From the NCBI RefSeq assembly GCF_039543825.1, contig NZ_BAABKM010000002.1, positions 466,133-530,132 of the forward strand: DNA of 64,000 nucleotides, read 5' to 3'. The DNA is from Nocardioides conyzicola. GTDB taxonomy: Bacteria; Actinomycetota; Actinomycetes; Propionibacteriales; Nocardioidaceae. Below are positions 1 through 64,000 of the stretch, one piece after another. The translations under genes were made by a program, and so were the position numbers. Every line of letters begins with the position of its first letter. Position 1 is the first letter of the stretch. The notes under the pieces were generated by a model, which saw only the letters and a list, made by a program, of their open reading frames with translations, was not told the origin of the DNA and ran no database searches.

Positions 1-465
1 GGCCGCGACCGGGACCGACACGAACGCGCCGACGCCCGCCTGCAGCGGCACCAGCGAGAGCCGCTTCGGCAGGACGGCCTGCATCAGCTTGAACACCAGG
101 TAGCCGACCGCCACCGTGGTGAGGCCCATCAGCGTGATGTTGGTGCCCAGGGCGGTGATCCCGCCGTCGGCGAAGAAGAGGCACTGGACGAGGAAGACCA
201 CGCTCATGCACAGCACCGCCGTCCACGGACCTACGAGCACGGCCGCGAGCGCCCCGCCCATCAGGTGACCGCTGGTGCCGACCCCCACCGGGAAGTTGAG
301 CATCTGGACCGCGAAGACGAACGCCGCGACGAGCCCCGCCATCGGTGCGGTCTTGTCGTCCAGCTCCTTGCGCGCCCGGACGAGGGCGGTGCCGACGCAG
401 ACGGCGGCGAACGCGCCGGTGGCGGCCGAGGTCGGCGCGTCGAGGAAGCCGTCGGGGACGTGCAT
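1..465 (-). CDS. cbiM: CbiM-type energy-coupling-factor permease (partial, C-terminus off the left edge)
   Basis: Membrane component of an ECF-type cobalt or nickel importer (CbiM/NikM family). The frame is open to the left edge, so 155 N-terminal residues are visible of a family usually 200-350 long. The protein opens with the family hallmark MHVPDGFLD, in which the N-terminal Met-His region binds metal in CbiM/NikM, and has HLMGG near residue 67 and a FFADGG-ALG-N stretch near 98-108. Several hydrophobic segments follow. The start is fixed by the hallmark N-terminus and by an AGGAG ribosome site a few bases upstream. Whether the metal is Co or Ni cannot be told from this fragment. A Nur-like dyad lies 71 bases upstream. 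Confidence 0.9.
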   Translation of the reverse strand, partial: MHVPDGFLDAPTSAATGAFAAVCVGTALVRARKELDDKTAPMAGLVAAFVFAVQMLNFPVGVGTSGHLMGGALAAVLVGPWTAVLCMSVVFLVQCLFFADGGITALGTNITLMGLTTVAVGYLVFKLMQAVLPKRLSLVPLQAGVGAFVSVPVAA

Positions 466-535
466 GCGCTCTCCTGTCGGCGTGCCGGGGTCGGGCGATA
501 GGTTGGGCGTGCCCGAGACTGCTCAGCCTACGTTA

Positions 536-552
536 TTGCACATTGTTTGCGA
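536..552. promoter_or_regulatory. Candidate Nur-like operator between cbiM and bcp
   Basis: TTGCAC, then 5 bases, then TTGCGA. This matches 10 of 12 positions of the Streptomyces nickel-responsive Nur consensus TTGCAA-N5-TTGCAA. It sits in the 103-bp divergent gap between a metal-uptake permease and a peroxiredoxin. The spacing and symmetry are seen directly. Nur control is inferred, and a Fur-family relative is equally possible. Confidence 0.4.
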
Positions 553-568
553 CAAGGAGTCCACCCCT

Positions 569-1060
569 GTGAGCCAGCGCCTCTCCCCCGGTGACACCGC
601 TCCCGAGTTCACGCTCACCAACGACGCCGGCGAGGAGGTGGGTCTCAGCGACTTCCTCGGTCGCAAGGTGATCGTGTACTTCTACCCCGCCGCGATGACG
701 CCCGGCTGCACCAAGCAGGCCTGCGACTTCACCGACTCCCTCGACTCGCTGCAGGCCGCGGGCTACGAGGTCGTCGGCATCTCCCCCGACAAGCCGGCCA
801 AGCTGGCGAAGTTCCGCGAGCGCGACGGCCTCACCATCACGCTGCTCTCGGACCCGGACAAGATGGTCCTCACCGAGTACGGCGCGTTCGGCGAGAAGAA
901 GCTCTACGGCAAGGTCGTCGAGGGCGTCATCCGCTCCACGGTGGTCGTCGACGAGGACGGCAAGGTCTTCCTGGCGCAGTACAACGTCAAGGCCACCGGC
1001 CACGTCGCCAAGCTGCGGCGCGACCTCGAGCTCAACAACGCGGACGAGGAGCCGCGCTGA
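569..1060 (+). CDS. bcp: Thioredoxin-dependent peroxiredoxin, BCP type
   Basis: Thiol peroxidase reducing H2O2 and organic hydroperoxides in the cytosol. The protein has 163 residues, the usual length for BCP. The active-site signature P40-AAM-T44-P-G-C47 is present with the peroxidatic Cys at 47. A second Cys at 52 gives the CxxxxC arrangement of atypical two-cysteine BCP enzymes. The GTG start at 569 is chosen because AAGGAG lies 9 bases upstream and the thioredoxin-fold sequence begins directly after it; an upstream in-frame extension has no family similarity. It is divergent from cbiM. Confidence 0.93.
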   Translation: MSQRLSPGDTAPEFTLTNDAGEEVGLSDFLGRKVIVYFYPAAMTPGCTKQACDFTDSLDSLQAAGYEVVGISPDKPAKLAKFRERDGLTITLLSDPDKMVLTEYGAFGEKKLYGKVVEGVIRSTVVVDEDGKVFLAQYNVKATGHVAKLRRDLELNNADEEPR

Positions 1061-1092
1061 GCGGAGTTCGCGGTCTGAGAGACTGCCGTCGC

Positions 1093-1168
1093 GCGCCCGT
1101 AGCCCAACGGCAGAGGCACCACGTTTAGGTCGTGGCCAGTGAGAGTTCGAATCTCTCCGGGCGCACCA
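1093..1168 (+). tRNA. tRNA with UAG anticodon (nominally Leu, CUA codon), CCA encoded
   Basis: A complete cloverleaf of 76 bases. The acceptor stem GCGCCCG pairs with CGGGCGC, discriminator A and CCA are encoded. The D-stem has 3 pairs. The anticodon stem CCACG/CGTGG closes a 7-base loop TTTAGGT with TAG at positions 34-36. The variable loop is only 5 bases (CCAGT). The T-stem GAGAG/CTCTC encloses TTCGAAT. The anticodon assigns it to Leu, but bacterial Leu tRNAs normally have a long variable arm, which this one lacks. The amino acid is therefore less certain than the tRNA call. Confidence 0.9.
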
Positions 1169-1217
1169 CATCGGCCAACCCGCCCCGAGATGTGACGGCG
1201 GTCACTAGAGTCCGCGC

Positions 1218-2087
1218 ATGGACTCCGCCCTCACCACGGTCGCGCTGCCCCTGGCGCTCGGCATCATCATGTTCGGTCTCGGGCTCTCGCTCACCCCGGA
1301 CGACTTCCGGCGGGTGGCCTCCGCGCCCCGCGCGGTGGCGGTCGCGCTGGGCTGCCAGCTCATCCTGCTGCCGGTGGTCTGCTTCGGCCTGGTGAAGCTG
1401 CTCGACCTGTCGCCGCTGCTGGCCGTCGGCATGATGCTGCTCGCGGCGTCGCCGGGCGGCACCAGCGCCAACCTGTTCAGCCACCTCTTCCGCGGCGACG
1501 TGGCGCTCAACGTCACCCTGACCGCGATCAACTCGATCGTCTCGATCATCTCGCTGCCGCTCATCACCAACTTCGCGATCAACCACTACGACCTGGGCGA
1601 CACGGTCTCCCTGCAGTTCGGCAAGGTCGTGGAGGTGTTCGCGATCGTCCTGGTGCCGGTGCTGCTCGGCATGCTGGTGCGCGCGAAGGCGGCCGCGTTC
1701 GCGGCGCGGATGGACAGGCCGGTCCGGATCGGGTCCGCGGTGATCCTGGCCGTCCTGGTCCTCGGCATCCTGGTCGACCAGCGGGAGGACGCGGCCGGCT
1801 ACCTCGCCGACGTCGGCCTGGCCGCCGGCCTCTTCTGCGCGATCTCGCTCGTGACCGGGTACGTCGTGCCGCGCGCCGCCGGCGTACGCGAGTCCCAGGC
1901 GGTGGCCTCGTCGATGGAGATCGGCGTCCACAACGCGACCCTGGCGATCTACGTCGCCGTCGAGGTCCTCGACAGCACCGAGATCTCGATCCCGGCCGCG
2001 GTCTACTCGATCTTCATGTTCGCGCTTGCGACGCTGTGGGGCTTCGTGCTCACCAAGCGGCTGGCCCGGACGCCCCAGCCGGTCTGA
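1218..2087 (+). CDS. Bile acid:sodium symporter family (BASS) transporter
   Basis: Integral membrane secondary transporter of 289 residues with about nine or ten hydrophobic segments along its whole length. The family pattern is visible: an N-terminal helix followed by LGLSLTPDDFRRV, then the sodium-site-like stretch ASPGGTSANLFSHLF near 75-90 and later SMEIGVHNATLAI near 230-242, both typical of BASS proteins. These proteins co-transport Na+ with organic anions; in bacteria the substrate is often unknown, and nothing here specifies it. It stands alone, 49 bases after the tRNA, and ends 6 bases from the convergent acyltransferase. Confidence 0.85.
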   Translation: MDSALTTVALPLALGIIMFGLGLSLTPDDFRRVASAPRAVAVALGCQLILLPVVCFGLVKLLDLSPLLAVGMMLLAASPGGTSANLFSHLFRGDVALNVTLTAINSIVSIISLPLITNFAINHYDLGDTVSLQFGKVVEVFAIVLVPVLLGMLVRAKAAAFAARMDRPVRIGSAVILAVLVLGILVDQREDAAGYLADVGLAAGLFCAISLVTGYVVPRAAGVRESQAVASSMEIGVHNATLAIYVAVEVLDSTEISIPAAVYSIFMFALATLWGFVLTKRLARTPQPV

Positions 2088-2093
2088 CGGGCC

Positions 2094-2672
2094 CTACCGG
2101 TCTTCCTCGCGCAGGCGGGGCTCGGTCGTGCCCTCGGGCTTGATGCCGGTCTTGTCGGCGAAGAAAGCACGGATCCGGTCCATGTCGGCGGAGACGTCGC
2201 CGGTCACCGGGAAGGTCGGACCCCAGCCGACCGTGCGCGAGGGTGCGTCGAGGAACGCGAGCGTGATCGGCAGCCCGGTCTGCTGGGAGATCCGGTAGAA
2301 GCCGGACTTCCAGTAGTCGCTCTTGCTCCGGGTGCCCTCGGCGGCGATGCCGAGCAGGAACGTCTCGTCGGTCTCGGCGTCGGCCAGCAGGGCCTTGATC
2401 GTGGCACCCGGGTTGGCCCGGTCGAGCTCGACGGCTCCGCTGGCCCGCATGATCGGCGCGAGCGGTCCCTTGAAGAACGAGTCCTTGACCAGCAGCCGGA
2501 TCTGCACGTCGTTGTCCCACGCCAGCAGCATCGTGAGCACCCAGTCCCAGTTGGACGTGTGCGGGGCGCCGACCAGGATGCCCTTGCGCGGCACCTCGCC
2601 GACGGTCTTCCAGCGAGACAGCTTCAGCAGCAGGCGCGCCAGGTTGCGGCGGACGAAGAAGTGCCGCTTCAT
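2094..2672 (-). CDS. PlsC-like 1-acylglycerol-phosphate acyltransferase family protein
   Basis: Small glycerolipid acyltransferase fold, 192 residues. The catalytic HX4D box is H38-TSNW-D43, and the second block is E112-G-T-R115, which binds the acceptor phosphate in the family. It probably acylates a lysophospholipid or related alcohol at the membrane face; the acceptor is not known. The start at 2672 is chosen over one 15 codons upstream because it forms an ATGA overlap with the end of rdgB, making it the third gene of a coupled rph-rdgB-acyltransferase run. Confidence 0.82.
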   Translation of the reverse strand: MKRHFFVRRNLARLLLKLSRWKTVGEVPRKGILVGAPHTSNWDWVLTMLLAWDNDVQIRLLVKDSFFKGPLAPIMRASGAVELDRANPGATIKALLADAETDETFLLGIAAEGTRSKSDYWKSGFYRISQQTGLPITLAFLDAPSRTVGWGPTFPVTGDVSADMDRIRAFFADKTGIKPEGTTEPRLREEDR

Positions 2673-3268
2673 CGCAGGATCCGGGCGACGATCGGGGACA
2701 TCCGCCGCAGCGCCCACCCCCGGTGCGAGATCGCGTCCTTGTCCTCGATGCTGAGCTCCGCGGTCGTGAGGCCCGGACGGGCCTCGGCCTCGAAGAGCAC
2801 GTCGTACCCGAACCCCCCGTTCCCGCGGACCTCGCGGACGACCCGGCCGGGCATGGTGCCGCTGGTCAGCTCCTCGCCGCCCGGGTGGCAGAACGCGACG
2901 GCACAGTGGAAGTGGGCCGTACGCCGCTCGTCGGGCACGTCCTCGAGCTGGGCCAGCAGCAGCTGGTTGTTGCGGGCGTCGTCCTTGGGCGGGCCGGACC
3001 AGCGCGCGGACAGCACGCCGGGCATCCCGTTGAGCGCGTCCACGCAGAGCCCGCTGTCGTCGGCCAGCGACGGGAGCCCGGTCGCGAGCACGCCGGCCCG
3101 CGCCTTGAGCAGCGCGTTGCCCTCGAACGTCGACTGGTCCTCGACCGGCTCGTCGTAGCCGTCGACCTGGTCGATGCCGAGGACCTCGACGTCGGGGAGG
3201 TGCTCGCGGAGGATCCGCTCCATCTCCGCGATCTTCTTGAGGTTGCGCGAGGCGAGGAAGACCCTCAT
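2669..3268 (-). CDS. rdgB: XTP/dITP (non-canonical purine NTP) diphosphatase
   Basis: House-cleaning nucleotide pyrophosphatase (RdgB/HAM1 family) that hydrolyses dITP, XTP and related triphosphates to monophosphate plus PPi, keeping deaminated purines out of nucleic acids. The 199 residues show the family landmarks: [10 protein letters not shown] at the N-terminus (the S/T-x-N-xx-K substrate loop), [11 protein letters not shown] near 47-57 and [11 protein letters not shown] near 69-79 with the metal-binding acids. It overlaps rph by four bases upstream and the acyltransferase by four downstream, so the three are very likely co-translated. rph-rdgB adjacency is common in actinobacteria. Confidence 0.95.
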
Positions 3269-3987
3269 CGGGCCAGCGCCTCCTGCTGGAGCCGGGAGAG
3301 GTCGACGCAGCCCTTCTCGGCCAGCGCCAGCAGCGCGTCGAGCTCGGCGCGGTCGAACGCGGCCCCCTCGGCGGTGCCCTGCACCTCGACGAACTTGCCC
3401 TCGCCGGTCATCACGACGTTCATGTCGGTCTCGGCGCGGACGTCCTCGACGTACGGCAGGTCGAGGCGCGGGACGCCGTCGATGATGCCGACGCTGATCG
3501 CCGCGACGCTCCCCGTCAGCGGCTCGCCCGTGAGCGCACCGGTCGAGCGCAGGTGCGCGACCGCGTCGGCCAGGGCGACGTACGCCCCGGTGATGGCCGC
3601 CGTGCGGGTGCCGCCGTCGGCCTGGAGAACGTCGCAGTCGAGCTGGATGGTGTTCTCACCGAGCGCCTCGTAGTCGATGACGGCGCGCAGCGAGCGACCG
3701 ATCAGCCGGCTGATCTCGTGCGTGCGCCCGCCGATCCGGCCCTTGACCGACTCGCGGTCCGAGCGGGTGTTGGTCGAGGCGGGCAGCATCGCGTACTCCG
3801 CCGTCACCCAGCCCAGGCCCGAGCCCTTGCGCCACCGCGGCACGCCGGGCGACGCCGAGGCGGCACACAGCACCTTGGTCTTGCCGAACTCGATCAGGAC
3901 CGAGCCCGCCGCGTGGTCGAGCCAGTTGCGGGTGATCGTCACCGGTCGCAGCTCGTCGTCAGCCCGGCCGTCTTCGCGTGCACTCAT
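3265..3987 (-). CDS. rph: Ribonuclease PH (tRNA 3'-end phosphorolytic exonuclease)
   Basis: Phosphate-dependent 3'-5' exoribonuclease that trims tRNA precursors. It has 240 residues, full length for the family. The N-terminal [16 protein letters not shown] segment, the phosphate-site region around [24 protein letters not shown], and [16 protein letters not shown] are all characteristic. It is first in the rph-rdgB-acyltransferase run. In Mycobacterium tuberculosis the same pair (rphA-Rv1341) follows the Rv1339 phosphodiesterase gene; a homologue of that gene lies 6 kb away here, so the neighbourhood has been opened up. Confidence 0.96.
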
Positions 3988-4006
3988 GCACCGACCCTAG
4001 TGCGCG

Positions 4007-4807
4007 CTACTTGACCTCGGCGCGGAGGATCCGCCAGACGCCGATCACGAGGGGCACCACCAGCCAGATGAAGCCGGAGACCACGAGGTGGGCCCACTGG
4101 TCGCCGGTCAGCGGCCAGTCGTAGAGCTCGTTCTGGGCCGACAGGAAGTCGATCCACGGCGCCAGGCGGTCGAACCATCCCATCAGGGCGGCACCGATCC
4201 CGATCAGGATCGGCAGCACCCACTTGTAGATGAAGAAGACGACGATCGCGCCGGCCGTGTTGAGCAGCAGCGCGGCCAGGGCGAAGCCGCCGAGCATGGC
4301 GAAGGTCTGGTTGACGATGAACGCGAAGAAGCCCGCCCACCCGAAGGTCCAGTCGGCCTGGCCCTGGATCGCGCCGTACAGCAGGTTGCACACCAGGCCG
4401 AGCACGATCGCCACCACGACGGTGCCCAGCGTCAGCAGCACCCCGACGACCGCCTTGGCGGCGATCACCCTCGGCCGCCGCGGCTCCAGCGCGAAGGTCA
4501 CCATCGCCGTGCGCTGGCCCCACTCGCTGGTGACCAGCATGATCCCGAGCACCGGCAGCAGGAACGACGTCATGAACGCCGCCGCCCCGATGAAGTCGCC
4601 GAACTGGATCGACTCGTCGTTGACCGTCGTGACGATCAGGACGATGACCTCGGTCGCCAGCACGATCAGCGCGATCACCATCAGCAGCCAGAAGCTGGCC
4701 CGGGTGTCGTAGGACTTGCGCAGCTCCACCCGGACGAGCCGGTGGAAGGGCGTGGGCTGGGTGGTGGAGATGTCCAGCGCGTGCCCGAGGGGCGCCGTGG
4801 TGCTCAC
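4007..4807 (-). CDS. ABC-2 type transporter permease (distal of a tandem pair)
   Basis: Integral membrane subunit of an ABC-2 exporter, 266 residues with six predicted hydrophobic segments. It begins with a soluble tail ending LVRVELRKSYDTRASFWL, the usual start of this permease class. It is clearly paralogous to the next gene upstream: both share GHALDIS, TSEW-QRTAMVTF-LEPRRP-VIAAK and a C-terminal ILRAEVK. The GTG start lies one base after the end of that gene. With the upstream permease and ATPase it forms a three-gene exporter operon. The substrate is unknown; antimicrobial peptide or lipid export is common for the class. Confidence 0.85.
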   Translation of the reverse strand: MSTTAPLGHALDISTTQPTPFHRLVRVELRKSYDTRASFWLLMVIALIVLATEVIVLIVTTVNDESIQFGDFIGAAAFMTSFLLPVLGIMLVTSEWGQRTAMVTFALEPRRPRVIAAKAVVGVLLTLGTVVVAIVLGLVCNLLYGAIQGQADWTFGWAGFFAFIVNQTFAMLGGFALAALLLNTAGAIVVFFIYKWVLPILIGIGAALMGWFDRLAPWIDFLSAQNELYDWPLTGDQWAHLVVSGFIWLVVPLVIGVWRILRAEVK

Positions 4808-4808
4808 T

Positions 4809-5618
4809 CTATTTCACCTCCGCGCGCAGGACCCGCGAGACGCCGATGGTCAAGGGGACGACGAGCCAGATGAGGCCCGAGACCGCGAAGTGCGTCCACT
4901 CGGACCCGGACATCCCGGTGCCGTCGAAGAGGCCGGTCTGGGCGTCGTTGAAGTCGATCCACGGCCGGATGTCCTCGAACCAGCCGATCAGCGCAGCGCC
5001 GAGACCGAAGATCGTCGGGATGACGAACGAGTAGACCATGTAGAGCACGATCGCGGCCGGCGAGTTGAGCAGCAGCGCCGCGAAGGCGAAGCCGGTCAGC
5101 ATGCCGATCACCTGCAGGAGCACGAAGTACGCCGTCTGCTGGACGCTCTGGTCCCAGACGACCGTGTCGCCGGAGAGGGCGCCGTACAGGGCGTTGCAGA
5201 TCGCCGCGAGCACCAGCGCGATGACGACGGCCACGACCGCCAGCGCGATGCCGACGACGAACTTGGCGGCGATCACGTGCGGACGGCGGGGCTCGAGCGA
5301 GAACGTGACCATCGCCGTGCGCTGGCTCCACTCGCTGGTCAGCAGCAGGATGCCGATGACCGGGAGCAGGAGCCCGATGGAGAAGTTCGTGGAGGTCAGG
5401 AAGTCGTTGTAGGAGACCTGGAGGTCCTGGGCGACCACGACCGCCAGCTGGATCGCCATCACGAGCCCGGTGAGGATCGCCGTCGAGATCAGCAGCCACA
5501 GCCCGGCCCGGGTGTCCCAGGTCTTGCGCAGCTCGACGAGCACGAGTCGGCCGAAGGGCGTCGGGGAGGTCGAGGAGATGTCGAGCGCGTGGCCGAGCCC
5601 GGGGGCGGTGGCACTCAT
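4809..5618 (-). CDS. ABC-2 type transporter permease (proximal of a tandem pair)
   Basis: The second ABC-2 permease, 269 residues and six hydrophobic segments, with the same start (GHALDIS then LVLVELRKTWDTRAG) and the same TSEWSQRTAMVTF and LRAEVK blocks as the downstream copy. The pair probably forms a heterodimer on the shared ATPase and arose by tandem duplication. Its start overlaps the end of the ATPase gene (ATGA). Confidence 0.85.
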   Translation of the reverse strand: MSATAPGLGHALDISSTSPTPFGRLVLVELRKTWDTRAGLWLLISTAILTGLVMAIQLAVVVAQDLQVSYNDFLTSTNFSIGLLLPVIGILLLTSEWSQRTAMVTFSLEPRRPHVIAAKFVVGIALAVVAVVIALVLAAICNALYGALSGDTVVWDQSVQQTAYFVLLQVIGMLTGFAFAALLLNSPAAIVLYMVYSFVIPTIFGLGAALIGWFEDIRPWIDFNDAQTGLFDGTGMSGSEWTHFAVSGLIWLVVPLTIGVSRVLRAEVK

Positions 5619-6517
5619 GACAGTCCCTCCCGCTGCGTGTCGGAGGTGAGCGCGAGGAACAGGTCCTCGAGCCCGCCGTCCGCGGCTCGCAGGTCGGTCA
5701 GCACGATCGCCCTCTCCGCGGCGGTGCGGCCCACCTCGACCGGCTCCGTCTCCACGCGCAGACCGTCGCCCGCGCAGGCGACCACGAAGCCCTTGGCCGT
5801 CAGCGCCTCGCCGAGCGCGTGGTTGTCGAGCGCGGTGACGAACGTCGAGCCCGATCCGGCAGCGCCGGCCAGCAGCGACTTCTTGTCGCCCTGCGCGACG
5901 ATCTTGCCGTGGCCGATGAGGATCATCTCGTCGGCGATCAGCTCGACCTCGTTGAGCAGGTGGCTGGACAGCAGGACCGTGCCGCCGCGCTCTGCGTACC
6001 CCCGGAGGAGGCCGCGCATCCAGCGGATGCCGGCGGGGTCGAGGCCGTTGGCCGGCTCGTCGAGGATCAGCACGGACGGGTCACCGAGGAGCGCGTGGGC
6101 GATGCCGAGGCGCTGCTTCATGCCGAGCGAGTAGTTGCGGAGCCGGCGCTTGGCCTCGCCCGGGGTGAGCGAGACGAGCTCGAGCATCTCGTCGACCCGG
6201 GAGCGCTCGAGTCCCATGGTCCGGGCCCCGAGCTCGAGGATCTCGCGGCCGGTGCGGCCGGCGTGCTGGGCGGAGGCGTCGAGCAGGACGCCGACGTGCC
6301 GGCCCGGGTTGGGGATGTCCTGGTAGAGGTGACCGCCGATGGTCACCCGCCCGGAGGTCGGCGACGTGAGCCCGACCATGATGCGCATCGTGGTCGTCTT
6401 GCCGGCGCCGTTGGGACCGAGGAAGCCGGTCACCCTGCCCGGCTGGCAGACGAAGCTGACGTTGTCCACGGCGGTGAAGCTGCCGTACTTCCGAGTGAGT
6501 CCTTCGACCGTGATCAT
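5615..6517 (-). CDS. ABC transporter ATP-binding protein (BcrA/DrrA-like)
   Basis: Nucleotide-binding subunit of the exporter, 300 residues. Walker A is GPNGAGKTT near 34-42. The signature loop is the BcrA-type SLGMKQRLGIA rather than LSGGQ. Walker B is LILDEPANGLDP and the H-loop is SSHLL. A C-terminal ~80-residue extension is usual in drug and peptide exporters of this class. The start at 6517 is chosen because the ATPase fold starts there (MITVEGLTRKYG); the 13 codons upstream are not family-like. The divergently placed two-component system 128 bases away is a plausible regulator. Confidence 0.9.
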   Translation of the reverse strand: MITVEGLTRKYGSFTAVDNVSFVCQPGRVTGFLGPNGAGKTTTMRIMVGLTSPTSGRVTIGGHLYQDIPNPGRHVGVLLDASAQHAGRTGREILELGARTMGLERSRVDEMLELVSLTPGEAKRRLRNYSLGMKQRLGIAHALLGDPSVLILDEPANGLDPAGIRWMRGLLRGYAERGGTVLLSSHLLNEVELIADEMILIGHGKIVAQGDKKSLLAGAAGSGSTFVTALDNHALGEALTAKGFVVACAGDGLRVETEPVEVGRTAAERAIVLTDLRAADGGLEDLFLALTSDTQREGLS

Positions 6518-6645
6518 GCGCCCAGCCTGCCCTACCGCGCCGACCGTGACATCCACCGTCAGGCGCGAGTCGCCACAACCAAAGTAGGGGGCCCCGGGGA
6601 CCGAGGTCCGGTCCAGGAGGCGCGTGGGCCGCCTAGCCTTGCGGC

Positions 6646-7803
6646 GTGGACCGACCCGCCCCCGAGGAGTACCAGCCGCCGCTGCGGTGGTGGAGCCACG
6701 CCTGGCGGGTGGCGGTCATGCTGGTCATCAGCGCGATCGGCTGGGTCCCTGTCGCCGAGAGGCAGTCGGACGACCACCCCTACCTCTTCGTCGCCGACAT
6801 CCTCATCGGGCTGGCCGGGTACGTCGCCGTCTTCTACCGCCGCCGCTGGCCGGTGCCGATCGCGCTGGCCCTCACCCTGGCGAGCGCGGTCTCCGGCTGC
6901 GTCGCGGGTCCGGCCGTCCTCGCGGTCACGTCCCTGGCGACGCGGCGTCGCTGGCGCGAGCTGGCCGTCATCGGCTCGGTCTCCTTCGCCGCGGCCCAGC
7001 TCTTCACGACGATGAACCCCACCAACAACGGCGAGCCCGCCTGGGTCACCGTTCTCGTGAACGCGATCTTCACGGCTGCGATCCTCGCCTGGGGCATGTA
7101 CATCGGCTCCCGGCGTGAGCTGATCTGGACGCTGCGCCACCGGGCGGAACGCGCCGAGGCCGAGCAGGAGCTGCGGATCGCCCAGGCGCGCAGCACCGAG
7201 CGCGCCCGGATCGCCCGCGAGATGCACGACGTGCTGGCGCACCGGATCTCGCAGGTCTCCATGCACGCCGGGGCGCTGACCTTCCGCGTCGACCTGACCG
7301 CCGACGAGATGCGCGCCAGCGCAGGCGTGATCCAGCAGCAGGCGCACGAGGCGCTGACCGACCTGCGCGGCGTCCTCGGGGTGCTCCGCGACCGCACCGG
7401 CGAGATCGCGAGCGCTCCGCAGCCGACGTACGCCGACCTCGCCGACCTGGTCGACGACGCGACGGCCGCCGGCGCCCGGATCGAGCTCGAGGACCTGGTG
7501 TCCGACCGCTCGGTGCCCGACGCCGTCGGGCGCACCGTCTACCGGATGGTCCAGGAGGGCATCACCAACGCCCGCAAGCACGCCCCGGGCGCGCTGCTGA
7601 CGGTGCGGGTCAGCGGCTCCCCCGAGGAGGGCATCGACCTGCTGCTCCGCAACCCGGTCGGCTTCGGCCCCACCAGCACCCCTGGCGCGGGCCTCGGGCT
7701 GATCGGTCTCACCGAGCGCGCGGAGCTGCGCGGTGGCAGCCTCAGCGCCGGCCGCGACGGATCGACGTTCGTCCTCCACGGCTGGATACCGTGGTCGGCA
7801 TGA
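6646..7803 (+). CDS. Membrane sensor histidine kinase, HisKA_3 (DesK/NarL) type
   Basis: Sensor kinase of 385 residues. The N-terminal ~150 residues hold about five hydrophobic segments with almost no extracellular domain, as in intramembrane-sensing kinases next to ABC exporters. A short coiled coil leads to the HisKA_3 box with phospho-acceptor His194 in ARIAREMHDVLAHR. The HATPase domain has VQEGITNARKHAPG (N-box) and GAGLGLIGL (G-box). The start is GTG. The stop overlaps the response-regulator ATG (ATGA). The system is divergent from the ABC exporter, which it probably controls, possibly in response to cell-envelope stress; that is inference from position. Confidence 0.9.
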   Translation: MDRPAPEEYQPPLRWWSHAWRVAVMLVISAIGWVPVAERQSDDHPYLFVADILIGLAGYVAVFYRRRWPVPIALALTLASAVSGCVAGPAVLAVTSLATRRRWRELAVIGSVSFAAAQLFTTMNPTNNGEPAWVTVLVNAIFTAAILAWGMYIGSRRELIWTLRHRAERAEAEQELRIAQARSTERARIAREMHDVLAHRISQVSMHAGALTFRVDLTADEMRASAGVIQQQAHEALTDLRGVLGVLRDRTGEIASAPQPTYADLADLVDDATAAGARIELEDLVSDRSVPDAVGRTVYRMVQEGITNARKHAPGALLTVRVSGSPEEGIDLLLRNPVGFGPTSTPGAGLGLIGLTERAELRGGSLSAGRDGSTFVLHGWIPWSA

Positions 7804-8480
7804 ACACCCCGCCGACGACCGTGCTCGTCGTCGATGACGACCCACTGGTGCGCTCCGCCCTGCGGCTGATGCTGGGTGGGCAGCCCGAGCTCGAGGTGAT
7901 CGGTGAGGCGGCGGACGGCCAGGAGGCGATGCGGCTGAGCGACCTGCTGCACCCCGACGTGGTCCTGATGGACATCCGGATGCCGCGCCTGGACGGCCTC
8001 GGCGCCACCCGCGAGCTGCACACCCGGCCGCAGCCGCCCCGAGTCATCGTGCTGACCACCTTCGACGCCGACGAGTACGTCGTGGAGGCGTTGGCGGCGG
8101 GAGCCGACGGGTTCCTGCTCAAGGACACCCCACCGGCGCAGATCATCGATGCGATCCGCAAGGTCGTCGACGACGAGCCGATGCTCTCCCCGTCGGTGAC
8201 CCGGACCCTGATCCGGCGGCTGCGTGACGTCCCCGACGGTGCCGAGGACTCGGCCGCCGCCCGCGTCGTCTCGGCCGAGGCCCGGCTGTCGCTGCTCACC
8301 GACCGTGAGCGCGACGTCGCCCTGGCCGTGGGCCGGGGGCTGAGCAACGCCGACATCGCGGCCGACCTCTACCTCTCGGTCCCGACCGTCAAGGCCCACG
8401 TCTCCCGGCTCTTCGACAAGCTGCAGGTGACCAACCGCGTCCAGATCGCGATCTGCGTCCACGACGCTGGTCTCGCGTGA
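7800..8480 (+). CDS. LuxR/NarL-family response regulator
   Basis: Partner regulator of the preceding kinase, 226 residues. The receiver domain (about 5-125) has the acidic cluster DDD, phospho-acceptor Asp58 in VLMDIRMP, TTF at the switch Thr and Lys in FLLKD. A linker leads to a LuxR-type helix-turn-helix at about 160-222 (LTDRERDVALAVGRGLSNADIA, then SVPTVKAHVSRLFDKLQ). The start at 7800 gives the ATGA overlap with the kinase gene; a GTG three codons earlier is also possible. Confidence 0.93.
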   Translation: MNTPPTTVLVVDDDPLVRSALRLMLGGQPELEVIGEAADGQEAMRLSDLLHPDVVLMDIRMPRLDGLGATRELHTRPQPPRVIVLTTFDADEYVVEALAAGADGFLLKDTPPAQIIDAIRKVVDDEPMLSPSVTRTLIRRLRDVPDGAEDSAAARVVSAEARLSLLTDRERDVALAVGRGLSNADIAADLYLSVPTVKAHVSRLFDKLQVTNRVQIAICVHDAGLA

Positions 8481-8483
8481 GGC

Positions 8484-9086
8484 TCAGAGCTTGGCGAACG
8501 TGAAGTAGCGGTCGGTGGCCGTGCCGGCGCTGTTGTAGGTGTGCACGGCCATGTAGTAGCCGGTGCCGTTGCAGGCGCTCCCCCAGAAGTAGGGGTTGAC
8601 CACGACCGACCCGGCGTCGCTGGTGGACCCGATCAGGGTGGCCGCGAAGGGACCGCCCTGGTCGCCCCAGCCGTCGCCCACGATGCAGTAGACACCGGTC
8701 GCCGGGTGGGTCACCGTCGGTGCGGCGAGCGCGCCGCCGGAGCGGTAGATCGTGCCGCTCGGGGTGACGGTGACGAAGCCCTTGATCGAGCCGGCGTCGC
8801 CCTTCGCGCCCTTCTCTCCCTGCTCACCGGCAGGTCCCTGCGGACCCTGGGCTCCCTGCGGACCCTGAGCACCCTGGGCGCCCGTGGGGAGTGCCCCCTG
8901 GTGGAAGTCCTGGGCCTTGAGGGATCCGTTCTTCACCTTCGCGGAGGTGACGGTGTTCGACTTCAGCTGGGACGTGCCCACGCTGTTCTTGGGCAGCACG
9001 CCCGAGGCGTACGCCGTACCGCTGAGCGCCACACCGAGTGCGACGACGCTGACGACGAAGGACGGGGTGACCCGGGGAGTGCGCAT
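8484..9086 (-). CDS. Secreted collagen-like-repeat protein
   Basis: Exported protein of 200 residues, function unknown. An N-terminal signal peptide (TPSFVVSVVALGVALSGTAYA) is followed by LPKNSVGTSQLKSNTVTSAKVKNGSL, a surface-protein motif frequent in actinobacteria. About nine Gly-x-x triplets near 70-98 (GAQGPQGAQGPQGPAGEQG, EKGAKGDAG) form a short collagen-like segment. The C-terminal ~100 residues are Gly/Thr/Tyr-rich and probably a β-rich extracellular domain with two Cys. It is monocistronic and divergent from nothing obvious. Short Gly-x-x tracts expand and contract easily, so length may vary between strains. Confidence 0.75.
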   Translation of the reverse strand: MRTPRVTPSFVVSVVALGVALSGTAYASGVLPKNSVGTSQLKSNTVTSAKVKNGSLKAQDFHQGALPTGAQGAQGPQGAQGPQGPAGEQGEKGAKGDAGSIKGFVTVTPSGTIYRSGGALAAPTVTHPATGVYCIVGDGWGDQGGPFAATLIGSTSDAGSVVVNPYFWGSACNGTGYYMAVHTYNSAGTATDRYFTFAKL

Positions 9087-9163
9087 GGTGGCTCCTGGCA
9101 GACCGGCCGGACCTCGATGATCCGGCTCGTCGGTCCAGGAGCCGCGCGCCCCGAGCCACGGCG

Positions 9164-9179
9164 TGGCCCGATCGGGCCA
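9164..9179. other. Perfect 16-bp palindrome upstream of the collagen-like gene
   Basis: TGGCCCGA followed directly by its reverse complement TCGGGCCA. It lies 78 bases upstream of the collagen-like gene start and 16 bases beyond the stop of the leftward MBL-fold gene. It has no loop and no T-run, so it is a poor terminator. It could be an operator or chance in GC-rich sequence. Confidence 0.4.
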
Positions 9180-9194
9180 TTCGCCGGGCAGCTG

Positions 9195-9950
9195 TCAGAG
9201 GTCGTACGTCGCGCCGGCCCGCGCCAGGGAGACGGGGCCGTCGTACGCCGTGCGCGCCTCGGCCAGCGCGACCTCGGGGTCGTGCCACGGCGGCACGTGG
9301 GTGAGCACGAGCTGCCGCGACCCGCCCCGGCTCGCCGCAGCACCGGCGTCGACGCCGGTGAGGTGCAGGTCGGGCGGGTTCGGCTCCCCCGACACGAACG
9401 ACGCCTCCGCGAGGAGCAGGTCGGCATCGCGCGCGACCTCGTCCAGGGCGGCGCACGGCCCGGTGTCGCCGGTGTAGCCGAGCGTCACCCCGTCGGCGCT
9501 GATCCGCAGCCCGAAGGCCGGCACCGGGTGGGTCACCGGCACCGGCGTCACGGTGAACGGGCCGATGCCCACCGGGTCGCCCCACACCCGGAAGTCGAAC
9601 TCCGCGGTCATCCCGGGGTCGACCGGCAGGTCGTAGGCGCGCGCCATCCGGTCGGCGGTGTCGGGCGGGCCCCAGACGGGGATCCGCGGCTGCGGGCCGG
9701 TCGGGTGGTACTTGCGCATCACGTAGAAGCCGCAGAGGTCGAGGCAGTGGTCGGCGTGCAGGTGGCTGACGAGCACCGCGTCGATGCTGAGCGGGTCGGC
9801 GTACCTCTGGAGCGCACCGAGCGCGCCGTTGCCGAGGTCGACGAGGACCCGCCACGTGCGCCCCTCGTGCTCGGCCTCGAGCAGGTAGCAGCTCGCCGGG
9901 GAGTCCGGGCCGGGGTAGCTGCCGGAGCAGCCGACGACGGTGACCTTCAC
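9195..9950 (-). CDS. MBL-fold metallo-hydrolase, Rv1339-type phosphodiesterase candidate
   Basis: Metallo-β-lactamase-fold hydrolase of 251 residues, RNase Z-like in layout. The metal motif HLHADH occurs in VSHLHADHCLDLCG near 63-68, an additional Asp in GYTGDTGP, and a C-terminal His in LTHVPPWHD. The closest family I know is mycobacterial Rv1339, described as an atypical class II cyclic-AMP phosphodiesterase that lies just before rphA. A homologous neighbourhood (cysM on one side, rph-rdgB on the other) supports this, though the genes are separated here. The substrate is inferred, not shown. Confidence 0.75.
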   Translation of the reverse strand: MKVTVVGCSGSYPGPDSPASCYLLEAEHEGRTWRVLVDLGNGALGALQRYADPLSIDAVLVSHLHADHCLDLCGFYVMRKYHPTGPQPRIPVWGPPDTADRMARAYDLPVDPGMTAEFDFRVWGDPVGIGPFTVTPVPVTHPVPAFGLRISADGVTLGYTGDTGPCAALDEVARDADLLLAEASFVSGEPNPPDLHLTGVDAGAAASRGGSRQLVLTHVPPWHDPEVALAEARTAYDGPVSLARAGATYDL

Positions 9951-10098
9951 GGGGCGTCCCGGAGGTCGGCCCGGAGGGCGGCGGAGGCGAGGTCGTGCAC
10001 GGACGCAAGGCTAGAGCGTCGGGCCCCCACCAGGGAGCGCACGCGACCCACGTCACTGGAGATGCCGGTCACGCGGCGCGGGCGGGTAGCGTCACGGC

Positions 10099-11115
10099 AT
10101 GGCTTCGCGTCTCGGCCCCCTGGTCTGCGTCCTCACCCTGACCCTGCTCGTCCCAACCGGGGCGGCGAGCGGTCAGACGTCCGCCCCACCGCTCGAACGA
10201 GAGCCGGTCCCGAGCGCGATGCGGGTGCTGGCCATCTCGGTCGACGGCCTCAACACCGACGCGATCCGGCGCCTCGGCACGAAGGACGCCCCGACGTTCC
10301 ACCGGCTGCTCCGCGAGGGCGCCGGCACGCTCAACGCGCGCACGGAGTACGAGCAGAACGTCACGCTGCCCAACCACACCGGCATGATGACCGGCCGCCG
10401 GGTCGACCGGAAGCACGGCGGGCACGGCGTGACCTGGGACGACGACCGCCCGCGGATGACCGTCGGGAAGGCGGCCGGACACTCGGTCGAGTCGGTCTTC
10501 AGCGTGGTCCACGCCGCCGGCGGCACCACCGCGCTCTTCTCGACCAAGGAGAAGTTCGCGCTCTACCAGCGCTCGTGGCCGCGCAGCATCGACCGGTACT
10601 CGATGACCGAGGACCAGGCCCAGCTGGTGCGCTGGGCGACCTCGGACCTGGTCTCCACCGACCGGCCGTTCACCTTCCTGCACGTCTCGCTGCCCGACCG
10701 CTTCGGCCATGCGTACGGCGGGATGTCGAAGCAGTACCTCGCCGCCGTGCACCGGACCGACCGGCAGCTCGGCGCCCTCCTCCGGGCCGTCGACGGCGAC
10801 CCCGACCTGGCCGACCACCTCACGGTCATCCTCACCGCGGACCACGGCTTCATGCCCGGCCGCACCACGCACAGCCCCAAGGTGCTCGCCAACTACCGGA
10901 TCCCGTTCGTGGCCTGGGGCGCCGGCGTGAGCCACGGCGACCTCTACGCCCTCAACCCGGACTACCGCGACCCGGGCACGACGCGCCCGACGTACGCCGC
11001 CCGGCGGCAGCCGGTCCGCAACGGCGACCAGGGCAACCTGGCGCTCGACCTGCTCGGGCTGCGGGCGATCAAGGGCAGCGAGCTCGACGCCCGGCAGAAC
11101 CTCGACGTGAGCTGA
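10099..11115 (+). CDS. Secreted alkaline-phosphatase-superfamily phosphodiesterase/pyrophosphatase
   Basis: Exported hydrolase of the alkaline phosphatase superfamily, 338 residues. A signal peptide covers about 1-24. The metal and nucleophile sites are visible: ISVDGLNTDAI (first Asp), NVTLPNHTGM with the Thr nucleophile in T-x-P-N-H, PDRFGHAYG and LTADHGFMPG. This order matches nucleotide pyrophosphatase/phosphodiesterase-type enzymes acting on phosphodiesters outside the membrane. The substrate is unknown. The gene ends one base from the convergent cysM, so the two leave no room for a terminator between them. Confidence 0.82.
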   Translation: MASRLGPLVCVLTLTLLVPTGAASGQTSAPPLEREPVPSAMRVLAISVDGLNTDAIRRLGTKDAPTFHRLLREGAGTLNARTEYEQNVTLPNHTGMMTGRRVDRKHGGHGVTWDDDRPRMTVGKAAGHSVESVFSVVHAAGGTTALFSTKEKFALYQRSWPRSIDRYSMTEDQAQLVRWATSDLVSTDRPFTFLHVSLPDRFGHAYGGMSKQYLAAVHRTDRQLGALLRAVDGDPDLADHLTVILTADHGFMPGRTTHSPKVLANYRIPFVAWGAGVSHGDLYALNPDYRDPGTTRPTYAARRQPVRNGDQGNLALDLLGLRAIKGSELDARQNLDVS

Positions 11116-11116
11116 A

Positions 11117-12625
<1,509 letters not shown>

Positions 12626-12898
12626 TCACCCGCCGGCGACGGCGGGGAGGACGACGACCTGGTCGCCGTCGCTGAGCACGGCCTCGAGCCCGCCGATGAA
12701 GCGCACGTCCTCGTCGTTGACGTAGACGTTGACGAACCGGCGCAGGTCGCCGTTCTCGAGGAGGCGGTCCTTGATGCCGGGGTGGCTGGCCTCGAGGTCG
12801 TCGATGAGCGCGCTCAGGCTGGCGCCGTCGGCGTTGACCGCCTTCTCGCCGCCCGTGTAGTTGCGCAGGATGGTCGGGATCCGGACCTCGATGGCCAT
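12626..12898 (-). CDS. cysO: CysO, MoaD/ThiS-like sulfur-carrier protein
   Basis: Ubiquitin-fold sulfur carrier of 90 residues. Its C-terminal Gly-Gly (AVAGG) is converted to a thiocarboxylate that donates sulfur to CysM. The core (VRIPTILRNYTGG-KAV, LIDDLEASHPGIKDRL, VYVNDEDVRFIGG) matches mycobacterial CysO closely. It lies between the Mec protease gene (10-base gap) and the NYN gene. Cysteine added to the C-terminus is released by Mec. Confidence 0.94.
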   Translation of the reverse strand: MAIEVRIPTILRNYTGGEKAVNADGASLSALIDDLEASHPGIKDRLLENGDLRRFVNVYVNDEDVRFIGGLEAVLSDGDQVVVLPAVAGG

Positions 12899-12908
12899 GG
12901 TGTGCTCC

Positions 12909-13346
12909 TCAGTTCTTTGCTGGCAGGTCGTCCACGACGGTGACCTCTTCCTCGGTCACCTCGCCGTCGACGATTCTGTAGGACCTGAACTCCACGGGAC
13001 CGTCGTTATTCCCGTGGTCGCGCGTGCTGACCAGCACGTAGTGGGCGTTGGGCTCGCTCGCGAGGCCGATGTCCGTGCGGCTGGGATAGGCCTCGGTGGC
13101 CGTGTGCGAGTGGTAGACGACGACCGGCTCCTCGTCGTTCTGGTCCATCTCCTTGTAGAGCTGGAGCAGGTCGGTGGAGTCGAACTCGTAGAACGTGGGC
13201 GACCCGGCGGCGTTCACCATCTCGACCAGCCGCTCGGGGCGGTCGCTGCCCTCGGGACCGGCGACGACGCCGCAGGCCTCGTCGGGGTGGTCACGCTTGG
13301 CGTGGGCGACGATGCCGTCGTACGTCGCTCGGTCGATGGTCAGCAC
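12909..13346 (-). CDS. mec: Mec-type JAMM zinc metalloprotease releasing cysteine from CysO
   Basis: MPN+/JAMM peptidase of 145 residues. The motif is complete: Glu23 in DEACG, His79-Ser-His81 in YHSHTATEAYPS and the S-x-x-D element SRTD. In mycobacteria Mec cleaves the CysO-cysteine adduct. The GTG start at 13346 is chosen because family similarity begins there (LTIDRATYDGIVAHA); the much longer upstream reading frame is only antisense to nothing and out of frame with the MFS gene. The first codons overlap the end of the MFS gene by 7 bases. Confidence 0.92.
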   Translation of the reverse strand: MLTIDRATYDGIVAHAKRDHPDEACGVVAGPEGSDRPERLVEMVNAAGSPTFYEFDSTDLLQLYKEMDQNDEEPVVVYHSHTATEAYPSRTDIGLASEPNAHYVLVSTRDHGNNDGPVEFRSYRIVDGEVTEEEVTVVDDLPAKN

Positions 13347-14587
13347 CGCTCCAGCGTAGGGGCAGCCGTCTGCTCGTCGGCCACGAGCCCGCCTCCCGGA
13401 CCCGTGCCCAGCAGCGTCGTGGCGAGCGTGGCACCGGCCGCGAGCACCGCCGCCGCGACCAGGAGACCGGCGCCCAGACCGGCACCGTCGGCGACCACGC
13501 TGACCACGGCGAGACCGACCACCCCGCCCACCTGCTGGGTGGTGGTGACGAACCCGGACGCCGCTCCGCTGTGCTCGGTCGGCGCGTCCGCCATCGCCAG
13601 CGTCGTCACCTGGGGCATCGCCAGGCCGAAGCCGGTGCCCATGATCGCGAACGCGGGAGCGACGTCGGTCCAGAAGCTCCCCTCGACGGGAGTACGGGCG
13701 AGCAGCAGCAACCCGCCGACGAACAGGACGAGTCCGGCGACGAGCACGCGCGCCGCGCCGTACCTCTCCGCGAGGCGTCCGCTCAGCACCAGGGAGGAGA
13801 CGGCGATGGCGAGGGTCACCGGCAGGTAGGACAGGCCGGTCTCCATCGGGTCGAGGCCGAGCACGTCCTGCAGGTAGAGCGCGCTGAGGAACTGGAAGCT
13901 GAACCCCGCCATCGTCATGGTCAGCAGGACGCCGTTGGCGACGAGGAAGCGACGGGCGCGGAACAACGCGGCCGGGACGAGACCGCTGGTGCCGGCCCCG
14001 CTCCCCCGAGTGCTGCGCGCCGGGTCCAGGTGGCGGAGGGCGACGAGGAACGTGAGCAACCCGATCGGGAGGTTGACGAGGAAGACCAACCGCCACGACG
14101 CCAGGTCGACCAGCAGCCCGCCGGCCACGACGCCGATCGAGGCCCCGGCGGCTCCGACGAACGCGAGCAGCCCGAACGCCTGGGTGCGCCGCCGCTCGTC
14201 GTCGTCGAAGAGGCGGGCGATCATGCCGAGCACGACCGCCGACGCGAGCGCACCACCGACGCCCTGGAGGAAGCGGGCGCCGACCAGGAGCTCAGGACCG
14301 GGGGCGATGCCGCACAGCGCCGAGGCGGCGGTGAAGACGGCCAGCCCGGCGAGGAACACCCGTCGCGCGCCGACCAGGTCGGAGAGCCGACCGGCCGGGA
14401 GGAGCAGCAGGGCGAACGCGACGAAGAACGCGTTGACGACCCACGCCAGTCCGGTGCCGGAGAACCCGAGGTCGGCGCGGATCGTCGGCAGCGCGACGTT
14501 CACGATCGTGCCGTCGAGGATCACCATCAGCTGGGTGGCAGTGAGCGCGGCGAGCGCCCAGGTGCGTGAGCGGGATGAGTCGGTCAT
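13340..14587 (-). CDS. MFS drug-efflux transporter, DHA2/EmrB-like
   Basis: Proton-linked multidrug exporter of 415 residues with 12 or more hydrophobic segments. DHA2 landmarks are present: LDGTIVNVALPTIRADLG in the first helix (motif D1), GRLSDLVGARRV (motif A) and FLQGVGGALASAVVLGMIARLF in helix 4. Its length suggests 12 helices rather than the usual 14 of DHA2. The preceding divergently unrelated but collinear marR gene (49-bp gap) probably represses it; the two upstream regions share an 11-bp box. It has been inserted between nudix and mec in a block that is otherwise conserved in mycobacteria. Confidence 0.88.
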   Translation of the reverse strand: MTDSSRSRTWALAALTATQLMVILDGTIVNVALPTIRADLGFSGTGLAWVVNAFFVAFALLLLPAGRLSDLVGARRVFLAGLAVFTAASALCGIAPGPELLVGARFLQGVGGALASAVVLGMIARLFDDDERRRTQAFGLLAFVGAAGASIGVVAGGLLVDLASWRLVFLVNLPIGLLTFLVALRHLDPARSTRGSGAGTSGLVPAALFRARRFLVANGVLLTMTMAGFSFQFLSALYLQDVLGLDPMETGLSYLPVTLAIAVSSLVLSGRLAERYGAARVLVAGLVLFVGGLLLLARTPVEGSFWTDVAPAFAIMGTGFGLAMPQVTTLAMADAPTEHSGAASGFVTTTQQVGGVVGLAVVSVVADGAGLGAGLLVAAAVLAAGATLATTLLGTGPGGGLVADEQTAAPTLERC

Positions 14588-14601
14588 AGAAACGACCGTA
14601 G

Positions 14602-14612
14602 CAAATCGTCCC
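14602..14612. promoter_or_regulatory. Box upstream of the MFS gene shared with the marR operator region
   Basis: CAAATCGTCCC, the reverse complement of GGGACGATTTG. The marR upstream region holds GGGACGATCTG at 15158-15168, a 10 of 11 match. It lies 15 bases before the MFS start. It may be a half-site for the MarR protein. Confidence 0.35.
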
Positions 14613-14635
14613 GTATAAAACCATTCTTTGCAGAC

Positions 14636-15127
14636 CTATGCCGGTGCGGAAGGAACTCTGCGGCGTCGTTGCGGTGCGGTGTGGGAGGGCGTCGAGAGCA
14701 CGCCCTGGGTGAGGAGCTCCAGCGCGTCGACCAGGGCGGCCCGCCGGACCTCGCTGAGCTCGCCCAGCACCCGATCGATGAGCTCCCCCGCGACAGCGTG
14801 CGCCTGGTGCAGCACCCGCCGCCCCTCGGGGGTCAGCCCCACCACCCGCGCCCGGCGGTCCGTGGACGACACCCGCCGCTCGGCGTACCCAGCCCGCTCC
14901 AGCGCGTCGAGGGTGACGACCATGGTGGTCTTGTCGAGGCCCGCCAGCTCGGCGATCTCGGTCTGCGACCGCTCCTCGTCCTCGGCCTTCCAGAGCACGC
15001 AGTACTCGCGCACGGTGACGCCGACGCCGTCGAGGGCGGCGCCGAGCTGGGCGGCGAGGGCGTACGCGGCCTGGTTCAGCAGGAACGACAGGTCGACGGG
15101 AGGCGGGGTGGAGGACGGGCGGGGCAT
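14636..15127 (-). CDS. MarR-family transcriptional regulator
   Basis: Winged-helix regulator of 163 residues. The DNA-binding core is near 45-105: EYCVLWKAEDEERSQTEIAEL, LDKTTMVVTLDALERAGY and the wing SSTDRRARVVGLTPEGR. The start at 15127 is preferred to one 15 codons upstream because a dyad with a TTGACA-like element lies over the upstream alternative, and the fold begins only after residue 10. The gene reads into the MFS exporter 49 bases downstream, a usual repressor-exporter arrangement. Confidence 0.88.
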   Translation of the reverse strand: MPRPSSTPPPVDLSFLLNQAAYALAAQLGAALDGVGVTVREYCVLWKAEDEERSQTEIAELAGLDKTTMVVTLDALERAGYAERRVSSTDRRARVVGLTPEGRRVLHQAHAVAGELIDRVLGELSEVRRAALVDALELLTQGVLSTPSHTAPQRRRRVPSAPA

Positions 15128-15157
15128 GGTTCGACTGTAGCCAGAACCTTCCGATGC

Positions 15158-15178
15158 GGGACGATCTGTCAACAGACC
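15158..15178. promoter_or_regulatory. Candidate MarR operator and -35 region upstream of marR
   Basis: A near-perfect 16-bp dyad at 15163-15178, GATCTGT-CA-ACAGACC, contains TTGACA on the minus strand (15172-15167). The 11-bp box at 15158-15168 is shared with the MFS upstream region. A repressor bound here would cover the -35 element, giving autoregulation. No strong -10 is visible. Confidence 0.5.
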
Positions 15179-15194
15179 ATCCCGGCAGAACAGG

Positions 15195-15674
15195 TCAGCG
15201 GTGGAACCGGGCGGCGGTCTCGCCCGCGAGCACGTCGTCGATCCGCCGCAGCAGCCAGTCGGTCATCGGCGGCAGGGCGTCGACCGGCCACCACCGCACC
15301 TCGACGTTCTCGTCGTCGGCCACCCGCGCCTCTCCCGAGACCCACGCGCAGTCGAAGGTGAGGTCGAGGTAGACCCCGAGGTCACCGTTGCCGTGGACGA
15401 CCTGCGGGCTGGCGCTGACGGCCGCCAGCCGGTCGACCGCGACGACGACGCCGGTCTCCTCGAGCGCCTCCCGGGCAGCCCCGACGGCGGGCTCCTCGCC
15501 CGGGTCCAGGATGCCGGTGATCGGCGCCCACTCGCCGTTGTCGGCACGCAGCGTCAGCAGGATCTCCGTGTCGGCGCCGCGGCCGCGCCGTACGACGGCG
15601 GTCACGGCGGGGAGCCAGAGCTCACGCGTGCCGACGAGCGCGCGCAGCTCGGCGACGAAGGGCGGAATGGGCAT
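15195..15674 (-). CDS. NUDIX hydrolase
   Basis: Nucleoside-diphosphate-linked pyrophosphatase of 159 residues. The Nudix box G-x5-E-x7-REUxEExGU is complete in GILDPGEEPAVGAAREALEETGV near 58-80. The substrate cannot be told; the N-terminal PIPPFVAELRALVG is common in actinobacterial ADP-ribose-type Nudix proteins. The start overlaps the DUF2017 stop by one base (TGATG), so it is co-translated with clpS and DUF2017. Confidence 0.9.
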   Translation of the reverse strand: MPIPPFVAELRALVGTRELWLPAVTAVVRRGRGADTEILLTLRADNGEWAPITGILDPGEEPAVGAAREALEETGVVVAVDRLAAVSASPQVVHGNGDLGVYLDLTFDCAWVSGEARVADDENVEVRWWPVDALPPMTDWLLRRIDDVLAGETAARFHR

Positions 15675-16258
15675 CAGGCGCTCAGTGCTCCCACCAGGGT
15701 CTCCTGCAGGTAGCCGACCCACTCGTAGATGTCGTGCGCCTGGGAGCGGGGGTCCTCCTCGGGCAGCGCGTCCCAGTAGGCCTCGTCGCCCTCCTCGACC
15801 CCGAGCCGGGTGGCGAGCGCGAGCCGCAGGTCGGTGAACGACCGCATCCAGGTCTCCGCGGTCGGCGCGTCGAGCTCGACGTCGATCATCAGGCCGTCCT
15901 CGGTCAGCTCCTGCGGGAGCCCGGCCTCCTCCAGCCCGTCGATGATCGCGATCGCGGCCGCCGCCTTGCCGTCGCGCAGGCCGCCCTCGGTGAACCGGCG
16001 GAACTCCGAGGCCGCCTCCTCGTCCTTGGGGTACGCCGTCGGGAAGAGGCGCGCGAGCACCGGGTCCTCCGGCTCCTGGGTCGGACCGGAGAAGTCCATC
16101 AGGGCCTCGAAGGGATCCACGTCGTCTCGTGGGACCGCGGCCTCGTTGCGCAGCAGCTCGACCAGCTGGCCCGCGAGGGAGCGCAGCAGGTCGGCCTCGA
16201 AACCGGAGAAGTTGGCGATGATGAGCTTGCTGCGGCGGTGTCGGTGGAACCCGGACAT
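15674..16258 (-). CDS. DUF2017 family protein
   Basis: Cytosolic, acidic, helical protein of 194 residues found in actinobacteria directly after clpS (Rv1332 in M. tuberculosis). No catalytic motif is visible; conserved features are SGFEADLLRSLAGQLVELL at the N-terminus, DPVLARLFPTAYP near 67-79 and DIYEWVGYLQETLV at the C-terminus. The start overlaps the clpS stop by one base. The tight link to clpS suggests a role with the Clp protease, but that is only inference. Confidence 0.85.
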   Translation of the reverse strand: MSGFHRHRRSKLIIANFSGFEADLLRSLAGQLVELLRNEAAVPRDDVDPFEALMDFSGPTQEPEDPVLARLFPTAYPKDEEAASEFRRFTEGGLRDGKAAAAIAIIDGLEEAGLPQELTEDGLMIDVELDAPTAETWMRSFTDLRLALATRLGVEEGDEAYWDALPEEDPRSQAHDIYEWVGYLQETLVGALSA

Positions 16259-16557
16259 CAGTCCTGCTTGTCCATCGTCGCCCACAGCCCGTACTCGTGC
16301 ATCGCCTGCACGTCGCGCTCCATCTCCTCGCGGCTGCCGTGGCTGACCACGGACTTGCCGTCCTCGTGGACCTCGATCATCAGCTTCTCCGCCTTCTTCT
16401 TGGAGTACCCGAAGTACTTCTGGAAGACGTAGGTCACGTAGGACATCAGGTTGACCGGATCGTTCCAGACGATCGTCACCCAGGGCTTGGCCGTCTGGAC
16501 GATCTCGTCTGCTGTGGTGGTCGGTTCGACCCCGACGGGCGCGGTCACGTGCCCCAT
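16258..16557 (-). CDS. clpS: ClpS adaptor of the Clp protease (N-end rule)
   Basis: Adaptor delivering N-degron substrates to ClpC/ClpA. It has 99 residues. The substrate-binding signature is present: [21 protein letters not shown] near 25-45 (the WNDPVN Asn-Asp pair binds the N-terminal amino group), and a later HEDGKSVV stretch. The start at 16557 leaves only 18 bases to the divergent pncB start, so each promoter must reach into the other gene or the mRNAs are leaderless. Confidence 0.93.
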
Positions 16558-16575
16558 GTTGGCACACTGTCGGTC

Positions 16576-17871
16576 GTGGCTACTCCCCCGACGCAGGGCA
16601 CCGCACTGTTGACCGATCACTACGAGCTGACGATGCTGCAGGCCGCCCTGCAGTCCGGCACCGCCCACCGGCGCTCGGTCTTCGAGCTCTTCCCCCGGCG
16701 GCTCCCCGAGGGCCGTCGGTACGGCGTCGTCGCCGGCGTCGGCCGGGCCCTCGACGCCATCGAGCGGTTCGCCTTCGACGCGCCGACCCTCGCCTTCCTG
16801 GAGGAGATCGTCGACGGTCCCACCCTGGAGTGGCTGGCGTCCTACCGCTTCTCCGGCGACGTGTGGGGCTACGGCGAGGGCGAGGCGTACTTCCCGTTCT
16901 CGCCGCTGCTGGTGGTCGAGTCGACCTTCGCCGAGGCGGTGCTGCTCGAGACCGTGCTGCTCTCGATCTACAACCACGACTCGGCGGTCGCCTCGGCCGC
17001 GTCGCGGATGACCCTGGCCGCCGGCGACCGGCCGTGCATCGAGATGGGCTCGCGTCGCACCCACGAGGAGGCGGCGGTCGCGGCCGCGCGGGCGGCGTAC
17101 GTCGCCGGCTTCGCCGCGAGCTCCAACCTGGCCGCCCGGCAGCGGTACGGCGTACCGACGACCGGCACCAGCGCGCACAGCTTCACCCTGCTGCACGACT
17201 CCGAGGCCGACGCGTTCCGGGCGCAGGTCGACGCGCTCGGCAAGGACACGACCCTCCTGGTCGACACGTACGACGTGGCCGCGGCGGTGCGGCTGGCGGT
17301 CGAGACCGCCGGGCCCGGCCTCGGCGCCGTCCGCCTCGACTCGGGCGACCTCGCCGTCCTCGCCACCCAGGTCCGCGCCCAGCTCGACGCGCTCGGCGCG
17401 ACCGGCACCCGCATCATCGTGACCAGCGACCTCGACGAGCACGCGATCGCAGCACTCGCTGCCGCACCGGTCGACGGGTACGGCGTCGGCACCGAGCTCG
17501 TCACCGGCAGCGGTCACCCGACGTGCGGGTTCGTCTACAAGCTGGTCGCCCACGAGTCCGCCTCGGGCGAGATGATGTCGGTGGCCAAGAAGAGCGTCGA
17601 CAAGATCTCGGTCGGCGGGCGCAAGTACGCCCTGCGCCGGCGTACGGCGTCGGGAGTGGCGGAGGCCGAGGTCGTCGGGATCGGTCACCGCCCCGTCGAC
17701 GACGGCGACGACCGCGCGCTGCTCGTGCCGCTGGTCCGGGACGGCGAGGTCGTCGGCCGTGAGTCGCTCGACGACGCCCGCGCACGGCACCTCGCCTCCC
17801 GGGCGGAGCTGCCGGTCGCCAGCCAGCAGATGTCGCGGGGCGAGCCGGTCATCCCGACCGTCCACGAGTGA
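16576..17871 (+). CDS. pncB: Nicotinate phosphoribosyltransferase
   Basis: Enzyme of NAD salvage forming nicotinate mononucleotide from nicotinate, PRPP and ATP. It has 431 residues. The N-terminus [16 protein letters not shown] and FELFPRRLP are hallmarks. The catalytic His region is [14 protein letters not shown], and the phosphate-binding segment is [12 protein letters not shown] and later [19 protein letters not shown]. The GTG start at 16576 is chosen because family similarity begins directly after it. It is followed by pncA (16-base gap) and is divergent from clpS, as pncB1 (Rv1330c) is in M. tuberculosis. Confidence 0.95.
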
Positions 17872-17887
17872 CCGCTAGCCTCGACCC

Positions 17888-18463
17888 ATGAAGCACGCGC
17901 TGATCGTGACCGACGTGCAGAACGACTTCTGCGAGGGCGGTTCGCTGCCCGTCGCGGGCGGGGCGCGGGTGGCCGCCGACATCGGCGCGGTGCTGCGGGC
18001 GTGGGCGGCGAAGGGTGCCGGCGCCCCGGCGTACGACCACGTCGTCGCGACCAAGGACCACCACGTCGACCCGGGCAGCCACTGGTCGCGGGAGCCCGAC
18101 TTCGCGGAGTCGTGGCCGGTGCACTGCCGGGTCGGCACGGACGGCGAGGCGTTCCACCCCAACCTCGACCCGCAGCCCTTCGACGCGATCTTCCTCAAGG
18201 GCGAGGAGGCGGCGGCGTACTCCGGCTTCGAGGGCCGCACCGTCGACGGCGTCGGGCTGACCGAGTGGCTGCGCGAGCACGGGGTGACGTCGGTGGACGT
18301 CTGCGGCATCGCGACCGACTACTGCGTGCGGGCGACGGCACTGGACGCCGCCGGGGCGGGCTTCAGCACCCGGCTGCTGAGCGACCTGTGCGCCGGTGTC
18401 GCGCCGGACACGAGCGAGGCGGCCCTGGCCGAGATGCGCGCCGCGGGAGTGACCGTTGTCTGA
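17888..18463 (+). CDS. pncA: Nicotinamidase
   Basis: Isochorismatase-fold amidase turning nicotinamide into nicotinate, which PncB then uses. It has 191 residues. The catalytic triad is visible: Asp9 (VTDVQNDF), Lys104 (FLKGEEA) and Cys146 (GIATDYCV). The metal-site region is TKDHHVDPGSHW. PncA is the activator of pyrazinamide in mycobacteria. It lies directly after pncB, giving a complete two-step salvage operon. Confidence 0.95.
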   Translation: MKHALIVTDVQNDFCEGGSLPVAGGARVAADIGAVLRAWAAKGAGAPAYDHVVATKDHHVDPGSHWSREPDFAESWPVHCRVGTDGEAFHPNLDPQPFDAIFLKGEEAAAYSGFEGRTVDGVGLTEWLREHGVTSVDVCGIATDYCVRATALDAAGAGFSTRLLSDLCAGVAPDTSEAALAEMRAAGVTVV

Positions 18464-19229
18464 GCACCTCCAGGTCCGGCTCGCCGACGAGGTGCTGTGG
18501 CTGACCTTCGACCGGCCCGAGGTCCTCAACGCCGTCGACGGCGAGATGATGGTCGCGCTGGCCGAGCAGCTCGAGGGCGCCCGCGCCCGCGACGACGTAC
18601 GCGTCGTGGTGATCACGGGCACCGGTGCCGGCTTCAGCGCCGGCGCCGACATGGCGTCGTTGCGGCTCGCGCCGGAGCACCCGGTCGAGACGATGGACGG
18701 TGCCAACCGGGTGATCCGGGCGGTCGTCGGGCTCGACAAGCCGGTCCTCGCGGCCGTCAACGGGATCGCCGCCGGGGTCGCCTGCTCGGCGGCGCTGGTC
18801 TCGGACATCATCGTGGCCGCCGAGTCCGCGGCCTTCCTGCTGCCCTTCACCCGCATCGGGCTGATGACCGACGGCGGCTCGTCGGCGACGGTGGCCGCCT
18901 CCATCGGCCGCGCCCGGGCCATGCGGATGGCCCTGCTCGGTGAGCCGATGCCGGCGACCGAGGCGCTCGCCTGCGGGCTGATCACCCACGTTGCGACCGA
19001 CGACGACTTCCCCGACCTGGTCGCCAAGCTGGCTCGCCGGCTGGCCGCCGGCCCGGCCATCGCCCAGAGCGGCGTCAAGAAGGCGATCAACGCCGCCACG
19101 CTCCCCCACCTCGAGGACGCGCTCGACCGCGAGCACACCGGTCAGCGCGCCCTCTTCCGCACGCACGACTTCACCGAGGGCCTCGATGCGTTTGCGGCCG
19201 GCCGCAAGCCGGTCTTCCGCGGGGAGTAG
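18456..19229 (+). CDS. Crotonase-fold enoyl-CoA hydratase/isomerase family protein
   Basis: Acyl-CoA-binding protein of 257 residues. Oxyanion-hole segments are GAGFSAGADM near 57-66 and NGIAAGVACSAAL near 102-114. By eye, the two catalytic Glu residues of enoyl-CoA hydratase are replaced: Ser111 where GGCE is expected and Phe131 where PE is expected. Instead IGLMTDGG puts an Asp at 139, like the catalytic Asp of PaaG/ECI-type isomerases. An isomerase or other crotonase reaction is therefore more likely than hydration. It overlaps pncA by 8 bases (TTG start), though a metabolic link to NAD salvage is not evident. Confidence 0.82.
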   Translation: MSEHLQVRLADEVLWLTFDRPEVLNAVDGEMMVALAEQLEGARARDDVRVVVITGTGAGFSAGADMASLRLAPEHPVETMDGANRVIRAVVGLDKPVLAAVNGIAAGVACSAALVSDIIVAAESAAFLLPFTRIGLMTDGGSSATVAASIGRARAMRMALLGEPMPATEALACGLITHVATDDDFPDLVAKLARRLAAGPAIAQSGVKKAINAATLPHLEDALDREHTGQRALFRTHDFTEGLDAFAAGRKPVFRGE

Positions 19230-19234
19230 CGACC

Positions 19235-21100
19235 TCAGCCCACCGTGATCGGCGCGCCACCGGAGACGAGCCGCCAGTCGACGGAGGCGAAGCTGGCGGG
19301 GTCGATGGTGCCGTGCGCGATGACCCAGTCGATGAGCAGCTGGCGGATCTCGTTCTGGCGGTTGTAGACGACCGGAGCGGTCGCGACGGCCGGGAAGCCG
19401 CCACCGCCGGACTGGCGGTAGTTGTTGACCGCGAGCACGAACTGCTGCGCAGCGGTCACCGGCACGCCGCCGTACGCGAGCCCGACGATCCGCGAGCCGG
19501 GTGCGGCCGCGATGTCGATGTCGTACGTCAGCGGCGCGTCGAGGCCGGCGACGGAGTCGAAGTTGTAGTCCGGGGTGCCGGTGGGTGCCGTCGGCGTGAC
19601 GGCGTTCGTCACCTGGTCGAGGGCGAACGGCCCGGTGCCCGAGACCTGCTTGAAGTACCGGGCGGAGTACTCCAGGTAGGCCTTCACGTCGGCGCCGGTG
19701 ACGCGCACGCCGAGCAGCGTGTTGTCGTAGATGTAGAGGCCGGCGACGTCGCGGATGGTGACCTGCCCGGCCGGGAACGACGCCGCCCGGTTGAACGGCG
19801 CCGCGATCGACAGCACCGGCAGCGCCGCGTCGGCGCCGGTGAGGCCGGCCTTGACGGCGTCGGCCTGCACGTAGTTGACGAAGTCGATGATCGGCACGTC
19901 CTCGACGACCGCGCGGGCCGCGGACAGCGCCGCGGCCGAGGTGCCGACCGGCGAGTTCACGTAGGTGACCACGGTGTCGTGCTGCTCGCGCACCGCCCGC
20001 GCCACCCGTGCGTCCTCGGCGACCGCGTTGGAGTTGAGCACCTGCGACGTCGCGGCGACGAGGCGCCAGCCGCGACCGCGCCGCGAGCGCGTCTGCTCCA
20101 CCACGAAGTCCATGACCGCGAGCCGGCGACCCCAGTAGGACGGCTCGCACAGCAGCACCTGCTGGCCGGTCGTCTCGTTCGCGACGTACTTCTGCGCGAT
20201 CTCCTGGTGGGCGTGCCCGACGAGGATCGCGTCGACGTGCGGCACCTGGGCCGCGACCAGCGAGGCCGCGTTCTCCGGGTAGGGCAGCGCGTCGCCGTAC
20301 GACGACGAGGTGGCCGCCCCCGAGTGTGCCGAGATCACGACCAGGTCGCAGCCGCGCCGCTTGAGCTCGGGCACGAACTTCTTGGCCTGCTCGACCAGCC
20401 CGGGGAACTCCATCTTCCCCTCGACGTTGGCCTTGTCCCAGATCGCGATGCCCGGGTTGGTGAGCCCGAGGATGCCGACCTTCAGGGTGCGCCCGCGGCC
20501 GACGCGGTAGTGCTTGATCAGGTACGGCGGGAAGGCCGGCCGCTTGGTCACCGGGTCGACCGCGTTGGCGCCCAGCAGCGGGAAGTCCAGCTGCTCCTCG
20601 AAGGTGCGCAGCGTGTCGAGCCCGTAGTTGAACTCGTGGTTGCCGAGCGCGGCCGCGTCGTACCCGACCGCGTTCATCGCCCGCGCCATCGGGTGCACCG
20701 CGCCGCCGGTGATCGGGTCGATCTTGGCGTAGTAGTACGCCAGCGGGGTGCCCTGGATGGTGTCGCCCGCGTCGAGGGTGAGGAGCGGCTCGCCGCGACG
20801 CTCGTGCCGCACCGCCTTGATCAGGGTCGCGACCTTCGAGAGCCCGATGTCGTTGTGGGTCACCTTGTCGATCGGGTCGATCTCGTCGAACTCGGCGTTC
20901 TTGAAGTAGTCCCAGTTGAAGACGTTGCCGTGCAGGTCGGTCGTGCCGAGCACGGTCAGCCGCACCCGGTCCGGGTGGTGGTGGCCGTGGCCCCGCCCTC
21001 CGGCGTACGACGGGGCGGTGTAGCCGGACGCGGCCAGCGCGGCCGCTCCCGTGACTCCACCGGCGATGACGGCACGGCGCGAAGGCAGGCTTTCAGGCAC
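19235..21100 (-). CDS. Secreted bifunctional metallophosphatase/5'-nucleotidase
   Basis: Exported 5'-nucleotidase or 2',3'-cyclic phosphodiesterase type enzyme, 621 residues. The N-terminus SRRAVIAGGVTGAAALAASG resembles a Tat signal (paired Arg). The calcineurin-like metallophosphatase domain (about 45-340) has TTDLHGN, DAGDTIQGTP, GNHEFNYG and GHAHQEIA metal-site motifs. The C-terminal 5'-nucleotidase domain (about 385-600) carries the substrate-binding region with YDNTLLGVRVTG. It scavenges phosphate and nucleosides outside the cell. It is monocistronic. Confidence 0.93.
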   Translation of the reverse strand: MPESLPSRRAVIAGGVTGAAALAASGYTAPSYAGGRGHGHHHPDRVRLTVLGTTDLHGNVFNWDYFKNAEFDEIDPIDKVTHNDIGLSKVATLIKAVRHERRGEPLLTLDAGDTIQGTPLAYYYAKIDPITGGAVHPMARAMNAVGYDAAALGNHEFNYGLDTLRTFEEQLDFPLLGANAVDPVTKRPAFPPYLIKHYRVGRGRTLKVGILGLTNPGIAIWDKANVEGKMEFPGLVEQAKKFVPELKRRGCDLVVISAHSGAATSSSYGDALPYPENAASLVAAQVPHVDAILVGHAHQEIAQKYVANETTGQQVLLCEPSYWGRRLAVMDFVVEQTRSRRGRGWRLVAATSQVLNSNAVAEDARVARAVREQHDTVVTYVNSPVGTSAAALSAARAVVEDVPIIDFVNYVQADAVKAGLTGADAALPVLSIAAPFNRAASFPAGQVTIRDVAGLYIYDNTLLGVRVTGADVKAYLEYSARYFKQVSGTGPFALDQVTNAVTPTAPTGTPDYNFDSVAGLDAPLTYDIDIAAAPGSRIVGLAYGGVPVTAAQQFVLAVNNYRQSGGGGFPAVATAPVVYNRQNEIRQLLIDWVIAHGTIDPASFASVDWRLVSGGAPITVG

Positions 21101-21188
21101 TGACGATTCCTCCCGAGAACGGATCAGAGGTCTGCAGTTCTATCCCGTGGGGGTGCCCGACACAAGTGATGGCATCATCGGCCACGAG

Positions 21189-21371
21189 ATGTTCACCTCA
21201 GCCCTCGCCCCGCTCCGAGAGGCGCGGTTCCGGTGGTACTTCTCCTCGCGGCTGGTCAACCTGGCCGGTACGACGATGGCGCCGGTCGTCGTGGTCGCGC
21301 TGCTGACGCTCTCGTCCCGGTCCGTGCGCGACCTCCGGCGGGTCAGCACCACCTCTGCGCCAGCGCACTGA
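21189..21371 (+). pseudogene. N-terminal remnant of an MFS transporter gene
   Basis: The first ~35 residues from the ATG at 21189 (MFTSALAPLREARFRWYF then SSRLVNLAGTTMAPV) look like the start of a DHA3-type MFS exporter, which usually continues for about 400 residues. Here similarity stops after the first helix, and the frame runs out in 25 unrelated codons that overlap the 3' end of the convergent DUF1697 gene. This looks like a decayed gene whose body was deleted. It could instead be a chance small ORF, but the N-terminal match is specific. Confidence 0.55.
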
Positions 21372-21867
21372 GCACCGTCAGGTTGCGGTTGGTGGCGACG
21401 CCCAGGTGCTTCTCGACGGCGGCGTTGGTCAGCTTGGCCTCGTGGTAGTTCTCGCCCAGCAGCAGGTGCACCGCGCGGCCGCCGACCCGCGCCACCTCGT
21501 CCGCCGTACCCACCGCCTCGACGGCCTTGATCCCCGCGGCCGTCGGCGCGTCCTTCAGCAGGGAGACGTAGTGCTTGCCGCCGTGCCCGAAGGACGCCGC
21601 ATCGTCCGCGATCGCGACGAGCTCCTTCTGCGTGAAGACGACCGTCGGCACGGGGAAGCCGGCCTCCGCCTCGAAGGCCTTCTCCAGCGCCGTCTCGATC
21701 TTCGCCCGTGAGCGCAGCGTCGTGTCGAAGCGGACGTTGCCGGTGTTGATGTAGGTCTCCACGTCGGTGAACCCGGCCTTCTCGACCGCCGCGACGATCG
21801 CGGCCTTGGGGAACTTCCGCTTCGCGCCCAGGTTGATCGCCCGCAGGAACCCGATGTACGTCGCCAT
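21343..21867 (-). CDS. DUF1697 family protein
   Basis: Cytosolic protein of 174 residues, function unknown. The family landmarks are at the N-terminus, YIGFLRAINLG, then YINTGNVRF and a C-terminal TNAAVEKHLGVATNRNLTVL. The start at 21867 is chosen because these landmarks begin there; ten in-frame codons upstream are not family-like. It is divergent from a marR-MFS pair, and the shared 67-bp gap holds a strong dyad, so the same regulator may control it. Confidence 0.85.
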   Translation of the reverse strand: MATYIGFLRAINLGAKRKFPKAAIVAAVEKAGFTDVETYINTGNVRFDTTLRSRAKIETALEKAFEAEAGFPVPTVVFTQKELVAIADDAASFGHGGKHYVSLLKDAPTAAGIKAVEAVGTADEVARVGGRAVHLLLGENYHEAKLTNAAVEKHLGVATNRNLTVLSALAQRWC

Positions 21868-21903
21868 GCCCGCATCATGCCGTGTGGGCCGGCTCACGTA
21901 GAT

Positions 21904-21924
21904 TTACATAGGTTCCCTATGTAA
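21904..21924. promoter_or_regulatory. Perfect 9-3-9 operator dyad between DUF1697 and marR
   Basis: TTACATAGG, three bases, then CCTATGTAA: a perfect 9-bp inverted repeat. It ends 10 bases before the preferred marR start and 36 bases upstream of DUF1697. Its A/T richness contrasts with its surroundings. It probably binds the adjacent MarR protein and represses both directions. Confidence 0.75.
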
Positions 21925-21934
21925 CGTGGTCAGC

Positions 21935-22351
21935 GTGACCGACACCGAGCTCGCCAGCGACCTGGTCGTCCACGCGGCCCGCCTCGTGCGCGCCGTACGA
22001 CGTGAGCTCGAGCTGCCCGCGGGCACGCGGATCATCTCGCTCCTCGACGAGCACGGCCAGCTGGGCATCACCCAGCTCGCCGACCTCGACCGGTGCTCGC
22101 AGCCGACCATGTCGGCCGCGGTCGCCCAGCTCGTCGAGAGCGGTTGGGTGAGCAAGGCGCCCAACCCCGCCGACGCCCGCGGCACCGTCGTCACGCTGTC
22201 CGACTCGGGTCGCGCCGAGCTCGGCCGCGTCCGCCGTCTCCACGGCGAACGCGTCGCCGCGCTCGTCGACGCGCACCCCGACCTCACCACCGAGGACCTC
22301 GCCACGGCCGTCGCCGTGCTCCGCGGCATCCTCCAGGAAGGCACCCCGTGA
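21935..22351 (+). CDS. MarR-family transcriptional regulator
   Basis: Winged-helix regulator of 138 residues. Its reader helices are near 45-75 (LGITQLADLDRCSQPTM, then SAAVAQLVESGWVSKAP) with the wing ADARGTVVTLSDSGRAEL. Starts at GTG 21926 or GTG 21935 are possible. The second is preferred because the first would begin inside one base of the operator and has no ribosome site. Neither has a Shine-Dalgarno, so the transcript may be leaderless. The stop overlaps the MFS start (GTGA). Confidence 0.88.
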   Translation: MTDTELASDLVVHAARLVRAVRRELELPAGTRIISLLDEHGQLGITQLADLDRCSQPTMSAAVAQLVESGWVSKAPNPADARGTVVTLSDSGRAELGRVRRLHGERVAALVDAHPDLTTEDLATAVAVLRGILQEGTP

Positions 22352-23604
22352 ACCACCCCGCCACCACCGACACCGCCGCCACCGGGTCGTTCCTCAAGCA
22401 GCCGCGGGCCGTGTGGGCCGTCGCGTTCGCCTGCGTGATCGCCTTCATGGGCATCGGGCTCGTGGACCCGATCCTCAAGGAGATCGCCGCCAAGCTCGAG
22501 GCGACCCCGAGCCAGGTCTCGCTGCTGTTCACCAGCTACATGGCGATCATGGGCATCGCGATGCTGGTCACCGGTGTGGTGTCGAGCCGCATCGGTCCGA
22601 AGCGCACGCTGCTGACCGGCCTGGTGCTGATCATCGTCTTCGCGGCGCTCGCCGGCTCCTCCAACAGCGTCGGCGCCGTGATCGGCTTCCGCGCCGGCTG
22701 GGGACTGGGCAACGCGCTCTTCGTCGCGACCGCCCTCTCGACCATCGTCAGCGCGTCCAAGGGCTCGGTCGCGCAGGCCATCATCCTGTTCGAGGCGGCC
22801 CTCGGCCTCGGCATCGCCTCCGGCCCGCTCATCGGCGGGCTGCTCGGCGAGCAGTCCTGGCGCGGCCCCTTCTTCGGCGTCTCCGTCCTGATGACGATCG
22901 CGCTGGTCGCGACCGCGTTCTTCCTGCCGACCACGCCGCCGCAGGGACGCCGTACGTCCCTCGCCGACCCGTTCCGAGCCCTCCGTCACCCCGCCCTGCT
23001 GCTGCTCGCGCTGGTCGCGATCTGCTACAACCTGGGCTTCTTCACCCTGCTGGCCGCCGGCCCGTTCGCCCTGCCGAGCTTCGACATCATGCAGATCGGG
23101 TGGACGTTCTTCGGCTGGGGCGTCCTGCTGGCCCTCACCTCGGTCGTGGTCGCGCCGCGGCTGCAGCGCGTCTTCGGCACCCTGCCGACCCTGCTCGCCA
23201 TGCTGGTCCTCTTCGGCCTCGACCTGGTCGCGATGGCCGTCCTCACCGAGCACGAGGCCGCCGTCGCCACGGCGATCATCGTCGCCGGCGCGTTCCTCGG
23301 CGTGATCAACACCCTGGTCACCGAGGCGGTGATGGGTGCCGCGCCGGTGGAGCGGCCGGTCGCGTCCGCGGCGTACTCCTTCGTGCGCTTCACCGGCGGC
23401 GCCATGGGCCCGTACGTCGCGCTCAAGCTGGCCGAGCGCGTCGGCGTGCACGCACCCTTCTGGTTCGGCGCGATCGCCGTCGGCGTCGGCGTGGTCATCC
23501 TGGCCGCGGGCACGGCGACCATCGGGCGCGCCCTGCATGCCGACGCCCCCTCGTCGCACTCCCCCGCCGAGGCCGAGGCCGAGCTGGTCGGCGACCTGGC
23601 CTGA
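22348..23604 (+). CDS. MFS exporter (DHA1-like)
   Basis: Major facilitator of 418 residues with 12 hydrophobic segments. The first helix carries ACVIAFMGIGLVDPILKEIAAKL, and motif A is GVVSSRIGPKRTLLTG. It is probably a drug or metabolite efflux pump repressed by the overlapping upstream marR gene (GTGA overlap). The GTG start at 22348 is set by that overlap. Confidence 0.9.
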   Translation: MNHPATTDTAATGSFLKQPRAVWAVAFACVIAFMGIGLVDPILKEIAAKLEATPSQVSLLFTSYMAIMGIAMLVTGVVSSRIGPKRTLLTGLVLIIVFAALAGSSNSVGAVIGFRAGWGLGNALFVATALSTIVSASKGSVAQAIILFEAALGLGIASGPLIGGLLGEQSWRGPFFGVSVLMTIALVATAFFLPTTPPQGRRTSLADPFRALRHPALLLLALVAICYNLGFFTLLAAGPFALPSFDIMQIGWTFFGWGVLLALTSVVVAPRLQRVFGTLPTLLAMLVLFGLDLVAMAVLTEHEAAVATAIIVAGAFLGVINTLVTEAVMGAAPVERPVASAAYSFVRFTGGAMGPYVALKLAERVGVHAPFWFGAIAVGVGVVILAAGTATIGRALHADAPSSHSPAEAEAELVGDLA

Positions 23605-23621
23605 CCGGGCACAATCGGTCC

Positions 23622-26021
<2,400 letters not shown>

Positions 26022-26045
<24 letters not shown>

Positions 26046-26663
26046 GACCTGACCGGCCTCGGCAGCGGCCTCCTCGGCGACCTTCTTCATCACGGCGGCC
26101 GGCTCGATGAAGTCGTCCAGGGCCGGGTTGACGCCGACCAGGGTGAACTCGCGCTCGACCACGGTCAGGTCGGCCTGCCACACGTCGACGAGGATCCGGC
26201 GCAGGTAGTCGGTGTTGTGGTCCCAGCCCTCGCGGGGGGTGCCCGGTGCGTACGAGCCGCCGCGGGTGGTGAGCAGCACGACCGGCTTGCCGGTGAGCAG
26301 CGGCGTGCCTGCACCGGCCCCGGCCAGCACCAGGTCGATCCAGGTCTTCACGTGCTGCGAGATGCCGAAGTTGTAGAGCGGCAGCGCCAGCACGACGGCG
26401 TCGGCGGCCTGGAGCTCGGCGGCGAGCGAGGCTGCGAGGGCGAGCGCCTCGACCTGGGCCGGCGTCCGCTGGTCCTCGGGCGTGAACGAGCCGTGGATCG
26501 CGTTGGCCCAGGCGTCGGACGGCAGCGGGTCGGCGCCCAGGTGGCGGGTCACGACCTGCTCGTCGGGGCGGGCGGCGAGGAACTCCTCCAGCACGAGGTC
26601 GGCAAGGGCGGCGCTGGACGAGGCCGGCCCCTGGATGGACGAGTCGATGCGGAGCAGGGTCAT
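26022..26663 (-). CDS. FMN-dependent NADH-azoreductase (AzoR/AcpD family)
   Basis: Flavodoxin-fold quinone/azo reductase of 213 residues. Family signatures are LLRIDSSIQG at the N-terminus, the FMN-binding loop ALPLYNFGISQHVKTWIDL near 95-113 and LTTRGGSYAPG. It reduces quinones or azo bonds by two electrons with NAD(P)H. The divergent marR gene and the twin operator in between suggest induction by electrophiles or quinones. Confidence 0.88.
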
Positions 26664-26687
26664 GGCGGGTCTCCTGGAAAGGGTGGG

Positions 26688-26733
26688 GTTGAATGTTCAA
26701 CACGACGGTACGACGTTCGAGTTGAATGTTCAA
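26688..26733. promoter_or_regulatory. Twin operator between azoR-type gene and marR
   Basis: Two copies of TTGAA-TG-TTCAA, at 26689-26700 (extended to a perfect 6-2-6 dyad with flanking G and C) and at 26722-26733. Their starts are 33 bases apart, about three helical turns, so two dimers would sit on one face. They lie between divergent starts at 26663 and 26755. Confidence 0.7.
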
Positions 26734-26754
26734 GTCGCCTTATATGCTGGATCC

Positions 26755-27270
26755 GTGCCCGACCGACCCGCCTCCGACGACGTGCCCTGGCTCGACGACG
26801 ACCAGCTCCCCGACTGGGCGTCCCTGGTCGGGCTGGTGATGACGCTGCCCGCCGCCCTCGACGCCCAGCTCAAGCGCGACTCCGGGCTCAACAGCTTCGA
26901 GTACCACGTGCTCGCGTCGCTCTCGGAGGCACCGACGGGCGCGTTGCCGATGAGCGAGCTGGCGACCATGGCCCAGGGCTCCCGCTCCCGCCTCTCCCAC
27001 GCGGTGTCGCGCCTCGAGGGGGCCGGCTGGGTCGAGCGGCACGAGTGCAACGAGGCCGGCCGCCGTACGGCGGCCCACCTGACCGCGGCCGGACGGCGCA
27101 AGCTGGAGGAGGCGGCGCCCGGGCACGTGCGGGAGGCCCGGCGGCTGGTCGTCGACGTCCTCACGCCCGAGCAGCTCATGGCCCTCGGTGACGCGGCCCG
27201 CGCGGTCGTCCGGGCCACCGACCCCGAGATGTCCGAACGCCTGCAGAGGCGCATCGCCGCCCGGCGGTGA
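26755..27270 (+). CDS. MarR-family transcriptional regulator
   Basis: Winged-helix repressor of 171 residues: EYHVLASLSEAPTGALPMSELA, SRSRLSHAVSRLEGAGWVER and the wing RRTAAHLTAAGRRKLEEA near 50-110. The GTG start at 26755 is where the family-like sequence begins; a TATAT element lies 10-15 bases upstream, so the leader is very short. It probably controls the divergent azoreductase gene and itself. It ends one base from the convergent IclR gene. Confidence 0.88.
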   Translation: MPDRPASDDVPWLDDDQLPDWASLVGLVMTLPAALDAQLKRDSGLNSFEYHVLASLSEAPTGALPMSELATMAQGSRSRLSHAVSRLEGAGWVERHECNEAGRRTAAHLTAAGRRKLEEAAPGHVREARRLVVDVLTPEQLMALGDAARAVVRATDPEMSERLQRRIAARR

Positions 27271-27271
27271 C

Positions 27272-27910
27272 TCAGGCCATCCGCTCCGCGAGCTCGGCCG
27301 CCGCGCGCTCGACCAGCGGCCCGATCGTGGCGGCGTCGACGCCGGGGTCGACGGTGACGATGCCGACGCTGGCCTCCAGGCCGGGTACGCCGCGCACCGG
27401 CGCGGCCAGCCCCCGGGCCCCGGACTGGAGCTCGCCGATCGTGAGCACGTAGGGCGCCGGGTCGGCCGAGCGGACCAGGATGATCGCCTTGCCCGCCGCG
27501 CCCTGCGTGAGCGGGTGCCGCGACCCGACCCGGTAGCTGACGTGGAAGTCGGTCCACGACGGCTCGACCACCGCGAGCGCGAGCGCCTCGTCGCCGTCGG
27601 CGACCGTGAGGTGGGCGGTGCAGCCGACGGCCTCGGCGAGGTCGCGCAGCACGGGTACGGCGAGCTCGCGCAGCACGGGCTGCACCGCGGCGCCCAGCCG
27701 CAGCACCCCGAGGCCGACCCGCAGCCGACCGTGCGCGTCGCGGCGGACCATCCCGCGGGCCTCGAGCGTCGCGACCAGGCGGTGCACGATGGTGCGGTTG
27801 ACCTCCATCCGCGCGGCCAGCTCCGTCATCGTCAGGCCGTCCGGGGTCGACGCGAGCACGTCGAGGACCCGCAACCCGCGGTCCAGCGTCTGGGAGATCT
27901 CGGCCGGCAC
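27272..27910 (-). CDS. IclR-family transcriptional regulator
   Basis: Regulator of 212 residues. The N-terminal winged helix is near 5-65 (QTLDRGLRVLDVLASTPDGLT, MTELAARMEVNRTIVHRLVATLEARGMV), followed by the IclR effector-binding domain with GSRHPLTQGAAGKAI near 130-145. No obvious target adjoins it: the helicase gene 20 bases upstream reads in the same direction and may be co-transcribed. Effector and targets unknown. Confidence 0.88.
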   Translation of the reverse strand: MPAEISQTLDRGLRVLDVLASTPDGLTMTELAARMEVNRTIVHRLVATLEARGMVRRDAHGRLRVGLGVLRLGAAVQPVLRELAVPVLRDLAEAVGCTAHLTVADGDEALALAVVEPSWTDFHVSYRVGSRHPLTQGAAGKAIILVRSADPAPYVLTIGELQSGARGLAAPVRGVPGLEASVGIVTVDPGVDAATIGPLVERAAAELAERMA

Positions 27911-27929
27911 GTTCGCGAGTCTAGGGAGG

Positions 27930-29726
27930 TCAGGAGCTCTTGCGGGTCGCCCAGTCGCGGATCCGGTCGATCCGTGCGTGCAGCTGGTCGGCCGTGGCGA
28001 CCGCGGCGGCCGGGCCGCCGCACTCCTTGCGCAGCGCGGCGTGGGTGATGCCGTGCGCCTGGCCGGTCCGGTGGTGCCACGCGGCCACGAGCCCGTTGAG
28101 CTCGCGGCGCAGGACGGCCAGCTGCTCGTGGGTGCTCACCTCGGCGACCGAGTCACCGGCCCGGGGCTCCTGCTTCGGCGCGGCCTTCTGCTTCCTGGCC
28201 CGGTCGGTCTGCCGCTGCTGGAGCAGCTCGCGCATCTGGCCCGGCTCGAGGAGCCCCGGGATGCCGAGGAAGTCCATCTCCTCCTCCGACCCGACGTGCA
28301 CCTCGCCCGCATGGCCGAACTCGCCGCCGTCGAAGAGCACCCGGTCGAACCGCGCCTCCGACCCGAGCGCCTCGAAGGACATCTCCAGCTCGTCGGACGC
28401 GCCCTCACCGGCGTTGGCCTCGGCGAGCAGGTCGTTCTCGGCGGCGAAGATGTCGCCCTCGTCGGTGACCTTGCGGCCCAGCACGTGGTCGCGCTCGACC
28501 TCCATCTCGGAGGCGAAGCCCAGCAGGGACGGCACGGACGGCAGGAAGACCGACGCCGTCTCCCCCCGGCTGCGCGCGCGCACGAAACGGCCCACGGCCT
28601 GGGCGAAGAAGAGCGGCGTGGAGGTGCGGGTCGCGTAGACCCCGACGGCGAGCCGGGGCACGTCGACACCCTCGGAGACCATGCGGACGGCGACCATCCA
28701 GCGCCGGTCGCTGTCGGTGAACTCGGTGATCTTCTTCGACGACGCCTTCTCGTCGGAGAGCACCACGGTCGCGGGCTCCCCCGTGATCTGCTTCAGGGTC
28801 TTGGCATAGGACCGCGCGGTGTCCTGGTCGGAGGCGATCACCAGGCCGCCCGCGTCCGGGACGTGCCGGCGCACCTCGGTCAGGCGGCTGTCCGCGGCCG
28901 CGAGCACCGAGGGGATCCAGGACCCGCTCGGGTCGAGCGCGGTGCGCAGGGCCTGCGCGGTGAGGTCCTTGGTGAGCGGCTCGCCCAGCCGGGCGGCGAT
29001 CTCGTCGCCGGCCCGGGTCCGCCACGTCATCTCACCGGAGTAGGCCATGAAGAGCACCGGGCGGACCACGTGGTCGGCGAGCGCGTGGGCGTAGCCGTAG
29101 GTGTAGTCGGCGACCGAGCGCGGCACGCCGTCGGCACCAGGTGCGTAGGTGACGAACGGGATCGGGTTGATGTCGGAGCGGAACGGCGTACCGGTCAGCG
29201 CGAGCCGGCGGGTGGCGGGCTCGAACGCCTCACGCACCCCCTCGCCCCACGACAGCGCGTCGCCGGCGTGGTGGACCTCGTCGAGGATCACCAGGGTCTT
29301 GAAGCGCTCGGTGCGGATCCGCATGGCGAGCGGGTTGACGGCCACGCCGGCGTACGTCACGGCGATCCCGACGAAGTCCTGCGACGTCTTGCCCTTGCCG
29401 GCCGAGTACGTCGGGTCGATCGGGATGCCCGCGCGGGCGGCCGCCTCGGCCCACTGGAGCTTGAGGTGCTCGGTCGGCGCGACGACGGTGATCCGGTCCA
29501 CGATCCGCCGGCCCAGCAGCTCGGCCGCGACCGACAGCGCGAAGGTCGTCTTGCCGGCGCCGGGCGTCGCGACGGCGAGGAAGTCGCGCGGTTGCTCCTC
29601 GAAGTACTGCCGCATCGCGGTCGTCTGCCACGCACGCAGCGACGGCGCCGTACCCCAGGCCGCGCGCTCCGGCCAGGCCGGGGTGAGTGCGATCGGCAGT
29701 GAGTCGGCCTCGGGCCGACCCGTCAC
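27930..29726 (-). CDS. Superfamily 2 DEAD/DEAH-box helicase
   Basis: SF2 helicase of 598 residues. Motifs in order: Walker A ATPGAGKTT (near 58), Walker B/DEAH box ILDEVHHAGD, motif III LTGTPFRSD, motif V MVSEGVDVPRL and motif VI QAVGRFVRARSRG. A Glu/Ala-rich linker and a small helical C-terminal region follow. This class (RAD25/UvrB-like restriction-type helicase) is widespread in actinobacteria beside DUF3039, with unclear function. The GTG start at 29726 is set by a GTGA overlap with DUF3039; 35 upstream in-frame codons are antisense-like low complexity. Confidence 0.9.
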   Translation of the reverse strand: MTGRPEADSLPIALTPAWPERAAWGTAPSLRAWQTTAMRQYFEEQPRDFLAVATPGAGKTTFALSVAAELLGRRIVDRITVVAPTEHLKLQWAEAAARAGIPIDPTYSAGKGKTSQDFVGIAVTYAGVAVNPLAMRIRTERFKTLVILDEVHHAGDALSWGEGVREAFEPATRRLALTGTPFRSDINPIPFVTYAPGADGVPRSVADYTYGYAHALADHVVRPVLFMAYSGEMTWRTRAGDEIAARLGEPLTKDLTAQALRTALDPSGSWIPSVLAAADSRLTEVRRHVPDAGGLVIASDQDTARSYAKTLKQITGEPATVVLSDEKASSKKITEFTDSDRRWMVAVRMVSEGVDVPRLAVGVYATRTSTPLFFAQAVGRFVRARSRGETASVFLPSVPSLLGFASEMEVERDHVLGRKVTDEGDIFAAENDLLAEANAGEGASDELEMSFEALGSEARFDRVLFDGGEFGHAGEVHVGSEEEMDFLGIPGLLEPGQMRELLQQRQTDRARKQKAAPKQEPRAGDSVAEVSTHEQLAVLRRELNGLVAAWHHRTGQAHGITHAALRKECGGPAAAVATADQLHARIDRIRDWATRKSS

Positions 29727-29992
29727 TCCTTCGGGCCCGAGTCGTCGTTGAGGCTGTCCCAGGCGTCCTTGCACTCGGGGCACACCGGGAACTTCTCCGG
29801 CGCCCGGCTGGGCACCCACACCTTGCCGCACAGGGCCACGACGGGAGTCCCCATCACCATGGCCTCGGTGAGCTTGTCCTTCTCCACGTAGTGCGAGAAC
29901 CGCTCGTGGTCGCCCTCATCGGTGGGGACGGTACGGCGGTCCTCCCGGACATCCGTGTCTGTCGAGAATCCGATGGTGGTCACGGGCTCCAC
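29723..29992 (-). CDS. DUF3039 family small zinc-ribbon-like protein
   Basis: Protein of 89 residues. A C-terminal Cys cluster, ALCGKVWVPSRAPEKFPVCPECKDAW, suggests a single zinc ribbon with one Cys upstream and a CPEC knuckle. DUF3039 genes in actinobacteria stand directly upstream of this helicase type. The GTGA overlap implies translational coupling, and the two proteins may act together on nucleic acid. Confidence 0.83.
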   Translation of the reverse strand: MEPVTTIGFSTDTDVREDRRTVPTDEGDHERFSHYVEKDKLTEAMVMGTPVVALCGKVWVPSRAPEKFPVCPECKDAWDSLNDDSGPKE

Positions 29993-30037
29993 TCTAATCG
30001 AGGACGCGGACAGGCCAAGCAGGCATGACGTGCGCGC

Positions 30038-30595
30038 CTAGTTGAGCTCGGGGTCGGCGGGCCGGGTCGAGTGCCAGGCCATCTCCCCGGGCTGGCGGCG
30101 CAGCACCTCGCGCCACAGGTCGGAGGTGTCGGTGCGGAACGCGTCCCCGATCTCGCCGGGCACGACGTACCAGCTGCCCTCCTCGATCTCGCCGTCGAGC
30201 TGGGCGGCCCCCCAGCCGGCGTACCCGGCGAAGATGCGCAGCCCGGCGAGGCTGCCCTCGAGGAGCTCGACCGGGGCGTCCAGGTCGACCAGCCCGAGCC
30301 GGCCGTTGACGGACCGGAAGCCGACCGGCACGTCCTCGGGGTCGCGGAGCAGGGCCACGGCGAGGGCGCCGTCCGCACCGACGGGGCCACCCTGGAAGAG
30401 CACCTCGGGCTCGGCGACGACCGGTGCCCAGCCGTCGAGCACCGCGTCGACGGGCACGCCCGACGGGCGGTTGAGCACGACGCCGAGGGCGCCGTTCTCG
30501 TCGACGTCGAGGAGCAGCACGACGGAGTCGGCGAAGTTGGGATCGACCAGGGCAGGCGTCGCCACCAGCAGCATCCCGGCGATCGGCGCACTCAT
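30038..30595 (-). CDS. YqgE/AlgH family protein (UPF0301)
   Basis: Cytosolic protein of 185 residues. Family landmarks are GMLLVATPALVDPNFADSVVLLL at the N-terminus, GALGVVLNRPSG near 43-54, FQGGPVG near 75-81 and FAGYAGWGAAQLDGEIEEGSW near 125-145. Molecular function is unknown. The start at 30595 is the Met that begins this conserved region. A 127-base gap separates it from the next gene upstream. Confidence 0.9.
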   Translation of the reverse strand: MSAPIAGMLLVATPALVDPNFADSVVLLLDVDENGALGVVLNRPSGVPVDAVLDGWAPVVAEPEVLFQGGPVGADGALAVALLRDPEDVPVGFRSVNGRLGLVDLDAPVELLEGSLAGLRIFAGYAGWGAAQLDGEIEEGSWYVVPGEIGDAFRTDTSDLWREVLRRQPGEMAWHSTRPADPELN

Positions 30596-30722
30596 GGGTC
30601 CATCATCGCGCAGACCCGGACCGGACGGCGCCCGGACAGGCGACAGCCCCGGGACCGACGGGGAGCGCGGTGGGAGGACCGCTGGGGAGGGAGGGTGTCG
30701 ACCCCGGGGCTGCCGAGCTGGG

Positions 30723-31244
30723 TCAGGCCGCAACCACGGCCTTGAGGCGGTGGAGGAAGCCGCTGGGCTCCGCCACCGGGACCGGAGCGACGACGTACGT
30801 CGCCCGCGCCCGGTCCTCGATCTCGGCTCCGATGCGCGCGGCGGTGGCGTCCGGGGTGCTGACGCGGCCGGACATCATCGCGAGGAGGGTGTGCTCCTTG
30901 GCGGCGGCCTTGGCCAGCGCCTCGGAGATCTCGGGGGTGCTGGGGGCGGTCCGCTCGCGATCGAGGATCGCGAGGACGCCGGGCAGCTCGTCCGCCGTCG
31001 TGTGCCAGGCGGCGACGACGGCGTCCTCGAGCTCCATGGGCTCGGCCAGGAGCTCGCGCTCGATCCGGCCGGCGAGGCGGGTGTGCCAGCGCAGCTGCAG
31101 GGCGGCGAGCAGGGTGAGCTCGTCGCCGAAGGTCTCGGCGACACCGGTCAGCTCCATGGGGAGGTGACCGTCGCGGCGGCGGTTGGCGCTGGCGGTGACG
31201 TCGCGGAGGACCTCTCCGCGGCGGTGGAAGGACGTCCAGGTCAT
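30723..31244 (-). CDS. Uncharacterised protein divergent from a TetR regulator
   Basis: I do not recognise this 173-residue protein. It is soluble, largely helical and acidic, with no signal peptide or membrane segment. Notable parts are LLAALQLRWHTRLAGRIERELL near 44-66, DAVVAAWHTTADELPGVLAIL and a C-terminal FLHRLKAVVAA. AAGGAG lies 8 bases before the ATG. Upstream, the gap to tetR is packed with dyads, so the gene is very likely the regulator's main target. Homologues would show whether it is a stress or carrier protein. Confidence 0.75.
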   Translation of the reverse strand: MTWTSFHRRGEVLRDVTASANRRRDGHLPMELTGVAETFGDELTLLAALQLRWHTRLAGRIERELLAEPMELEDAVVAAWHTTADELPGVLAILDRERTAPSTPEISEALAKAAAKEHTLLAMMSGRVSTPDATAARIGAEIEDRARATYVVAPVPVAEPSGFLHRLKAVVAA

Positions 31245-31282
31245 GGTGTCTCTCCTTCAGGAGGACGGTCGTCTCGGTCGAG

Positions 31283-31378
31283 ACATACCGTAAGTACGTA
31301 CTCAAGGTATGTCGCCATACCGCCGGTATGCAACCTTCCCGCCCGGTGATCCGAGTCACGCATACCGACCGTCGGTAT
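31283..31378. promoter_or_regulatory. Cluster of three dyads forming a TetR operator region
   Basis: Three symmetrical sites share the half-site ATACC(G): 31283-31312 is a 30-bp dyad with arms ACATACC/GGTATGT and a perfect AGTACGTACT core; 31316-31330 is CATACCG-C-CGGTATG; 31362-31378 is ATACCGA-CCG-TCGGTAT. The 149-bp gap separates divergent genes starting at 31244 and 31394. Confidence 0.72.
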
Positions 31379-31393
31379 TAGGCTCCGGTGACC

Positions 31394-32089
31394 ATGAGCA
31401 AGTCCTCGGTCTCCAAGCTCGTCCCCCGCGTGCCCGGCGTCCCCGGCGCCGGCCGCCGGCAGCAGTACTCCGCCTCCACCAAGCGGGCGCTGGTGGACGT
31501 GGCCGAGCAGCTCTTCACCGAGAGCGGGTACGCCGCGACCTCGCTGGACTCGATCGTGGCCGGCGCCGACGTCACCAAGGGCGCGCTCTACCACCACTTC
31601 AGCGGCAAGCAGGCGCTCTTCGAGGCCGTCTTCGAGCGGGTCGAGGACGACGCCGCCCGCGCGATCCAGAAGGCCCTCAAGGGGCACCGCGACCCCTGGG
31701 AGAAGGCCACGGCCGGTCTGCGCGCCTTCCTCAACGTCGTCCAGGAGGCGAGGTACCGGCGGATCGTGATCCAGGAGGGCCCGTCGGTCCTCGGCTACGA
31801 GCGCTACCGCGAGCAGGAGGAGCGCTCGACCTTCGCGAACGTCCTCGAGATCGTGCGCTCGGTCCTCAACGCCGGTGAGTGGCAGCTGGACGAGGACCTC
31901 CAGCAGACCTTCGCCCGGATCTTCTTCGGCGCCATGTCGTCGGCCGGCGAGTCGGTCTCGAGCGCGCCCGACCCGATCCAGGCCGCGACCAACGTGGAGA
32001 CCGCGATCAGCTTCATCCTCGCCGGCTTCCGCGCGCTGGCTGAGAGCGGCGTGGAGCTGCCGGCCGGCGAGCTCGCCGACGAGGGCTGA
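31394..32089 (+). CDS. TetR-family transcriptional regulator
   Basis: Regulator of 231 residues. The helix-turn-helix is near 30-75: LVDVAEQLFTESGYAATSLDSI, then VAGADVTKGALYHHFSGKQALFEAVF. A helical ligand-binding domain follows. A basic, Pro-rich 25-residue tail precedes the fold, slightly longer than usual. The ATG at 31394 lies 16 bases after the last operator dyad, so repression would be autoregulatory and act on the divergent gene. No ligand can be suggested. Confidence 0.9.
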   Translation: MSKSSVSKLVPRVPGVPGAGRRQQYSASTKRALVDVAEQLFTESGYAATSLDSIVAGADVTKGALYHHFSGKQALFEAVFERVEDDAARAIQKALKGHRDPWEKATAGLRAFLNVVQEARYRRIVIQEGPSVLGYERYREQEERSTFANVLEIVRSVLNAGEWQLDEDLQQTFARIFFGAMSSAGESVSSAPDPIQAATNVETAISFILAGFRALAESGVELPAGELADEG

Positions 32090-32100
32090 GCCCGCCCCGC

Positions 32101-33117
32101 CTACTGCTTGGTGAAGGTGACGTTGCCGGTCGCGGCCGGGACCAGCTCGATCCAGGTGTGACCGGCCGGCACCGTGAGGTCGCCGGCCCGGGTCGACAGC
32201 GTCAGCGGCGACTTCAGGTCCGTCTTCGACCAGGTCCCCCGGACGAGCTTGCCGTCGTGGAAGATCATGGCCTGGCCCTTGCCGGTGAACTTGGTCTCCG
32301 GCACCGGGTTGCCCGCCGGGTCGAGGTAGCCGGCGTCGCCGACCTTCACGCGCAGCACGAGAACCGTGTCGGCCGGGAAGTGGTCGCCGTCCGCGGCGAA
32401 GGTGTTCTCGTTGGTGTAGCCCTTGCCGTCGTACGTCCAGTTCGTGGTGTGCCCACCGCCGAAGGTGGCCGCGATCTTGACGGCCTTCTGACCGCCGGGG
32501 AAGTCCTTCTCGTCGCCCCAGGGCAGGTAGTCCTCGGGCCGGCTGGCGTCCTTCTCGGCCGACTTCGCGACCGTGGTGAGGTCGGCGAAGACGTTGTACG
32601 GCGCGCTGCGGCTGGTGTCGCGCGAGATGCCGGCGGCCCCCTCCTGGAAGAACTGGATGCCTGCGCCCTTGATCCGCGCGATCGTGCGACCGGCGGCGCC
32701 GCTGGTCACGACCGAGGCCTTGACCGGGGAGACGATCCCGATGTCGCTGGCTCGCATCGACCGGACCGGGCCGACCGTGGTCGGCAGCTCGGAGTAGAAG
32801 AACGCCGCGAGGCGGGTCAGCCCACCCTCGACCAGCTCCTCGACCACCATGTCGGCCTTGCTCAGGCCGAGCTGGGGGGCGCTGGAGTAGGTGTTGTCGA
32901 TCTTGGTGACGAGCACCGGGTAGGTCTTCTCGGCGGCCTCGTCTCCGGTGACCGGGAGGCCGGTCAGCGGCCAGGTCGACGCGACCTCCTCGCTGTTGGC
33001 GACCTGCTGCGAGGCCGGCTTCTTGTCCCCGTCGGAGGAGTCGCCCCCTCCCCCGCAGCCGGCGAGCAGGAGGCCCGTCACGGCGATGAGGGCGGTGGTC
33101 AGCTGGGCACGGCGCAC
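32101..33117 (-). CDS. DUF3048-domain lipoprotein (YerB-like)
   Basis: Exported lipoprotein of 338 residues. A signal sequence ends in the lipobox LLLAGC, followed by a Gly/Asp/Ser-rich tether. The two DUF3048 lobes carry YPVLVTKIDNTYSSAPQLGLS-ADMVVEE, GPVRSMRASDIGI and SAPYNVFADL. These are typical of YerB. Function is unknown; in Bacillus YerB is a surface lipoprotein. The GTG start at 33117 is chosen because GGAG lies 7 bases upstream and it gives a normal-length signal peptide; a Met 22 codons earlier would add a long charged leader. Confidence 0.85.
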   Translation of the reverse strand: MRRAQLTTALIAVTGLLLAGCGGGGDSSDGDKKPASQQVANSEEVASTWPLTGLPVTGDEAAEKTYPVLVTKIDNTYSSAPQLGLSKADMVVEELVEGGLTRLAAFFYSELPTTVGPVRSMRASDIGIVSPVKASVVTSGAAGRTIARIKGAGIQFFQEGAAGISRDTSRSAPYNVFADLTTVAKSAEKDASRPEDYLPWGDEKDFPGGQKAVKIAATFGGGHTTNWTYDGKGYTNENTFAADGDHFPADTVLVLRVKVGDAGYLDPAGNPVPETKFTGKGQAMIFHDGKLVRGTWSKTDLKSPLTLSTRAGDLTVPAGHTWIELVPAATGNVTFTKQ

Positions 33118-33228
33118 GAGACGCTCCGTTCGTGAAACTCTTGCGATCTGGTGGACTTCAGTGTGCAGGCGCGATCGTGCCACGTGGGGAGGCGCGCCTA
33201 CGCACCCAGGGGGTCGACGGACCCGGAG

Positions 33229-33996
33229 CTAGCCGAGCTTGGCGCCGCCGTCGACGTACAGCGTCTGGCCGGTGATGTACGACGCCTCGTCGCTGCAGAG
33301 GAACGCGACCGCGGCGGCGATGTCCTCGGGGTAGCCGACCCGCTTGACCGGGTTGAGCTCGGCCGCGGCGGCGCGGAAGTCCTCGACGCTGACGCCCACC
33401 CGGGCGGCGGTGGCGTCGGTCATCTCGGTGGCGATGAAGCCGGGGGCGATCGCGTTGGCGTTCACGCCGTACCGGCCGAGCTCGATGCCCAGCGTGCGGG
33501 TGAAGCCCTGGATGCCCATCTTGGCGGCCGAGTAGTTGGCCTGACCGCGGTTGCCGAGGGCGGAGACGCTGGAGAGGTTGACGATCTTCCCGTACTTCTG
33601 GGCCACGAAGTGCGTCTGGGCCGCACGGGTCATCAGGAACGCACCGCGCAGGTGGACGTTCATGACCAGGTCCCAGTCGTCGTCGGTCATCTTGAAGAGC
33701 AGGTTGTCGCGGGTGACGCCGGCGTTGTTGACGAGGATGTGGATCCCGCCGAGCTCGGCCACGACCCGGTCGACGGCCGCGTTGGCGGACTCGGTGTCGC
33801 TCACGTCGGTGCCGATGCCCACGGCCTTGGCGCCGTCGACCAGCGGCAGCTTAGCCGCGGCCTCGGCGGCACTGGCCTCGTCGAGGTCGAGGATCGCGAC
33901 GGACGCGCCCTCCTCGGCGAAGCGCGTCGCGGTGCCGAAGCCGATCCCGCGTGCTGCTCCGGTGACGACCGCGACCCGTCCGTCAAAACGACCCAT
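33229..33996 (-). CDS. fabG: 3-oxoacyl-ACP reductase family short-chain dehydrogenase (FabG-like)
   Basis: NAD(P)H-dependent SDR of 255 residues. The cofactor loop is VTGAARGIGFGTA, then NNAG, and the catalytic Ser-Tyr-Lys is in VNLSSVSALGNRGQANYSAAKMG. The C-terminal SYITGQTLYVDGG is the usual FabG ending. It probably reduces a β-ketoacyl thioester in fatty-acid or polyketide/PHA metabolism; the precise substrate is not settled by sequence. It is followed by a 111-bp gap and preceded by a HIT gene 75 bases away. Confidence 0.88.
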   Translation of the reverse strand: MGRFDGRVAVVTGAARGIGFGTATRFAEEGASVAILDLDEASAAEAAAKLPLVDGAKAVGIGTDVSDTESANAAVDRVVAELGGIHILVNNAGVTRDNLLFKMTDDDWDLVMNVHLRGAFLMTRAAQTHFVAQKYGKIVNLSSVSALGNRGQANYSAAKMGIQGFTRTLGIELGRYGVNANAIAPGFIATEMTDATAARVGVSVEDFRAAAAELNPVKRVGYPEDIAAAVAFLCSDEASYITGQTLYVDGGAKLG

Positions 33997-34071
33997 CGCT
34001 GCTGCTCCTCAGTGCTCGGTGGCTGGTGCTGCCCCACATTAGGGCAGCCCCGACGGCCTCGACGCCCGGGG

Positions 34072-34485
34072 TCAGAGCACGGCACGGAGGCGGGCGGCGT
34101 AGTCGGCGGCCTCCCCCTCGGCGTACGACGTGCGCGGCCAGAAGAAGCCGCGCAGGCCGTCACCCTTGGTGCGCGGGACGACGTGCAGGTGCAGGTGGGC
34201 GACGGACTGGCTGACGGTGTTGTTCATCGCGACGAAGCTGCCCTGGGCGCCGAGCCCCTCCACGACCGCGGTGGCCAGGCGCTGACCGGCCGCCAGGAAC
34301 GGGTCCCGGAGGGCCGCCGGGAGGTCGGGCAGCGTGACGATGTGCTCGCGGGGCACCAGGAGCACGTGGCCCTTGAAGACCGGTCGACGGTCGAGGAACG
34401 CCACGACGTCCTCCTCGTCCAGCACGAGGTCGGCCGGGAGGTCGCCCGCGGCGATGGAGCAGAAGACGCAGTCCGGGTCGGTCAT
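34072..34485 (-). CDS. HIT-family nucleotide hydrolase/transferase
   Basis: Histidine-triad protein of 137 residues. The N-terminal CVFC is a zinc knuckle pair, and the catalytic triad is SVAHLHLHVVPR (H-x-H-x-H). Such proteins hydrolyse AMP-amidate or dinucleoside polyphosphates; the substrate is unknown here. The C-terminus ends in TSYAEGEAADYAARLRAVL. Confidence 0.92.
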   Translation of the reverse strand: MTDPDCVFCSIAAGDLPADLVLDEEDVVAFLDRRPVFKGHVLLVPREHIVTLPDLPAALRDPFLAAGQRLATAVVEGLGAQGSFVAMNNTVSQSVAHLHLHVVPRTKGDGLRGFFWPRTSYAEGEAADYAARLRAVL

Positions 34486-34494
34486 GCCGGCACG

Positions 34495-35880
34495 CTAGTC
34501 GCAGTACTGCGTGCAGGCCGGGGGCCCGGAGACCATCCGCTTGCCGCCGCCTCCGACGTAGTCGAAGTGCTGGGTGTCGCCGTTGCCGTAGGTCCAGCGC
34601 AGGCCGTGGCGCGCCATGATCCGGACGACGGCGTGGGAGCTGGAGCGCCACGCGACCCGCTTGTGCGACCGCGGCTGCCACCAGGTGTTGGGGACGGTGC
34701 CGCGGGCCGAGCGGTAGGGGTTCTCCCACGTGTTGACGTCGAGCGACCCTCCCCACGAGTGCGGCGACCGGTTGCCCGGGCGGCCGGTCACGTCGCGGCA
34801 GTTGAAGGCCGAGGTGTTGCCGGCGGCCATCGAGGCGTAGTCGTCGCCTCCGCGCGACCGTCCGCTCCAACCGAACCGGTCGACGCGGTACATCGCCCGG
34901 ATCGGCAGCTGGTGGCGGTACATGTCGGCCAGGGCCGCGCCCATCGCGCCGGCCGCAGCCGCGCTGGCGACGAGCTCGCCGCGGCGGCGGTAGCCGTGGT
35001 AATCCCAGTAGTTCACACGCACGATCCGCAGGCCGGAGCGGCCCACCGGGCACCCGCTGTGCCACGAGACGCCCACCATCTGGCGCCAGACCGCGTTGCT
35101 GATCGCGCCGATCCGCACGTTGGCGCCGGCCCCCGCGGCGTGCGGCTGGGCGGGCAGCTTGATCCGTGGCGCCGGCGCCCCCTTCGGCAGCTTGACGGGC
35201 TCGCCGGGCGGCCGGTTGTCGATGCCCAGCACCGTGCTGCGGTCGGCCTGCACCCAGGAGAGCCGGGGTGCCCGCACCTGCCAGTGCGTGTCGGTGCGCG
35301 GCGTCACCCTGAGGGAGCCGCGCCCGTCGGCATCGGTGGGGACCACGGCGTACGCCCGCCACGGCTTGCCGGGGAGCTTGCGGTAGAGCCGCACGTCGCC
35401 CGAGACCGGCTGGCCGGCAGTCGTCAGCCACCGCACCCGCAGGACGACCGACTTCTCGTCGACCACCTTGGCCGGTCCGCTGAGGGAGGCCTTCGCCGCG
35501 CGGAGCCTGATCGGGAGGCTGCCCTCCTGGGTGATCGGCGGGTGCTCCGCGTCGCCGGCGTACGTCGCACGCACGGCGTTGTCGTCCGGCACCCGGGAGA
35601 CGGTCAGGGCGGCGGAGGCACGGCCCTCGGCGTCGGTCGTGAGCGTGCCGACCGGCTGCCAGGCTCCCCCGGTGCGGCGCTCGAGCACCACCTGGGCGCC
35701 GGCGAGGGGGCTGCCCGCGTCGTCGGCGAGGACGAGGCCGAGGGTCGTCGCGGTGTCGGCGTACGCCGCGGGCGCCGAGAGGGTCAGGATCGTGCTGTCC
35801 GCGGCACCGGCCGCCGGCATCAGACCCACGGCGAGCGCGATCGCGCACACCACAACACCGACCCGCGACCCGAGAGACAT
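34495..35880 (-). CDS. Secreted M15-family D-Ala-D-Ala carboxypeptidase-like protein with Ig-like domains
   Basis: Exported protein of 461 residues. A signal peptide (about 1-26, ending in PAAGA) is followed by two Ig/invasin-like β-domains (about 30-205) for surface attachment. The C-terminal ~180 residues are VanY/M15-like: NTSAFNCR, SPHSWGGSLDVNTWENPY (the SxHxxGxxxD zinc motif) and NGDTQHFDYVG. It is expected to trim peptidoglycan stem peptides. The start at 35880 is preferred over a GTG two codons earlier because GGGAAAG is 8 bases upstream. Confidence 0.82.
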   Translation of the reverse strand: MSLGSRVGVVVCAIALAVGLMPAAGAADSTILTLSAPAAYADTATTLGLVLADDAGSPLAGAQVVLERRTGGAWQPVGTLTTDAEGRASAALTVSRVPDDNAVRATYAGDAEHPPITQEGSLPIRLRAAKASLSGPAKVVDEKSVVLRVRWLTTAGQPVSGDVRLYRKLPGKPWRAYAVVPTDADGRGSLRVTPRTDTHWQVRAPRLSWVQADRSTVLGIDNRPPGEPVKLPKGAPAPRIKLPAQPHAAGAGANVRIGAISNAVWRQMVGVSWHSGCPVGRSGLRIVRVNYWDYHGYRRRGELVASAAAAGAMGAALADMYRHQLPIRAMYRVDRFGWSGRSRGGDDYASMAAGNTSAFNCRDVTGRPGNRSPHSWGGSLDVNTWENPYRSARGTVPNTWWQPRSHKRVAWRSSSHAVVRIMARHGLRWTYGNGDTQHFDYVGGGGKRMVSGPPACTQYCD

Positions 35881-35931
35881 GGCCACTACTTTCCCACGCG
35901 CCCCACGTCCGAACCCCTCGGGGCGCGCGGG

Positions 35932-37464
35932 CTAGTCCCGTTGAGCCACCAGGATCGTCACGTCGTCGCGCTGGGAGACGGCGTGGTCGCGCACCGCCGA
36001 GCGCATCCGGTTGACCACCCTCGCGGGCGACTGCCCGGCGCTGGCGGCGAGCACCGACTGGACGCCCTGCATGCCGAACTCGACCCCGGCGGCGTCCCGC
36101 GCCTCGATCACGCCGTCCGAGAAGACGACGAGCGCGTCGCCGGGTGCGAACGGCCGGCTCTCGACCTCCCAGAAGGCGTCCGTCAGCACCCCGCTCACGA
36201 GCGGACCGGTCGGCTCCAGCTCCATCAGGTCGCCGTCGACGACCAGGAGCGGCGGCGGGTGACCGGCGTTCACGTAGGACAGCTGGTCCGCGACCGTGTC
36301 GACCACGGCGACGAAGACCGTGGCAAACAGCTCGGCCTCTCCCTCGAGCCCCGCCCGTACGGCGGCGAGCACGTCGGGCGCGGCCGACTGGCGGAGCATC
36401 GCCGACAGCGCGCTCTTGAGCCGCAGGCCGACCACCGCCGCCTCCGGGCCGTGGCCGGACACGTCACCGAGGACCACCGCGACCTGGCCGCGCCCCAGGT
36501 CGACGATGTCGAGGAAGTCTCCGGCCAGCACGCCCTCGGCCGAGTCGATCTGCGAGCCGACCTCGATGCCCTCGGCGAGGGGAGGCAGCTGCGACAGGGC
36601 GGTCTGCAGCGCGCGGACGGCCGGCTGACCCAGCACCAGCGCCTCGGAGGCGCGGCGGGTCGCGTCGAGCTCGTCGAGGAGGTGGCGCCGCATCGTGTCG
36701 ACGTCCTCGCCCACCTCGGCGACCTCCCGCGGGCCGGTGCCGCGCACCGCGACCTGCAGCTCGCCACCGGCGACGGCCCGGCTGCTGCGGCCGAGGTCGG
36801 CGAGCGGCCCCAGGACCCGGCGGCTGAAGGCGCCGGCGCCCAGCAGCACCGTGGCGAGGAACGCCAGGATCGTGAAGCCGAGGAGGATCGACAACCGCCG
36901 GAGCAGCGTGTCGGCACGGAGGGTGGCCTCGTGCTGCTCGGCGGCGATCGCCTGGTCGGCCGCCTTCTGGGCGCTCCGGACCTGGTCGAAGAGCCTCTTG
37001 CCGTCGCCGGCCGCGACCAGCTCCTCGGCCCGCGTGGGGTCGCCGCCCCGCATGGCGGCGAGCTCCAGCTCCACGGCCTCGGCGAGCCACTTCCGGTGGG
37101 CCTCGTCCATCTCCGAGATGCGCTCGTCGACCGTCCCCGTCACCTGTCGACGGAGCTGTTCGAGCAGGGCCTCGATCTGCGGGCCGGCCGCGTCGTACGG
37201 CTCCAGGAAGTCGGGCCGCCCGGTCAGGATGTAGCCCCGCTCGGCGGTCTCCTGGTCGACGTACAGCGCCAGGACCGTGCCGAGCTCGACGCGCGCCGGG
37301 TTGAGCTCGTCCTCGAGCCTGTCCTGGGCCGAGGCGAACTGCACCACCGTCACCGCCAGGAGTGCGCCGATCGCCAGCGACAGCACGACGACCAGGGTCG
37401 CGACCGCGCGCACCACCGTGCGCGCGGAGTACGACGCGCGGGGTCCGGACACGTCGGCATTCAA
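35932..37464 (-). CDS. CHASE3-HAMP-SpoIIE (PP2C) membrane phosphatase
   Basis: Signal-regulated Ser/Thr phosphatase of 510 residues. TM1 spans about 17-42. A CHASE3-like extracytoplasmic helical domain (about 45-185, with QETAERGYILTGRPDFLEPY) is followed by TM2 (190-212) and HAMP. The C-terminal PP2C domain (300-508) has GDFLDIV, LGDVSGHGPEAA, VNAGHPPPLLV, FSDGVIEARD and RDDVTILV with the metal-binding Asp residues. It probably dephosphorylates an anti-sigma-factor antagonist (STAS protein). No STAS gene is visible in the window, so the target is elsewhere. Confidence 0.87.
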   Translation of the reverse strand: MNADVSGPRASYSARTVVRAVATLVVVLSLAIGALLAVTVVQFASAQDRLEDELNPARVELGTVLALYVDQETAERGYILTGRPDFLEPYDAAGPQIEALLEQLRRQVTGTVDERISEMDEAHRKWLAEAVELELAAMRGGDPTRAEELVAAGDGKRLFDQVRSAQKAADQAIAAEQHEATLRADTLLRRLSILLGFTILAFLATVLLGAGAFSRRVLGPLADLGRSSRAVAGGELQVAVRGTGPREVAEVGEDVDTMRRHLLDELDATRRASEALVLGQPAVRALQTALSQLPPLAEGIEVGSQIDSAEGVLAGDFLDIVDLGRGQVAVVLGDVSGHGPEAAVVGLRLKSALSAMLRQSAAPDVLAAVRAGLEGEAELFATVFVAVVDTVADQLSYVNAGHPPPLLVVDGDLMELEPTGPLVSGVLTDAFWEVESRPFAPGDALVVFSDGVIEARDAAGVEFGMQGVQSVLAASAGQSPARVVNRMRSAVRDHAVSQRDDVTILVAQRD

Positions 37465-37547
37465 TCAGCCCGGTCCGCACCCGATCCACGGAACCTCCAC
37501 TCCCGAGGTAGGAGCGGCCCGGCGGCTGGGGCGCGCTCCGCAGGCCG

Positions 37548-38891
37548 TCAGCGGGCCACCGGCTGGTCGGCGTACGCCATGCCGTTGATCTCGACGACCC
37601 GGGCCGGCGCCGTACCGCCCGCGACGACGACGGTGACCTGGGTGCCGACGAGACCGGTGATCTCCTCGCGGTTGCTCTCGACGACGCCGTCCGCGTCGAG
37701 GTCGGCGAGCGCCGGTGCGGCCAGGTGGGCCGCGTCGCCGAGGTCGACCGTGTCGTCACCGACGCACCACGCGTCGGCGTCGCCGACGCACGGGGCGAGC
37801 AGACCAGCCAGCACGACCGGCTCCGGGGTCGGCTCCGGGGTCGGCTCGGCGGGCGCCGGCTCGAAGGGCGGCGGTTGCGGGGTGGGCGGCTTCGCCGGCT
37901 TCGCACCACCCGCGGGGTGCTCGACCGCGAACACAGCCGTGTCGGGATGGGCGTGCCGAGGGGGGCGGTCCGACGTCTCTGACGGGTGCTGACGGGCGGC
38001 CGTCGTCTCGACCGGCGTGACCGTCGGGACCGGGGCCCTCCCCTGCTCGTACGCGTGCGCCACCTCGAGCACCCGGGTCGCGTACGCCGCGGAGGGGTTG
38101 TAGCGGAGCAGCGCGGACCGCGCGCCGTCCGCGGTCGCCAGGTCCTCCGAGCCCGCGCAGAGGTAGACCGCTGCCCCCAGCGCGGCGTCGTCGAGGTCGT
38201 CGGCCGACCGAGCGCCGTCGCCGTCCGCGTCGACGCCCACCACGGTCCAGGTCGAGGGCAGGAACTGCATCGGCCCGACGGCCCGGTCCCACCGGTCGTT
38301 GCCGTCGACCCCGCCCGCGTCGCTGTCGGTCACCGCAGCCAGCGGCCCGGTGCCGTCCAGGACAGGGCCGCGGATCCGCGGGCTGCTCGTGCCGTCCGCG
38401 CCGAGCGTCGACCCACCGGTCCGCCCGTGGTCGGACTCGACCCGACCGACTGCGGCGAGGAGCTCCCACGTGAGGCCGCACGATGCGTCGACCTGGGACA
38501 CGACCGTCACTGCTCGCTGGTACGCCGCGAGCGCGGTCAACGGGATGTCGGCCGCGTCGACGGCACCGCTCTCTGCCAGCGGCGTTCGCCGCATGGCGGC
38601 CAGCGCGCTGGGCGCGACCGTCGGCGGCGGGGTCGCCCCCAGGGTGGCCGGAGCCGCGGGAGCGGCGACCGGAGGGTCGGACACGACGGGTGCCGCGACC
38701 GGCGCCGGCGGGGCACCGGATCCGGTGGCGACGGCGATCGGGACGAGGACAGCAGCCGTGGTCAGTGCCAGGCGGGCGGGTCGGAGCACGCTGCGGATGC
38801 TTGATGGCGAAGGTGAACCGATGGGGCACCCACCGCGACCTGACGGCGACCCGCCGATGACGTCACCGATCGGGCGACCGACGGAGCGCAT
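37548..38891 (-). CDS. Secreted lytic transglycosylase with Pro-rich tail
   Basis: Cell-wall hydrolase of 447 residues. A signal/anchor segment at about 33-60 is followed by an Ala/Pro-rich linker. The SLT domain is near 95-275: LLAAVGRVESDHGR carries the catalytic Glu, and GPMQFLPSTWTVVG and ALLRYNPSAAYATRVLEVA are typical. A Pro/Thr/Glu-rich segment with PTPEPTPEP repeats and an Asp-rich C-terminus follow. The start at 38891 is chosen because a 24-bp hairpin at 38895-38943 lies immediately upstream; an earlier ATG would put that hairpin in the coding region. Confidence 0.85.
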   Translation of the reverse strand: MRSVGRPIGDVIGGSPSGRGGCPIGSPSPSSIRSVLRPARLALTTAAVLVPIAVATGSGAPPAPVAAPVVSDPPVAAPAAPATLGATPPPTVAPSALAAMRRTPLAESGAVDAADIPLTALAAYQRAVTVVSQVDASCGLTWELLAAVGRVESDHGRTGGSTLGADGTSSPRIRGPVLDGTGPLAAVTDSDAGGVDGNDRWDRAVGPMQFLPSTWTVVGVDADGDGARSADDLDDAALGAAVYLCAGSEDLATADGARSALLRYNPSAAYATRVLEVAHAYEQGRAPVPTVTPVETTAARQHPSETSDRPPRHAHPDTAVFAVEHPAGGAKPAKPPTPQPPPFEPAPAEPTPEPTPEPVVLAGLLAPCVGDADAWCVGDDTVDLGDAAHLAAPALADLDADGVVESNREEITGLVGTQVTVVVAGGTAPARVVEINGMAYADQPVAR

Positions 38892-38894
38892 GGC

Positions 38895-38943
38895 GAAGCG
38901 TGGTCGTTCCGACTCACCTGGTGAGTCGGAACAACCACGCTTC
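38895..38943 (-). terminator. Long hairpin terminator downstream of tmRNA
   Basis: Two 24-base arms with one mismatch and a minimal loop: GAAGCGTGGTC... pairs with ...ACCACGCTTC. It starts 20 bases after the tmRNA 3' end on the same strand and ends just before the transglycosylase start. There is no T-run, so it may also act as a processing or stabilising stem. Confidence 0.65.
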
Positions 38944-38962
38944 TTCAAGAGGGCGGAACGAG

Positions 38963-39330
38963 TGGAGCTGCGGGGAATCGAACCCCGGTCCTCGAGCGCC
39001 GATCCAGGTCTTCTCCGGGTGCAGTCCGTGATGTCGCTTTTCTCGGCCTCGGGGCTCGCACGGACACGTCCCCGACAGGCTCAGTCACGGAATAGTCCCG
39101 CTCACCCTCCGCGACACGGAGTGAGCAGCAAGTCTCCTAGATGACGTCAGGACCCGGGACGGAGACGGGTGCCCGGACTGACGCTTCGATCACTGCTCAG
39201 GCAGCGAGAGCGAAGGAACTGCGATTGGTGTTGGCAGTTATAGGTTTCCAACGATCGTTTACGAGATGACGTTGGCTTCTCGACCCGCTTCCCCTGGAAC
39301 TAACGTCCCAAGTCGAAACCGATCAGCCCC
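38963..39330 (-). ncRNA. ssrA: Transfer-messenger RNA (tmRNA)
   Basis: RNA of 368 bases that rescues stalled ribosomes with SmpB. The 5' end GGGGCTGATCGGTTTCGAC and the 3' end GGTTCGATTCCCCGCAGCTCCA form the tRNA-like domain; the acceptor stem GGGGCTG/CAGCTCC contains the conserved G3-U70 pair for alanine charging. CCA is not encoded. The tag reading frame (39235 down to 39197) starts at GCC and encodes ANTNRSSFALAA then TGA, with the FALAA degron ending. smpB lies 1.3 kb upstream on the same strand. Confidence 0.95.
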
Positions 39331-39347
39331 TCTTGAGTTGTGGGACC

Positions 39348-39353
39348 AGTCTA
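39348..39353 (-). promoter_or_regulatory. Probable -10 element of the ssrA promoter
   Basis: TAGACT on the minus strand, 17 bases before the mature 5' end. A short leader removed by RNase P would explain the distance. No strong -35 is visible. The element lies in the 43-bp gap after the PE-domain gene. Confidence 0.4.
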
Positions 39354-39373
39354 CGGGTCGGAGCACGCGAGTC

Positions 39374-39742
39374 CTAAGCAGTTGCGACCTTGACCAGGAT
39401 CCAGTTCTTCGCGTTCCCGCCCATGTGGGTGCGGGTGAGCGCGAAGACGCCGTTGAGCCGGGTGCCGTGCAGCTCGAACTTCAGGTGCCCGGCGGCGATC
39501 GCGGTCGCGGCGTCCGGCGCGGTCAGGCTGTCGTAGGTGCCGTGGTCCCAGATCGACTTGTGGTCGTCCTCGTACGTCGCGTGCTCGAGCTCGTGGTCGC
39601 CGACCTGGACCGCGAGCCGCTTCACCCGCGGGTCCAGCGACGGCTCCTTGGGCACCGCCCAGGACGCCAGCACGCCGTCGACCTCGAGGCGCAGGTCGTA
39701 GTGCAGCGTCGTCGCCTGGTGCAGCTGCACGACGAAGATCAT
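39374..39742 (-). CDS. Stand-alone 3'-phosphoesterase domain of the LigD type (compact)
   Basis: Protein of 122 residues resembling the PE module of DNA ligase D, which removes 3'-phosphates and ribonucleotides during end joining. FVVQLHQATTLHYDLRLE has the H-x-D-x-R catalytic element, and SWAVPKEPSLDP and KRLAVQVGDHE match the module. The usual G-IP-G-YGAG-V-WD segment is shortened to YEDDHKSIWDHGTYDS, so the domain is compact and may have altered activity. It overlaps the amidohydrolase gene by four bases. No ligase or Ku is in the window. Confidence 0.75.
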   Translation of the reverse strand: MIFVVQLHQATTLHYDLRLEVDGVLASWAVPKEPSLDPRVKRLAVQVGDHELEHATYEDDHKSIWDHGTYDSLTAPDAATAIAAGHLKFELHGTRLNGVFALTRTHMGGNAKNWILVKVATA

Positions 39743-40629
39743 CGCGTCTCCCCCAGCAGCCGGTGGCCGTTGTGCCAGCAGACGTCGCGCAGCCAGGCGC
39801 CACCGAGGTCGAGCCGGGCGAGACCCTCGAGCTGGTGGGCGTAGGGGTAGGGGATCGTCGGGAAGTCCGAGCCGAGCAGCACCCGGTCCTGCAGGTCGAG
39901 CAGGCGGGCGCCGAGCTCCGCCGGATAGCTCGTCTCCCAGAAGTCGGTGAAGACCATCGTGGTGTCGAGGTGCACCCGCTCGAACCGGTCCGCGAGGTCG
40001 CAGAACGCCAGGTAGTCGGGCGCGCCGAGGTGGGCGACGACCGCCGTGAGCAGCGGGTGCCGGTGCAGCACGCGCTCCAACGGCGCGGGTCCGGTGAAGG
40101 CGTTGCCGACCGGCGCGGCACTGGCATGGATCACCACCGGGGTGCCGGACTCGGCAAGGGTGCCCCAGACCGGGTGGAGGAGCGGGTCGTCGAGGCGGAA
40201 CTCCCCCACCTGGACGTGCACCTTGAAGACCTCGACGCCGTCGGCCACCAGCGCCTCCACGTACGCCGGCGCCTCGGGCTCGGGGTAGAACGTCGCCGAC
40301 CACAGGGATTCAGGCACGTCCATGGCGAAGCCGCGCGCCCAGTCGTTCAGGTACGTCGCGATGCCGGGCTTGTGGGCGTAGGGCAGCGACGAGAAGCGGC
40401 GTACGCCGAAGCTGCGCAGCAGGTCGACCCGGTCCGCGACCGGCTGCCGGTAGCGGATCGGCCACGGGCGGCCGATCTTCGGGCCGGCCTCGTCGAACTG
40501 CGCCCAGACCTTGCGCTCGATGTTGGGCGGGAGGAAGTGGGTGTGGACGTCGAAGAGCCCGGGCAGGCCGAGCCCCTGCCAGAACGCCCGGACGTCGAGG
40601 ACGTCGGCGTCGGACGACCCGTCAGTCAC
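39739..40629 (-). CDS. Amidohydrolase-family (TIM-barrel) metal-dependent hydrolase
   Basis: ACMSD/amidohydrolase_2-type enzyme of 296 residues. The metal motif [13 protein letters not shown] is near the N-terminus. His appears in VVIHASAAP and VVAHLGAP, and the final Asp in [14 protein letters not shown]. Hydrolysis or decarboxylation of a small organic acid is typical; the substrate is unknown. The GTG start at 40629 overlaps the end of smpB by 8 bases, and the stop overlaps the PE-domain gene. Between smpB and ssrA this pair is an unexpected insertion. Confidence 0.82.
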
Positions 40630-41101
40630 GCATGCCCTTCGCGCGTCGACCGATGTCCTGCTGGATCTCGCGGTCGGCCTGCCGCTCGGCGAGGGCATGC
40701 CGCTTGTCCCACGACTTCTTGCCCTTGGCGAGGGCGATCTCGACCTTCGCGCGGCCGTCCTTGAAGTACAGCGAGAGCGGGATGACGGTCAGGCCCTTCT
40801 CGTTGACGCGCCGCTCGATCTTGTCGATCTCGTCGCGGTTGAGGAGGAGCTTGCGCTTGCGGCGGGCGGAGTGGTTGGTCCAGGTGCCCTGGGTGTACTC
40901 CGGGATGTGCACGCCGTGCAGCCAGGCCTCGTGGCCGTCGATGTCGACGAACCCGTCCACCAGCGAGGCACGGCCCTGGCGCAGCGACTTCACCTCGGTG
41001 CCCATGAGGACGAGCCCCGCCTCATAGGTGTCCTCGATGAGGTAGTCGTGCCGCGCCTTCTTGTTCTGCGCGACCGGCTTGTGTCCCTGCTCCTTGGCCA
41101 T
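40622..41101 (-). CDS. smpB: SsrA-binding protein SmpB
   Basis: OB-fold protein of 159 residues that binds tmRNA and places it in stalled ribosomes. [47 protein letters not shown] and a basic C-terminal tail ([20 protein letters not shown]) that mimics the codon-anticodon helix are diagnostic. It follows the M23 peptidase and ftsEX, the usual actinobacterial order prfB-ftsE-ftsX-peptidase-smpB. Confidence 0.97.
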
Positions 41102-41133
41102 TCGACCATTCTCTCAGCAGCGAGCAACCCGAA

Positions 41134-42396
41134 TCACGGCAGCCACTTCATCGGGTCCACGGCGGTGCCGTTGACCAGGATCGTGAAGTGCAGGTGGCAG
41201 CCGGTGGACCAGCCGGTCGAGCCGACGTACCCGACGGTCTCGCCCTGGCTGACGTGGTCGCCGACGCCGACCCGGTAGCCGGTCGCGTGGTTGTAGACGG
41301 CGGTGATGTTCTTGCCGTTGATGTTGCCCAGCGAGAGGTAGAGCCGGTTGCCGTAGACGTTGGACCAGAACTTCGCGATCACGGTGCCCCCGGCGATCGC
41401 GCGCATGTTCTCGCCGCACGAGACGCCGAAGTCGGTGCCGTCGTGGAGGCCCCAGTAGTGATAGATCGGGTGCTCGCGGTAGCCGAACGGCGAGGTGATC
41501 GCGCCCGGCACCGGTCGGATGAACAGCCCGTTGGTCGGGCCGTTGTAGCCACCGCGTGAGCGACGGGCCGCGGCGAGGATCAGCTGCCGGACGTGCTGCT
41601 CGCGCTTCTTGGCCTCGCGCAGGTCGCGCAGGTCGCGCTGCCGGGCCTTCGTGGCCGCCTCGCCCGCGGCGATCCGGCTGACGACGAGCGCCTCGACCTT
41701 CTCGAGCGCCGCGCGGCTGTCCTCGCGCAGGCCCTGCATCGTCACGAGGTGCTCGGCGGCCTCGGCACGCTGGGCCTCGACGTCGTCGCGCGCCGTCTGG
41801 ACCTGGTGCTCGCGCACCTGGAGGAGCACCTCGGCCGCGTGCAGGTCGGCGTACGCGTTGGACTGGCGGTTGACGACGACGTCGTTGAACGCCTGCTGCC
41901 GGGTGAGGTCGGCGGTCGAGCGGGACTTCATCAGGCTCGAGAACCCGAGCAGTGCCGGGTCGTCGCCCTCGTAGATGTCGGTGATCGTGTCGGTCAGGGT
42001 CAGGCGCTGCGCGGCGAGCGCCGCGGTGCCGTCGGCCAGGTCCTGCTGGGCGGTCTGGAGCCGGGCCTCGGCCTCCTCGAGCCGCTGCTGCATCTGGTCG
42101 TCGCGCACCTGGGCCGCCGCGAGCTTGGCCTTGGCGACCTTCAGGTCCGACCGGGCGCTGTGCAGCGCCGTCCGGGCCCGCTCGACCGCCTGGTGGGCGC
42201 GGCGCAGCCGCGAGCTGGACTCGTCGAGGTCCTGCTCGGCGGCCTTGACCTGGTGCTGGGCGTCCTTCTGACGGTCCTTGAGGTCCTTGCCGTCGTCGGC
42301 GAGCGCCAGGGGTACGGCGAGCGCACCGAGCGCCAGGGTGCACGCGGCCGTGGCCGCGACCAGGCGACGGCGTGCGGTACGGGGGAAGAGACGCAC
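41134..42396 (-). CDS. Coiled-coil M23 peptidoglycan endopeptidase (FtsEX partner)
   Basis: Secreted cell-wall hydrolase of 420 residues. A signal peptide covers about 1-33. A long coiled coil (about 35-285) with many Glu/Arg/Ala heptads precedes a LytM domain (about 300-415): HDGTDFGVSCG (His-Asp zinc ligands) and GCHLHFTILVNG (H-x-H). It lies directly after ftsX. In mycobacteria FtsEX activates a coiled-coil hydrolase (RipC) outside the membrane; the coiled coil here would be the FtsX-contact region. The role is inferred from that precedent. Confidence 0.88.
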   Translation of the reverse strand: MRLFPRTARRRLVAATAACTLALGALAVPLALADDGKDLKDRQKDAQHQVKAAEQDLDESSSRLRRAHQAVERARTALHSARSDLKVAKAKLAAAQVRDDQMQQRLEEAEARLQTAQQDLADGTAALAAQRLTLTDTITDIYEGDDPALLGFSSLMKSRSTADLTRQQAFNDVVVNRQSNAYADLHAAEVLLQVREHQVQTARDDVEAQRAEAAEHLVTMQGLREDSRAALEKVEALVVSRIAAGEAATKARQRDLRDLREAKKREQHVRQLILAAARRSRGGYNGPTNGLFIRPVPGAITSPFGYREHPIYHYWGLHDGTDFGVSCGENMRAIAGGTVIAKFWSNVYGNRLYLSLGNINGKNITAVYNHATGYRVGVGDHVSQGETVGYVGSTGWSTGCHLHFTILVNGTAVDPMKWLP

Positions 42397-42451
42397 CGGT
42401 CTGCCTTCACGTGTTCGGGGAAGTGAACGGCTCGACCGTAACGTGCGGGGA

Positions 42452-43363
42452 TCAGACTTTGAGGGATTTGCGGCTCACCAAGAGTGTCGGGACCAGGGTA
42501 AGGATGGGCGCGAGGATCGCGATCCAGGTCAGGGCCCTCCACAGGTTCGACCAGTCGATCCACGGGATGAAGCCCACCGACTGCTGCAGCCGCTGCTCGA
42601 CACCGAAGTACATGATCGCCGCGAGCGTCGATCCGACCAGCACGACGGAGATCGCTGCGGTCACCAGGGCCTCGAGCAGGAAGGGAAGCCGGATGTAGAG
42701 CGTCGAGGCTCCGACCAGCCGCATGATGCCGATCTCGCGGCGTCTCGCGAACACGGCGAGCCGGATCGTGTTGGCCACCAGCAGCAGGGCCGCGAAGATC
42801 AGGACGATGGCCACCGTGGCGGCCCCGAACTGCAGCAGCCTCATGCTCTTGAGGATCGGCCCGACCACCTCGCGCTGGTCGCGCACGCTGCTGACGCCGT
42901 CGAGACCGACGATGGCGCTGGTGATCCCCTTGTACTCGTCCGGGTCGTTGAGCGTGATCCAGATCGACTGGGGCATGTCCTCGGCGGTCGCGGCCGGGTT
43001 GGGGCCCTCGAACTTCTCCGGACCGAGCAGCTCCTTGACCTTGTCGAAGGCCTCCTGCTTGGACTCGAACCGGTACTTGTCGACCTCGGAGCTCTTGTCC
43101 ACGACGTCGGCGATCGCCTGCTTCTGCGTGTCGGTGACCTCACCGGTGCAGGCCGGGTTGTCGTCGCGCGCCTTGCACAGGAAGACCGTGATCTGGAGCT
43201 CCGAGCCCCACTGGTCGGTGGCCTTGACCGACTGCTCCCGCATCAGGATGCCGAAGCCGACCAGCGTCAACGACACGAAGAGCGTGAGGATGACGGCGAT
43301 GTGCATCGACAGGTTGCGCCGGAGGCTCTGCCGGAGCTCGGAGAAGACGTAACGGAGCTGCAT
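42452..43363 (-). CDS. ftsX: Cell-division ABC transporter permease FtsX
   Basis: Membrane protein of 303 residues with the FtsX layout: N-terminal cytosolic MQLRYVFSELRQSLRRN, TM1, an extracellular loop of about 120 residues (including DNPACTGEVTDTQK and ETFEGPNP-like segments) and three C-terminal TMs with RRREIGIMRLVGAS. It works with FtsE to activate a peptidoglycan hydrolase at the septum. A 38-base gap separates it from ftsE upstream. Confidence 0.95.
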   Translation of the reverse strand: MQLRYVFSELRQSLRRNLSMHIAVILTLFVSLTLVGFGILMREQSVKATDQWGSELQITVFLCKARDDNPACTGEVTDTQKQAIADVVDKSSEVDKYRFESKQEAFDKVKELLGPEKFEGPNPAATAEDMPQSIWITLNDPDEYKGITSAIVGLDGVSSVRDQREVVGPILKSMRLLQFGAATVAIVLIFAALLLVANTIRLAVFARRREIGIMRLVGASTLYIRLPFLLEALVTAAISVVLVGSTLAAIMYFGVEQRLQQSVGFIPWIDWSNLWRALTWIAILAPILTLVPTLLVSRKSLKV

Positions 43364-43401
43364 GGGGGGTGAGGTTTCCTTCGGGGTGCTCGGGACGGAC
43401 G

Positions 43402-44091
43402 TCAGTGCTGGAAGCCGTAGACGCCCTGCGCCTGGTCACGGATGACGCGGCCGTGGTCGAGCTCGATGACGCGCTTGCGCATCTGGTCGACGATGCCGGC
43501 GTCGTGGGTCGCCATCACCACGGTGGTGCCGGTGCGGTTGATCCGGTCGAGCAGCTTCATGATCCCGACCGACGTGGTCGGGTCCAGGTTGCCGGTGGGC
43601 TCGTCGCAGATCAGGATCTGCGGCCGGTTGACGAACGCGCGCGCGATCGCGACCCGCTGCTGCTCGCCGCCGGAGAGCTCGTCGGGCATCCGGTCGCCCT
43701 TGCCCTCGAGGCCGACCATCTCGAGCGTCTCCGGCACGACCTTCTTGATCTCCGAGCGGGACCGGCCGATGACCTGCAGCGCGAACGCCACGTTCTCGTC
43801 GACGGTCTTGTTGTTGAGCAGCCGGAAGTCCTGGAAGACGGTGCCGATCTGGCGGCGCATCCGCGGGACCTTCCAGCTGGCCAGCCGGTTGATCTCCTTG
43901 CCGCCGACGTAGATCCGGCCCGCGGTGGGGCGGTACTCCCGCAGCACGAGGCGCAGGAACGTCGACTTGCCGGACCCCGACGTACCGACGAGGAAGACGA
44001 ACTCCCCCTTCTCGACATCGACGGAGACGGTGTCGAGCGCGGCGTTCGCCTGACCTGGGTAGGCCTTGGAGACCTTCTCGAAACGGATCAC
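43402..44091 (-). CDS. ftsE: Cell-division ATP-binding protein FtsE
   Basis: ABC ATPase of 229 residues. Walker [14 protein letters not shown], signature [14 protein letters not shown], Walker [13 protein letters not shown] and H-loop MATHDAG are all intact. [20 protein letters not shown] is the usual FtsE start. It powers FtsX in septal wall remodelling. It lies downstream of a 92-bp intergenic region holding a perfect 8-bp hairpin. Confidence 0.96.
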
Positions 44092-44128
44092 GGGAATCGA
44101 GCGTAACTGCTGATCCTGAGCGTCTCCG

Positions 44129-44147
44129 GCCCGGCATCCTGCCGGGC
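44129..44147. other. Perfect 8-bp hairpin between ftsE and a divergent lipoprotein gene
   Basis: GCCCGGCA, TCC, TGCCGGGC. It lies 37 bases upstream of ftsE and 36 bases upstream of the lipoprotein gene. With no T-run and divergent flanks it is not a terminator. It could be an operator or a 5'-leader element. Confidence 0.4.
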
Positions 44148-44183
44148 GCGTCGGCCGGCCGCCCGACCGTTAGGTTTGCGGTC

Positions 44184-44783
44184 GTGCCCGTCGTACGTCG
44201 AACCGCCGTCCTGATCGCCGCCGCGACCCTCGCGCTGGCGCTGGCGGGCTGCACCAGCGACGACAGCGACCCCCCGGCGCAGCCCCGGGCGTCGAGCACG
44301 CCGCTGGCCGACTTCGCGACCGACGACGTCAGCGTGGCACGGGCCGCGTTCTGCCCGCGCATCGCGCCCGAGGCCGTCGCGGAGGCACTGGGAGCCGAGC
44401 CGGACGGCAGCGAGGCCTGGGCGAACGGCGACCGGGCCCGGCTGGCGGACGGCCTGCGCGACGTCGCCCACGAGTACGGCTGCTCCTGGACGGCCGCTGA
44501 CGGCACCGTCGCCCGCGCCTGGGTCTTCGCGCCGCCGGTCACGAGCGCCCGGGCGGCCGTCCTCGCCCGTCAGGCCCGCCGCGCGGAGGGCTGCCAGTCG
44601 CTCGCCGACGCGCCGGCGTACGGCGCGCCGTCGACCGCGGTGCGCTGCGGCCGCGGGCTCGCCTTCCAGGGACTCTTCGGGGACGCCTGGCTGACCTGCT
44701 CCCTGCAGACCGCGGCGACGCCGCCCGACCTCGACCGGACCGGTCGCTGGTGCGTCTCCGTCGCCCAGGCCGCGTCGGAGTAG
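44184..44783 (+). CDS. Secreted lipoprotein, DUF3558-like
   Basis: Lipoprotein of 199 residues. The signal ends in the lipobox LALAGC, followed by a Ser/Asp/Pro tether. The body has four spaced Cys (FCPRI, YGCSW, EGCQS and LTCS, plus RCG and WCV) suggesting disulfides, in a layout seen in actinobacterial DUF3558/DUF3515-type lipoproteins. Family assignment is weak, and function is unknown. It stops one base before the convergent MpaB-family gene. Confidence 0.72.
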   Translation: MPVVRRTAVLIAAATLALALAGCTSDDSDPPAQPRASSTPLADFATDDVSVARAAFCPRIAPEAVAEALGAEPDGSEAWANGDRARLADGLRDVAHEYGCSWTAADGTVARAWVFAPPVTSARAAVLARQARRAEGCQSLADAPAYGAPSTAVRCGRGLAFQGLFGDAWLTCSLQTAATPPDLDRTGRWCVSVAQAASE

Positions 44784-44784
44784 G

Positions 44785-45687
44785 TCACGCCTCGCCGACG
44801 CCGGCCCCGGTGTCGTGGCGGACCGGGCAGCCGGCGACGCCGGGCACCGGGAAGGTGCCGAGCCGTTCGAGGTCGTAGCCATCGGGGTAGCTGCGGATCT
44901 GCGGCAGGTCCTCGATCAGCTTGGGGTCCTTGCGCGGCGGGAAGGCGCGCAGCAGCAGGCCACGCGCCTTGAGCGCGCCCCGGGAGAGCGCGACGGCGGC
45001 GGCGGGCGGGTCGTCGTAGCGGAACGCCTTGCGCAGCGGCGGGTCCATCAGGGCGCGGCTGAAGACGCCCATCACCGGCCGGGCGACCCGGGGCTGGAAG
45101 CCGACCATGAGCGCGAGGGTCGAGTCGGCGACGCGGCGGCCGCCCTCGTCATACGCGAAGTGCTCGGCCTCGTAGGAGTCCATCAGCTCCTCGAAGCCGG
45201 CGTACGTCTCCGGGACGTCCTTGATGTTCATGTGCCGGCCGAGCGTCCGGTAGTAGTGCACCGACGCCTCGACCTCGTTGGCGGTCAGCGGGCGCTTGCC
45301 GTAGTCGTCGAGCCACCGCTTGGGTACGACGACGAACGTACTCAGCACGTAGCGGAACTCGTGGTCGGGGATGTCGTAGGCCCGGTGCATCTGGTTGATC
45401 CGCCGGATCGCCGTCCTGGCCTGCGGATCCTCGAAGCCCAGCCGGGTCGGGGGCTCGAGGAGCAGCGCGGTGTCGTCGTACCGCTTCTGCGTCGCCTTCG
45501 TGAACTGGCCGGTCTCGTCGAGGAGGCGGCCGATGCCGGGCACGGCGTACGTGCGGAAGAGCGCGAAGCCGAGCGCCTGGTTCATGTCCCAGGGGAACTC
45601 GTGGCCGACGACGGCGGCGTAGATCTCGACGAAGTCGGTGGCCGGGTCCAGGGCGTCGTTGCGCCGCTTCCAGTGGTCGCGCCTCAT
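44785..45687 (-). CDS. MpaB/latex-clearing-type (DUF2236) heme oxygenase family protein
   Basis: Protein of 300 residues of the MpaB_C/Lcp family. The conserved stretch INQMHRAYDIPDHEFRYVLSTFVVVPKRW contains the His-rich helix that holds heme in characterised Lcp proteins. Members oxidise rubber or peptide backbones or other unknown substrates; nothing here sets the substrate. It has no signal peptide and appears cytosolic. The C-terminus has PVPGVAGCPVRH. Confidence 0.8.
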   Translation of the reverse strand: MRRDHWKRRNDALDPATDFVEIYAAVVGHEFPWDMNQALGFALFRTYAVPGIGRLLDETGQFTKATQKRYDDTALLLEPPTRLGFEDPQARTAIRRINQMHRAYDIPDHEFRYVLSTFVVVPKRWLDDYGKRPLTANEVEASVHYYRTLGRHMNIKDVPETYAGFEELMDSYEAEHFAYDEGGRRVADSTLALMVGFQPRVARPVMGVFSRALMDPPLRKAFRYDDPPAAAVALSRGALKARGLLLRAFPPRKDPKLIEDLPQIRSYPDGYDLERLGTFPVPGVAGCPVRHDTGAGVGEA

Positions 45688-45735
45688 GCTGGCGACCTTA
45701 GAACAGGTTCTTGCTCGGCGGGAGGGCTGGCGCCG

Positions 45736-46854
45736 CTAGTTCGACTCGGCCTTCTCGGAGCCGCGGCGCCAGCGGATGCCGGCCTCGAGGAAGCCGTCCA
45801 GGTCCCCGTCGAAGACCGCCGTGGGGTTGCCCTGCTCGTAGCCGGTCCGCAGGTCCTTGACGATCTGGTAGGGGTTCAGCACGTAGTTGCGCATCTGGTC
45901 GCCCCAGCTCGCCTGCACGTCGCCGCGCAGCCCGTCGAGGTGCGCCTTCTCCTCGGCCTTCTTGAGCGCGAGGAGCTTGGCCTTGAGCACGACCATGGCG
46001 CTGGCCTTGTTCTGCAGCTGCGACTTCTCGTTCTGGCAGCTGACGACCGTGCCGGTCGGGATGTGGGTGAGGCGGACGGCGGAGTCGGTGGTGTTGACCG
46101 ACTGGCCGCCCGGGCCGCCGGAGCGGTAGACGTCGACGCGGATGTCCTCGTCGGGGATGTCGATCTCGTCCGTCTGCTCGAGCACGGGCACGACCTCGAC
46201 CGCGGCGAAGCTGGTCTGGCGGCGGCCCTGGTTGTCGAACGGGCTGATCCGCACCAGGCGGTGCGTGCCGGCCTCGACCGAGAGCGTGCCGTAGGTGTAC
46301 GGCGCGTGGATCGCGAAGGTGGCCGACTTGAGACCGGCCTCCTCGGCGTACGACGTCTCGTAGACCTCGACCGGGTAGCCGTGCTGCTCGGCCCAGCGGA
46401 CGTACATCCGCATCAGGGTCTCGGCGAAGTCGGCGGCGTCGACGCCACCGGCGCCGGCGCGGATCGAGACGAGCGCCTCGCGAGCGTCGTACTCGCCGTT
46501 GAGGAGGGTGCGCACCTCGAGGCCCTCGACGACCTTCTGGACCCGGCGCAGCTCGACCTCGGCGTCGGCGAGCGCGCCCTCGTCCCCCTCGTCACGGCCG
46601 AGCTCGACCATGATCTCGAGGTCCTCGATGCGGCTCCCGAGCGCGGACACCCGGTCGAGCTCACCCTGGAGCGCGGAGAGCCGCCCGGTCACGCGGGTGG
46701 CGTTCTCCTGGTCGTCCCACAGGTCGGGTGCGGCCACCTGCTCGCTGAGGTCGGCGATGTCGCGACGCATCGCGTCGACGTCGAGCACCTGCTCGATCGT
46801 GTGCATGGTCGCCTGGAGCTGCTTGATCTCTGCGTCGAAGTCTGGGCCTGCCAC
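45736..46854 (-). CDS. prfB: Peptide chain release factor 2
   Basis: Class I release factor for UGA and UAA, 372 residues. The stop-recognition tripeptide SPF is in [11 protein letters not shown], and the catalytic GGQ is in [12 protein letters not shown]. The GTG start at 46854 ([12 protein letters not shown]) is family-like. There is no in-frame TGA and no Shine-Dalgarno-like slippery site near codon 26, so the programmed +1 frameshift known in many other bacteria is absent, as in other actinobacteria. Confidence 0.96.
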
Positions 46855-46888
46855 AAGGATCAAGGTTACGGGTCGACGGGCGAGCGGC

Positions 46889-47641
46889 CTACTCGACAGC
46901 CTGCGCGGAGAGCGGGAGCTCCGCCCAGACCCGCTTGCCACCCGTCTCGCCGGCGTCCATCCCCCACGACGCGGCGAGCGCGCCGACCAGGTGCAGCCCG
47001 CGACCGTGCTCCTCGGTGTCGGTGAGCGGCTGGGGCTCGGGGGTGCCGGCTCCGCCGTCCTCGACCTCGATCCGCAGCGCCGAGGCGGTGGTGATCAGGC
47101 GGATACGGTACGACGACTCCGCGTGCGTGAGCGCGTTGGCGGCGAGCTCGCTCACCACCAGCTGCGCGTCGTCGACCGGCTCCTCGATCCCCCACTCGGC
47201 GAGCGTGTCGCGCACGAAGCGGCGCGCGACCGCGACCGTGCTCAGCTCGTTGGCGAGCTCCAGCACGGCCTCGGCCTCGTCGTCGGCGCTGACCGACTCC
47301 AGCACGTCCAGCAGGTAGCCGAGGTCAGCGTCCTTGAGCACGAAGCCGGCCGCGTTGGCGTCGATCCACGCGCGGTCCACCGTCTCGAGGCCGGAGAACA
47401 CCACCACCTTGGCCGCGGGCGCCGCCGCACGGATGCGGGTCAGGACCTCGCTGCCGGCGATATCGGGCAGGCCGAGGTCCAGAACGACGACGTCGGGGCG
47501 CAGCTGCTCGGAGAGACGGACGGCTTCCGCACCGTCCGCCGCCTCGCCCACGACCTCGAACCCGCCCCGGAAACGGATCGACGTGCGGACCAGTCGGCGC
47601 ACCTCAACGACGTCGTCCACCAGGAGGACGCGAATCGGCAC
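46889..47641 (-). CDS. Receiver domain fused to an RsbW-like HATPase
   Basis: Protein of 250 residues. An N-terminal REC domain (about 1-120) has the DDV acidic pair, phospho-acceptor Asp52 in [10 protein letters not shown] and Lys in FVLKDAD. The C-terminal 120 residues are a GHKL ATPase of the anti-sigma-factor-kinase type ([18 protein letters not shown] with the N-box Asn, and [14 protein letters not shown]). No DHp/His-phosphotransfer helix lies between. This order suggests a Ser kinase or anti-sigma factor switched by phosphorylation. Partner proteins are unknown. The neighbouring REC-PAS-kinase gene may supply the phosphate. Confidence 0.83.
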
Positions 47642-47696
47642 GTCCCGAAGCCTAGGGCGTGCTCGGGTGATCTGGGGCAGGTAACGGCCGCGAGTT

Positions 47697-50039
47697 TCAG
47701 CCCGGGTGGTCGGCGTCCGGCGCGCCGGCGCGCGGCAGCCGGACCACGAAGGCGCCCGGGACGTCGCCCTCGGGGGCGCGGTAGAAGGCGTCGCCGCCGT
47801 GGGCGCGGACCAGCTGGCGGACGATGAAGAGCCCCAACCCGGTCCCGCCCTTGGCCTGACCGGTGGAGAACCGCTCGAACAGGCGGGCCTGCATGTGCGG
47901 CGGTACGCCGGGGCCTGACTCCGTCACCGTGACCAGGACGTCCTCGCCGTCCGCCCGGGCGGTGACCCGCACGGGGGGCTCACCGTGCAGCAGTGCGTTG
48001 TTGACGAGGTTGTCGACGACCTGGCCCAGCCGGCCCGCGTCGCCCACGACCTCGAGGTCCCCGTCGACCTCGGACTCGACCCCCGCGTCGGGGTGGGTCC
48101 GCCGGGCGGTCGCGACGCTGTCGGCGACCACCCGTCCGACGTCGACCGGCTCCCGCTCGAGCTCCAGCCGGCTCGACTGCAGCCGCGACGCCGTCAGCAG
48201 GTCGTCGAGCAGCCGGCGCAGCCGGGTGGCGCTCGCGCCCATGCCGAGCAGCAGCTCCTCGAGCTCGTCGTCCTCGAGCTCCGTCCAGTGGGCGACCAGC
48301 ATGTCCGCCGTACCCCCGAGGACGGCGACGGGCGTGCGCAGCTCGTGGGCGGTGGTGGCCAGGAAGTGGGCCTGGTCCTCCGCGGCCTGCTGGAGCCGGG
48401 AGTTGGCCTCGGTGAGGGCAGCGGCGGCGGTCTCGCGCTCCTCGATGAGCAGCTTGCGCTCGGTGACGTCGCGGGTGACCTTGGCGAAGCCCACCAGTCG
48501 TCCACCGGCGTCGCGGACGGCGGTGATGACGACGTTGGCCCAGAAGCGGCTGCCGTCCTTGCGGACCCGCCAGCCCTCCTCCTCGTAGCGACCGTCGCGG
48601 ATCGCCAGCTCCAGCTCGTGCTCGGGGTGCTTGGACTCCTGGAGCTCGGGCGGGTAGAAGGTCCGGAAGTGCTTCCCGATGATCTCGTCGGCCGTGTAGC
48701 CCTTGCTGCGCTGGGCCCCGGCGTTCCAGCTGGCGACGAGGCCCTCGGGCGAGAGCATGAAGATCGCGTAGTCGGCGACGGTCTCGACCAGCAGCCGGAA
48801 GCGCTCCTCGCTCTCCCGCAGCGCCTCCTCCTGCTCACGGCGACGGGTGACGTCGCGGGTCACCTTCGCGAAGCCCACGTGCCGGCCGTCGCTGTCGTGC
48901 ACCGCGGTGATCAGCACGGTCGACCAGAACCGGGTGCCGTCCTTGCGGACCCGCCAGCCCTCCTCCTCGTAGTGGCCGTCGCGCAGCGCGATCTCCAGCT
49001 CGTGCTCGGGGTGCTTCGCGTCCTGGAGCTCCTGGGGGTAGAAGGTGCGGAAGTGCCGACCGACGATCTCGTCGGCGGTGTAGCCCTTGATCCGCTGCGC
49101 GCCGGCGTTCCAGCTCTCCACCAGGCCCTCGGGGGAGAGCATCAGGATCGCGTAGTCCTCGACGTTGTCGACCAGCAGCCGGAAGCGGGTCTCGCTGCGC
49201 CGCAGCTCCTCCTCCGCCACCCGCTGCACGCTGACGTCCTGCACCTGCACGAAGAGGTAGAGCGGTCGGCGCTCGCTGTCGAGCACGGGAGCGAACGTCG
49301 CGACCACGCGGCGCGGGGCCGCCGACCCGACGACGTCGTGCTCGACCTGGCCCACGTCCTCGGCCCCCGACAGGATCCCCGCGAGCACGCGGTCGAGCGC
49401 GCCGCTCGCCGTACCCACGAAGGAGGAGTACGCCGTGCCGACGAGCTCGTCGACGGAGCGGTCGAGGATCGAGCCGAGCGAGCGGTTGGCGCGGACGACC
49501 CGGCCGGCCAGGGTCACCGTCGCCATGCCGATCGCGGCGTCCTCGAAGACCTCGCGGAAGCGCTCCAGGTGCTCGCGCAGCACCCGCTGCTCACCCTCGT
49601 CGTCGGGTCCGGTCGCGCCGACGGTCCGGGGCGCCGGCTGCCGCGCACCCGGACTCTCGAGGACCTCCACGAGGTCGCCGGCGAGGGTCTCGAGCGAGGT
49701 GGACTTCTCGAAGAACGCCGACGCGCCCAGCTCCACGGCGCGGTGCGCGAGGCCCTCCTCCTGGAAGCCGCTGTACATGACCACCCGGGTCCCGGGCGAC
49801 ACCGCGAGGATCTGCGGGAGCGCCTCCAGCCCGTCCATCACCGGCATCGAGACGTCCAGCAGCACGAGCGCGGGCCGCAGCTCGCGCACCGCCTCGACGG
49901 CCTCGGCGCCGTTGCCCGCCTCGCCGACCACGTCGAGCAGGCCCGACAGCCGCAGGCGCGCGCGCACGAGGGCCCGTACCTCCGCCGCGTCGTCGACCAC
50001 GACGATCGTCGGTCGCGTCGACTCCCCACCCGCGGCCAC
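47697..50039 (-). CDS. REC-PAS-PAS-PAS-histidine kinase
   Basis: Soluble signalling kinase of 780 residues with a receiver domain in front. REC covers about 11-128 (Asp62 in LLDVSMPVMDG). PAS1 is about 156-275. PAS2 (285-401) and PAS3 (413-528) are about 80% alike. HisKA has His565 in TTAHELRTPVAVLGG, and HATPase covers about 655-772 with NLVNNALLHG and GGTGLGLFIVRQL. There is no membrane segment, so ligand sensing must be internal. Head-first REC kinases often work in phosphorelay chains. It lies 56 bases upstream of the REC-HATPase gene and probably forms an operon with it. Confidence 0.88.
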   Translation of the reverse strand: MAAGGESTRPTIVVVDDAAEVRALVRARLRLSGLLDVVGEAGNGAEAVEAVRELRPALVLLDVSMPVMDGLEALPQILAVSPGTRVVMYSGFQEEGLAHRAVELGASAFFEKSTSLETLAGDLVEVLESPGARQPAPRTVGATGPDDEGEQRVLREHLERFREVFEDAAIGMATVTLAGRVVRANRSLGSILDRSVDELVGTAYSSFVGTASGALDRVLAGILSGAEDVGQVEHDVVGSAAPRRVVATFAPVLDSERRPLYLFVQVQDVSVQRVAEEELRRSETRFRLLVDNVEDYAILMLSPEGLVESWNAGAQRIKGYTADEIVGRHFRTFYPQELQDAKHPEHELEIALRDGHYEEEGWRVRKDGTRFWSTVLITAVHDSDGRHVGFAKVTRDVTRRREQEEALRESEERFRLLVETVADYAIFMLSPEGLVASWNAGAQRSKGYTADEIIGKHFRTFYPPELQESKHPEHELELAIRDGRYEEEGWRVRKDGSRFWANVVITAVRDAGGRLVGFAKVTRDVTERKLLIEERETAAAALTEANSRLQQAAEDQAHFLATTAHELRTPVAVLGGTADMLVAHWTELEDDELEELLLGMGASATRLRRLLDDLLTASRLQSSRLELEREPVDVGRVVADSVATARRTHPDAGVESEVDGDLEVVGDAGRLGQVVDNLVNNALLHGEPPVRVTARADGEDVLVTVTESGPGVPPHMQARLFERFSTGQAKGGTGLGLFIVRQLVRAHGGDAFYRAPEGDVPGAFVVRLPRAGAPDADHPG
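48456..49190 (-). repeat. Internal tandem duplication of a PAS module
   Basis: Two direct copies inside the REC-PAS-kinase gene, 48837-49190 (PAS2) and 48456-48803 (PAS3), offset by 384 bases. They share NAGAQ, KGYTADEI, HFRTFYP, ELQ, KHPEHELE, EEEGWRVRKDG and VGFAKVTRDVT. Identity is about 80% at protein level by eye, implying a relatively recent in-frame duplication. Confidence 0.85.
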
Positions 50040-50074
50040 GCACGGAACCTAACCCAGTCCGGGTGACCGTGTCG

Positions 50075-50533
50075 TCAACGCCGCCCGAAGACCTGCGAGA
50101 CCCACCACCGACCGTGCCCGTCCCGGCGCGCACCGATCCCCATCAGCCGGTACTGCGGCCGCAGGATGTTCTCCCGGTGACCCGCGGAGTGCATCCACCC
50201 CCGGTTGACCACCGCCGTGCCCGAGCGGAAGCCCGTCGCGATGTTCTCTCCCACCCACGACAGGTGGCACCGCGCCGCGACCGGCTGCAGGTCCTGGTGC
50301 ACCAGGCGGCCGTGGCGGGCCATGTGCCGCGCCCACTTCTCGGCGTACCTGGTCAGGCAGGCGGCCTCCCGCAGCTCGCGGCGGTCGTGGTCGGCCCGCT
50401 GGGCGTTGGTGGCCCGGAACGCCGCGTCGGCGTACCGGTCGGCGGGTGCCGCCTGGACCGGCGCGACCAGGAGCGTGGCGCCGAGGGCGGCGGCGGCGAG
50501 CAGGACGGTGAGGGGTCGTAATCCCGAGAACAT
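50075..50533 (-). CDS. Secreted CAP-domain (SCP/PR1-like) protein
   Basis: Exported protein of 152 residues. A signal peptide (about 1-28, ending VQAAP) is followed by a small CAP fold: FRATNAQRADHDR, ENIATGFRSG, GWMHSAGHRENIL (conserved H-x-x-N-I-L) and MGIGARRDGHGRWWVSQVFG. Function is unknown; bacterial CAP proteins are often spore- or wall-associated. It follows the Tad cluster in the same direction but is separated by 63 bases. Confidence 0.87.
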   Translation of the reverse strand: MFSGLRPLTVLLAAAALGATLLVAPVQAAPADRYADAAFRATNAQRADHDRRELREAACLTRYAEKWARHMARHGRLVHQDLQPVAARCHLSWVGENIATGFRSGTAVVNRGWMHSAGHRENILRPQYRLMGIGARRDGHGRWWVSQVFGRR

Positions 50534-50596
50534 GACTCTCCAGACAGCGTCGGCGTCCGATCAGGCCCTCCACCGTAGTACGACGCACGCCCGTCC

Positions 50597-51040
50597 TCAG
50601 CGCTCGGCCACGACCACAGCCGACCCGGTGGCCCCGATCGTGGCGACGTCCGGCGACCCCGGCACGGTGAGCGGGAGGTCGAGCGGAGCGGTGACGTGCA
50701 CGGTCACGGTGGAGGTGGTCCGGTCGAGGTCCACGGTGAAGGACAGGCCGGGGTACGTCGTGTAGGCGCCGGAGCCGGCGAGGAACTCGCGGACGGAGCC
50801 GCGGACGCTCTCGAGGCTCAGGTCGAGGCGCCCCTGGGGCACGCCCCCGCCGTACACCTCCTCGCCGGTGGCGCCGAGGTCGGCCGCGCGGAGGGCGGCG
50901 CCGTCGGCGACGGTGTCGAGGCCCTGGCGCTGGAGGTACGCCGCGGACACGTCCACGACCATCGCGACGGCCATCGCCAGGACCAGCGCGAAGCCGACGA
51001 TCAGCGGCGTCGTCGTGCCGGCCTCGTCACGGCGCCGCAT
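50597..51040 (-). CDS. TadG-like pilus assembly protein (Tad pseudopilin-type)
   Basis: Membrane-anchored protein of 147 residues. The N-terminal helix GTTTPLIVGFALVLAMAVAMVVDVSAAYLQRQGLDTVADGAALRAAD is the usual TadG/TadE-like class with a transmembrane anchor and a helical start; the rest is extracytoplasmic β-rich. It is the last gene of the Tad cluster, overlapping the preceding one by 14 bases. Confidence 0.75.
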   Translation of the reverse strand: MRRRDEAGTTTPLIVGFALVLAMAVAMVVDVSAAYLQRQGLDTVADGAALRAADLGATGEEVYGGGVPQGRLDLSLESVRGSVREFLAGSGAYTTYPGLSFTVDLDRTTSTVTVHVTAPLDLPLTVPGSPDVATIGATGSAVVVAER

Positions 51041-51482
51041 CGTCGGACCCCGCTTCCTGGAACTGGCCGATCGGTACGACGTGGGTCGCGTCGAGCGCGA
51101 AGCTCGGGGCGTCGCCGCCGAGGATCTCCGGCATCAGCGGCAGGTCGACCCGCGAGGTGATGACGACGGTGATGACCGAGGTGCCGCGGTGGCAGTCGTG
51201 GGGGTACGGCGTACAGGTGATGTGCACGTGCAGCGGAGCGTCCCCGACGCCCTGGTCGCTCAGCGCCTGCCGGGCGGCGGCCTCGGCGCGGGCCTTCCCC
51301 TCGGCGTCGGTGGGCGCGAGGGCGTAGGCCCGCCCAGCGGCGCGGGCCGCACCGGAGACCGCGAAGGCACCGCGCTGCACCTCGAAGACCGAGACGACGA
51401 TCCACAGCAACGGCACCAGCAGCAGGATGCCCAGCCAGCTCAGCTCGACGAGCGCACTGCCGTCCTCGTCGTGACGCCTCAC
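51027..51482 (-). CDS. TadE-like pilus protein
   Basis: Protein of 151 residues. DGSALVELSWLGILLLVPLLWIVVSVFEVQRGAFAVSGAARAAGRA is a TadE-type N-terminal anchor with the Glu after the charged start. A pair of Cys (CTPYPHDC) probably forms a disulfide in the exposed domain. Minor pilin or assembly component of the Tad system. It overlaps both neighbours. Confidence 0.8.
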   Translation of the reverse strand: MRRHDEDGSALVELSWLGILLLVPLLWIVVSVFEVQRGAFAVSGAARAAGRAYALAPTDAEGKARAEAAARQALSDQGVGDAPLHVHITCTPYPHDCHRGTSVITVVITSRVDLPLMPEILGGDAPSFALDATHVVPIGQFQEAGSDDAAP

Positions 51483-51871
51483 GGAGGCTGCTCCTCCACC
51501 GCGTGGCCGGTCACCTCGAGCGCAATGCCCGGGCCGCCGATGCCGAGCGCCGGCACGACCGCGCGGACGGTGACCTCCACGCCGGGGGCGCCGTCGACGG
51601 TCGCCTCGTGGGCGGACACGTCGCGGGCGAACCGGCCGGAGATCGCACCGTCGATCTGGTCGCGGGTGCGGGCGACACCGTCGTCCGGTCCGCGGTCGAG
51701 CGTCGCGGCGTACCGCGCTCCCTCGGACGCCGCCGACGCGAGCGTGTTGCGCACCAGCAGCACCAGCGCCACCTGGAGGATCCCCAGGAAGACCGGCACG
51801 AGCACGACGAGGACGAGCACGAAGTCGACCACCGCCGACCCGCGCTCCCCCGGCTCGCGCCGGTGGCGCAC
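51479..51871 (-). CDS. TadE-like pilus protein
   Basis: Protein of 130 residues with the TadE N-terminus GERGSAVVDFVLVLVVLVPVFLGILQVALVLLVRNTLASAASEGARYAA. The GTG start overlaps the preceding stop by one base (TAGTG). Three TadE/G-like proteins in a row is the usual actinobacterial pattern. Confidence 0.83.
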   Translation of the reverse strand: MRHRREPGERGSAVVDFVLVLVVLVPVFLGILQVALVLLVRNTLASAASEGARYAATLDRGPDDGVARTRDQIDGAISGRFARDVSAHEATVDGAPGVEVTVRAVVPALGIGGPGIALEVTGHAVEEQPP

Positions 51872-52065
51872 TACTTCACCTTGTTGAGCGCCGAGGACAC
51901 CATGTCCTGCAGCGCCGGGCCTGCGATCGCGGTGATGCCGACGACCAGGCCGGCGGTCATCACGGTGATCATCACCCAGCCGGGTACGTCGCCGCGCTCG
52001 TCGCGTGGCCGCGGTGCCACCACCGTCAGGTAGATCCTCGCCATCGCGAGGGTGAGGTGTTCCAT
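51871..52065 (-). CDS. Small Flp-pilin-like protein
   Basis: Protein of 64 residues with a hydrophobic helix after a charged N-terminus: ERGDVPGWVMITVMTAGLVVGITAIAG, then QDMVSSALNKVK. The position between tadC and tadE and the length suggest the Flp major pilin or a DUF4244-type relative. The typical prepilin cleavage site is not clear, so the pilin call is tentative. It starts 20 bases after tadC. Confidence 0.65.
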   Translation of the reverse strand: MEHLTLAMARIYLTVVAPRPRDERGDVPGWVMITVMTAGLVVGITAIAGPALQDMVSSALNKVK

Positions 52066-52084
52066 CAGTCCTGTCCTTTCGGGG

Positions 52085-53020
52085 TCAGGGAGCGGTCAGG
52101 GAGAGGCCCACGACGCCGGGCCAGAAGGCGAACAGGACGGTCACCGGGAGGACCAGGAAGACGACGGGGACCATCATCAGGACCTCCTTGCGGGCGGCGG
52201 TCTCGATCAGGTCGCGCCGGCCCGCCTCGCGCACGTCGTCGGCCTGGGCATGCAGCACGTCGGCCAACGGGGTGCCCCGCTCGACCGCGACCGCGATGCC
52301 CTGAGCGAACCGGGACACGATGGGCAGCCCGCTGCTCGCGGCCATCGCGTCGAAGGCGCTGCCGACCGGCTCTCCGGTGCGTACGGCGGACAGCACCCGC
52401 CCGAGCTCGCGGGACAGCTCACCGCCGCTGCGGCGTACGACACGGTCCAACGCCATCACCGGACTCTCACCCGCGGCGACCGACAGCGCCAGCAGCTCGG
52501 CGATCGTCGGGAACTCCGCCAGGATCAGCTGCTCGCGACGGCGGACCTGGCCGGTGAGGTGGGTGTCGCGGGCCAGCACGCCCGCCACGAACGCGATCGC
52601 GCACGCCAGCATCCAGAGCACGACGGAGCCGGGATGCGTGAGCATCCGGAGCAGAGCCACGGCGGCCGTGGCGGCGAAGGCGACCAGGCCCCACACCACC
52701 TGCTCGATCCGGAACTCGTGCACCGTCTTGTCGATCGCCGCCCGCTCCAGGCGCCGGCGGACCGACGTCACCCCGCCGAGGACCCGCTCGACGGCCTCGG
52801 CCGCGGAGCGCAGCATCGGCCCGAAGACCCCGACCGCGGCTGACGTCGGCGCGGGCGCGGAGCGGCGTACGGCGTCGTCGAGCAGCGGGAGGTCCCGGAC
52901 GTAGGGCAGCACCCGGACCGCCAGCTGCGGGCGCCGGATCGCCCGGACCCGCACGGCGACGAGGAGCAGCCCGGCCGCAGCCGTCGCCCCGAGCAACGCG
53001 CCCCACATCGCCGGGCTCAC
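52085..53020 (-). CDS. tadC: TadC-like type II secretion F-domain protein
   Basis: Inner-membrane platform protein of 311 residues. N-terminal hydrophobic segment, a cytosolic T2SSF domain (ILAEFPTIAELLALSVAAGES, VMALDRVVRRSGGELSRELGRVL, MAASSGLPIVSRFAQGIAVAVERGTPLADVLHAQA) and C-terminal TMs. The GTG start overlaps the tadB stop (GTGA). Confidence 0.88.
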   Translation of the reverse strand: MSPAMWGALLGATAAAGLLLVAVRVRAIRRPQLAVRVLPYVRDLPLLDDAVRRSAPAPTSAAVGVFGPMLRSAAEAVERVLGGVTSVRRRLERAAIDKTVHEFRIEQVVWGLVAFAATAAVALLRMLTHPGSVVLWMLACAIAFVAGVLARDTHLTGQVRRREQLILAEFPTIAELLALSVAAGESPVMALDRVVRRSGGELSRELGRVLSAVRTGEPVGSAFDAMAASSGLPIVSRFAQGIAVAVERGTPLADVLHAQADDVREAGRRDLIETAARKEVLMMVPVVFLVLPVTVLFAFWPGVVGLSLTAP

Positions 53021-53871
53021 GACATGATCCGGCGTTCGACGGGCAGACGACCGATGCGCATCATCAGCCGGTAGGCGACCAGGCACAGCGCGGCCCCGAC
53101 CGCGAGCACGAAGACCCCGACCGGCGACGCGTAGCGGTGGATGACGTCGGACTGGAAGGACATCAGCAGCAGCACCAGCCACGGCGACGCGACCGCCAGC
53201 CGCGCACCGTTGACGGTCCAGGCCTGGCGGGCCTCCATCTCCGAGCGGGTGCGCGCGTCCTCGCGGAGGTACGTCGAGAGGCTCCGCAGCAGGCGTCCGA
53301 GCTCGCCGCCGCCGACCTCCCGGGCGATCCGCAGGCCCTCCACGACACGATCGCCGACCGGGTCCGCGAGCCGGTCCTTGAGCCGGTCGAGCGACTCCCC
53401 GAACCGTCCGGTGACCTGGTAGTCCAGCGCGAACTGGTCGAAGGCCGTCCGCAGCGGTGCCGGCCCGCGCACCGCGAGTCCCGCGAGCGCGTCGGGCAGC
53501 GACATGCCGGCGCGGACGGCGGAGGTCAGGTTGTCGACCGCCTCAGGCCACACCTCCGCGAGCTCCTGCTGCCGGCGGCGAGCACGCCCCGACACCACGG
53601 CCACCGGCAGGTAGGCGCCCATCGCACCGAAGGCGATCGCCACCGGCGGCGTCCCCGACACGACCTGCAACGCCAGCGCCGTGATCACGCCGCAGACCAC
53701 GCAGAGCAGCAGGAAGCCCGTCGCCGACACCTGCCCCATGCCGGCCCGCGCGAGCAGGGCCGTCGTACGACGGGATCGGACCGCGTCGGCGCGCGGACGA
53801 CGCGGCAGGAAGAACGCGCTCCAGACGAGCAGCAGCCCGATGCCGACCCCGAGTCCGACGAGCGCGCCCAT
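53017..53871 (-). CDS. tadB: TadB-like type II secretion F-domain protein
   Basis: Second platform protein of 284 residues. It has N-terminal TMs, then EVWPEAVDNLTSAVRAGMSLPDALAGLA, GRFGESLDRLKDRLADPVGDRVVEGLRIAREVGGGELGRLL and C-terminal TMs. The start at 53871 (MGALVGLG) comes 2 bases after the stop of the truncated cpaF. Because the cpaF 5' part and any promoter lie beyond the inserted element, expression of this and the downstream tad genes is probably lost or depends on the element. Confidence 0.88.
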   Translation of the reverse strand: MGALVGLGVGIGLLLVWSAFFLPRRPRADAVRSRRTTALLARAGMGQVSATGFLLLCVVCGVITALALQVVSGTPPVAIAFGAMGAYLPVAVVSGRARRRQQELAEVWPEAVDNLTSAVRAGMSLPDALAGLAVRGPAPLRTAFDQFALDYQVTGRFGESLDRLKDRLADPVGDRVVEGLRIAREVGGGELGRLLRSLSTYLREDARTRSEMEARQAWTVNGARLAVASPWLVLLLMSFQSDVIHRYASPVGVFVLAVGAALCLVAYRLMMRIGRLPVERRIMS

Positions 53872-53873
53872 CG

Positions 53874-54221
53874 CTACCCTCCGGCCACGATCCGGTGCAC
53901 GTCGATCCCGATCCGCTCGAAGCGCTCGAGGTGCGGCGGCATCCCCCCGGCCCGGCGGAGGTCCCCGCCGCGTCGCTCGAAGACCGGCTCCGTCTCGATC
54001 ACATCCTGCTCGACACGACCCGGGACGCCGACGATCTCGTTGACGCGGCGTACGCCGCGCTCGTCGATCCCCAGGTGCACGACCATGTCGACCGACGACG
54101 CGACCGTGGGCACGACGAAGCGGGCCGAGATGTTCTCGCCCGCCAGCAGCGGCAGCGTGCACATCTTCACCAGCGCCTCGCGGGCGCTGTTGGCGTGGAT
54201 GGTGCACATGCCCGGCAGCCC
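53874..54221 (-). pseudogene. cpaF: 3' fragment of cpaF (TadA ATPase), cut by the integrated element
   Basis: Only ~115 codons of a gene usually ~400 long. The fragment starts at GLPGMCTIHANSAREALVKM (the Walker B-distal region with the HANS motif) and continues through LLAGENISARFVVPTVASSVD to the normal C-terminus RIVAGG. Upstream of about 54221 the sequence stops resembling the family and leads into the integrase region. The N-terminal part, with Walker A, is not in the window and should lie at the other end of the element. Confidence 0.85.
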
Positions 54222-54304
54222 GCGATCGGCTCACGGCGTAATAGGTATGAGCACCTCGCCGACCGCAGGCTGACTGCTCCCTCGTCCCACAACGAGGAGA
54301 TCAC

Positions 54305-55783
54305 ATGAGTGCAACCGCTCGCCCGCTTCGCGTAATCGGCTACGTCCGACTGTCGGACTACCGCGCCGACGACGCCTCAACCTCGCCGCAGCGTCAGCGC
54401 GAACAGATCACGGCGACGTGCCTCGCTCGCGGCTGGCAACTCGTCGACATCATTGCGGATCTCGATGTTTCCGGGTCAGATCGAGGCCTTCGCCTTCAAC
54501 GCCCTGGCCTTGTGCAGATCCGTGCCCGGTATGCCGAGGCAGACGTCTTGCTCTTCACGAAACTCGACCGGCTCGCCCGCAACGTCACCGACTTCCGAGC
54601 GATCGCAGAAGACGCCGAGGCTAACGGCGTTGCGCTCGTGTCGATCGACGACAACATCGACCTCACCTCGGCATCCGGGAAGTTCTTCGCGACGATCCTG
54701 GCAGCGTTTGCCGAGATGGAGGCCGCAACCATTCGCGAGCGTGTGCTGAAGGGAAACGCGAAGGCTCGCGAACTCGGCCGCTTCATGGGAGGCGTCCCGC
54801 CCTACGGCTATCGAGCCGTCCCGCACCCGAGCGGCGAAGGCCGGGCGCTTGCGATCGACCCCGCCGAGGCGGCAGTCGTCCGCGAACTCGCCGCGGCGGT
54901 CCTGGGAGGCGCGACGGTCTACCGAGCCACTCGCGAACTCAACGAGCGCGGCGTCCTCTCCAAGACCGGCAAAGAATGGTCCACCCAAGCCGTCCGGCAA
55001 GTCCTTACGAGCCCGCGCATCGTCGGGAGGCGGACCCATGGAGGAGAGGTCGTTTCCGGAGCAAACGGTCTCCCCCTGCAAGTCGACGACCCGGTCCTGA
55101 GTGTCGAGACCTGGCACCGAGTCCGGGCGAGGCTCGCGCCGACCCCAGCGTCCTCACGTCGGTCGCCCAACCCGGCTCGGCTGCTCTCCGGACTCGTCAC
55201 GTGCTCCCGCTGCAACGGGCGTATGAACCCCGGCCCGACGGGAGGCGATGGAAGACTCTCTTACCGCTGCTCCACCGCCTCGAAGGGTCGCGAGTGCTCG
55301 GGCGTCTCAGTTCGATGCGAGCCGCTAGAAGCGTGGCTCGTGGAGACATTCCTCGATCGCTTCGGCCCGTTGCCCCTAACTCACGTCATCGAGATTGCGC
55401 CCGAGGAGCCTGCCGCGCTCGTTGAGGTCCGGGCCGCGATGAACGCTGCCGCGAACGCCATGATCGTGAAAGACGCGAACGTCCCAGCCCTCGTCGACCG
55501 CCTGGCTGCCCTGAAGGGCGAGGAGGCCCGTCTGGAAGCGGCACCACGTGAGGATCGTTTCGAGGTGATCGAAGAGGGCACGTTCGCCGAGGTGTGGCAC
55601 CGCGACGAAGACGTAGAGCGCCGCCGTAATCTCCTGGCTGATGCCGTGCAGGAGATCTCGATCTCGCCCGGTAAGGCTGGCCGTCGGCCCTTCAATCCCG
55701 AGCGCGTCGAGGTCCGTTGGGCTGAGGGCTCATCGCTGTCTGACTACGGCACGGGCGAGAGTCGGGGCCCCGCGATCGCCTGA
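54305..55783 (+). CDS. Large serine recombinase (integrase)
   Basis: Site-specific recombinase of 492 residues. The resolvase domain (about 8-155) has the nucleophile Ser17 in YVRLSDYR, then ADVLLFTKLDRLARNVTDF and the E-helix AAFAEMEAATIRERV. The recombinase domain (about 160-280) contains GGVPPYGYRAV and NERGVLSKTGKEWS. A zinc ribbon CSRCNGRMNPG... YRCS...REC (about 300-335) and a coiled-coil C-terminus complete the usual layout. The ATG has GAGGAG 6 bases upstream. It integrated the element into cpaF. No excisionase (RDF) is recognised. Confidence 0.95.
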   Translation: MSATARPLRVIGYVRLSDYRADDASTSPQRQREQITATCLARGWQLVDIIADLDVSGSDRGLRLQRPGLVQIRARYAEADVLLFTKLDRLARNVTDFRAIAEDAEANGVALVSIDDNIDLTSASGKFFATILAAFAEMEAATIRERVLKGNAKARELGRFMGGVPPYGYRAVPHPSGEGRALAIDPAEAAVVRELAAAVLGGATVYRATRELNERGVLSKTGKEWSTQAVRQVLTSPRIVGRRTHGGEVVSGANGLPLQVDDPVLSVETWHRVRARLAPTPASSRRSPNPARLLSGLVTCSRCNGRMNPGPTGGDGRLSYRCSTASKGRECSGVSVRCEPLEAWLVETFLDRFGPLPLTHVIEIAPEEPAALVEVRAAMNAAANAMIVKDANVPALVDRLAALKGEEARLEAAPREDRFEVIEEGTFAEVWHRDEDVERRRNLLADAVQEISISPGKAGRRPFNPERVEVRWAEGSSLSDYGTGESRGPAIA

Positions 55784-55798
55784 CCACAGAGCCAAATT

Positions 55799-55834
55799 GG
55801 AGAGCCCCCGCGCCGCCTGGCCCGGGGGCTCTCC
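55799..55834 (+). terminator. Intrinsic terminator after the integrase gene
   Basis: Perfect 12-bp stem, GGAGAGCCCCCG and CGGGGGCTCTCC, with a 12-base loop, followed by GCGTTT. It lies 16 bases after the integrase stop. The core AGCCCCCG/CGGGGGCT recurs in the terminator at 58004. Confidence 0.85.
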
Positions 55835-55894
55835 GCGTTTACACGCCCTAGATCGAGCGAAGCACCCGCGACCCGGACGCCGGAGCGGACGCCG

Positions 55895-56020
55895 AGGTGG
55901 GGAACCCTGTCACGGGTGTAGTTGATGCGTTGTTTCTCTTTGTTTTTCGTCGAGAACCCAAACCTTGAGTGTCTATAGGGATATCGCAGTTCTCTGCACC
56001 CGTGACACCTTTCCCCACCT
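55895..56020. repeat. 24-bp inverted repeat flanking an AT-rich 78-bp centre
   Basis: Arms at 55895-55918 and 55997-56020 match at 21 of 24 positions (shared AGGTGGGGAA and TGTCACGGGTG on one strand). The centre (55919-55996) is much richer in A/T than the surrounding element, with TTGTTTCTCTTTG and a TATAGGGATATC stretch. The region fills most of the 372-base gap between the integrase (55783) and the next gene (56156), the only other visible item being the terminator. It may be a promoter/operator region, a replication origin, or a recombination-directionality site. Confidence 0.6.
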
Positions 56021-56155
56021 GCGAGCCTGCTCCGCTCGCCCGTGAGCAGCCGGGACCCCTGGGGCGGACTTCCGTCCAGTCCCCGGTGCGGCCGTTCTTG
56101 GCGGTCCGGTCACGCCGGGGCGAGACCGCCAACGCGACCGCCTAAGGAGACCGCC

Positions 56156-57391
56156 ATGCCCCCACACCTGAGAATCGATGCGGACGCCCTCGCCCGGCAC
56201 GTCATCCGACACGGACGCGCCGCGAAGGGCCTTCGGCCCGTCGGCTTCCGCCTCGACTCCGAGGGAATCAATCTCGGCGTGACGCTGCCCGGGCCGGACT
56301 GGCTCGCCGTGATGCTCACGCTCGGCGACCTCGACGCCTTCCGCGACGGGGCACGCCTCGTCGTCCGGCCTCACGGCCACGATGCGGAGCCCGAGGCACT
56401 CGACCTCCCCGTCGTCGCTGGGAGCCTCCGGGAGACGGTGCGGGCACTACCTGAGCGTGACGATGCCGGGGACGCCTACCGCGACCTCCGGCTCGCCGCT
56501 GGCACTCCCTCGGCGCGCTTCGGCGAGTACGCCCTCGACGTCGGGCGTGCCTACGTCCAGACGCTTCCGGCGCTCCCGAAGCGGCCGAAGGCCCCGAGAC
56601 AGCGTCTCAGGACGAGGACGCCCCTCGAACGGCAGCGCGCCGGGCGGGTGCGCCGCAGCGCGGACGAGCGAGCGTCTGCCGAGTGGGGCCTGTCCGCTTT
56701 CATCGCTATTGAGGCTCCCGAGCCCCACGCACGACTATCGGGCTCAGCGGTCTTCGACTTCGTAGCCGACCTCCTGGCCTACGCGGTCGAGAGGCACGAC
56801 GAGACGGTCGTCCATCCCGACCCGAGGGACGCGGCGCTCTACCGCAGCGGCCTGGCGGAGCGCCGGGCGGCGTGGGACGAGATCCGGGTCGACGAGTGGG
56901 AGGACCCGCCTCCTGGCCGGCCACGTCCGGTGTCCCGTCGGGTCCTCTTCGAGGTCGCCGAGGACATTGGGGCGTTCAGGGTGACCCGGCCCAGAGGGTC
57001 CGTGGCCCTGACCGTCATCGAAGCGCCTGGCCGCGTGCTCTCGGCGTTCGTAACGCACTGCCTTCGGCGGGCCGGGGTCGCGGACCCGGTCGAGTACGCG
57101 GCGGCGACAGAGGAGCGGGTCTGCGCACTCGCTCCGAAGTCACAGCCCGAGTCACTCGATCGGCGCGTGGTGGCCCTCCCGTGGCAGGTCGTCTATGCGG
57201 TGGCTCTCAACGAGGACGGTGTCCGCGCGTTCGGTCGAATGGCGCAGGCCCACATTGAGCGCCACCCCGAGGAGCGAGACATCATCATCGTGGTCGCACG
57301 CACGCTCCGCGACGGAGACCCCGACGGGCTCGTCGCTCAGATGCGGTCGCGGTGCGCTGAGGCGCTCAGGGCCGAACAGGCTTCGGCGTGA
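56156..57391 (+). CDS. Uncharacterised protein, first of the element's rightward gene run
   Basis: I do not recognise this 411-residue protein. It is soluble, Arg/Asp/Ala-rich, with a basic linker (QRLRTRTPLERQRAGRVRRS near 155-175) between two parts. The second part contains VVALPWQVVYAVALNEDGVRAF. AAGGAG lies 7 bases before the ATG. It overlaps the next gene by four bases. The position directly after the integrase would suit a replication or regulatory protein, but no helix-turn-helix, primase or relaxase motif is visible. Confidence 0.75.
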   Translation: MPPHLRIDADALARHVIRHGRAAKGLRPVGFRLDSEGINLGVTLPGPDWLAVMLTLGDLDAFRDGARLVVRPHGHDAEPEALDLPVVAGSLRETVRALPERDDAGDAYRDLRLAAGTPSARFGEYALDVGRAYVQTLPALPKRPKAPRQRLRTRTPLERQRAGRVRRSADERASAEWGLSAFIAIEAPEPHARLSGSAVFDFVADLLAYAVERHDETVVHPDPRDAALYRSGLAERRAAWDEIRVDEWEDPPPGRPRPVSRRVLFEVAEDIGAFRVTRPRGSVALTVIEAPGRVLSAFVTHCLRRAGVADPVEYAAATEERVCALAPKSQPESLDRRVVALPWQVVYAVALNEDGVRAFGRMAQAHIERHPEERDIIIVVARTLRDGDPDGLVAQMRSRCAEALRAEQASA

Positions 57392-57939
57392 GCGAAGTCG
57401 ACGAGGTCCCGCTCTGCCCGATGTGCGGGCTCGCTCTGCCGCCATACTCGGGTCGAGGACGTCCTCGCGTCGTCCACTCGGGATCGTGCGCGCGAACCCG
57501 CGCCGCCGAGACCGACGAGAACCAACGCGAGGCCCGATACCGGCAGACCCTGCGCGACGCGGCAGTCCGTGCTCCGCTCATGGGGCCCGAGCACGTCGCG
57601 ACGGACGACGAGCAAGTAGGGACGATGCAACGCCTCGCCTCGGCGGGCTTCGCCCCGCTCGCCGACGATCCACGAGAGGACGCACCTCGACACGAACGTG
57701 CGCGCTCTCAACATCGTCGTGCAGCGCTAGCGAGCCTTCAGACCACATTCGCCGACAAGGCCCGGCAGCGCTCCGCTCCGGCGTGTCATGGGTGCCTAGC
57801 GTTCGACTACCTCCTTGTGACGACCGTGACCGCAGAGAGCCTCATCCGAGGACGAGCCGAAGCACAGCAAGACACCCGGCTACGCCGTCACCTCGCACAG
57901 GACGACGTTGCTGCCGTCATGGCGCTGAGCCCCTCATGA
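57388..57939 (+). CDS. Uncharacterised protein with an N-terminal zinc-knuckle-like motif
   Basis: Protein of 183 residues, GTG start in a GTGA overlap with the previous gene. The N-terminus CPMCGLALPPYSGRGRPRVVHSGSC has a C-x-x-C pair and a later Cys, resembling small phage or plasmid zinc-finger proteins with GRPR-type basic turns. A second Cys pair (CHGC) lies near 137-140. The rest is helical and charged. Function unknown. Confidence 0.7.
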   Translation: MSEVDEVPLCPMCGLALPPYSGRGRPRVVHSGSCARTRAAETDENQREARYRQTLRDAAVRAPLMGPEHVATDDEQVGTMQRLASAGFAPLADDPREDAPRHERARSQHRRAALASLQTTFADKARQRSAPACHGCLAFDYLLVTTVTAESLIRGRAEAQQDTRLRRHLAQDDVAAVMALSPS

Positions 57940-58003
57940 CTTGATCCGTGCAGAGGTAGTAGAGGCACTGCGCCTCGTCATGTGTGGGGTCCTTTCGGGC
58001 GAC

Positions 58004-58064
58004 AAGCCCCCGGTCCCGGCTCCAGCGCTCCGCCCAAGAGTGCTCGCGTCGGTGCCGGGGGCTT
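58004..58064 (+). terminator. Probable terminator in the element
   Basis: AAGCCCCCGG at 58004-58013 and CCGGGGGCTT at 58055-58064, a perfect 10-bp stem with a 41-base GC-rich loop that may fold further. It ends the first two-gene unit and precedes the strong ribosome site at 58097. The remainder of the 171-base gap (57940-58110) shows no gene. Confidence 0.6.
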
Positions 58065-58110
58065 CTCGTCGGCCTCTAAACGAACGTCACAGCTAGAAAG
58101 GAGGTGCCAC

Positions 58111-58305
58111 GTGCACCTGATCCTCTGCGCCGCGTGCGGCACTCGCTTCGACGCCGTGCGCTGCGACGCTGCCGCGTGCAGCGACCGTTGCCGCGCCCGT
58201 CTCTCCCGCGAGCGCCGCGCAACCGCCGAGGACGCCGAGCGCGAGCGCGCCGCGTCGCTCCTATCGAGCCTCGCCGCCGTCGCGCGACTGCTCCCGGCTG
58301 ACTGA
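58111..58305 (+). CDS. Small zinc-finger-like protein
   Basis: Protein of 64 residues. The GTG start is set by AAAGGAGGTG five bases upstream, the best ribosome site in the element. CAACGTRF, then CDAAACSDRCRARLSRER gives a C-x-x-C ... C-x-x-x-C pattern found in small actinobacterial and phage zinc proteins. The C-terminus is an amphipathic helix. It may bind nucleic acid. Confidence 0.65.
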   Translation: MHLILCAACGTRFDAVRCDAAACSDRCRARLSRERRATAEDAERERAASLLSSLAAVARLLPAD

Positions 58306-58332
58306 GCCCACCCACCACCGAAGGCAGACACG

Positions 58333-58659
58333 ATGACTGACGACACCCGCGCCGCGCTCCGGCGTGCAATCACAGAAGCCGAGCAGGCACTCGACGCGCT
58401 GACCGCTCGACCTCTCGCCGACCAGATGGAAGCAGCCGCAGAGGTCTACGCCGCACGGCGTCGCCTAGGGACCACCGACGCCGCTCGCCTGCGCCACGAA
58501 GCGCAGGCGCGCTCCCAGAGCGCCGCCGACGCCCTCTCCGCGCTCTTCGCCCCCGACGACCACGCCCTGGTCGACGCCCTGGTCGACGACGACGACGAGA
58601 GCACCCCGACCCCCGACACCGCCGCGCTCGGCGACCCACTCGCCGCCCTGCTCGGCTGA
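58333..58659 (+). CDS. Uncharacterised helical acidic protein
   Basis: Protein of 108 residues, 27 bases after the zinc-finger gene. The first 75 residues are Ala/Glu/Arg-rich amphipathic helix; the tail is strongly acidic (DDDDE). No motif is recognised. Codon use fits its neighbours, supporting a real gene. Confidence 0.65.
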   Translation: MTDDTRAALRRAITEAEQALDALTARPLADQMEAAAEVYAARRRLGTTDAARLRHEAQARSQSAADALSALFAPDDHALVDALVDDDDESTPTPDTAALGDPLAALLG

Positions 58660-58694
58660 CCCCACCCACAGACCCGTAAGGAGCACCACTCCAC

Positions 58695-59498
58695 ATGAGC
58701 ACCGAAACCGCCAACCTGGCGACCCTGACCGCCGCCGCCTCCCAGTTCGGCGTCGCGTTCCCGAAGCCCGTCGCCGCCCTGCTCTCGTTCGAGCACAACC
58801 TCCCGAACCTCGGGAAGGTGCAGGACGAGGCCGTGGCCGAACTCGCTTCTGCGTTCGGGTCAACCACGTACACGAGGACGCTCGACAACGTCCTCGAACG
58901 GCTTGCCCGCGCCGAGGCCGGGAGCAAGATCCGCCGCTCCGCCGATGCTGCACTCGTGCGCGCCCGGTGGACCTCCGTCATGCTCCACAGCGAGGACATC
59001 ATCAAGGCGTTCCGCGCGGCGCTGTCCGACGACCTCGGCAGGCTGAACACGAACGCGGCGGACGTGCCCTCGACCTCGACCGCGACCTCTTCCCTTCAGC
59101 AGCGGGCGTACGCCGCACGGTTCGCGGCGAGCAACGCGGCCGAGCGACTGGTCTCGGCCACGCGGGCACTCGCGCCGCTCTACGGGATCGGCACCTCAGG
59201 TGGTCCGGGCATCGAGACCCCGACTGTCCAGCACCGCATGATGCTGACCGCGCGCCCGGAGAACCTCGACCGTAACGCCGGACTCGCTCTCGCTCGCGGT
59301 CTGGCAGGCGCTCGACTCGTGAGCGTGGGCGGCGACCCCACAGCGACCGACGCACTCTGGTTCGCAATCGCTGCCGACCTCGGCGCGACGTTCCGACTCG
59401 TCACTCCCGACGAGCACCGAGACACCCTGGCGCTGCTGCGCGACGCCGTCCGCTCACCGCGACTCGGCGAGGTCCTGCCTCCCACCCTCGTTCTCTGA
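58695..59498 (+). CDS. Uncharacterised protein
   Basis: I do not recognise this 267-residue protein. It is helical in the first two thirds (LSFEHNLPNLGKVQDEAVAEL, TLDNVLERLARAEAGSKIRRSADAAL) and mixed after that (ARLVSVGGDPTATDALWFAIAADLGA). No signal peptide or TM is present. It is 35 bases after the previous gene and probably in the same unit. AAGGAGC lies upstream. The 135 bases beyond (59499-59633) hold only G/C runs that may form a terminator-like stem. Confidence 0.7.
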   Translation: MSTETANLATLTAAASQFGVAFPKPVAALLSFEHNLPNLGKVQDEAVAELASAFGSTTYTRTLDNVLERLARAEAGSKIRRSADAALVRARWTSVMLHSEDIIKAFRAALSDDLGRLNTNAADVPSTSTATSSLQQRAYAARFAASNAAERLVSATRALAPLYGIGTSGGPGIETPTVQHRMMLTARPENLDRNAGLALARGLAGARLVSVGGDPTATDALWFAIAADLGATFRLVTPDEHRDTLALLRDAVRSPRLGEVLPPTLVL

Positions 59499-59633
59499 AG
59501 CGCCAGTGCCGGGAGGCGGGTGTGGTGAGGAGGCAGGTACCCGGGGGGGTGCCCCCCTCCCCCCGCCTACCCACCCACTCTCGGCATTGAGCACTTACAC
59601 ACACGGCCCGTCAGATCCACAGGGGCCTAAACC

Positions 59634-60161
59634 TCACGTGGGAAAGATGATCCGGACTCGCCCTCTCCGAGGGTTGTCCAGCAGCACGACTTGTTCCCAC
59701 TCGTCGGCCCCTCGTGTAGCGACGAGACGAACACGGAAGTCGGGCAACTTCTCGCGAGCACCGATAGCAAGCACGAAGCGAGCCCGCTCGCCCATGCGGA
59801 CCGCGCCCAACCCGGCCGCGTGGTCGGCCCAGTCGGAACCGACCCGAGCGACCGGGTAGCGGATGCCGTCGTCCGGCGTCGGCGGATGGACTGAGATTGA
59901 GTCGAGGTCGATCGGGCCGTCGTTGCGGACGTTGTAGATCGCGGAGTCGTCCGTCTCGCCGACCTTGGCTTCGATCTCGACGACCAGCGTCGGCCGGTTT
60001 GCACGCCGTTCGGCACTGGTTGCGGCCTCGGCTTCACGCTCGGCGGCGTGCGCCGTCCGGCGCGCGTATGCCGCACTAGCGACCGAAACGACAAGAGCAA
60101 GAGCGGCGACTGAGAGAGCAGCGATCTCCATGCGCAGGACGGTATCGCCGAGGTCCGACAT
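59634..60161 (-). CDS. Membrane-anchored protein of unknown function
   Basis: Protein of 175 residues. One N-terminal hydrophobic helix (AALSVAALALVVSVASAAYA) leads into a basic/Ala-rich coiled segment (RRTAHAAEREAEAATSAERR), followed by a β-rich domain (TLVVEIEAKVG, NVRNDGPIDLDSISV, RVGSDWADHAAGL). This layout is common in actinobacterial hypothetical proteins. The opposite strand orientation from the preceding genes sets it apart from the integrase unit; the NACHT gene reads towards it. Confidence 0.7.
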   Translation of the reverse strand: MSDLGDTVLRMEIAALSVAALALVVSVASAAYARRTAHAAEREAEAATSAERRANRPTLVVEIEAKVGETDDSAIYNVRNDGPIDLDSISVHPPTPDDGIRYPVARVGSDWADHAAGLGAVRMGERARFVLAIGAREKLPDFRVRLVATRGADEWEQVVLLDNPRRGRVRIIFPT

Positions 60162-60223
60162 GCGTCCGGGAAAGCGCTCGCCAGCCCTGCCCCGCTGTCA
60201 CGTCGGAGGAGAACGACACCAAC

Positions 60224-60412
60224 ATGAACAGATCAGCCAAGCGCCATCGAGCGCCCCCGACCACGGAAGGCTCGTCGTCTACGCGGGACTGCCGGTGCGG
60301 CACTTCACCGAACTACCCGTACCCGGACCCGGTGATTGCCTGCCGTTCGTCCCGGCCACCGACACGGCCGACTATCGACGGCCGCGAACGTCAAGGTCCC
60401 GCCCTTCCATAG
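60224..60412 (+). CDS. Possible very small ORF (doubtful)
   Basis: 62 codons starting 14 bases after GGAGG. It contains CRCGTSPNYPYPDP with clustered Cys and Pro. Spacing from the ribosome site is long, there is no family match, and the 3' part overlaps a probable terminator. Otherwise the 342-base gap 60162-60503 shows no gene, so it is given as the only candidate there. Confidence 0.22.
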   Translation: MNRSAKRHRAPPTTEGSSSTRDCRCGTSPNYPYPDPVIACRSSRPPTRPTIDGRERQGPALP

Positions 60413-60429
60413 CGGAGGAGCGGGGCCTT
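60393..60429. terminator. Hairpin terminator downstream of the NACHT gene
   Basis: AAGGTCCCGC (60393-60402) pairs with GCGGGGCCTT (60420-60429) with one G-T pair and a 17-base loop; TTTCGTC follows on the plus strand. It lies 74 bases beyond the NACHT stop. It could end transcripts from either direction in the otherwise empty 60162-60503 gap. Confidence 0.5.
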
Positions 60430-60503
60430 TCGTCATTCGTGGAGCCTCTACGAGACAACCACCGGGACTGCTCAGCTTTAATCCTCCACTGCGCGTTGAG
60501 CCG

Positions 60504-63500
60504 TCACTCTTGGAATGACCAGTCCTCTGACGTTGAGACTGCAGTAAGCGTCGCCGCGTCGTAGTTGCCCATAACAATCTCATGCGCCCGAATGACGGCC
60601 TCCCGCGGATAATCTCCGGGCCCACTAACAATTCGTCCCGCCAACTTCAGCGACAAGTCGATTTCTCTGCAGTGCTCACTCACACCCTGAGGCATGGCAT
60701 AATCCGCGCGCTGACCATTACGGACACGCTTTAGCCAGTTGCTCTTAATGACGTCACTCGCGGTTCTTGGCGGCACCTTGCGGAGTTCCGCGGCTGCCTC
60801 CTGTCGCTCCTTCCATTGAGTTAGCGCCGAGAAGTTGCGCTTGCGGATTTCACTCGAAATCTCGTGAAGCGGTGGACGAAACGCGGCAACCACCAACCAA
60901 CACAACCGGTCGCTCGCACTGCTCAATGGCGGGACGTAGCCCTTCCTGTCTCGGCGCGGCTCAGCGTCACGGCGCATCGATTGAACCACTGCATGAAGGC
61001 GGTGGAACGCTTCTTCGTCCAATCGCTCTACTGCGCCCTCTAGATCGCTCAGAAGCGCCTCATAGACCGAAGGCGACGTCCACGACAGGACCAGAGCCGA
61101 CCAAAAGAGGACCCTTCTATTGTCCTCGCCTGCGTCTTCTAGCGCCGACCTCCACCATTCCACGGAGCCGCGCTTCAACCTCGCATAACGGGCACGCTGC
61201 GCTAGTGAGTGCCTGTCGTCGAACATCGCATCCGCGTCTTTGACCGAAATCGACGTCCGCAAGCCTGCCGCTCGGAGCGCCAAGATGTAAGCAGACCAGC
61301 ATTCCCCACCAAACATCTCGCGTACGAGATCTCCCATAAACGCAACTTGATCCCAATTGGCAGTGTAGTGCTGTGAGATGAATGGATTCTCGTTACTCAC
61401 TACCAAGTTCACGAAGTCGGGAACCTTCGACGCTGGCTCAGCGAACTTTAGGAGATCGACACTCAATTCCGTCATCAACGCTTGGTCTCGATGAAGATAG
61501 ATCGTCATAACGCCAGCAGGGAACACGCTCATCGCATCTGCAAACACACCAAGGGTGCTAAACGAATGCAGTCCCGCGATGAATCGCCCTTCGAGCGCAT
61601 GGGTGACAACTTCCTGTGCGGCATCCTCGTCTCCCGCAACTCTGTGGCCGAGATGATTGACCACTAGAATCAACCGCTCACTCAGATTCCCATAACTCGG
61701 TGAGTCTTCATGGACGAGTTTCAGGACTCGACTCAATGAGAGTTTCTGGGCTCCCCCACTTTGGATCATCCGAGAGAACTTCACCGTACGAACACGGCCA
61801 GATGTGCCTTTTAGAGATTTCAAGAAGCGGTCCAGCAGTTCATTGCCCCCGTTGGCGGCCAGTAGTCGGCAATAGCCGACACTGTCGAGTTCAATTTCTC
61901 GATTCTCAAGACGGTCAAAGATCAGGTCGCGAAGTGTGTCTCGGCCGCAATCCTCGTCTAGCGCCAAAGGCTCGCTCTCGCCGTAGACCTGGCGAACAAG
62001 TAGGTGCAGCCCAGCCTCATCACACGCCGCTTGGATCAACTCATCCTGCCAAGACTTCTTGTTCGCAAAGACCCAGTCAGATAGAAGCGCAAACGACACC
62101 TCGCGCCCGTGCAGCGATCGTGCTGGATCCGAATCGCCGATGAGGTCACGCAGGCTGAGCACGAGGCTTCCAATTTCTCCAGGCTCGTATGAACCGGCGT
62201 AGAAGCGAGTCACATTGAGCCAAAATGGATTCGCAGCGAGAGCCTCGAATCTCTGAGCGCGGTCACCCTTTGGCTTTTGATAGCGATAGGTCCCGACAGG
62301 AGAGGTCTCGTAAAGGTGCCGCGCACAGAAGAATTCTCGCAGCGGCTGAACTTCGAACTCATACAAACCACTCACGCGTTGCACCAAAACGAAGATGCGT
62401 TCTAGGCCGCCGCCGAATAGATCATCCGCGAGTTCCTCGGGCTGCTTAGCCTCGACGAGGTACTCCCGGGCCATCTCTTGTAAGTCTTCCTTGGATATGG
62501 ACCCTCTCGAACCAGCACTCTCGGCCTGGCTCTGTAGCACCCACGCAAGATGCTGGATGAATTCGACCAAGACGGCCTGATGCTTCTTAACTGCGACATC
62601 CTTTTCCGACTCGCGAATCAGGAAGAGTTCAAGATAGCGGCGGTATAGGTCAGTTCTCTGATCCGGAAGTGAATATCCCACCTGATGGATCAGACTCAGC
62701 AAGATCGTCAGCTGCATCGCATTACGCGTAAGTTCGACGATGTGCGGAAGTTCCATCTTGTCTTTGAGGATTCCCAGCACTTCGGCACTCTCGCGAGCGT
62801 CCAACGTTCGTGCTTTGACCCATTTGTTGGAATAATCCAGGACGAGCGACTTATCAATGCTCGCGAGGTCAATCGTCACGAATCCTGACTCGTCGAAATT
62901 TGCTTTTCGACCGAAGATCGATGGGCGGCTAGTGACGACGACCTGGACGTCCAATCCCATATGCTCGTAACGGAGAATTGAGCGCTCCACCACCGCCACC
63001 AGGGCGCGCCGCTGTTCCAGGTCGGCAACTTCGTCGAGCCCGTCCAGGAAGATCAATGCCGGGCTACTCCCGAGAACGTCTAGCAAATCATCGACGGAGA
63101 ACGTTTGTTTCCCACTCTGCTTGTGAACGAGATCGCTCAGGAATTCGTCCAGACTCGACGAATCGTCGGTGTCGGAGCCTATGAATGCTGCCAGGTCGCG
63201 GAGATCGACCTTGAATGGCAGCCTAAACCCGCTCTGTACATATTTCGTCGGGATCGAGGAACTGAATTCACCCATCCCCAGAAACGCGGCCCGGTGAACC
63301 TGGCATACGAACTGCGCGAGTGTCGACTTCCCTTGGCCCGGAGCACCTTCGAGAACGATACGGCTAATTTCGCCTTGAGCGATGTCGCTAAGCAGAAACT
63401 CTGCCGCTCCCATATTGGTTCGATAGCGAAATTCGCCGATGGCATTGCCCCCGGACACATGGAACACTTCGTCCGGTACGGCTCGCATGTGACGCATCAG

Positions 63501-64000
63501 TCGATTCATCAATCGATCCGATTCCTTGCCGAACTTCCGGCGAATCTGCTTCACCATCGCCTCATTGAAGCGGACTGGTATATCGATGAACAGGTCGGCC
63601 AGAGAATTCGATAGGCTGACCTGCTTGAATTTGACCTTGGAATCGATGCTGTATTGTTCGCCAACGAACGCCCTGATGGCGCGCATCTGGCGGTCGCGTT
63701 GCGGGCCAAGCATTGTTGCCAATGCGAGTTCGATGCCATCCTGGCCCGTCAACAGTTCTGGGAACTTGAATCGCAGGCTCTGAGGCGACCGGTCTGTGCG
63801 ACGGTCGAGGTCGTCCCGCCACAGGCAGATGGCGGGACACTGAACGTTGTCAGTGAGCCACTGTTGGACTCGATCGATCCGGCCGACCCCGTCGTGGGCA
63901 GTCCCTCGAGCATTCGTCACCATGACGTAGCGCTTCGCGCCAGCCTCAACTAGGCGCTTGATCTTCGGAAGTTCCTTTTCCAGGGCCTCGATCATCCAAT
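60504..64000 (-). CDS. NACHT-type STAND NTPase, putative anti-phage defence protein (N-terminus off the right edge)
   Basis: At least 1163 residues visible; the frame is still open at the edge. Positions are counted from the first visible Met. The NACHT domain is near 213-375: Walker A GAPGQGKST (217-225), Walker B LIFLDGLDE with the double-acid DGLDEV (about 315-322), and sensor VVVTSRP (352-358). A winged-helix region and LYEFEVQPLREFFCARHL near 565 follow, as in other NACHT proteins. A ~580-residue helical C-terminus is the likely sensor. Residues 1-65 (RYVMVTNARGTAHDGVGRIDR, then CLWRDDLDRR) resemble the end of an Mrr/PD-(D/E)XK-like nuclease domain whose catalytic half would lie outside the window. 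GC is far lower than its surroundings. Confidence 0.8.
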   Translation of the reverse strand, partial: WMIEALEKELPKIKRLVEAGAKRYVMVTNARGTAHDGVGRIDRVQQWLTDNVQCPAICLWRDDLDRRTDRSPQSLRFKFPELLTGQDGIELALATMLGPQRDRQMRAIRAFVGEQYSIDSKVKFKQVSLSNSLADLFIDIPVRFNEAMVKQIRRKFGKESDRLMNRLMRHMRAVPDEVFHVSGGNAIGEFRYRTNMGAAEFLLSDIAQGEISRIVLEGAPGQGKSTLAQFVCQVHRAAFLGMGEFSSSIPTKYVQSGFRLPFKVDLRDLAAFIGSDTDDSSSLDEFLSDLVHKQSGKQTFSVDDLLDVLGSSPALIFLDGLDEVADLEQRRALVAVVERSILRYEHMGLDVQVVVTSRPSIFGRKANFDESGFVTIDLASIDKSLVLDYSNKWVKARTLDARESAEVLGILKDKMELPHIVELTRNAMQLTILLSLIHQVGYSLPDQRTDLYRRYLELFLIRESEKDVAVKKHQAVLVEFIQHLAWVLQSQAESAGSRGSISKEDLQEMAREYLVEAKQPEELADDLFGGGLERIFVLVQRVSGLYEFEVQPLREFFCARHLYETSPVGTYRYQKPKGDRAQRFEALAANPFWLNVTRFYAGSYEPGEIGSLVLSLRDLIGDSDPARSLHGREVSFALLSDWVFANKKSWQDELIQAACDEAGLHLLVRQVYGESEPLALDEDCGRDTLRDLIFDRLENREIELDSVGYCRLLAANGGNELLDRFLKSLKGTSGRVRTVKFSRMIQSGGAQKLSLSRVLKLVHEDSPSYGNLSERLILVVNHLGHRVAGDEDAAQEVVTHALEGRFIAGLHSFSTLGVFADAMSVFPAGVMTIYLHRDQALMTELSVDLLKFAEPASKVPDFVNLVVSNENPFISQHYTANWDQVAFMGDLVREMFGGECWSAYILALRAAGLRTSISVKDADAMFDDRHSLAQRARYARLKRGSVEWWRSALEDAGEDNRRVLFWSALVLSWTSPSVYEALLSDLEGAVERLDEEAFHRLHAVVQSMRRDAEPRRDRKGYVPPLSSASDRLCWLVVAAFRPPLHEISSEIRKRNFSALTQWKERQEAAAELRKVPPRTASDVIKSNWLKRVRNGQRADYAMPQGVSEHCREIDLSLKLAGRIVSGPGDYPREAVIRAHEIVMGNYDAATLTAVSTSEDWSFQE

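Follow-up and report, generated by a model that had tools for sequence, protein, structure and literature searches.

In AVAST (Avs) systems an effector, a STAND NTPase and a sensor follow one another in that order. Nuclease-NACHT-helical proteins with anti-phage activity have also been described, namely bNACHT25 and bNACHT32 of bNACHT clade 6, in which a nuclease residue is required for protection (as described in the accessible part of PMC12169576). A separate line of work concerns mobile elements that disrupt the competence genes comK, comYC, comFA and comM, a habit argued to block removal of the elements (Croucher 2016, PMC4774983, accessible part), and in Micrococcus luteus the Tad genes are needed for transformation, that is, for DNA uptake (PMC4322843; repeated in PMC6668835 and PMC12019362; accessible parts of each). 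Here we analyze a 64,000-nucleotide stretch (herein the window) of the 4.96-Mb genome of Nocardioides conyzicola (contig C2, positions 466133-530132), which, judging from its sequence, likely encodes a one-protein nuclease-NACHT immune sensor; the gene is cargo of an element of about 10.1 kb that has its own serine integrase and lies at tadA codons 306-307.

Domain Architecture of the Nuclease-NACHT Protein

A minus-strand ORF of 1164 codons (60504-63998, ORF scan) is open at the right end of the window; read from the host genome flank, the full gene runs from 64193 to 60504 (minus strand) and encodes 1,229 amino acids, with a GTG start at window-frame position 64193 whose register agrees with the starts of homologues. 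The first-pass annotation of the window had proposed that this ORF of more than 1,160 residues continues past the window, that it holds a NACHT domain with Walker A and Walker B motifs preceded by a nuclease effector, and that it ends in a long helical C-terminus. Analysis of the full gene bears out each of these points, and the protein divides as follows:

Residues about 1-165: PD-(D/E)XK-type nuclease, recognized by a conserved motif
Residues about 165-660: NACHT module, recognized by Pfam, conserved residues and an NLR-like fold
After residue ~660 (about 570 residues): all-alpha C-terminus, helical throughout and variable among relatives

Pfam places NPHP3_N above the family cut-off (8.3e-8) and NACHT slightly below it (1.6e-5; 25.2 bits, cut-off 26.7), and both families match all 30 aligned proteins, query included, at E ≤ 0.1. 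Walker A (G283-x-P-G-Q-G-K-S-T291), Walker B (D384-G-L-D-E388) and a T421-x-R-P424 motif are invariant in this 30-row alignment, as is the nuclease motif P32...D37GGRD41...Q52xK54, which keeps at least 90% conservation when 53 rows are aligned. The N-terminal effector is supported by this motif, by a PADLOC match of the restriction-endonuclease part and by an HNH swap in relatives. Pfam itself names no nuclease in the protein, Mrr_cat being touched by one of the 30 members (0.089); the PADLOC matches of the full-length protein are partial, and no PADLOC family matches the part within the window at E 10.

Homologues and Modularity

Among 7,994 candidates scored, 787 are homologues at E ≤ 0.001, and the ORF is therefore no chance product. 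Full-length relatives 45% identical occur in Cellulomonas and Pseudarthrobacter, environmental proteins reach 61% identity, at least 322 relatives are confirmed in the species-genome collection and six lie in viral contigs; deposited phage records hold no homologue at 1e-5. Within the genus the family is present in 12 of 215 genomes, our own included (1e-40), and the best-scoring other genome shares 34% identity over residues 3-735. The first-pass annotation had considered that a missing effector domain upstream, or homologues fixed in chromosomes away from mobile elements and with a housekeeping role, would speak against defence; the effector is present, and the distribution found in the genus is patchy. 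This patchiness, together with a GC content of 0.545-0.57 over 61-64 kb against ~0.70 in the surroundings, points to horizontal acquisition of the gene.

From 80 species-genome loci and 13 further loci we obtained 81 ORFs of at least 800 amino acids that match the NACHT segment. The effector segment is matched by 68 of them, two carry an HNH domain in place of the nuclease, and 11 are distant. The C-terminal segment is also matched by 38 of the 68 effector-bearing relatives, and the absence of a match in the other 30 (1e-5) may reflect replacement or divergence. Such modularity is what should be expected of an effector-switch-sensor protein. The two HNH versions, in genome G081 and on Arthrobacter plasmid pAL1 (loci L167, L168), match HNH_2 (Pfam), and the HNH domain of both matches PADLOC HNH effector models; they are useful natural domain swaps.

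An Integrated Element Splits tadA

The gene lies in an element of about 10.1 kb that is integrated inside tadA, the Tad-pilus motor gene:

52085-53182, minus strand: TadC-like (T2SSF) gene, a member of the interrupted tad operon and our control gene
53874-54209, minus strand: 3' piece of tadA (ORF; homology continues to the junction at ~54218)
54214-54218, minus strand: left junction core CTGCC, tadA codons 306-307
54305-55783, plus strand: large serine recombinase (Pfam Resolvase 5e-33, Recombinase 9.1e-14, zinc-ribbon 1.8e-10)
56042-57391, plus strand: element ORF, 449 aa, no Pfam or PHROG family
57388-57939, plus strand: element ORF, 183 aa, no Pfam or PHROG family
58695-59498, plus strand: element ORF, 267 aa, DUF1627 at 0.022 only (under cut-off), no PHROG family
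59634-60161, minus strand: small putative element ORF, 175 aa, no Pfam or PHROG family
60504-64000, minus strand: nuclease-NACHT-helical protein gene (ORF, Pfam, alignment), its first 193 bases (64001-64193) beyond the window
64301-64305, beyond the window: right junction core CTGCC

The recombinase has a PHROG integrase match of 2e-100 and is separated from the left junction core by 87 bp. The CTGCC core is only 5 bp, weak alone, but coincides with the points at which tadA homology stops on either side. The right piece of tadA covers T2SSE profile positions 4-236 (Pfam, 2.5e-28) and the left piece positions 240-273 (a weak 0.058); against an intact 420-aa TadA of the same genus, the alignment of the right piece ends at residue 307 and that of the left piece continues to 417. 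Genome G044 shares this break codon, there with CTGCCGGG. The insertion would remove the part of TadA beyond the Walker B region, which we take to lie before the break, and would thereby switch off the Tad pilus motor while the element is present. The three ORFs within 56042-59498 may be replication or transfer genes. Since the NACHT gene adjoins the right junction and is oriented as tadA, read-through from the tad promoter is possible; a search for a promoter-like site found none. A tmRNA gene (38962-39330, minus strand) lies about 15 kb from the element.

With both ends, a serine recombinase and a split target gene in hand, the first-pass proposal of mobile-element cargo holds, as does its account of the domains; its description of the defence gene as undescribed was overstated, given the published bNACHT25 and bNACHT32 (PMC12169576, accessible part), and it missed the tadA address because it had no view past the window.

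tadA Is Split Repeatedly across the Genus

The genus set comprises 215 genomes, one per species. The genus is taken to be Nocardioides, since among 120 listed relatives of one of its TadA proteins those with an organism name belong to Nocardioides or Nocardioidaceae. A tadA match at 1e-70 is found in 198, of which 139 have a full-length row and at least four (G049, G095, G206 and G219) match by a paralogue only. The 59 genomes without a full-length row were examined and their row classes assigned by hand: in 36 the complementary pieces share a contig, separated by about 4 to 227 kb, and in nine they are on different contigs or inverted. In three more (G041, G177 and G197) tadA looks frameshifted, with adjacent pieces, and 11 retain only fragments, a remnant or a paralogue (G049, G055, G095, G157, G173, G175, G183, G187, G188, G206 and G219); neither group is counted as split. 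Together with the 17 lacking a match at 1e-70, this partitions the set (139 + 36 + 9 + 3 + 11 + 17 = 215). In all, 45 of 215 genomes (45 of the 198 with a match) have tadA broken into complementary pieces, a count that includes G077 (degenerate) and G162 (some residues missing). Breaks fall at about 11 positions, near codons 100, 147, 170, 216-222, 245-249, 280, 297, 307, 320, 333 and 341; five genomes (G048, G089, G145, G190 and G216) have two breaks in one tadA, and G004 has one intact tadA and a divergent second copy split twice. On contig C1 of G140 the pieces lie ~1.33 Mb apart on opposite strands, as if part of the chromosome had been inverted by recombination at tadA.

The operon neighbor tadC served as control. 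It is matched in 206 of 215 genomes at 1e-8 and reaches 1e-95 in 189 (coverage from best rows only), and six are intermediate (G049, G189, G202, G203, G216 and G223), four of them with more than 200 contigs. Once 11 genomes whose matches are very weak (no better than 1e-18) are set aside, no more than six of 195 have a tadC that looks damaged, and 44 of the 45 genomes with split tadA belong to the 189 with strong tadC. The difference (45/198 vs. 6/195) gives a Fisher p of 2e-9, with relatedness ignored. Being less conserved than tadA, tadC is a fair control for dispensability and no control for target conservation.

Outside the genus, 202 of 391 genomes sampled from the order match at 1e-90, including 44 from other genera of the same family, 38 from family f3 and eight from family f4. 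Among ten low-scoring genomes re-examined by choice (a few of like score, e.g. G314, were left out), clear splits occur in five of the same family (G316, G343, G362, G392 and G426) and in one of f3 (G244, near codon 305); tadA is near full length in G290, G353 and G485 and equivocal in G428, and none of the eight f4 genomes scored low. A search of the open-licence literature, partly judged by title, turned up no account of elements integrating into tadA or cpaF; several of the TadA titles met there concern a different TadA.

Integrases and Cargo of the Inserts

From 27 genomes we collected 30 inserts, none of these stretches longer than 20 kb, larger ones being left out except for parts of that in G022. 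All 30 contain an integrase ORF, of serine type in 25 and of tyrosine type in five (L038, L135, L139, L141 and L145). Nine insert ORFs supplied the serine profile and the tyrosine query and so match by construction; this search finds 29 of 30, and L135, with a Phage_integrase ORF at a distance of 105 bp from its junction, was recovered through Pfam. Pfam confirms all ten integrase ORFs run (nine from the 30 inserts and that of G022) and, in a separate run, our own; the remaining insert integrases are assigned by profile alone. The integrase ORF overlaps the tadA homology or lies within 122 bp of it in 27 inserts and is 746-865 bp away in three (L134, L143 and L148). Cores in the tyrosine cases measure 13 bp (L038), 11 bp (L139), 16 bp (L141), 4 bp (L135) and 2 bp (L145).

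Judged by the best three matches per query, identity tracks insertion site for 15 of the 25 serine integrases: six at codons 245-247 (64-88% identical), four at codon 101 (59-76%), three at codon 216 (43-64%) and two at codon 170 (83%). By the same measure ten fall outside the site groups, among them G211 (codon 218) and G216 (codon 222), which lie outside the 216 group, and G128, G089 and G145 at 248-249 are 36-37% alike, not above the cross-site level. Serine and tyrosine integrases alike insert at codons 101 and 170. Our integrase (54305-55783) and that of L133 are not close relatives and share codons 306-308; of the integrases of our element and of G044 at these codons, neither is among the other's best three matches. 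Convergent target choice at these codons is possible.

Ten ORFs hand-picked from seven inserts, which give no estimate of frequency, show the following cargo:

L034: C5-methylase and Eco29kI
L138: C5-methylase and MvaI/BcnI
L140: GmrSD and an AAA_21 ATPase
L040: TIR
L039: N6-methylase with a specificity domain
L133: NOV_C
L143: Beta protein

Four further ORFs, selected for a phage-like look, have matches to head, portal or tape-measure families (PHROG):

L039, 6031-7113
L138, 8441-11242
L141, 7621-9363
L142, 6820-10077

Given phage head, portal-capsid and tape-measure genes in inserts of ~11-18 kb, part of the inserts look like phage satellites or reduced prophages. The nuclease-NACHT family itself occurs in only one of the 30 inserts scanned. 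The larger G022 stretch (contig C1, about 883.7-1018.5 kb; L171, L172) has ~135 kb between its tadA pieces, begins with a serine integrase and holds a second NACHT protein of the family, 35% identical over residues 262-769.

Function of the Protein and the Choice of tadA

Very probably, going by domain content, the protein is an immune effector-sensor of an already described kind and new as a member, and it is most likely a one-gene abortive-infection protein akin to the nuclease-type bNACHTs. The C-terminal helical region would bind or monitor an invader cue, ATP-loaded NACHT modules would then assemble, and the assembled N-terminal nucleases would cut DNA and stop the infected cell. STAND proteins with a regulatory role do exist in bacteria, and the protein could accordingly be a NACHT regulator or scaffold without an immune role; however, its nuclease residues are conserved, the nuclease is swapped in relatives, and the gene is patchy and of apparently horizontal origin, all of which make this very unlikely. 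More weight, while still somewhat unlikely, attaches to the idea that the protein protects its element, not the cell, by targeting competing plasmids, satellites or incoming integrative elements: its carrier is a small element sitting in a gene struck by many competitors, a single tadA is broken twice in five genomes, and 33 plasmid records hold relatives, each covering less than 80% of the query, but the closest characterized layout is documented as anti-phage (PMC12169576, accessible part). The anti-infection sensor is the preferred reading.

Because Tad serves DNA uptake in M. luteus, elements may silence tadA to avoid removal by transformation, and a ComEC family is present in all 25 genomes searched, our own included. 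Tentatively, and as something short of probable, we propose that tadA is a battleground gene, in which lineages of serine and tyrosine integrases independently land as silencing stops curing by transformation, and whose slots are stocked with immune genes, such that one event shuts DNA entry and installs defence. There is also a real, if less than even, chance that tadA is simply a landing gene that can be hit without harm, its conserved codons offering a dependable attachment site, with nothing gained from pilus silencing. The breaks do lie in TadA stretches conserved up to the junction, and two not closely related serine integrases use codons 306-308; yet the integrases of most elements are said to favor noncoding, host-sparing targets (PMC4774983, accessible part), and the operon partner tadC is hardly struck, although a less conserved gene is a poorer target and this point is not decisive. 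Loss of the pilus might alternatively shield the cell from pilus-dependent phages, making the insertion itself a first layer of defence, as the defence-type cargo in several tadA inserts would suit; however, we know of no Tad-dependent phage of the genus, none of the titles listed in a literature search on Tad pili, phages, receptors and natural transformation concerns such phages, and we consider this unlikely.

The tadA pattern is the part of this analysis unexpected to a specialist: the gene is split in about a fifth of the genomes of the genus, at many codons, with its operon neighbor mostly whole. If Tad is a DNA-uptake pilus in the genus, this pattern is a natural, replicated test of the idea that elements fight transformation, and tadA slots become a simple place in which to seek defence genes as well as integrases whose target sites are known.

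Comparison with Known Systems

In layout, the sole basis of the comparison, our protein resembles bNACHT25 and bNACHT32 (accessible part of PMC12169576) in combining a PD-(D/E)XK nuclease, NACHT and a helical C-terminus in a single gene; the C-terminal region here is about 570 residues, and the host and element differ. With it the kind gains a nuclease-type member from actinobacteria whose long C-terminus is uncharacterized. The effector-STAND NTPase-sensor order is also that of Avs, whereas no Avs-named model is among the PADLOC matches, in a library whose content of Avs models is unconfirmed. PADLOC HNH effectors (SAVED-HNH and others) are matched by the HNH domain of two homologues; our gene bears a PD-(D/E)XK-type domain instead. 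Finally, as in the elements that interrupt competence genes (Croucher 2016, accessible part), an integrase-borne element splits a gene of a DNA-uptake apparatus, that role of Tad being putative in this genus; in contrast to the comK, comYC, comFA and comM cases, the target is a Tad pilus motor ATPase, the hosts are actinobacteria, and about 11 positions are struck by several integrase lineages.
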